Positions 1 to 10,227 of a stretch of DNA of 10,227 nt are shown here, piece after piece; the stretch's first letter is position 1; each line of letters opens with the position of its first letter. The notes beneath the pieces are model-generated. The model did no database searches, had not been told where the DNA came from, and worked only from the letters and a program-made list of their open reading frames with translations. A program made the translations under genes and the position numbers. Origin of the DNA: a bacterium (GTDB lineage: Bacteria > BMS3Abin14); the NCBI GenBank assembly GCA_029210545.1, contig JARGFV010000093.1, positions 1-10,227 on the forward strand, read 5' to 3'.

Positions 1-17
1 ATCAGCAGTCATTGTAA

Positions 18-80
18 GGAAAGGGAAAACGACGCTTTTCCCTTTCCGTGGAGCGAAAAGTCCCGGATTGGACTTTTCGC
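18..80. repeat. Two adjacent perfect hairpins upstream of mazG
   Basis: Hairpin 1 has the arms GGAAAGGGAAAA (18-29) and TTTTCCCTTTCC (36-47), a perfect 12-bp stem with a 6-nt loop. Hairpin 2 has the arms GCGAAAAGTCC (53-63) and GGACTTTTCGC (70-80), a perfect 11-bp stem, also with a 6-nt loop. They are five bases apart. Neither is followed by a U-run, so they do not look like simple intrinsic terminators for a gene to the left. A paired-palindrome (REP/BIME-like) unit is the likeliest reading. The 12-mer ACGCTTTTCCCT (32-43) recurs at 7601-7612 in another gap, which suggests a dispersed family. Confidence 0.7.
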
Positions 81-171
81 GACCCTGTCAAAAGATAAAA
101 GCGGAAAAACGATCGGATCACTACCGCATCGCCAGGGAGAAACCGGCAAATCCCTTTTTCGGAGGACACCC

Positions 172-954
172 TTGACAGACAGCAAATCCAAGCCACCTAT
201 GGATGAACTTCTCGAGATCATGGCCCGGCTCAGGGGAAAGGGCGGCTGCCCATGGGATCGGAAACAGACCCACGAGACCCTTCGCCCCTACGTGGTGGAG
301 GAAGCTTACGAACTGGTGGAAGCTATCGACGGGGGGGTGAACGAGGAAGTCCGCGAGGAACTCGGTGACCTGCTCCTTCAGATCGTCTTTCACAGCCAGA
401 TCGCCTCCGAATCGAGCCGTTTCACTTTCGATGACGTAGCCCGTGGGATCAACGAAAAGCTGATCAGGCGCCACCCCCACGTATTCGGCGACGCGAGCGC
501 AGCGGACGAGGACGAAGCGCTCATGAACTGGGAGCGCATAAAGGTTGAGACGGAGGGCAAGCGCAAAACCGACAGGCACCGCCAGACCCCCATCCTCCAC
601 AGAGCGCTGAGGCTTCAGGACAAGGCGGTCAGTTTCGGATTTGATTGGGAGGAGACGGGCCAACTCCTGGAAAAGCTCGAGGAAGAGATCGGCGAGGTCA
701 GGGACGCCCTTCAAGGAGGTGATCGGGAACAGGTCGTTGACGAGGTGGGCGACCTTTTTTTCATGGTGGTGAACCTTGCGAGGTTTCTGGAGATCCATCC
801 CGAGGACGCCCTCGAAAGGTCCATCACCAAGTTCAGCAATCGGTTCAGGTCCATGGAGAAGATGGTCCAGGAAGATGGTCAGTCCATGGAAAAGATGGGC
901 CTCGAGGAGATGGAACGTTATTGGGTGGAAGCGAAGAAAAAGGAGAAGGGATAG
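172..954 (+). CDS. mazG: Nucleoside triphosphate pyrophosphohydrolase MazG
   Basis: MazG hydrolyses (d)NTPs to the monophosphate and pyrophosphate in the cytoplasm, clearing aberrant nucleotides and influencing the stringent response. The product is 260 aa, close to the 263 aa of E. coli MazG. It shows the two-domain arrangement: CPWD at residues 26-29, metal-binding EEAYE at 43-47 and EELGD at 62-66, HPHVFG at 101-106, then a second MazG repeat with EEIGE at 171-175 and DEVGD at 190-194. The start is TTG at 172, chosen because GGAGGA (161-166) lies just upstream and because the protein then begins at the usual family position. The two MazG domains look intact. It reads in the same direction as the following exported protein but is 155 bp away across a repeat array, so co-transcription is possible but unproven. 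Confidence 0.95.
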   Translation: MTDSKSKPPMDELLEIMARLRGKGGCPWDRKQTHETLRPYVVEEAYELVEAIDGGVNEEVREELGDLLLQIVFHSQIASESSRFTFDDVARGINEKLIRRHPHVFGDASAADEDEALMNWERIKVETEGKRKTDRHRQTPILHRALRLQDKAVSFGFDWEETGQLLEKLEEEIGEVRDALQGGDREQVVDEVGDLFFMVVNLARFLEIHPEDALERSITKFSNRFRSMEKMVQEDGQSMEKMGLEEMERYWVEAKKKEKG

Positions 955-973
955 ACCTTTGCTGTTCATTTCC

Positions 974-1076
974 CGGTGAAAAGTTTACGGTGACCCGTGA
1001 ACGGCACGCCGATCCTTCGGTTCACTCTTCACAATTCACGTTTCACGATTCACGTTTCACGGTTCTCGTTTCACCT
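974..1076. repeat. Opposed heptanucleotide array between mazG and the next gene
   Basis: On the right, eight consecutive 7-mers run from 1021 to 1076 and follow the pattern TTCACNN (seven of eight match; the one at 1063-1069 reads TTCTCGT). On the left (974-1008), units in the same 7-nt phase carry the complementary word GTGAA/GTGAC, for example CGGTGAA, CGGTGAC and CCGTGAA. The left 30 bases and the reverse complement of the right end match at about 21 of 30 positions by hand alignment, so the array is also a large imperfect inverted repeat. No coding potential is evident. Confidence 0.85.
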
Positions 1077-1109
1077 GGTTATGAACCTGGAACCCCACTG
1101 GAGGAAAAA

Positions 1110-1700
1110 ATGAAAAACCTCACGATAATCGTTCTCGCTTTATTGCTGTCCGCTGCCTGGCTCCCGGCTGCCTCTGCCGCTGAACTCGCCGGTGTCACCC
1201 TGGATGATTCCATCACGATAGGGAGCAACGAGGTTGCCCTTGCGGGAATGGGCATCAGGACAAAGACATTTCTCAAGGTCAAGGTCTACGTTGCCGGCCT
1301 TTATATGGAAAACCCCGGAAGCGACGCCGGACAAATTATCGGGTCCGACCAGGCCAAGGCCATGGTGATGCAGTTCCTGTACAAGGAGGTTGAGGGAGAG
1401 AAACTCCAGGAAGCCTGGCGCGAAGGGTTCGATGCCAATACACTTTCGCCCACGGACGACCTTAAAAAACGAATGGATCGTTTTGTATCCCTTTTCACAG
1501 AGTCAGCCCTCAAGGACGAAAAGTACATTTTTGCCTATGAGCCCGGGAAAGGAACGACGATTTCGCTCAAGGGCAAGGTCAGGGCGACGATCCCCGGGGC
1601 GGATTTCGCCGGTGCCCTCATGGCCATCTGGTTTGGGGAGAAGATGGGCGACGGGGGACTGAAAGCACTGAAAGATTCTCTTCTTGAGGGCACAAACTAG
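1110..1700 (+). CDS. Exported chalcone-isomerase-like domain protein
   Basis: The product is 196 aa. A Sec signal peptide (KN, then a hydrophobic stretch, then ASA before AE, with cleavage near residue 23-24) places it in the periplasm or exported. The mature part begins ELAGVTLDDSITIGSNEVAL and continues with GMGIRTKTFLKVKVYVAGLY. This is the pattern of the chalcone-isomerase-like family (Chalcone_3 type) common in Proteobacteria, where fatty-acid or small-ligand binding is suspected and flavonoid isomerisation is not expected. The ATG at 1110 is preceded by GGAGG (1100-1104). The frame stays open further upstream to 921, but that part overlaps mazG and the repeat array, so the later start is preferred. 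The stop codon TAG (1698-1700) lies inside the CTAG that begins the following repeat element. The true C-terminus may therefore have been set by that insertion. Confidence 0.85.
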   Translation: MKNLTIIVLALLLSAAWLPAASAAELAGVTLDDSITIGSNEVALAGMGIRTKTFLKVKVYVAGLYMENPGSDAGQIIGSDQAKAMVMQFLYKEVEGEKLQEAWREGFDANTLSPTDDLKKRMDRFVSLFTESALKDEKYIFAYEPGKGTTISLKGKVRATIPGADFAGALMAIWFGEKMGDGGLKALKDSLLEGTN

Positions 1701-1931
1701 GAGTCTGTCGGAGAACCTCCCTGTTTTTTAACAGGGAGGGCACAGACTCCTAGCTGGAGTTTGTCGGAACATATTTTTTTGAGTCTTTTTTATTTAATAT
1801 CTTTTGTTAACAATAATATGCAATCTTCACAAGCAACTTTATCACCTGTTGATTCGAAGGCAAAAAGCATTAGAAAAGTCGTTCCGACAAACTTTTACGC
1901 AGCGTGTCAGGGTTTTCCGACACGCTGCTAG
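1697..1931. mobile_element. MITE-like palindromic element, copy 1 (A end left, B end right)
   Basis: This 235-bp non-coding element starts and ends with CTAG. Its left end (hairpin A, 1697-1753) is bounded by CTAG on both sides and carries an inner 10-bp stem (1716-1725 with 1730-1739). An AT-rich core follows between GTTTGTCGGAAC (1759-1770) and GTTCCGACAAAC (1881-1892), a perfect 12-bp inverted repeat. The right end (hairpin B, about 1899-1931) has the arms GCAGCGTGTC and GACACGCTGC. The two outer 21-bp termini are inverted repeats of each other at 17 of 21 positions, with consensus CTAGNAGNNTGTCGGARAAC. No transposase is present, so it would depend on one encoded elsewhere. It shares both termini with the copy at 6400-6570. 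Confidence 0.8.
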
Positions 1932-1942
1932 AACAGATGCAG

Positions 1943-2040
1943 CCAGGTAACCAGGTGTCTACGTGCCATGTGTCCAGCTGTCAACGTAACTGCGTCCTTC
2001 CCGGATACTTCAGTTACCTGGATACCCGGATACCTTTAGA
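1943..2040. repeat. Opposed short repeats upstream of osmF
   Basis: The left arm carries two 8-mers (CCAGGTAA, CCAGGTGT at 1943-1958). The right arm (2013-2036) carries the facing units GTTACCTG, GATACCCG and GATACCTT. CCAGGTAAC (1943-1951) and GTTACCTGG (2013-2021) form a perfect 9-bp inverted repeat. The region lies between the MITE-like element and the start of the transporter operon. I could not identify a convincing sigma-70 promoter here. A TATAAA at 2051-2056 is too close to the ribosome-binding site to serve. Confidence 0.6.
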
Positions 2041-2070
2041 TTTCCCGGATTATAAAGAAAGGGGATAACA

Positions 2071-2988
2071 ATGAAAAAGATATTGCAGGTCGTGTCGGTC
2101 CTTGCTCTGGGCCTTGGCCTCGCGGCTTCTTCCCTGGCCGCCGGCAAGGTCGTGGTGGCATCCAAGATCGACACCGAAGGGGCCCTTCTGGGCAACATGA
2201 TCATCCTGGTGCTGGAAAGTAACGGCATCCCTACCGAGAACAGGACCGAGTTCGGACCGACACCCATGGTCCGCAAGGCCATCGCCTCGGGACAGATCGA
2301 CATCTATCCCGAATACACGGGAAACGGCGCCTTCTTTTTCGGCCTCGCCGACGATCCCCTGTGGAAGGACGCTGCCAGGGGGTATGAAAAGGTCAGGGAG
2401 CTTGACATGGCCGAAAACAACGTGGTCTGGCTGACTCCCGCACCGGCCAACAACACGTGGGCCATCGCCGGACGCAAGGACGTGACGGGTGAAAACGGGA
2501 TCACCACCCTCGAGGATTTCGCCCGATACGTCAACGGCGGCGGCAAGATCAAGCTGGCGGGCTCCGAGGAGTTCGTCAACAGCGCCGCGGCTCTTCCGGC
2601 CTTCCAGGAGGCCTACGGTTTCACCCTGAGGCAGGATCAGCTCCTGACCCTGTCTGGAGGCAATACCGCCCAGACCGAAAAAGCGGCAGCCACCGGCGTT
2701 AACGGTGTCAACTTCACCATGGCCTACGGCACGGACGGACAGCTCTCAGCCCTCGGCCTGGTCATCCTCCAGGACACCAGGAGCGTGCAGCCCGTTTATG
2801 AACCGGCCCCCATCGTCCGCAAGGAAGTGCTCGACCTGAACCCGTCCATCGCCAGGATACTGGAACCGGTGTTCCGGTCTCTGGACCTCGTCACGCTCCA
2901 GACCCTGAACGCAAGGATCCAGGTGGAGGGGCTGGATGCGAAGAGCGTCGCGGAAACGTACCTGAAAGAAAAAGGGTTCTTAAAATAG
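2071..2988 (+). CDS. osmF: Osmoprotectant ABC transporter, periplasmic binding protein (OsmF/YehZ type)
   Basis: This protein captures glycine betaine or related compatible solutes in the periplasm and delivers them to the membrane permeases encoded next. It is 305 aa with a Sec signal peptide cleaved near residue 24 (SLAA before GK). There is no lipobox cysteine, so it is a soluble periplasmic protein. It follows the E. coli OsmF pattern closely: TEGALLGN at 35-42, DIYPEYTGNG at 77-86, PAPANNTW at 123-130, AYGTDG at 218-223 and a VEGLDA tail near 286. The ATG at 2071 is preceded by GAAAGGGG. In E. coli this system is a low-affinity betaine importer, and in Salmonella the equivalent (OsmU) also takes choline-O-sulfate. 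The exact substrate here is inferred from family. Confidence 0.93.
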   Translation: MKKILQVVSVLALGLGLAASSLAAGKVVVASKIDTEGALLGNMIILVLESNGIPTENRTEFGPTPMVRKAIASGQIDIYPEYTGNGAFFFGLADDPLWKDAARGYEKVRELDMAENNVVWLTPAPANNTWAIAGRKDVTGENGITTLEDFARYVNGGGKIKLAGSEEFVNSAAALPAFQEAYGFTLRQDQLLTLSGGNTAQTEKAAATGVNGVNFTMAYGTDGQLSALGLVILQDTRSVQPVYEPAPIVRKEVLDLNPSIARILEPVFRSLDLVTLQTLNARIQVEGLDAKSVAETYLKEKGFLK

Positions 2989-3082
2989 ACCAGTAGCCAG
3001 TAGTCAGAATTCAGTATCCGGAAGAGTTCGAATTCGTTAATTCCTGGCTTCTGGATTCTGGCTCCTGGATTCTGGATTCGCC
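2989..3082. repeat. Opposed heptad array filling the osmF-yehY gap
   Basis: The array occupies the whole gap, beginning at the base after the osmF stop and ending at the base before the permease ATG. The left arm has 7-mers around CCAGTA/TCAGAA/TCAGTA (2989-3023). The centre (3024-3040) contains the palindrome CGAATTCG (3029-3036). The right arm has 7-mers ending in CTGG (3041-3075), then ATTCGCC. The arms match as an imperfect inverted repeat at about 24 of 32 positions by hand alignment. An mRNA crossing it could fold into a long bulged hairpin just before the permease start. Confidence 0.85.
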
Positions 3083-4258
3083 ATGCACCGCTTTCTCTCC
3101 ATAAACAAGATCACCCTGATCTTTTCCTCGCTGGGGCTTTGGTCTCTGCTGTTTTCCGGATTCGCCACCTTCAGACCCAACCGTCTTCTTGACGGTGAAC
3201 CTGTCTCCCTGTTCGAGGCAGCCGGTGTTCCTTCCGCCCTCCTGATCACGGGGATATGGCTCCTGATCCTGCTCGCATCCCTGCTGCCGGTACCGCGGCG
3301 CATCAACGGACATCTGCTTTCCCTTTCGGCATCCTCACTCTGGCCCCTGTACCTTGGGGCAGCCGGCACCTACGCCTCCAGGGTAGCCTCTCAAGCAGGC
3401 TCCCTGGCACGGGTCTCCCTGGGTCCGGCAACATGGACTGCCCTTTTTCTGACCGCCCTTCTCCCGGGCTACATCTGGCAGCGTGGTGACGTCAGAGACC
3501 GTATTTTTCTGATTTGTGCCGGCCTTGCAGCTCTTGCCGCTGTCGCCGGTCTGTTCGCCTCGGGTCATCTGGCCGAGCTCTCGATCCTCAGGGAATTCAG
3601 CAACCGCCAGGACAGGTTTTTCGGGGAGTTGGCCCATCACGTGACGCTCTCCTTGAGTTCAGTATTTCTGGCAACGGCAATGGGCCTTCCACTTGGCATC
3701 CTCGCTCACCGGGGCAAACGGCTGAGAACACCCCTCTTTTTCATACTCAACATCTTCCAGACCATACCCAGCCTCGCCCTTTTCGGAATCCTCATCCCTG
3801 TTCTGGCAGCCCTCATCCAGATGTGGCCCCGGCTGACAGGTCTCGGTATCCAGGCTATCGGATCCACTCCGGCCCTCATCGCCCTGATCGCCTACAGCCT
3901 GCTTCCCGTGGCAAGAAACAGCTATGCCGGATTCGCCTCCGTGGACATCGCCGCCGTGGACGCCGGAAGGGGGATGGGTATGTCCACCCTTCAGCTGCTC
4001 TGGCGGGTCGAGCTCCCCATCGCGTCGCCGGTCATCCTTTCAGGGATCCGCATCGCCCTTGTCCAGGCCATCGGTCTTACGGCCGTGGCCGCCCTCATCG
4101 GCGCTGGCGGTTTGGGCGTGTTTATCTTTCAGGGATTGGGACAGGCCGCCACCGACCTCATCCTGCTCGGCGCTGTCCCGATTATCGTCATGGCCGTCGT
4201 CGTCGACAGTTTCATGAACGGCCTCATCGAACTTTTCAGACCCAGGGGAATGAAATGA
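3083..4258 (+). CDS. yehY: Osmoprotectant ABC transporter permease (YehY type)
   Basis: This inner-membrane permease subunit is 391 aa, similar to the 385 aa of E. coli YehY. The first ~170 residues form an extra hydrophobic region carrying the family pattern FRPNRLLDGE near residue 30 and an LARVSLG segment. A conserved patch (LREFSNRQDRFFGELAHH, about residues 170-190) leads into the transporter core. The EAA loop that docks the ATPase (AAVDAGRGMGMSTLQLLWRVELP) is near residue 290. The ATG at 3083 aligns with the E. coli start and no alternative exists nearby. It has no recognisable Shine-Dalgarno because the heptad array runs right up to it, which is unusual. Its end overlaps the ATPase start by ATGA, implying translational coupling. 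Confidence 0.92.
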   Translation: MHRFLSINKITLIFSSLGLWSLLFSGFATFRPNRLLDGEPVSLFEAAGVPSALLITGIWLLILLASLLPVPRRINGHLLSLSASSLWPLYLGAAGTYASRVASQAGSLARVSLGPATWTALFLTALLPGYIWQRGDVRDRIFLICAGLAALAAVAGLFASGHLAELSILREFSNRQDRFFGELAHHVTLSLSSVFLATAMGLPLGILAHRGKRLRTPLFFILNIFQTIPSLALFGILIPVLAALIQMWPRLTGLGIQAIGSTPALIALIAYSLLPVARNSYAGFASVDIAAVDAGRGMGMSTLQLLWRVELPIASPVILSGIRIALVQAIGLTAVAALIGAGGLGVFIFQGLGQAATDLILLGAVPIIVMAVVVDSFMNGLIELFRPRGMK

Positions 4259-5337
4259 TCGAGCTGCAAAAGGTCACCAGGGAATATCCCGGTCTCAAGG
4301 CCGTCGACGACCTGAGCTTCACGGTTTCAAAAGGAGAGTTCTGTGTCCTGATCGGCCCTTCCGGTTGCGGAAAATCGACAACCCTGAGGATGATCAACCG
4401 CCTCGTCCTTCCGACGTCAGGATCGATCCTCATCGAAGGGGTGGACATCCGAAAGAGCAGACCGGAGGAACTCCGGCGCGGCATCGGCTACGTGATCCAG
4501 AGCGTCGGTCTTTTCCCCCACATGACGGTGAACGCCAACATCACCGTCGTCCCCAGGCTGCTGAAATGGTCCGCGGCCCGCATGGATCAACGGGCCGACG
4601 AACTTCTGGAGCTTTTCGGCCTGGACCCCGCCGAGTACAGGGACAAGTATCCGAGGCAACTCTCGGGGGGCGAGGCCCAGCGCGTGGGCGTGGCCAGGGC
4701 CCTTGCAGCCGACCCGCCCATCCTTCTCATGGACGAGCCTTTCGGAGCCATCGACCCCATCACACGTGAAACGTTGCAGATCGAGTTTGCGAGGATCCAG
4801 AAGGATCTGAAAAAGACCATCATATTCGTCACCCATGACATCGACGAGGCCATTCGTCTCGCCGGCAGGATCGTCATCCTGAAAGAAGGGCGGCTGGTCC
4901 AGTACGACACCCCTGAAAATATCATGACCCGGCCTGCCGACCGTTTTGTCACAGAGTTCATCGGTACCGACAGGGCCTTGAAAAGACTCTCTCGCATCCC
5001 GGTGAAGCAGCATATCAGGGCGGCCTCGTCCGTCCGGGCCGATACCCCGCTTTCAGACCTTCCGAACAAGGGAGCGGGTGAACGGTTCATGTGGGTCACC
5101 GATGGAAGGGGCATCCTCCTCGGGTGGGTTGAAACCGGCGGCGTTACATGCGGTGAAGGCACAGCATCCGCGATCATGACCCGCCTGAAACACAGCTCGG
5201 CAGCCGTCATGGGCGACTCGACCCTGAAAGAAGCTTTATCGCGGATGGTCCAGCAGGGGATCAGGAGCGCGCCTGTCGTCGATTCGAAGGGGCTGCTGGA
5301 AGGTGAGATCAGGCTGGAGGACATTCTGGAGGCGTGA
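4255..5337 (+). CDS. yehX: Osmoprotectant ABC transporter ATPase with CBS region (YehX/OpuCA type)
   Basis: This cytoplasmic ATPase of the importer is 360 aa. The nucleotide-binding domain has Walker A GPSGCGKST at 34-42, the Q-loop glutamine at 82, signature LSGGE at 136-140, Walker B ILLMDEP at 156-162 and the switch histidine at 194. After residue ~250 comes a C-terminal extension that E. coli YehX (308 aa) mostly lacks. It contains a degenerate first CBS-like motif (about 260-300) and a clearer second one (about 316-358, with GIRSAPVVDSKG). In OpuA/OpuC-type importers such CBS pairs sense ionic strength or cyclic dinucleotides, and that role is inferred here. The ATG at 4255 sits in the ATGA overlap with the upstream permease. 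The frame is open back to 3514, but that part is a shadow of the permease. Confidence 0.94.
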   Translation: MIELQKVTREYPGLKAVDDLSFTVSKGEFCVLIGPSGCGKSTTLRMINRLVLPTSGSILIEGVDIRKSRPEELRRGIGYVIQSVGLFPHMTVNANITVVPRLLKWSAARMDQRADELLELFGLDPAEYRDKYPRQLSGGEAQRVGVARALAADPPILLMDEPFGAIDPITRETLQIEFARIQKDLKKTIIFVTHDIDEAIRLAGRIVILKEGRLVQYDTPENIMTRPADRFVTEFIGTDRALKRLSRIPVKQHIRAASSVRADTPLSDLPNKGAGERFMWVTDGRGILLGWVETGGVTCGEGTASAIMTRLKHSSAAVMGDSTLKEALSRMVQQGIRSAPVVDSKGLLEGEIRLEDILEA

Positions 5338-5534
5338 AGCACATCCAAGATCCAAAATCCAAGATCCAAAATCCAAGATCTGTCTCACACAGAGCCGGTA
5401 GAGAGCACGGAGAAAATCTGAGGAAGGCATACAACAAAGGGGTTTGAATCTACAATCGTCATTCCGGGCCTCCAAATAGTCCACTTCCCTATTTTTCCTC
5501 CCACTTGAGGGGGGAGGATCGAGGTGGGGGTGAA
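5338..5534. repeat. Heptad array and GC hairpin between yehX and yehW
   Basis: Five exact tandem 7-mers run from 5343 to 5377, alternating ATCCAAG and ATCCAAA, so the array also has a perfect 14-bp period. Unlike other gaps I see no facing arm. Further right, CCTCCC (5497-5502) pairs with GGGAGG (5512-5517) in a short palindrome followed by a G-rich tract, GGTGGGGG (5523-5530), which could act as a ribosome-binding site. The gap is unusual for an otherwise compact operon and contains no long reading frame. Confidence 0.75.
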
Positions 5535-5570
5535 ATGTTTCTGACAAGGAATCTGAAATCACTGCCATGA
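5535..5570 (+). other. Possible 11-codon leader ORF overlapping the yehW start
   Basis: ATG at 5535 follows the G-rich GGTGGGGG by four bases. It opens a frame encoding MFLTRNLKSLP, ending at TGA 5568-5570, which overlaps the permease ATG (5567-5569) as ATGA. Translation of the mini-ORF would bring ribosomes to a permease start that lacks a well-placed Shine-Dalgarno of its own (AAGGA at 5546-5550 is 16 nt away). This is seen in sequence only. Such short frames arise by chance. Confidence 0.3.
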
Positions 5571-6301
5571 CATCGTCGAAAATAAGACAGAATTTCATTT
5601 TCAGCCTGCTGCTGCTGACATTTCTGGTTCTTACCCTGACAGCGGCCCCATGGCGCTGGACCATGTCGTGGCTCTTCCCGTCCCTGGACAAGGTCATCTA
5701 CGACCTGGTCCCCTTCCCCAGGCTGGTCATGGAACATCTGATCCTGGTGTCCACAGCCGGCGTCATGGCTACCGCGGTCGGACTTGCGGCCGGGATCACC
5801 GTTACACGGCCCTGGGGCCGGGATCTTCTCCAGGCAGTCAACGGCATGGCTTCCCTCGGGCAGACCTTCCCCCCGGTAGCTGTCCTTGCCATAGCGGTGC
5901 CCGTGGTCGGTTTCGGGTTCAAACCCACAGTGATCGCCCTGTTCCTGTATGGTGTGCTCCCGGTCATCCGCAATACTATCGCCGGTATCCAGGCCGTAGA
6001 CCCGGACATCCCGGAAGCTGCCGCGGGGATGGGTATGACACCCGCCCAGATCCTCACACGGGTCGAACTCCCCCTCGCCTGGCCCGTGATCCTGACCGGG
6101 ATAAGGATTTCCACCATCATCGGTATCGGCACAGCCACGCTGGGAGCCACCATCGGAGCCGGGGGGCTGGGAAGACCTATCATCGCCGGTCTCATCGGCG
6201 AAAACCCCGCCTATATTCTGGAGGGAGCCGTCCTGGTGGGCCTGTTTGCCGTGATCGTGGACCTGGGGTTGGGGAAGCTGGAAGGTAAATCCAGTCTCTG
6301 A
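5567..6301 (+). CDS. yehW: Osmoprotectant ABC transporter permease (YehW type)
   Basis: The second inner-membrane permease is 244 aa, essentially the length of E. coli YehW (243 aa). Hydrophobic segments start at about residues 10 and 55. It carries the family segments AAGITVTRPWG near residue 75, LGQTFPPVAVLAIAVP near 100 and LYGVLPVIRNTIAG near 125. The ATPase-docking EAA loop (GMGMTPAQILTRVELPLAWP) is near residue 155, followed by GTATLGATIGAGGLG. It completes the binding protein-permease-ATPase-permease order of the E. coli osmF operon. A 229-bp gap with repeats separates it from the ATPase gene, so its expression may be tuned separately. The start is chosen by homology; an in-frame stop at 5531-5533 rules out an upstream start. 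Confidence 0.93.
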   Translation: MTSSKIRQNFIFSLLLLTFLVLTLTAAPWRWTMSWLFPSLDKVIYDLVPFPRLVMEHLILVSTAGVMATAVGLAAGITVTRPWGRDLLQAVNGMASLGQTFPPVAVLAIAVPVVGFGFKPTVIALFLYGVLPVIRNTIAGIQAVDPDIPEAAAGMGMTPAQILTRVELPLAWPVILTGIRISTIIGIGTATLGATIGAGGLGRPIIAGLIGENPAYILEGAVLVGLFAVIVDLGLGKLEGKSSL

Positions 6302-6322
6302 TATTTGCTCTGACTGGATTTC

Positions 6323-6399
6323 AGTGCATAAGTGCAGAAAGTGCATGAAGTGCATTTCATCTCATCTGCACTGCATTTATTGCACCGCTTTTCCTGCAC
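6323..6399. repeat. Opposed GTGCA/TGCAC array downstream of yehW
   Basis: GTGCA begins at 6324, 6332, 6341 and 6350, a spacing of 8, 9 and 9 nt. On the right side TGCAC or TGCA recurs at 6367, 6372, 6381 and 6395, facing the left arm. The two sides can pair. The array ends at the B end of the second MITE-like element. No gene is apparent in it. Confidence 0.65.
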
Positions 6400-6570
6400 C
6401 TAGCAGCGTGTCGGAAAACCCCGATACGCTGCTAGATATGTTTGTCGGAAGACGCTTCTTTTTATTAAAGGCGGTTGTAACTATTCGAATTGCTTGGTTT
6501 TTTTAAAACATGTCATTTTCCGACAAACTCCAGCTAGGAGTCTGTATGAGGTTCTCCGACAGACTCCTAG
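6400..6570. mobile_element. MITE-like palindromic element, copy 2 (B end left, A end right)
   Basis: This 171-bp element is the inverted counterpart of the one at 1697-1931, and its outer 21 bases at each end are identical to that copy's. Hairpin B (6400-6435) is CTAG-bounded with a stem of about 15 bp including one G-T pair. The inner inverted repeat is GTTTGTCGGAA (6440-6450) with TTCCGACAAAC (6518-6528). Hairpin A (6534-6570) is CTAG-bounded with a perfect 12-bp stem. Hairpin A lacks the 20-bp inner stem insertion present in copy 1, and the AT-rich cores differ in length (67 versus 110 bp). TGCAC occurs directly on both sides (6395-6399 and 6571-6575) and may be a 5-bp target duplication. 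Confidence 0.8.
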
Positions 6571-6611
6571 TGCACTCGTTGCCGGCTGTGAACTTCAAGC
6601 TGGCAGCTGTT

Positions 6612-10227: not shown

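Follow-up and report, generated by a model that had tools for sequence, protein, structure and literature searches.

What kind of element do two short, similar stretches of DNA in a contig of the BMS3Abin14 lineage represent, and which enzyme moves them? The window, that is, the whole 10,227-nucleotide (nt) stretch that was analyzed, constitutes an entire contig (C93) of a 2.72-Mb draft genome (G000; 241 contigs). A preliminary description of the locus had proposed a MITE-like element assembled from palindromic units bounded by CTAG. Our comparison of these sequences within the genome and with its relatives makes it very probable that both stretches, here referred to as copies A and B, are MITEs of the IS1182 family, mobilized in trans by an IS1182-type DDE transposase that would insert them at CTAG.

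Structure of the two copies in the window

The features of the two copies, which lie in opposite orientations, are as follows.

1697-1931, plus strand: copy A, MITE of 235 bp including both CTAGs; L hairpin on the left, R hairpin on the right
1697-1753, plus strand: copy A, L terminal hairpin, 57-nt variant; CTAG at both feet; -20.8 kcal/mol, z -7.5
1698-1700, plus strand: TAG stop of a chalcone-isomerase-like gene (1110-1700), within the target border CTAG of copy A
1758-1777, plus strand: copy A, left arm of the inner inverted repeat (GTTTGTCGGAAC...), from an inverted-repeat search
1874-1893, plus strand: copy A, right arm of the inner inverted repeat, from the same search
1899-1931, plus strand: copy A, R terminal hairpin; z -6.2; CTAG at the outer foot only
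6400-6570, minus strand: copy B, MITE of 171 bp
6400-6435, minus strand: copy B, R terminal hairpin of 36 nt; CTAG at both feet; z -8.1
6440-6450, minus strand: copy B, R-side arm of the inner inverted repeat, from the inverted-repeat search
6518-6528, minus strand: copy B, L-side arm of the inner inverted repeat, from the inverted-repeat search
6534-6570, minus strand: copy B, L terminal hairpin, 37-nt variant; CTAG at both feet; z -5.4

The tetranucleotide CTAG occurs seven times in the window (1697, 1750, 1928, 6400, 6432, 6534, and 6567), which is close to the order-2 expectation of 6.1; what is not random is its position, since every occurrence is a module border. The earlier claim that CTAG marks the hairpin boundaries was thus correct for all seven sites, but it did not extend to the inner side of the R hairpin of copy A. 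The ends had also been described as palindromes, and indeed a hairpin was found at all four of them, none of which was matched in folding by any shuffled sequence. In each copy the L hairpin is followed by the inner inverted repeat GTTTGTCGGAA, already recognized as a third repeat in the preliminary description, which surrounds an A+T-rich core, and then by the R hairpin. When folded as single strands, copies A and B were predicted to form the two terminal hairpins and a long central stem (z -11.1 and -9.3, respectively). The previously noted contrast between similar ends and dissimilar cores was confirmed as well: the outer ends of the two copies are identical at 22/22 positions in L and 28/30 in R, whereas the cores have almost nothing in common (four shared 8-mers). 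The ends match as terminal inverted repeats of the form AG..TGTCGGA.AACC, both copies are below 400 bp, and no open reading frame (ORF) of 80 amino acids (aa) lies wholly inside either of them.

Between copies A and B lies an operon for an OsmF/ProV-type osmoprotectant ABC transporter (2071-6301). Flanked by IS1182-type ends, this operon could conceivably be mobilized or inverted, and we saw no sign of either having happened.

Copies across the genome

The expectation that the genome would contain further copies was borne out. A search with copy B yielded 62 DNA matches, and the end motif was found at 112 sites compared with 8 for a reversed-pattern control; overall, these ends occur roughly 100 times. 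Surroundings were retrieved for most of the end-motif matches, with a few one-mismatch sites left out of the census, and the stretches retrieved contained at least 29 L/R pairs. Eleven of these were 211-bp copies, 94-99% identical to one another; the others measured 235-239 bp, 170/171 bp, or further sizes. A near-twin of copy B lies at C1:63052-63221 (a full copy, 96% identical). Every paired copy combined one L end with one R end, as imposed by the pairing rule itself, and no full-length L/L or R/R pairs were seen in the lists of end matches. CTAG was present at the left border in 25 of 27 copies and at the right border in 19 of 27. The multiple copies are dispersed over the genome, and several contigs terminate inside them, which is what such repeats would lead one to expect.

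A diverged 145-bp subfamily with the ends CAACGTGTCGGAC / GAGTCTGTCGGACTATCC was also observed (G000:C20:16404-16548 and G000:C41:8706-9322). On C20, its element has a common CTAG border with a 57-bp solo hairpin.

An intact IS1182 element with the same ends

An intact element of 1,595 bp (L118) was identified in G003, a genome from the same family and another genus. It consists of CTAG, the L hairpin, a 486-aa ORF, the R hairpin, and CTAG, and the encoded transposase, which comprises DUF772 and DDE_Tnp_1 domains, scored 343 bits against the IS1182 model NF033551 of NCBIfam (cut-off of 270). This insertion sequence (IS) is located at the stop of a gene for an iron-sulphur protein, and the same genome carries four MITEs that are approximately 80% identical to copy B. 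The MITE-like nature proposed earlier was thereby upheld in the main, as the ends are matched by those of a full-length IS with a transposase between them.

In the genome of the window itself, the transposase survives in decayed versions. A fragment of it lies between the same L and R ends at C27:11079-11664 and C119:6308-6663, both of which represent deletion derivatives; at 73 bits to the IS1182 model, it is too short for the cut-off of 270. Searching this genome for an intact IS1182 gene with the N-terminal fragment and PF13751 recovered pieces only, and one candidate transposase gene on C31 is cut by the contig end. The autonomous element that shares its ends with the MITEs is therefore represented by L118 in the relative and by fragments in the own genome. 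In other family members (L097 and L104), the L hairpin is followed by the inner repeat and then by an apparent transposase start. The suggestion that the element was built from hairpin units holds only in part: CTAG-bounded hairpins do occur alone, but the parent IS itself already ends in such a hairpin with its inner repeat.

More distant IS1182 elements share some of these traits. CTAG is found on both sides, directly outside GAG-type ends, in elements of a deltaproteobacterium (L073), Synechococcus CCY 9618 (L080), and an Eremiobacterota MAG (L083). Furthermore, GAGNCTGTC-type ends recur in L073, L083, and a 10-copy IS of G073, which places the ends of the MITEs within the IS1182 type as judged against the IS1182 elements found here rather than ISfinder. 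For several Synechococcus copies, a search for terminal inverted repeats beside the IS1182 ORFs produced no usable result. CTAG targeting appears to be widespread in part of the IS1182 family. Inspection by eye of L073, L080, and L083 showed no L/R-type hairpins, and the hairpin ends look special to the lineage studied here.

CTAG as the target-site duplication

A methyltransferase gene is split by the 211-bp copy at C1:32137-32347, which allowed us to infer an empty site from this one interrupted gene. Joining the two gene parts with one CTAG produced one open frame with a single Methyltransf_11 match over the full profile, and an alignment to seven relatives showed no gap at the junction; joins with zero or two CTAGs did not restore the frame. 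The right border of this copy reads CCAG, in which one base has changed at some time. Because the join with one CTAG restores a gap-free methyltransferase, CTAG is, on the evidence of this reconstruction, a 4-bp target duplication, and the outermost CTAGs are better attributed to the duplicated target site than to the element. A duplication outside CTAG, suggested by TGCAC beside copy B, was rejected, as it is absent from other copies.

Insertion on stop codons

The border CTAG of copy A contains the stop codon of the chalcone-isomerase-like gene. The versions of this gene in relatives end at the same place, and the element is missing behind it in all six relatives in which the gene end could be read. 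At least nine copies in the genome lie on a CTAG that holds the TAG stop of a recognizable gene, namely, rpsE, purB, nuoL, thiC, fabF, and the genes for chorismate mutase, a CXXCH cytochrome, a cupin regulator, and the chalcone-isomerase-like protein of the window. In PurB, ThiC, and chorismate mutase, the Pfam domain ends only a few residues before the stop, and in S5 no more than ten residues before it. An element that brought its own CTAG should strike all three frames alike; in contrast, 11 open frames of at least 200 aa end in the border TAG, compared with 2 and 3 in the other two frames, in counts whose sites are not all independent. Since CTAG is the apparent target, insertion into xxC-TAG would leave the gene whole, and since CTAG is uncommon and frequently includes the TAG of a stop codon, many surviving insertions are found exactly on stop codons. 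Targeting of CTAG is seen clearly here: it places elements on stop codons at little cost to the host, and it makes testable whether target choice alone explains the downstream-of-gene placement of IS1182-family elements.

Pairing of the terminal hairpins and a proposed mechanism

In 71 distinct arm pairs, positions 5, 7, 8, and 9 covary (T-A to C-G, G-C to C-G, and G-C to A-T), although the arms were chosen by partial complementarity (at most 4 mismatches in 12), which biases the set towards pairing. The covariation supports the view that hairpin pairing is under selection.

We propose that the DDE transposase of a full-length relative recognizes the outer ends, GAG(T/C)CTGTCGGAGAACC in L and CAGCGTGTCGGAAAACC in R, with the inner GTTTGTCGGAA repeat probably contributing, and that the element would then insert into a CTAG target and generate the 4-bp duplication. 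Each end is a palindrome of 33-59 bp in which compensatory changes preserve the pairing, and the hairpin, or the dyad behind it, is likely part of the recognition site. An insertion on a TAG stop would leave the protein unchanged and so survive. Both the movement of these MITEs by an IS1182-type transposase and the recognition of the hairpins are what we infer from shared ends and conserved pairing.

Other repeats in the window and genome

Another repeat family, far more abundant and made up of several hairpins (TCGCAAAAAGTCC, GGAAAGGGAAAA..TTTTCCCTTTCC), is represented by its end at positions 1-93 of the window. A first look at the genome gave 272 candidates, and nearly all of the 40 that were scored were 92-99% identical. 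Members of this family lie inside two MITE copies (C1:23038 and C39:10755), the former with an apparent 6-bp duplication, AACTTT. A third repeat, with four near-identical copies in the genome, occupies the contig end (10147-10227). The RAYT-like Y1 gene at G000:C150:1874-2200 has short flanking repeats of its own, GTAACCCC[TG]GTGTCAGAG and CTCTGACACCGGGCGGGATG. Two unrelated solo hairpins, one of them L and the other R (found at G000:C68:13808 and G000:C25:8138, in no stated order), are both directly followed by CCCGGACTATTCACGAGGTTC, which is possibly the end of another IS that also uses CTAG.

Solo hairpins and alternative explanations

Approximately 20 solo L hairpins of 37-59 bp, a count from which a few weak or double-counted entries were removed by eye, have unrelated flanks and CTAG (or CCAG/CTGG) at both feet; the 57-nt hairpin variant of copy A stands alone on C144, C146, C38, C47, and C159. 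These solo hairpins may have moved by themselves or may be immobile remnants, left after slippage or recombination between two CTAGs, and we regard the two possibilities as about even; the latter, with an evens chance of being right, is compatible with the MITE explanation. A 4-bp direct repeat is at hand for such deletions, as CTAG closes the L hairpin in many copies and also forms the outer R border, and the near absence of solo R hairpins, whose inner side is usually without CTAG, also fits remnants. Against this, a 57-nt L variant with the loop TTTTTCTTAGC occurs alone five to six times and in no full-length copy (Fisher P of approximately 0.03, strict count), which favors movement of the hairpin itself. 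The closing arm repeats the outermost 12 bp of the transposon end, so that a single end, once folded, would present two termini to a DDE transposase. That the L hairpin (37-59 bp) is a complete transposable unit by itself is plausible, if somewhat short of an even chance.

Other explanations would dispense with the IS1182-type mobilization at CTAG favored here. The size (33-59 bp), palindromy, extragenic placement, and solo copies of the hairpins resemble REP/REPIN elements moved by a Y1 (HUH) RAYT, in which case the association with IS1182 would be incidental, and the genome does encode one RAYT-like and one IS200-like Y1 protein. However, when both genes were inspected, neither was flanked by the same palindromes: the RAYT-like gene (C150) is surrounded by other repeats, with no CTAG hairpins within approximately 1.3 kb, and the IS200-like gene adjoins one element copy yet has its own hairpins around it. 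REP elements would further be expected to carry GTAG or CGTC at one foot, whereas CTAG is found here at both. Single-strand HUH transposition makes no target duplication, so that CTAG at both ends and its duplication fit it poorly, and the intact element with both hairpins encodes a DDE IS1182 transposase, which argues against a Y1 origin; we consider this explanation very unlikely.

Nor is it probable, although slightly less remote, that the elements insert at palindromes and replace them without duplication. IS1272, itself of the IS1182 family, replaces stem-loops in this way in Staphylococcus aureus (PMC5678879), and some of our elements adjoin hairpins (C20:16351, C27:5816, and C47:5286), but nothing was lost at the methyltransferase site, where one CTAG is kept in the join, and the stop-codon sites retain complete C termini. 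The position of many copies directly behind genes would also suit terminators or mRNA-stabilizing structures selected by the host at gene ends. Yet one copy separates rpsE from the gene that follows it within the ribosomal operon and another precedes a nuoM-like gene, positions at which strong termination would do damage; the interruption of the methyltransferase gene and the unrelated cores of different copies likewise speak against a host signal, and six relatives without the element at the same gene end refute it for the window site. We regard such a regulatory origin as extremely improbable.

Comparison with known systems

IS1182-derived MITEs are already known. Those of ISMac2 in Methanosarcina acetivorans measure 160-169 bp, occur in 7-14 copies, and have inverted repeats of 25-26 bp, with a 4-bp direct repeat for one of them (PMC3852290). 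They have in common with ours the small size, multiple copies, a 4-bp repeat, and an IS1182-family partner; the parts of that account considered here make no mention of terminal hairpins, solo hairpins, or stop-codon placement, all three of which were found in this study. MITEPsy1 of Pseudomonas syringae, a 100-bp MITE, duplicates 4 bp of CTAG (or YTAA) and resembles our elements in duplicating CTAG, but its ends differ and reportedly derive from ISPsy2, and hairpin ends are not reported in the portion of the source considered (PMC3189936). Our literature search found nothing that ties IS1182 to CTAG as a target beyond passing mentions, with ISfinder standing outside the comparison. IS1272 of staphylococci shares the IS1182-family transposase, the affinity for palindromic sites, and insertions noted directly downstream of genes; it differs in replacing stem-loops without duplication, whereas here CTAG is duplicated and nothing is lost (PMC5678879).

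The less usual traits of the elements described here are the covarying terminal hairpins and the roughly 20 solo L hairpins. Like REP/REPIN elements with their RAYTs, the latter are short extragenic palindromes in many copies, single or as inverted pairs; unlike them, they have CTAG at both feet and are linked to a DDE IS1182 transposase and not to a Y1 enzyme, by which REPs are otherwise explained. A REP-like hairpin repertoire tied to a DDE transposase family makes transposition of a single folded end testable and, if the hairpins do move by themselves, would represent a REP-like family of nano-transposons that depends on a DDE enzyme and forms an independent parallel to the REP/RAYT system.
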